Assembly: GCA_030636485.1 (NCBI GenBank)
Contig: DAOVWV010000002.1
Coordinates: forward strand, 1 to 15,642
DNA from: Methyloprofundus sp.
GTDB taxonomy: Bacteria > Pseudomonadota > Gammaproteobacteria > Methylococcales > Methylomonadaceae
Direction: 5' to 3'
Length of the DNA stretch: 15,642 nt
A program made the translations under genes and the position numbers. Shown here piece by piece: positions 1 through 15,642 of the stretch. The notes beneath the pieces are model-generated. The model was not told the origin of the DNA. It saw only the letters and a list, made by a program, of their open reading frames with translations, and made no database searches. Position 1 is the stretch's first letter, and each line of letters opens with the position of its first letter.

Positions 1-1587
1 TAAATCTGGTTCAATATCAACTTGCAAACTAAATTCATCCACTGATTCTTTAGGCGTTTGCATCAGTTGTCCATGATATTCAAATGCCTTTAAATGTGCT
101 GTATTGCAATCATTACAAAAAACTAATTCATAAATAGGTGCACCACAGTCACATACTTCACGCTGTTGGCTATACACCATACCAAAACCCCAATGTCCCT
201 CTAATACAATCCCTGTTTTACAAGCGCAATTTGTATCTACACAACACCATAAACCATTAATCACTTGATGAAATAAATGCCCTCGCACAGGCAAAAAAGG
301 CTTGTCTTTATAGCTGACTGTCCCTGTACAAATATCTAACCATGCTAAAACCTGTTGCTGACTGATTTTAATATCTTGTTCTTTGGGAAATACTGCCTTA
401 CTTAGCTGGCTTAAGCTTTTAGGGATAGCATTATTACAGGTGATTTCTTCACGTATTTTCCGGCTGGTAGGATGATCAGCCAAGGCTCGATAACGGGCTT
501 TTGATATTTGACTATCCGCATCAATGGCGATTAAATCTTCTATTGGTGCACTTTGCTTATAACGATGTTTACGTTTTCCTAATTCGGGAACAATACGCTG
601 TCCACCAATGACCGTTACTTTATCTTTAGCTATCCCTGCTAAATCGGCTAAATAGTTTTGTAATGAGCTGTTATCTTTATCCCCTATGGTTGCTGAGGTT
701 GCGACAAAACGTACATCATCCGAACTCACCCCAAAGCCGTGCATTACTCGTCTTAATAATAAAGACAGTTCTGCCGCCTGTGAGCCAATATAGGTATGCG
801 CTTCATCTAAAATAATCCAGCGTAATTGCCCCTGTGATTTTTCTAAAATAGGCGCATCTACTTGTCTGACCAACATATATTCCAGCATGGTCGAATTAGT
901 GACAAGTAAAGGAGCAGGTTCAGAGCGCAATAACTCTCTGGATAAAATCTCATTAGGTATCCTGGATTGCTCTGAAGCTTTAACAGACTCTTCGGTGTTG
1001 CCATTGTATAAACAAAATCGCACATCCCCTTTAAAAGCACCTGTCCACGCGCGTAAACGGTCACGCTGACTATTAATCAAGGCATTTAGAGGGTAAATAA
1101 ATAAGGCTTGTACGCCAATTAATGGTTGCTGTGTTTGCTGATATTGCAGTACTAAATCATTTAACACAGGCACCATAAAACACTCTGTTTTACCCGAGCC
1201 TGTTCCACTGGTAATAACAATAGACTGAGGCTTGCTATTGGCTAATTTATACCATGCTTCATATTGATGTTTGTAGGGTTTCCAGTCTTTGCCAAATCGG
1301 TAGTCTTTTAAATCCGCAGGTGGCTTATCCATTGCATCCAGCAAAGAACGTGACAGTAAATGACCTGAAACAGCTAAAGCATCCATTGTTTTATCGTATT
1401 CTTCCCAGCCAAAAATCGCCTCAAAAACAGGATCGGCTAAAAAACTGGTTTCACTGCCTGTCGGTTGATTAAATTTATCCGATAAAAATTGCCTTAATTG
1501 TGGGTGACTAATGCCTAAAATACTGAGTGTTGCTTCTGCGGAGCGTTGTGAGAGTTGCTCAATAATCGCTTGGAAATACTTAGACAT
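1..1587 (-). CDS. druE: DEAH-box helicase, DruE-like, N-terminal part (runs off window)
   Basis: The frame is open for 529 codons from the start to the window edge, so the C-terminal part is missing; DruE proteins are usually about 1800-2100 residues. Superfamily 2 helicase motifs are plain: Walker A TSGTGSGKTE (residues 126-135), motif Ia YPLNAL (about 165-170), TNSTMLEYML (230-239), DEAH (261-264) and TSAT (297-300). A PVRGHLFHQ stretch near 433-441 and a cysteine cluster (C448, C449, C454, C456, C479, C481, C491, C494), possibly zinc-binding, follow the first RecA lobe; this layout is seen in DUF1998-type helicases. The ATG at 1587 is preferred over the in-frame ATG at 1593 because AAAGG lies six bases before it but directly abuts the other. 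Inference: ATP-driven translocase of a Druantia type III anti-phage system, acting with the DruH-like protein upstream. The helicase call is near certain; the DruE assignment rests mainly on the neighbour. Confidence 0.85.
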   Translation of the reverse strand, partial: MSKYFQAIIEQLSQRSAEATLSILGISHPQLRQFLSDKFNQPTGSETSFLADPVFEAIFGWEEYDKTMDALAVSGHLLSRSLLDAMDKPPADLKDYRFGKDWKPYKHQYEAWYKLANSKPQSIVITSGTGSGKTECFMVPVLNDLVLQYQQTQQPLIGVQALFIYPLNALINSQRDRLRAWTGAFKGDVRFCLYNGNTEESVKASEQSRIPNEILSRELLRSEPAPLLVTNSTMLEYMLVRQVDAPILEKSQGQLRWIILDEAHTYIGSQAAELSLLLRRVMHGFGVSSDDVRFVATSATIGDKDNSSLQNYLADLAGIAKDKVTVIGGQRIVPELGKRKHRYKQSAPIEDLIAIDADSQISKARYRALADHPTSRKIREEITCNNAIPKSLSQLSKAVFPKEQDIKISQQQVLAWLDICTGTVSYKDKPFLPVRGHLFHQVINGLWCCVDTNCACKTGIVLEGHWGFGMVYSQQREVCDCGAPIYELVFCNDCNTAHLKAFEYHGQLMQTPKESVDEFSLQVDIEPDL

Positions 1588-1591
1588 ACTC

Positions 1592-1605
1592 ATCCTTTTA
1601 TCTAT
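1592..1605 (-). promoter_or_regulatory. Ribosome-binding region of the helicase gene, identical to that of druH
   Basis: The minus strand reads ATAGATAAAAGGAT just before the helicase start. The same 14 bases stand before the DruH-like gene at 5794-5807. The AAAGG core lies six bases from the ATG at 1587, which supports that start codon over the one at 1593. Confidence 0.7.
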
Positions 1606-1620
1606 TCTTTGAGGGTGGCT

Positions 1621-2037
1621 TTAATCAAACCAGTTTTCTAATGATAAATCGTTGAAATTTTGGAAGTCGCGGGTATTGCGGGTGACAAGTACTAAATCAT
1701 TACCTGCGGCAATCGCAGCAATTTGTGAATCAAGAAAAGGAGCTGTTTTTCCTAAGCCTTGCAAACGCGCCATTTCTTCACCATGCCAGATAGCTATACT
1801 ATCGGTATACGACAGTATAGGTAATTGGAAAACAACCTTGTCAATATAATGTAAAATTCGTCTCTGTTTAACTGACTCAGACAGTTGTCGCGCTCCCTTT
1901 ATTAATTCATACACAACAAAAACAGGTATTGCAATTTTATCGTGATAACGTTCAATATTATCTAATACCTTTGAATTAGGCAAGTCTTTTAATGGCTCGG
2001 AAATAACATTAGTATCTAGCAAATAAACTAAGCTCAT
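1621..2037 (-). CDS. vapC: PIN-domain toxin, VapC-like
   Basis: This 138-residue protein has the length and layout of a single-domain PIN ribonuclease. The acidic metal-binding residues are all visible: D8 in LLDTNVISE, E44 in YELIKG, D103 in FLDSQIAAIA and D124 in TRNTRDF. Family knowledge: VapC toxins are Mg2+-dependent endoribonucleases that cleave tRNA or rRNA and are held inactive by a cognate antitoxin. The start codon overlaps the stop of the antitoxin gene by four bases (ATGA), the usual coupled arrangement, with the antitoxin first. The active site looks intact, so the toxin is probably functional. The helicase gene begins 33 bases downstream, so the toxin lies inside what appears to be a Druantia operon. 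PIN assignment is very secure; the RNA target cannot be read from sequence. Confidence 0.95.
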   Translation of the reverse strand: MSLVYLLDTNVISEPLKDLPNSKVLDNIERYHDKIAIPVFVVYELIKGARQLSESVKQRRILHYIDKVVFQLPILSYTDSIAIWHGEEMARLQGLGKTAPFLDSQIAAIAAGNDLVLVTRNTRDFQNFNDLSLENWFD

Positions 2038-2288
2038 AGCTGAAAATCTCGCCCACTTTCTTGTTCCCTATCACGATCAAAAATAGCCGTATCAATGCCT
2101 AATGGGTTACCTTTTACCTCATTAAGAAACTCATGCAGTGCAATAGAAAAAGAAGAGTGATTTTTTAGCTCTGCTTTTTGTAACTTATTTTTTAAAAACA
2201 GACTGAAATCTAATATTTCTTGTTGCTTTTCAATCGGCAAGTTATGTACTGTCGATAATATATTTTCTTCAATTGTACTTATTTGCAT
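2034..2288 (-). CDS. VapB-like antitoxin (DUF2281-like)
   Basis: An 84-residue protein directly upstream of and overlapping the PIN toxin. The N-terminal part (about residues 5-35) contains a LPIEKQQEILDFSLFLK segment resembling DUF2281-type antitoxins, which are typically paired with PIN toxins. The C-terminal half ends in an acidic and arginine-rich tail (FDRDREQESGRDFQL), the kind of segment that wraps around the toxin in related complexes. No ribbon-helix-helix or AbrB fold is obvious to me, so its DNA-binding mode is unknown. Its ATG lies one base after the stop of the DruH-like gene, and the GGAG that would serve as its ribosome-binding site lies inside the end of that gene, so translation is likely coupled to it. 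Role inferred from position and the N-terminal motif. Confidence 0.85.
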   Translation of the reverse strand: MQISTIEENILSTVHNLPIEKQQEILDFSLFLKNKLQKAELKNHSSFSIALHEFLNEVKGNPLGIDTAIFDRDREQESGRDFQL

Positions 2289-2289
2289 T

Positions 2290-5200
2290 TTATGTTTCTC
2301 CCACTTGATTCACTTGCAATAGAATAATTTCATCGTCTATTTGCTGAATTTTAGTCTCATTGATCTTTTTCATATTAACCAATGTCTCACGTAATTGAGT
2401 AATCGTTTCTGGTTGTTGCGATAAATAGGCAAGTGAAAATAAAAAAGCCGTATTAAACCATTCCTCATCAAAGCTTTTAAGCTGCTTTAATTTAAAAATA
2501 TGTACAACATCTGCCGACCACTTTTTAGGGGACTCTGTTAAACAAAAATTGGCTAATACGATTGGTAGCATAAGTGTAGGTAAGTGATGCTCTGATACTT
2601 CACTTATATTCAATAGTTGTTGAGATGACTTGTCCATATCATGCCAGTACCTATTCAGCTCATTTTTCAAAATTGTTAACCACTGATTATCTGCTTGTCG
2701 CCTATCAAGTTCATGTTGGGCTTTATCAAGTGGAGGAATCACACAGATATTTAAAGCATCTGGTATCGTCATTAAGCTTAATTCCTGGTCAGGCACACCC
2801 AATAATGACCATTTTAATGCTCTTTTCACTATTCCCATTGACGCAGGTAAAAAATCCAAGTGGTTAATTCGTGATTCTAACAACTCTTTGACATAGCTGT
2901 CTTCCTCTCCTAATAAATCTTGCAAATAAAGTTGATATTGATTAAATACGATTAGCCAATCGGCTAAAGTAATCAGTTCCCAAAAAACGGGGAGCTCTAT
3001 GCTTAACTTATCAATAAAATTTTGATCCATTTGTAATACTGTTGCTGCCAATGCCTGATGGTTAGCGGTGATTAATGACCAAACATGAAAAGAATTTAGT
3101 GGTAAATGCGTTGTTTCTTGCGTGAGCGTTTTTAAATAAGTCCAGCCACTGTGATTAAAGTCAAAACACATCTGTGCTAATATTTTGTTGATTACTAATG
3201 CTCTTAGCTTAATCGGCTCTATCATCACTGCCGAATGCAATGTTGATATTTCAAGTGGGGTTAAGTTAGGCGTAGTTGCCTCGTTTTCACCTATCCATAG
3301 AATGGGCCTAAAGGATATTTCTGAGCTGGGGCAAGGATAAATTAACCAAGGCTCAGCCACTCGTTTTTCGGGACAAAAAAACCAGCTTCCTACCTGTGTA
3401 TTTTCACTATACTTCTCTTCGAGAACAATATGGCTTTCTTCTGGCTGGGATAAGCGCATGGCTTTTAATTTAACACCAGAAATTTGTGCCTGAGAGCATT
3501 GCGTACTATCGTTATAAGCTAGATCAACACTACCTTCCAGGGTATTTCTATCTAATGACATCTGGTATTGATAAATATTAATCATCATTAAAGGAAACCC
3601 ACCTTGGTAAATAGTCAACTTAATATAACTATCCAGATTATGAGTCACTGATAAAAGTGCTTTAATCCATTCCAGGTAATCAATCATGGCTATTGCAATC
3701 AAAGAGCCTTTATACTTGATATTGTGACGAAAATAGAGATCTTTGAGACTATCAATATGATCATCAACTAACGTTAACTCAATCTGTAGCTCTTTTTCCC
3801 GTGTGGGGTTTTCATTCAATAGATAAAGTCTAAATCCATATAAGTTATCTGCAAATAATGGGTAATTCTCAGGGAGCCGTTGCTCTTCGGGAGAGATCAA
3901 TAACCCACCTTGTGCCGGAAAAGGTATTGTTAATGTTAGCGTGTCTACCAACCCTTTCCAACGCAAGTTTAAACGAACAAATGAAGGAGGAATATCATCA
4001 GCAAATAGCTCAAGCTGAATCGTTTCGCCTATCTTACTAATATTATGCCGAATAGCCGTTTCACAGGTAAGTTCAGCACCTTTCACATGTTCTAGGTAAA
4101 TACTTCCATTAACTGAATTGTTCCTTTGGGGTTTTAAGCGGATTAAGAATTTTTCTGGTAATAAAACACATTTTTTACGAAACTTAATACTGCCATCCCT
4201 TTCCAGATAACGTATTTCATAAATGCCTTGCTCTGTTTTATTTAATGGCTTCCAGGCCTCCGATGAATGAAGTCGCTTTGCAACTAACGCTGTTATAGGA
4301 ATCTCTTGAAGCACATCCGTTTCAGTATTCAGACATTTGAGTTTAGGTAAACCCATATAAAGCGCCTGTGGAAGACTGATAAAGGGTAGTCGCACACCCT
4401 CTAAATAATAATATTCTGCTGAGCGGGCTTGCCCTGTTCTAATCGTATAGGTGGTATCACTGTTAGCTATTAAACAAATAATACCACTGGCTTCAATCAG
4501 TTTTTTTTGTTCTATTATTGTTATAATAGTTTGGTTTTCTGCCTCACACCTCAAGCTTTCAGGATAAAGAATTCTAACTTGCTTTGCGCGCGTTGAAACA
4601 CTGGCTGTACCTTCTAACACCCATTGCTCATCTTGCCAACTAAAGACCCAGGGTACTTCATTATCTAGGTTTTCAGCTCCGATCAAAGGAATTTCTTTAA
4701 TTATCTCCGAAAGATGTTTAAAACGGATCACGTGAGATAAAGTGGCCTTATCAGGTGCAATAGCATACTTTAAGCATGGCATTCTTAAACAGGGGGTGTC
4801 TTTATTTGTTTTTAAAGCATAGCCAAGTGAGGTAATGTGTTTATTATCACAAATGATTTCCACTTCTAATTTTAAAGGAATGCTTTCCTCAGAAATACCT
4901 GAAAAAATGGTTTTTAATGCGATAAAACGCTCAAACTCAAGCATCATTTCTAAATGATATTGATGGCTTAGAAAACGATGAACGGTAAATGCTTTACTTT
5001 TAATATCACGGGCTGCTGCCGCTGTTGTAATCATTTCTGATAACAGCTTAGAGCTTACTTCATTATTTATGGGGAGAGGAAACTGTTCCTGCCAGCCTTG
5101 TACATGCTGGTTAAGGTATTCAATCGGGTTGGTTTTTTCATGGAGTTGATGATTGATTTTAAGATCCACAACCACATCCAGCATTTCACCTAAAATGGAA

Positions 5201-5787
5201 TAAATTTCTTCATTACGGAATGTTTGTGGAAAATAACTTGCATATTCTCCAACAATTTCTGTTGCTGTTACACCACTGGACTTAAACTTTATATATTTAG
5301 GAATCGCTTGCTTAAAAATTCTCCCCAACCAACCGCCATTGGTTCCTGTATTAGTTAATTGTTTTAGAGGCAAGCCACCTTCAATTGCAATACTTCCTAA
5401 ATAACGTCTACGTTCATTAACTAAACGTAAATTCCTGCGCCAATAAGATAGCCCTTTTTCAACTAAAAGATTACGTTGCGAGGTATTTAATTCCCTAACA
5501 TCAGCCCCAAAAGATGCAAAAATATTTCCCCATTTCCAGGAACTCCCATCATATTCACGCCGCCACCATTCTGCTGCATATAATACAAAAGCGGCATCCC
5601 AAAGCTTAAGCCCCTTAAAAATATGTTGCACACCCAAACTAGCAGATAATTTAAGGGTTTGTTTTAAGGATTCAAACTCATCATCTGTAACACGGTATTG
5701 ATATAAAGGTTTCGTCTCTTGGCAAACATCCTCATATGATAAGCCTCTTTTCTCTAAAAATTGTTCTATCCACTGGTTTGCTTGCAT
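2290..5787 (-). CDS. druH: DruH-like protein of the STY4851/ECs_5259 (YjiT) family, Druantia type III
   Basis: A 1165-residue protein with no enzymatic motif, signal peptide or membrane segment that I can recognise. The N-terminal 160 residues are the most family-like: a YRVTDDEFESL stretch (31-41), an aromatic-rich block LWDAAFVLYAAEWWRR (62-77) followed by WKWGNIFASFG, and IEGGLPLKQL then NGGWLGRIF (135-158). These resemble my recollection of the STY4851/YjiT family, whose members sit beside large helicases in defence islands. In the published Druantia type III system (DruH + DruE) DruH has about this length and unknown function. The start at 5787 is supported by AAAGGA seven bases upstream. 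A plausible promoter lies at 5833-5862. It is the first gene of the accessory operon, followed after one base by the antitoxin. Family assignment is from memory of sequence features, without a profile search. Confidence 0.75.
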   Translation of the reverse strand: MQANQWIEQFLEKRGLSYEDVCQETKPLYQYRVTDDEFESLKQTLKLSASLGVQHIFKGLKLWDAAFVLYAAEWWRREYDGSSWKWGNIFASFGADVRELNTSQRNLLVEKGLSYWRRNLRLVNERRRYLGSIAIEGGLPLKQLTNTGTNGGWLGRIFKQAIPKYIKFKSSGVTATEIVGEYASYFPQTFRNEEIYSILGEMLDVVVDLKINHQLHEKTNPIEYLNQHVQGWQEQFPLPINNEVSSKLLSEMITTAAAARDIKSKAFTVHRFLSHQYHLEMMLEFERFIALKTIFSGISEESIPLKLEVEIICDNKHITSLGYALKTNKDTPCLRMPCLKYAIAPDKATLSHVIRFKHLSEIIKEIPLIGAENLDNEVPWVFSWQDEQWVLEGTASVSTRAKQVRILYPESLRCEAENQTIITIIEQKKLIEASGIICLIANSDTTYTIRTGQARSAEYYYLEGVRLPFISLPQALYMGLPKLKCLNTETDVLQEIPITALVAKRLHSSEAWKPLNKTEQGIYEIRYLERDGSIKFRKKCVLLPEKFLIRLKPQRNNSVNGSIYLEHVKGAELTCETAIRHNISKIGETIQLELFADDIPPSFVRLNLRWKGLVDTLTLTIPFPAQGGLLISPEEQRLPENYPLFADNLYGFRLYLLNENPTREKELQIELTLVDDHIDSLKDLYFRHNIKYKGSLIAIAMIDYLEWIKALLSVTHNLDSYIKLTIYQGGFPLMMINIYQYQMSLDRNTLEGSVDLAYNDSTQCSQAQISGVKLKAMRLSQPEESHIVLEEKYSENTQVGSWFFCPEKRVAEPWLIYPCPSSEISFRPILWIGENEATTPNLTPLEISTLHSAVMIEPIKLRALVINKILAQMCFDFNHSGWTYLKTLTQETTHLPLNSFHVWSLITANHQALAATVLQMDQNFIDKLSIELPVFWELITLADWLIVFNQYQLYLQDLLGEEDSYVKELLESRINHLDFLPASMGIVKRALKWSLLGVPDQELSLMTIPDALNICVIPPLDKAQHELDRRQADNQWLTILKNELNRYWHDMDKSSQQLLNISEVSEHHLPTLMLPIVLANFCLTESPKKWSADVVHIFKLKQLKSFDEEWFNTAFLFSLAYLSQQPETITQLRETLVNMKKINETKIQQIDDEIILLQVNQVGET

Positions 5788-5793
5788 ACAATA

Positions 5794-5807
5794 ATCCTTT
5801 TATCTAT
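5794..5807 (-). promoter_or_regulatory. Ribosome-binding region of druH, identical to that of the helicase gene
   Basis: The minus strand reads ATAGATAAAAGGAT, with AGGA seven bases before the DruH-like ATG. The identical 14-mer precedes the helicase at 1592-1605. The two genes of the toxin-antitoxin pair between them do not carry it. Confidence 0.7.
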
Positions 5808-5832
5808 ATACCTTATTATATTTAAGTTTTAC

Positions 5833-5862
5833 ATTATAACTTAGCAGGCTTTTCCTTGTGAG
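5833..5862 (-). promoter_or_regulatory. Candidate sigma-70 promoter of the defence operon
   Basis: On the minus strand a perfect TATAAT (5838-5833) is preceded, after 18 bases, by CTCACA (5862-5857), a 4-of-6 match to TTGACA. Transcription would start about 40 bases before the druH start codon. A second TATAAT at 5820-5815 has no good -35 partner. The stretch lies between the hairpin after pmbA and the first defence gene, where a promoter is expected. Predicted from sequence only. Confidence 0.5.
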
Positions 5863-5879
5863 TCGGCATTGAATAAAAT

Positions 5880-5905
5880 GGGTGGGCAGAAAGGATTGCC
5901 CACCC
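5880..5905 (-). terminator. Hairpin after pmbA, probable terminator and dispersed-repeat-like element
   Basis: GGGTGGGCA (5880-5888) and TGCCCACCC (5897-5905) form a perfect 9-base-pair stem with an 8-base loop. On the minus strand it begins 16 bases past the pmbA stop and is followed by ATTTTATT, a weak U-tract. It would end the pmbA transcript before the druH promoter. The GGGTGGGC stem with flanking CCTAC also resembles a palindrome repeated in several gammaproteobacterial genomes, so it may be a repeat reused as a terminator. Confidence 0.65.
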
Positions 5906-5920
5906 TACCTAGCCGCTACC

Positions 5921-7252
5921 CTACTCCCCCGCAATCGCCATCTCTTCAATCAAGATAGACCCCGAACGAATATTGCCTCGGTAATCAATATCATTACCCA
6001 CCGCCAGAATATGCTGGAACATGTCTTTTAAATTCCCTGCAATGGTAATTTCCTGTACCGGATATTGGACTACACCCTGCTCCACCCAGAAACCGGCTGC
6101 ACCGCGTGAGTAATCTCCAGTGACCGGATTGACACCCTGCCCCATTAACTCAGTGACTAATAGGCCGGTGTCCATGTTCTTAAGCAGTTGCTCAAGATTT
6201 TTGTCGCCTGCACTAATACATAAATTACGTACACCACCAGCATGGCCGGTGGTTTGCATACCCAGTTTACGCGCGGAGTAACTACTCAATAGATAAGTAT
6301 TGAGTATGCCATCGGTGACAATTTTATTCGCTTGGGTTGCTACGCCCTCTGCATCGTAGAGTGCACTGCCGAGTGCGCCTAAAAGATGGGGTTGCTCATA
6401 GAGATTGATAAAATCAGGAAAAACCTGTGTCTCTAGGCTATCTAATAAGAAAGATGATTTACGATATAGACTCCCCCCACTGATGGCTCCAAGAAAAGAA
6501 CCAATAAGACCACTGGCAATTTCAGCGGAATATAAAACCGGGCATTTACGTGAACTTAAACTGCGCGCCCCTAGCCGTTGCACTGTTCTTTGGGCTGCTT
6601 TTTCGCCTATTAACTCAAAACTATCCAGATTTTTCTGGTCACGGGCTACGCTGTACCAATAATCACGTTCCATATCACCATTGCGCTCACCAAGCACTGA
6701 ACAGCTAATTGAATGACGGGTTGATGCATAGCCATGTAAAAACCCCAGGCTATTACCATACACGCGAATACCTGAATAGCTATCGACCGATGCGCCTTCT
6801 GAGTTATTAATATCCGCATGATATTGACGCGCGGTATCTTCGCAGTTTATCGCAAGGTCAATGGCATCATCAGCACTGATGTCCCAGGGATGATATAAAT
6901 CCAGGTCTTTAAATTCTGTGGCAAGTCTGGCTGGATCGGGCAATCCGGCATATTGATCCTCACTGGCATAACGCGCGATACTGCAAGCAGCTGTCACTGT
7001 TTCCTTGATGGACTTGGCGGATAAGTCGGTACTGTTTGCCGAGCCTTTTTTCTGGCCAAAATAGACGCTGACTCCCAAACCTTGAGAGCAGTGGTGTTCT
7101 ATGGTCTCAACATCACCCAAACGAACATTGACGGATAGGCCATTATCGACACTCAGGCCTGCATCTGCATTGCTGGCACCCTGTTTTTTTGCTTCGTCTA
7201 GTAAGTCATTAATAATCGTTTCTAGGCGAATGAGTTCTTGTTCAGTTTGCAT
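5921..7252 (-). CDS. pmbA: PmbA/TldE, non-metal subunit of the TldD/TldE metalloprotease
   Basis: A 443-residue protein, close to the 450 of E. coli PmbA (TldE). It lacks the HExxxH motif, as expected for the E subunit, which pairs with TldD and helps shape the substrate channel. Visible family features are the N-terminal region around GASNADAGLSV (25-35), the glycine-rich SGLIGSFLGAISGGSLY segment in the middle and the C-terminal YSRGAAGFWVEQG with GNLKDM. Family knowledge: the TldD/TldE heterodimer is a cytoplasmic protease that degrades unfolded peptides and cleaves leaders of some modified peptides such as microcin B17; it also affects CcdA stability. It lies downstream of tldD but is separated from it by a 144-base spacer holding a REP-like palindrome, so it may have its own promoter. 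No strong ribosome-binding site precedes the ATG at 7252. It is the last housekeeping gene before the defence module. Confidence 0.97.
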   Translation of the reverse strand: MQTEQELIRLETIINDLLDEAKKQGASNADAGLSVDNGLSVNVRLGDVETIEHHCSQGLGVSVYFGQKKGSANSTDLSAKSIKETVTAACSIARYASEDQYAGLPDPARLATEFKDLDLYHPWDISADDAIDLAINCEDTARQYHADINNSEGASVDSYSGIRVYGNSLGFLHGYASTRHSISCSVLGERNGDMERDYWYSVARDQKNLDSFELIGEKAAQRTVQRLGARSLSSRKCPVLYSAEIASGLIGSFLGAISGGSLYRKSSFLLDSLETQVFPDFINLYEQPHLLGALGSALYDAEGVATQANKIVTDGILNTYLLSSYSARKLGMQTTGHAGGVRNLCISAGDKNLEQLLKNMDTGLLVTELMGQGVNPVTGDYSRGAAGFWVEQGVVQYPVQEITIAGNLKDMFQHILAVGNDIDYRGNIRSGSILIEEMAIAGE

Positions 7253-7340
7253 AAATATTTAATTTTAAAATAGCGGGGGCTTTATGAAATTTGTGTCACA
7301 GGGTACTCGATACATTGACTTCCCCGTCACGAAACGCAGC

Positions 7341-7387
7341 GCGTTCCCGTATGCATTCCCACGCAGAGCGTGGGAACGAGGAACGAG
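7341..7387. repeat. REP-like palindrome with GAACGAG tandem duplication
   Basis: TTCCCACGC (7356-7364) and GCGTGGGAA (7368-7376) form a perfect 9-base-pair stem with a 3-base loop. An upstream CGTTCCC (7342-7348 region) can pair instead with GGGAACG (7372-7378), allowing an alternative fold. It is followed by GAACGAG twice in tandem (7374-7380 and 7381-7387). This type of palindrome is dispersed in many copies in various gammaproteobacteria and cyanobacteria. It fills most of the tldD-pmbA spacer; no U-tract follows on either strand, so a terminator role is unclear. Confidence 0.7.
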
Positions 7388-7396
7388 AAGATAGTG

Positions 7397-8839
7397 TTAT
7401 ACGTCAGTTCCACCGACGGTTAAGGCATCAATTTTTAACGTGGGCTGGCCGACACCAACGGGGACACTCTGGCCTTCTTTACCGCAGGTACCCACGCCAC
7501 TATCCAGCTCTAGGTCATTACCGACCATGCTGACGCGGGTCAGTACATCTGGACCATTGCCAATCAAGGTCGCGCCTTTTACAGGCTGGGTAATTTTGCC
7601 ATTTTCTATTAAATAGGCTTCACTGGCTGAGAAAACAAATTTCCCCGACGTGATATCCACTTGCCCGCCACCAAAATTTTTCGCATATAAGCCGTTCTGG
7701 ACTGATGCAATGATTTCTTCCGGTTCACTTTCGCCAGGTAACATATAAGTATTGGTCATCCGCGGCATCGGAGTACAGGCATAAGATTCACGCCGCCCGT
7801 TTCCTGTCGGCTTAACCCCCATCAGACGTGCATTCAGCTTATCCTGCATATAGCCTTTTAAAATACCGTCTTCAATCAAGGTCGTGCATTGTGTTGCAGT
7901 CCCTTCATCATCAACCGACAAAGAGCCACGCCGATCCACCAAAGTACCATCGTCCACCACGGTACACAATGAAGAGGCAACCCGCTCACCCACCCGGCCA
8001 CTAAATGCCGAAGTGCCTTTACGGTTAAAGTCACCTTCAAGTCCATGCCCGATGGCTTCATGCAATAAAATACCTGGCCAGCCCGAACCTAATACCACAG
8101 TCATACTACCCGCTGGCGCTGGAATGGCTTCTAAATTAACCAGTGCTTGTCGAACGGCTTCCTGAGCATAGCTAAAGGCTCGATCCTGATCCAGAAAATA
8201 ATTGTAATCAGAACGCGCTCCGCCGCCCATGCCACCTTGTTCACGACGACCATTTTCTTCTACGATGACGCTCACATTCAAGCGCACTAGAGGGCGGACA
8301 TCACCGACTAGTGAACTGCCTTGATTGGCTATCAGTATATGCTCCTGCACACCAACCAGGCTAATAATCACCTGTTCTATGCGCGAATCTAATTGCCGGG
8401 TACGACTGTCCAGCTGACGTAAAAAATCGACTTTTTGCTGATCTGTGATGGAACTTAATGGATTGACCGACGAATAAAGCGGTGAGTAGCTCGGTCTCGA
8501 AGGCAGAGCGATCTTTGCATTTTGCCCCTGACGTGCAATGGCCTTAACGTTTTTTGTTGCCGCCAACAGTTCAGATATTTCAATCTTATCGCTATAGGCC
8601 AACCCTGTTTTCTCACCAGAAAGGACACGCACCCCCGCTCCCTGCTCAATACTGTGGCTACCTTCTCTGATGATACCATCTTCCAGTACCCAGGATTCCG
8701 CGTGGCTGGATTGAAAATAAATATCGCCATCATCGACCGTACCACTGATCAACTGATCCATCACACGATGAATATCACTTTCCTGTATACCGGTAGGGAC
8801 AAGAATGGCCTGTTTTGCTAAGTGTAAAAGATTATCCAT
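7397..8839 (-). CDS. tldD: TldD, metal-binding subunit of the TldD/TldE metalloprotease
   Basis: A 480-residue protein, against 481 in E. coli TldD. The metal site is complete: HEAIGH places H260, E261 and H265, and a late cysteine, C452 in GTCGKEGQ, corresponds to the third zinc ligand of E. coli TldD. Other family hallmarks are the [13 protein letters not shown] block followed by SGRVGE, and [18 protein letters not shown] in the C-terminal third. With PmbA it forms a cytoplasmic heterodimer that cleaves unstructured peptides inside a closed cavity. The gene starts three bases after the nitrilase stop, so it is almost certainly co-transcribed and possibly translationally coupled. In many gammaproteobacteria yjgA lies between tldD and pmbA; here only a repeat-bearing spacer is present. 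Identification is very secure; the physiological substrate in this organism is unknown. Confidence 0.99.
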
Positions 8840-8842
8840 GAG

Positions 8843-9664
8843 TTACCCGCAGCTAATTTGACGGTGCTGAAGCACCGGAAATGACTCACGGGTTTTATGT
8901 AAACGCGTAAGATCTATATCTGCGGCGACAAAGCCCGCATTGGTTTTTTTGCAGCCCATCACAGTTCCCCAGGGATCAATAATCATACTATGCCCATAAG
9001 TCTGCCGCCCATTCACATGAAATCCACCCTGATTCGGTGTAATAACATAACACAGGTTTTCAACCGCCCGCGCCCGCAGTAAGAGCTCCCAATGCGCAGC
9101 CCCTGTTTTTTCGGTGAAAGCAGAAGGCAGAATAAGCACTTCCATACCTTGTTCTTGCAGAGTGCGAAATAACTCAGGAAAACGCAGATCATAACAAATG
9201 GCAATGCCGAGCTTGCCAAAAGGACTATCGATGACTAAGGGTTCAGACCCTTTACTAATGGTATCCGATTCACGATATACCTCTTCAGTCCCCGGAACAT
9301 GGACATCGAATAAATGAATTTTATCATAACGGGCAACACGCTCCCCCTGATCGTTATAGACCAGGCAGGCGGAGAGTATTTTGTTTTCATCAGTTGGGTC
9401 AGCAATCGGCATGGTGCCAGCAACAATCCACACCGCATGTTTTTTTGCGCTATTCGCCAGAAAGTCCTGGATAGGCCCAGCACCGTCCTGTTCTTTATTC
9501 TTTATTTTATCAAATTCGGTTTGCCCCATTAAGGCAAAATTCTCCGGTAAGGCAACTAATTTTGCCCCCGCTTTTACCGCCTCGGCAATAAGACGTTCGG
9601 CTTCAATTAAATTGGAACTGATATTGGGGCTGGATGCCATTTGTATGGCCGCACATTTACTCAT
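8843..9664 (-). CDS. Nitrilase-superfamily amidohydrolase, Nit1-like
   Basis: A 273-residue carbon-nitrogen hydrolase. The catalytic triad of the superfamily is present: E41 in LPENF, K115 in YDKIHLFD and C157 in CYDLRFPE. The YDKIHLFDV motif and the CYDLRFPELFR context fit the Nit1/NitFhit branch, several members of which are deaminated-glutathione amidases that repair a side product of transaminases. The substrate assignment is therefore likely but inferred. It is a soluble cytoplasmic protein with no signal peptide. The gene is sandwiched between yhdP (27-base gap) and tldD (3-base gap), the usual place for this gene outside the enterobacteria, and is probably in the same operon. Superfamily call is very secure. 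Confidence 0.96.
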   Translation of the reverse strand: MSKCAAIQMASSPNISSNLIEAERLIAEAVKAGAKLVALPENFALMGQTEFDKIKNKEQDGAGPIQDFLANSAKKHAVWIVAGTMPIADPTDENKILSACLVYNDQGERVARYDKIHLFDVHVPGTEEVYRESDTISKGSEPLVIDSPFGKLGIAICYDLRFPELFRTLQEQGMEVLILPSAFTEKTGAAHWELLLRARAVENLCYVITPNQGGFHVNGRQTYGHSMIIDPWGTVMGCKKTNAGFVAADIDLTRLHKTRESFPVLQHRQISCG

Positions 9665-9691
9665 AAATATTACTTTGATTAGATTGACTCA

Positions 9692-12600
9692 TTATGGATG
9701 TTTATCATTCGCTGATGTTATTCCTAAAGCAGGGCTAAATTGCCGATTGATTGTAAATTGTTCCCAAGTCCCTTTTATATCATAAAGCAAGCTTAATAAT
9801 AAGCCGCCTGCACGTTGCTCGCCAATGATCCTTTTGCTAACTGTATTAGCTGCATTGCCGATAATTGTACCAGCAATAGGGAATTTAGGCAGGACTGTTG
9901 CCTGTAAATCAAGCTCTTTAGTCTCTAGGTGGGTTGTGCCAGTTAAGTTGATTTCTGCTGGCATGGCATTAATATGGAAATTCCGGGTACTGACCAAGCC
10001 TTGCTCCAGTAAAACATCCGCAGTGATTTCAGTAAAACTTAAACCTTTTGCGGTAATATCAGAAAAATCAAAGCGTAGACGTTTGAATAATTTCCAGGTA
10101 TCCAACGCGCCCAGTACCCGTCCCAACCCTGGCTCCACCCCTAGAATCCGCCCATCCGTTATGTAGGCTTTAACGTCACCGTTGATTGTCTGTCTGGACA
10201 TTTCCATCGGTGTCCCTTTCCAGTTAAGTGAGAATTGCAATTCAGCAGTCGCATCAATAATATTCTCGGAAAGTTTAAGTTGTTGTAACAAGTGTCCAAA
10301 ATTCTGACTTAATAGGCTACCTTGAATTCTTGTTTCAGTCCCGGGCTTTGTTTGTTGCCAATACCCTGACAAGTCAAGTTCATCTCTGGCAGACTTAATG
10401 CTCAACTGTTTAATAAATAGGCCATCGCCGGACGGTTCTGTCAGTAATGTTAATTTCCCTAAATTATGATTTTGCCAATATAAAGTTCGGCTTTCGAGAT
10501 TGATAGCCGGAAAATCATCCAATGAAAAAGCAGCGCTATCAGATTTAAAGTTTATCGCACCTAAGGTGGATAAATTTAGCTCATCCAATAAAAAGTTAAT
10601 GGTCGCGTTTTTATCCAGCTCTACCGGTATAAAGACACTGCCCTGTGCAAAAGGACTTTGAATAATCCCCTGCCAATGTGGCAGAATTTTTTTAAGCTTA
10701 ATATCCAGGCTGTTTTCAGGCATTAAAAGATTCTTATAATGAACACTAAAAGCTTTTACCCCGGATCTGTCCAGCGTTAAATCCAGCGACAAAGGCCGGA
10801 CTTGCGCCTTCGACTTTGACAAGCGTGAAAAATCCACGGTGACCCCTTCCAGGTCTGTATTTAACTGTAGTCTAGTCGTTTTATCCATATCGCTAGGGAC
10901 ATTCAACGCCAGCTGGTAAGCACTTGTTCCGCTCAAATATGACCATACTGGATTTGAAAATTGATCCGCTAAATGTCTGCTATCCGTCTGCCCTGAAACC
11001 AGCACCTGAGTGTTTTCTTCTTTACTGTCAATTTTTACGACTGCCGGAAAGCCCAGAATATGAGCACTTAAGTGATCACTAAAAATACCCTTTTCAGTGA
11101 TATGCAGTGCCCCATTGATGCCTGTAACAGGTAAATCAACAGCCGCAATATGTAGACGGGAATTTTGCGGCATTGCAGTAATATCAATTCTAGCCGGAAT
11201 ATCAGTCAACGGAATATCCAGATCAAGCTCGGCAGTAAACAAACCTTGCATATCAACAAGCTTATTAACGGTACTTATCTGTTCTTTATACGGGGTTTGC
11301 TGTAAAAAGCGCACCGCTTGAACCAGCTCGCCAGTGATATCTCCTTTAATAGAGAGTGTTTCACTCTGCGTTAATGAGTTAATTTTAATGTTCGCGCGTT
11401 TAATACTCACCTGCTCAGCAAGCCCCTGATAAATATTGACATTTAAACTTTCGGAAAAAAAACGAATGTCCGCCCCTAAGTTCTCGACTAAAGGCCAATT
11501 GTCGGAATAATGTAAATCTACATTTTTAGCCTCAAACAGCACTTCAAACACACCACTGCTATCCGTAAAAGGGTAATCTTTTAATGCACCCTTAAATAAT
11601 ACTCCGCCTTGAGGGATCGAACCGGAGACAAATGCATGATCCAGCCAATCGACCAATGCTGGCGAATCAATAATACCAACCGGCAAATAATGCTGGATTT
11701 GTGCAACATCACGGCCTTGATAAAAATAGCTTTGCAGATTCATACTGAGCGGTTGCTCATTTTTTGGAAAAGTCAGTTGCAGTTTATTTTTGGTCTTGAT
11801 ATCTGCCGTATGTAATGCCAGCATCGGGCTACTAAGTACCCAGCTATCAGCCTGTTGTTGCCAATGCAACTCTCCCAAGACATGATTAAAATGTAACGCT
11901 TTTCTGAATTGAGAAGGTAATGTTAAAGCCATGTGCTCAGAATTGACAACAACCCTGCCCTGTTTTTCCGTGCCTTTAATAGACAGCGAAAGACCACTCA
12001 TGCCCGGAATATCATCCAGTGCTTTATTATGGAATTGATTCAGCTGCCCGCTGATGGCAAACGTTTCTTCCAAGGGTTTAGCCAGAAATAACAAGTCTTT
12101 AATCTCACCTTTAATGGCAAGTGTTTGCAGTGGCTGGTGTAGTTCAGATGTCAGGACTTTATTGCGCGTCATGATACGGCTTAATTTCCCCAGATCCAGC
12201 TGAGGGCAATTAAGCGCAAAATGGCTTAAATCACCTTGATCATTTTGTTCTAATGCAATGGCGAGTGTCGCAATCTCTAAATCAATTTTCCGAGAACTTA
12301 AGTGTGAATTTTGTATCGCAAGTTGCCATTGTTGTTGCTGCTTTTGTAATTTGAATTGCAGTGCAAGCCGGTCTATCGAAAAGAGATTATTCTGTCTATC
12401 CTTTATTTCCGCCTGATTCATTTGTACGCTGCCCTGCATTTGGGACATTTGCGTCGCCTGCCAGTGACTGCGCAATGAAAAATCACCACGCCCTTTTTTA
12501 AAAGCGAAATCAAAGGGCAAATCACCGGTAATGAGTTTTGCAAGCTGGATACCTTTACCCTGTACCAGCAGTTGCGCATCAATACTATCTGGCACAAAGA

Positions 12601-13234
12601 TATTGCCGCTAAATTTCATCGCCAGACCTAATGACTGACCTAAAGCTTCAGGTAAATCCATACTGATAACAACTTTATGCTGCGACTGTTTATTATCAAT
12701 TGTAATATTGACATGCTTCAGCTGTATAGCCTCTGCATTGCGCTTTTCATCCTGCCAATTAATATCACTATCGACCAGTTTGAATTGCCTGCCTTGCATT
12801 AGCCAGTCAGGATTCTGGCTATCCTCGACACTGGGTAAGCCATGAATAGCAATGCTGCCTGATTTTAGGCGCTTTATCGAGAGTTTAGCCCCCATGATGG
12901 TAATCCGCAGAGACTCTATCAAAGGATGTGCAAATGAAGCCAGCAAATCAAGTCCCAGGTGAATTTCCTGTAATTGCAATGCCGCTGGCTGGTGTTCACT
13001 GGCGTGTATTTTAATATCCAGTAAAGCCAGTTCAGGCCTGAAACCCTTTAAGACTCCCTGAATATTGGCAATACTCACCGGCGCACCGAGGTACTGGCTC
13101 AGCTGTACTTCAATATCTGTTTTAAACAGGTGTAATTCGGAGAGAGCAAAACGCAAACCACTGACACTGATTGCCAATGTTAATAATGCCCAGAAACAAA
13201 ACCGAATGGATCCGTAACGGATACGTTTTATCAT
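9692..13234 (-). CDS. yhdP: YhdP, giant AsmA-like envelope protein
   Basis: A 1180-residue protein, somewhat shorter than the 1266 of E. coli YhdP. A single N-terminal membrane anchor covers about residues 11-31 (WALLTLAISVSG core), preceded by a basic MIKRIR. The rest is a long periplasmic, beta-rich repeat region of the DUF3971 and AsmA-like C-terminal type; the last 200 residues (from about VKAYITDGRILGVEPGLGRVLG onward) carry the typical AsmA_2 features. Family knowledge: YhdP, TamB and YdbH are partly redundant bridges that carry phospholipids from inner to outer membrane along a hydrophobic groove. It follows rng by 13 bases and precedes the nitrilase by 27, fitting the conserved rng-yhdP linkage. 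No strong ribosome-binding site is seen, consistent with coupling to rng. Identification is secure from length, topology and gene order. Confidence 0.95.
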   Translation of the reverse strand: MIKRIRYGSIRFCFWALLTLAISVSGLRFALSELHLFKTDIEVQLSQYLGAPVSIANIQGVLKGFRPELALLDIKIHASEHQPAALQLQEIHLGLDLLASFAHPLIESLRITIMGAKLSIKRLKSGSIAIHGLPSVEDSQNPDWLMQGRQFKLVDSDINWQDEKRNAEAIQLKHVNITIDNKQSQHKVVISMDLPEALGQSLGLAMKFSGNIFVPDSIDAQLLVQGKGIQLAKLITGDLPFDFAFKKGRGDFSLRSHWQATQMSQMQGSVQMNQAEIKDRQNNLFSIDRLALQFKLQKQQQQWQLAIQNSHLSSRKIDLEIATLAIALEQNDQGDLSHFALNCPQLDLGKLSRIMTRNKVLTSELHQPLQTLAIKGEIKDLLFLAKPLEETFAISGQLNQFHNKALDDIPGMSGLSLSIKGTEKQGRVVVNSEHMALTLPSQFRKALHFNHVLGELHWQQQADSWVLSSPMLALHTADIKTKNKLQLTFPKNEQPLSMNLQSYFYQGRDVAQIQHYLPVGIIDSPALVDWLDHAFVSGSIPQGGVLFKGALKDYPFTDSSGVFEVLFEAKNVDLHYSDNWPLVENLGADIRFFSESLNVNIYQGLAEQVSIKRANIKINSLTQSETLSIKGDITGELVQAVRFLQQTPYKEQISTVNKLVDMQGLFTAELDLDIPLTDIPARIDITAMPQNSRLHIAAVDLPVTGINGALHITEKGIFSDHLSAHILGFPAVVKIDSKEENTQVLVSGQTDSRHLADQFSNPVWSYLSGTSAYQLALNVPSDMDKTTRLQLNTDLEGVTVDFSRLSKSKAQVRPLSLDLTLDRSGVKAFSVHYKNLLMPENSLDIKLKKILPHWQGIIQSPFAQGSVFIPVELDKNATINFLLDELNLSTLGAINFKSDSAAFSLDDFPAINLESRTLYWQNHNLGKLTLLTEPSGDGLFIKQLSIKSARDELDLSGYWQQTKPGTETRIQGSLLSQNFGHLLQQLKLSENIIDATAELQFSLNWKGTPMEMSRQTINGDVKAYITDGRILGVEPGLGRVLGALDTWKLFKRLRFDFSDITAKGLSFTEITADVLLEQGLVSTRNFHINAMPAEINLTGTTHLETKELDLQATVLPKFPIAGTIIGNAANTVSKRIIGEQRAGGLLLSLLYDIKGTWEQFTINRQFSPALGITSANDKHP

Positions 13235-13247
13235 TATCGACCAACGA

Positions 13248-14702
13248 TCATAACAGGACTACATCATATTGTTCCTGATTGTATTCAGCCTCAGACCTGA
13301 ATTTAATGCGAATTTTTAAAAATGATTCTAAGTCTGCCAACACATCCGCCTCTTCATCAAGTAATTTATCCACCACGGTAACAGAGGCCAACACCAGAAT
13401 TTGCTGTACATTAAATTGTCTGACCTCGCGGATAATTTCGCGAAATATTTCCAGACAAATGGTTTCCGCCGTTTTCATCGCCCCCTTGCCCCCACAGACA
13501 GAGCAAGGCTCACATAAAATATGCGCGAGGCTTTCACGGGTACGCTTGCGGGTCATTTCAACCAAGCCCAAAGCAGACACTTCGGTAATTTTGGTTTTTG
13601 CATGACATTTATCCAGGGTTTTTTCCAATGCCAACAAAACCTGTTGCTTATGCTGCTCACTTTGCATATCAATAAAGTCAATAATGATAATGCCCCCTAG
13701 ATTACGTAGCCTTAATTGACGCGAAATGGCCTGAGCCGCTTCAAGGTTGGTTTTAAAAATGGTTTCTTCCAGGTTTCTCCCCCCCACATACCCCCCGGTA
13801 TTTACATCAACCGTTGTCATCGCCTCAGTCTGATCAAAGATGAGATAGCCACCTGATTTTAAGTAAACTTTACGATCTAAGGCTTTTTCAATTTCATCCT
13901 CGATATTATAAATATCAAATAAAGGGCGCTCACGGGTGTAATGCTCAATAATAGGCAGAATATCAGGAACAAATTCTTCGGCAAATTTAACCAGACGTTG
14001 ATAAGTCAGGCGAGAATCAACTTTTACCTTTTCAATATTATCGGTATACAAATCACGTAAAGTACGGATGCTGAGAGGTAAATCATAATGAATCAATGCT
14101 TTTGGTTCTGCCAATAAGATCTTCTCCTGAATCGAATCCCATAACTGTAACAAAAACAACATATCAGACTCTAAAACAGATTCATCTATACACTCGGCGG
14201 CTGTTCTGGCAATAAAGCCCCCTGCTTTGTGTTTTTCCTGAAAGGCATCCTGAAAAGCACGTAAGCGCTGCCTTTCCGGTTCGTGCTCTATCCGTTGAGA
14301 GACACCGCCCTTAAGCGCATAAGGCATATAAACCTGATAGCGTGAAGGAATGGACAGTTCCATGGTTAAGCGCGCACCTTTACTACTAATGGGATCTTTA
14401 GTGACTTGTACGATAATTTGCTGATTTTCATGCAAGTAATGTTCAATATTTTCCGAATCATTATTCGCCAGTTCCTGACTGGTTAAATCAGACAGGTGTA
14501 AAAAAGCGGTGCGTTCTAAGCCAACATCGACAAATGCGGCCTGCATACCGGGTAAGACACGGCAAACGGTCCCTTTATAAATATTACCGACCAGACCGAG
14601 TTGACGGGTGCGTTCGATAATAATTTCCTGAATCACCCCGTTTTCAACGATGGCAACGCGAGTTTCTGGCGGAGTAACATTGATCAGTATTTCTTCACTC
14701 AT
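13248..14702 (-). CDS. rng: Ribonuclease G
   Basis: A 484-residue protein, close to the 489 of E. coli RNase G. An N-terminal S1 domain (about 36-120, with GNIYKGTVCRVLPGMQAAFVDVG split over 39-61) is followed by the RNase H-like and catalytic DNase I-like regions. The two catalytic aspartates are D299 in TVDVNTG and D342 in IIDFIDM. The zinc-link cysteines fall in CEPCSVCGG (C397, C400, C403). It lacks the long C-terminal scaffold of RNase E, which separates G from E. The enzyme matures the 5' end of 16S rRNA and takes part in mRNA turnover, preferring 5'-monophosphate RNA. Its start overlaps the maf stop by eight bases (14695-14702), so translation of the two is coupled. Very secure. Confidence 0.99.
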   Translation of the reverse strand: MSEEILINVTPPETRVAIVENGVIQEIIIERTRQLGLVGNIYKGTVCRVLPGMQAAFVDVGLERTAFLHLSDLTSQELANNDSENIEHYLHENQQIIVQVTKDPISSKGARLTMELSIPSRYQVYMPYALKGGVSQRIEHEPERQRLRAFQDAFQEKHKAGGFIARTAAECIDESVLESDMLFLLQLWDSIQEKILLAEPKALIHYDLPLSIRTLRDLYTDNIEKVKVDSRLTYQRLVKFAEEFVPDILPIIEHYTRERPLFDIYNIEDEIEKALDRKVYLKSGGYLIFDQTEAMTTVDVNTGGYVGGRNLEETIFKTNLEAAQAISRQLRLRNLGGIIIIDFIDMQSEQHKQQVLLALEKTLDKCHAKTKITEVSALGLVEMTRKRTRESLAHILCEPCSVCGGKGAMKTAETICLEIFREIIREVRQFNVQQILVLASVTVVDKLLDEEADVLADLESFLKIRIKFRSEAEYNQEQYDVVLL

Positions 14703-15273
14703 GGAAAATTTTTATTCCTTCATTCGCTAGTAGTTGTGTCGTTTCAAATAAGGGCAACCCCATAATGCCAGAGAAACTGCCATGAATGGATTGTATAAAA
14801 ATACTGGCTAAGCCCTGTACCGCATAAGCACCTGCTTTATCAGCAGGTTCCCCCGTATGCCAGTATTGTATAATTTCCTGCTCCGAAATGGCACGAAAAG
14901 TCACACTTGAGACCGATAAAATTTGCTGGGTTTGCTGTCCGCGTATAGAAACCGCGCTATAAACCTGATGTGTATTATCGGATAAACGGCTTAACATAGC
15001 GATAGCATGTTGCAGGTTTTCCGGTTTACCCATGATAGTATCCGCCAACACCACCGAAGTATCCGCCGCTAAAACAACCGAATTTTGGGGAGACTGCACC
15101 TGTACAGCCAATGATTTGGCATGTGCAACACGTAGCACATAATCATCCGGTTTTTCCTGATGCAAAAGTGTTTCATCAATATCCGCAGGCTGTATTGTAT
15201 GTTGCAGGCCGATTTGTTTAAGTAGCTCGCTACGGCGCGGTGAAGCGGAAGCTAGAATAAGTTTAGGGGTCAT
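14695..15273 (-). CDS. maf: Maf/YhdE nucleotide pyrophosphatase
   Basis: A 192-residue Maf protein with the family signature at the N terminus (LILASASPRRSELL, 5-18), the acidic DIDET (31-35), the catalytic aspartate D71 in AADTSV and K83 in MGKP. Members hydrolyse non-canonical or specific nucleoside triphosphates to monophosphates and prevent their incorporation into nucleic acid. Placement immediately before rng matches E. coli yhdE, whose product acts on dTTP, UTP and modified uridine triphosphates, so the same specificity is likely but inferred. The start at 15273 begins exactly at the conserved motif; no good ribosome-binding site is visible before it and no convincing promoter was found in the 100 bases upstream. 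It is the first gene of the maf-rng-yhdP-nit-tldD run. Confidence 0.97.
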   Translation of the reverse strand: MTPKLILASASPRRSELLKQIGLQHTIQPADIDETLLHQEKPDDYVLRVAHAKSLAVQVQSPQNSVVLAADTSVVLADTIMGKPENLQHAIAMLSRLSDNTHQVYSAVSIRGQQTQQILSVSSVTFRAISEQEIIQYWHTGEPADKAGAYAVQGLASIFIQSIHGSFSGIMGLPLFETTQLLANEGIKIFHE

Positions 15274-15361
15274 GGTGGTTTTTGGGGGTTATTTTAATGG
15301 AAAGATGGGGATTGAGGGGGGATTATCCAATAAATCTTTTCCTGGCGGAAGTGTCTTTGTT

Positions 15362-15390
15362 GAAAATCATCCTCGTAATGGCTGATTTTC
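15362..15390. repeat. Inverted repeat, 8-base arms
   Basis: GAAAATCA (15362-15369) and TGATTTTC (15383-15390) are perfect reverse complements around a 13-base spacer. It lies about 90 bases upstream of the maf start and directly abuts the next inverted repeat. Function unknown; an operator or a cruciform-type repeat are both possible. Confidence 0.5.
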
Positions 15391-15391
15391 G

Positions 15392-15417
15392 TATAACATG
15401 CCAAATAGGATGTTATA
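15392..15417. repeat. Inverted repeat, 8-base arms with extended pairing
   Basis: TATAACAT (15392-15399) and ATGTTATA (15410-15417) are perfect reverse complements; inside, CC and GG (15401-15402, 15408-15409) can extend the stem past one bulged G. It begins one base after the preceding inverted repeat. No U-tract follows, so it is not a typical terminator. Confidence 0.5.
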
Positions 15418-15499
15418 TAGTTAGAATTATTGTTACTACGCTATAAATATTGCAAATGGATATGTCGTGGTCTATGCTATGGGGGAATGGGTGAAGTAC

Positions 15500-15535
15500 T
15501 TGTTGGCTTGGCTCGCTACGCTCGCAAGCCAACAA
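15500..15535. repeat. Perfect 11-base inverted repeat
   Basis: TTGTTGGCTTG (15500-15510) and CAAGCCAACAA (15525-15535) form a perfect 11-base-pair stem closed by a 14-base loop containing CGCTACG. Its right arm overlaps by five bases the left arm of the next hairpin, so the two structures are mutually exclusive or branch-migrating. Confidence 0.65.
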
Positions 15536-15588
15536 TGGAATTCCGCTCCGGCTCCGTTATATTGCGCGGGTGAATTCCATTGTTAGGC
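15527..15588 (+). repeat. attC-like hairpin (possible integron cassette recombination site)
   Basis: AACAATGGAATTC (15531-15543) and GAATTCCATTGTT (15572-15584) form a perfect 13-base-pair stem; an inner CCGC (15543-15546) can pair with GCGG (15566-15569), leaving two or three unpaired bases on one side. The right end is GTTAGGC (15582-15588), a full match to the R' box GTTRRRY. The left end AGCCAAC (15527-15533) matches RYYYAAC at six of seven positions. The span of 62 bases is within the known attC range. Counter-evidence: the outer boxes do not pair fully, and no integrase or second site is in view. Confidence 0.5.
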
Positions 15589-15642
15589 ACTATATGCACA
15601 AAACCCAGGATACTCGAAATTATGGATGATAGATTACTAAAA

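Follow-up and report, generated by a model that had tools for sequence, protein, structure and literature searches.

Four different toxin-antitoxin (TA) modules occupy a single slot separating druH from druE in one clade of Druantia type III loci, an arrangement that is new as far as the open-licence literature searched shows. The window (the whole stretch of DNA analysed, a complete 15,642-base contig of a 2.1-Mb assembly that is 63% complete) carries one of them, a vapBC pair that is probably a mobile TA passenger, possibly stabilising the segment in which it lies, and not a component of Druantia, as judged from sequence comparison. The slot as a whole is best read as one into which exchangeable TA passengers have inserted repeatedly, passengers whose presence may make losing the segment costly.

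The Druantia locus and its vapBC pair

In the window, druH is followed by the gene of a VapB-like antitoxin, the gene of an intact PIN/VapC toxin, and druE, all in a single tight run on the minus strand (Table 1). The end of druH (2290) and the antitoxin ATG (2288) are a single base apart, the antitoxin and toxin genes overlap by ATGA (2034-2037), and the end of vapC (1621) lies 33 bases from the druE start at 1587, or 27 bases from an alternative ATG start at 1593; druE itself is truncated by the contig end. The first-pass annotation had described a complete TA pair at these coordinates between the two Druantia genes, with the one-base spacing, the ATGA overlap and 33 bases to the helicase gene, and had taken the four genes for an operon; each of these points holds, the last as an operon-like layout with tight same-strand junctions.

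Table 1. Features of the Druantia locus in the window
Feature	Position	Strand	Length	Basis
druH (Druantia type III DruH / YjiT family)	2290..5787	-	1165 aa	PADLOC PDLC00049, NF038336
VapB-like antitoxin	2034..2288	-	84 aa	weak NF050009 and DUF2281; precedes and overlaps vapC
VapC toxin, PIN domain	1621..2037	-	138 aa	PF01850; best solved relative 3tnd
druE (Druantia type III helicase), N-terminal part	1..1587	-	529 aa	PADLOC PDLC00037
sigma-70-like promoter candidate upstream of druH	5833..5862	-		consensus match 10/12
terminator-like hairpin between pmbA and the druH promoter candidate	5880..5905	-		9 pairs, 7 GC

The locus is assigned, by its two proteins, as a putative variant of Druantia III: DruH matches the PADLOC DruH3 model at 2.6e-170 and NF038336 at 4.2e-204 (680.6 bits, cut-off 150), and the N-terminal part of DruE, the remainder of which, where the C-terminal nuclease-like domains of a type 3 helicase would be expected, lies beyond the contig end, matches the PADLOC DruE3 model at 8.1e-237. 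As in known Druantia type III systems, both models score very strongly and druH precedes druE on one strand, but the genes of the known systems are adjacent (in Mycobacterium smegmatis, as stated in the part of PMC13316683 consulted, they overlap by 17 bp), whereas in the window a TA module of about 700 bases separates them (702 bases, two genes); direct adjacency is usual, yet the PADLOC models applied here do not demand it.

The toxin matches the PIN family PF01850 at 3e-10, above its cut-off, and falls below the cut-offs of the VapC model NF047863 (1.1e-19, 71.1 of 140 bits), PRK13725 (1.7e-12) and NF047959 (3.9e-6). Its closest relatives of solved structure are tRNA(fMet)-specific VapC proteins (3tnd, E 7.4e-11). 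The window VapC looks catalytically intact, since aligning ten PIN toxins shows no variation at D8, E44 or D103 and hardly any at D124. The antitoxin is weakly VapB-like (NF050009, 7.9e-4, 19.9 of 60 bits, below cut-off), with N-terminal helices weakly resembling DUF2281 (0.0035, below cut-off), and a search of solved structures found nothing related to it at E values up to 1; its predicted structure of four helices is of low confidence (mean pLDDT 59.8) and uninformative on a DNA-binding domain. The pair shares with tRNA(fMet)-specific VapBC a PIN toxin with conserved acidic residues and a small antitoxin directly ahead, coupled by an ATGA overlap, and relatives of both proteins are paired at two other loci (L167 and L172). 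It differs in the low VapC score (71 versus 140 bits), in the antitoxin, for which solved structures offer no counterpart, and in the single base upstream of vapB, which leaves no room for a promoter region of its own. The NCBIfam equivalog cut-offs for VapC and VapB, which neither protein reaches, are a threshold for naming and not a biological feature.

Upstream of druH, a housekeeping run on the minus strand (Maf, RNase G, YhdP, carbon-nitrogen hydrolase, TldD and PmbA) ends at 5921. Consensus scanning gives weak evidence here, since the scanned region holds 7 promoter-like sites versus 16.2 in shuffled sequences and 3 terminator-like sites versus 3.3 expected. One terminator-like site on the transcribed strand lies inside druH (2967-2952), and none was called on that strand from 2952 to the end of the scan at 1400. 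No Rfam family was found in the window at gathering scores. The one-base spacing, a GGGAG within druH and the ATGA coupling together suggest that vapBC is probably expressed from the druH promoter. In several relatives of the pair vapB is more widely spaced from the preceding gene (at least 90 bases at L167, L170, L174 and L175; about 21 at L169), so that in the window an upstream region belonging to the pair itself seems either to have been lost or never to have been present.

Junctions between druH and druE

Druantia loci were collected by searching for NF038336 in genomes of the same order (301 genomes, 31 matching), class (370, 13 matching) and phylum (397, 10 matching), and by searching species-representative contigs with an alignment of DruE N-termini, which contributed the best 80 of 529 confirmed loci and under-samples distant Druantia III. 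With a duplicate of the window excluded, 132 loci were entered, 130 with a DruH match and 114 with a DruE N-terminus; 113 junctions were measured (one locus, L080, lacks druH), and merging of seven identical pairs left 106 distinct junctions, 17 from the window's family and 89 from outside it. The gap is 100 bases or less in 101 of the 106, with a median of 8, in agreement with the first-pass annotation, which had held that the two genes are normally adjacent. Six further junctions, three of them from the window's family, are also tight. Of the five long junctions, four contain TA modules and one, from a member of the Rhodobacterales (L109), contains an antisense transposase pair that looks IS3-like by eye.

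DruE was found in 18 of the 237 genomes of the family, and TA inserts in 4 of its 20 measured junctions; none of the 89 distinct junctions outside the family holds a TA module, L109 with its transposase-like insert included. The family is called a methanotroph family here on the ground that the nearest named druH-druE loci, two from Methylobacter (L032 and L033), have junctions identical to those of two of its genomes (G131 and G128). Among the 60 of 238 matching Escherichia coli records that were listed, 54 contain a 2001-base junction probe essentially whole, one has a transposase insert and five are partial, and none of these 60 names a TA gene. In viral contigs, the DruE alignment found 17 relatives, and the junctions measured for the top two (L264 and L265) are both tight; no antitoxin relative was found there. 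Plasmids gave 21 matching records, with one junction measured and tight (L281); this record (NZ_CP134663.1), listed as a 4.9-Mb plasmid, is probably a mislabelled E. coli chromosome.

All four TA-bearing junctions belong to the window's family and hold four different modules, each co-directional with the operon and accommodated after the stop codon of druH and ahead of the start of druE. Besides that of the window, they span 887 bases (L009/L154), 750 bases (L019/L155) and 554 bases (L006/L156). The first of these consists of a 57-aa open reading frame (ORF), a VapB-like antitoxin (NF050009, 1.2e-7, below cut-off) and a PIN toxin; the second of an antitoxin-like ORF that matches no family, together with a PIN/VapC toxin; and the third of a toxin matching DUF4160 (1.1e-23) and DhiT (NF048015, 6.1e-25, 87.6 of 100 bits, below cut-off) with a partner matching DUF2442 (7.9e-16) and weakly DhiA. 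A common origin of the window and L155 vapBC pairs is unsupported, the L155 VapC being 35% identical to that of the window versus 57-60% for five relatives found elsewhere.

In a tree of the 36 DruE N-termini nearest the window, the four TA loci fall into one clade of 11 rows (support 100/98), two of them identical, so that 4 of its 10 distinct loci carry TA modules. The TA label requires three changes on this tree, two of them forced by well-supported branches, which could represent one gain and two losses. The sister loci L154 and L155 carry different modules; since modules differ within one clade, and even between sisters, what appears to recur is the position and not the module. The excess in the clade (4/10 versus 0/95 elsewhere, p = 4.4e-5) is for a clade chosen after the result was seen, within the family the contrast is 4/10 versus 0/10 (p = 0.09), and the clustering of the label is matched by many shuffled labellings (as low a value in 67 of 500). 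The survey of intervening TA pairs suggested in the first-pass annotation therefore had a divided outcome, in that the position recurs at four loci of one clade and the window's own vapBC was not found in the other sampled junctions (106 distinct). The same annotation had read the tight junctions as a settled arrangement, a conclusion that does not follow, as in the sample the insertion is private to the window locus and its related loci have either a different module or no module at all.

In two of the four TA loci druE is broken, with the TA reading frames open. At L156, DruE residues 1-335 and 1029-2084 are kept and an opposite-strand ORF of 709 aa lies between them; at L154 the frame changes near residue 935, possibly through a sequencing error. 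In the window and at L155, druE extends past the contig end. A broken druE next to open TA genes is easier to reconcile with a passenger, or with a module that safeguards its own DNA, than with an arm of a functioning system. The 709-aa ORF (L156:6878-9007) encodes a protein with a helix-turn-helix domain and lies beside the DhiT/DhiA-like pair.

Toxin-antitoxin pairs at other positions

PIN domains are common in the family: the 18 Druantia-bearing genomes contain 243 matches (13.5 each). Were these scattered uniformly, at an assumed 3,700 genes per genome, at least three in 20 junctions would be expected with p of about 5e-5. TA genes, however, tend to gather near defence genes. Type I restriction operons of the family, a second control, were sampled as 40 regions from the best hsdM matches (86 of 151 genomes match), 9 of which were not evaluable; candidate TA genes were recognised by eye from the ORFs no longer than 160 aa, with a Pfam scan of three loci. 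TA pairs lie inside 3 of the 31 evaluable operons: BrnT/BrnA and a HicA with a HicB-like gene at L249, a YafQ/ParE-like toxin (below cut-offs) at L252, and two antitoxin-PIN pairs, one with its toxin split, at L255. These operons resemble the Druantia slot in that large defence genes running in the same direction flank small TA pairs, and differ in belonging to another defence system and in containing BrnTA, HicA and a YafQ/ParE-like toxin besides PIN toxins.

Per operon, the slot (4/20) and the restriction operons (3/31) do not differ (p = 0.41), and if HEPN-like genes were counted too the latter would reach 6/31. Per junction, the slot is in excess (4/20 versus 4/107, p = 0.02), the 107 restriction junctions being those between any neighbours of at least 300 aa in the same run. 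By these counts TA modules seem more frequent in the slot than in the genome at large or at individual restriction junctions, and not clearly more frequent than is usual for defence operons in this TA-rich family. TA-like pairs were also seen by eye just outside hsdM at L200, L232 and L263 and were excluded from the counts. At L245, L246 and L248 a 138-aa gene directly follows hsdM; that of L245 matches PF08780 (nucleotidyltransferase substrate-binding), which we take to be HEPN-type, the other two are look-alikes by eye, and no nucleotidyltransferase partner was noticed.

Around Druantia itself, a TA-like pair lies within 1.5 kb upstream of druH in 2 of the 12 loci inspected among the 20 of the family, one with a PIN toxin (L014, 171-816; PF01850, 7e-17) and the other with a UPF0175 gene and a partner that was seen by eye and has no Pfam match (L007, 564-1281). 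Downstream of druE no such pair was seen in 7 family loci, the stretch viewed being shorter than 1 kb in two of them.

Relatives of the window VapC (E 1e-5) occur in 159 of the 237 genomes of the family. Within about 1.5 kb on either side of the ten closest (55-61% identity) neither DruH nor DruE was found; in two of their genomes (G227 and G256) Druantia lies on another contig, and in two of the ten (L173 and L176) the toxin gene is interrupted by a stop. The first-pass annotation had raised the possibility that the pair co-evolves with druH, and had named frequent occurrence elsewhere without a link to Druantia as evidence to the contrary; in the flanks of these ten relatives it is the latter that is seen, and co-evolution is unsupported in the sample. 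Closer relatives exist in metagenomes (83% and 68% for VapC, 82-93% for the antitoxin), and one of these could lie in a Druantia locus. An antitoxin 99% identical to that of the window is present on another contig, of 5,233 bases (P0005). In a set of 5.8 billion proteins the antitoxin has 15 relatives, all but two from contigs shorter than 10 kb, where the toxin has 2188.

Two antitoxin relatives are orphans with no toxin gene behind them, one of 63% identity (L283:1492-1773) and one of 53% (L284:1495-1746); the end of the former resembles a VapC C-terminus, as if the toxin had been deleted. At L167-L176, relatives of the window VapC are paired with antitoxins having either of two N-terminal halves and a similar C-terminal part, which suggests domain swapping among these antitoxins.

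Readings of the slot

That the vapBC pair is a passenger is argued by the presence of four different modules in the slot together with VapC relatives away from Druantia, by the TA pairs in restriction operons and upstream of druH, and by the open TA frames beside the broken druE genes of L156 and L154. In a Druantia III lineage belonging to a TA-rich methanotroph family, we infer, a mobile type II vapBC landed precisely at the junction, after the druH stop codon and ahead of the druE start, and in operon orientation. It would then probably be transcribed with druH and druE from the druH promoter, with vapB translated from the ribosome-binding-like GGGAG inside the last druH codons, vapC through the ATGA coupling and druE from its own AAAGG. 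VapB would neutralise VapC, by homology a tRNA endonuclease, as in an ordinary VapBC; were the segment lost, VapB would decay faster than VapC and growth would be arrested. The slot may nevertheless be a favoured one, given its per-junction excess over restriction operons and the excess of PIN domains over uniform scatter. Against a passenger stands the orientation of the modules, four of four being co-directional (1 in 16 by chance), which could reflect selection for co-expression.

The pair may instead be a guard, or addiction module, kept at the junction such that any deletion separating or removing druH and druE frees the toxin and the costly system is retained. Replaceable guards would be expected to look much like what is seen, namely four modules that share an exact position within a single DruE clade yet all differ, even between the sisters L154 and L155, and the per-junction excess points the same way; moreover, in M. 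smegmatis DruH kills when present on its own and DruE neutralises it (PMC13316683, section 2.2, the source seen in part), so that separation of the genes may already carry a cost. Yet TA modules are absent from 16 of the 20 family junctions and from all 89 distinct ones sampled outside the family, half of the TA loci have a broken druE, the per-operon rate does not differ from that of restriction operons (p = 0.41), and TA pairs also lie outside druH. A guard is thus possible, not favoured, and on balance unlikely. Slightly less credence is given to a docking slot, in which interchangeable TA modules are kept as guards or as abortive-infection arms and in which the position between the self-toxic DruH and DruE matters, and not the toxin.

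It is improbable that the pair serves as an abortive-infection arm, in which a phage that stops or degrades host transcription would deplete the antitoxin and VapC would halt translation in support of Druantia. TA-based abortive infection has general precedent, and the conserved VapC residues and the placement in the operon are compatible with it, but nothing seen couples the pair to DruH or DruE, the toxin family varies between relatives (PIN versus DUF4160/DhiT) and VapC proteins related to this one are encoded at sites away from Druantia. An assembly artefact joining two contigs at the junction, conceivable for a single contig of so incomplete an assembly, is very improbable in view of the precise gene boundaries, a GC content of vapBC (0.32-0.36) near that of druH (0.37) and below that of the six core genes (0.42-0.49), and the like arrangement in three other genomes, in one of them in two contigs.

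The open-licence literature searched yielded no TA pair between druH and druE, and no mention of Druantia together with VapC. In the portions of three papers that were consulted, "toxin" occurs once in PMC13192584, in the reference list, and three times in PMC12458937, in no case for a pair intervening between druH and druE, and is absent from PMC13316683; neither the first nor the last reports, in those portions, a TA module between the two genes. A known system open to comparison is CreTA, the CRISPR-regulated TA guard of CRISPR-Cas, which as described in the part of PMC9458426 consulted is likewise a TA module proposed to protect a defence locus, but is RNA-based, with a toxin repressed by the CRISPR effector; no regulatory link of DruH or DruE to the window VapBC was seen.

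If the slot is real, it constitutes a natural experiment in which four TA modules have been tried at one exact position of a defence operon, and whether TA modules stabilise defence loci or merely ride in them becomes directly testable. If it reflects accumulation of passengers, which is judged likelier, then tight junctions and recurrence alone are no proof that a TA module is part of a defence system.

On the partner proteins themselves, the consulted part of PMC13192584 (section 13) gives no stable DruH-DruE complex in the system of that study. The C-terminus of the window DruH (2290-2400) appears by eye to be about 35 residues longer than those of its relatives at L004, L005 and L154, and somewhat resembles the tails of L158 and L159.
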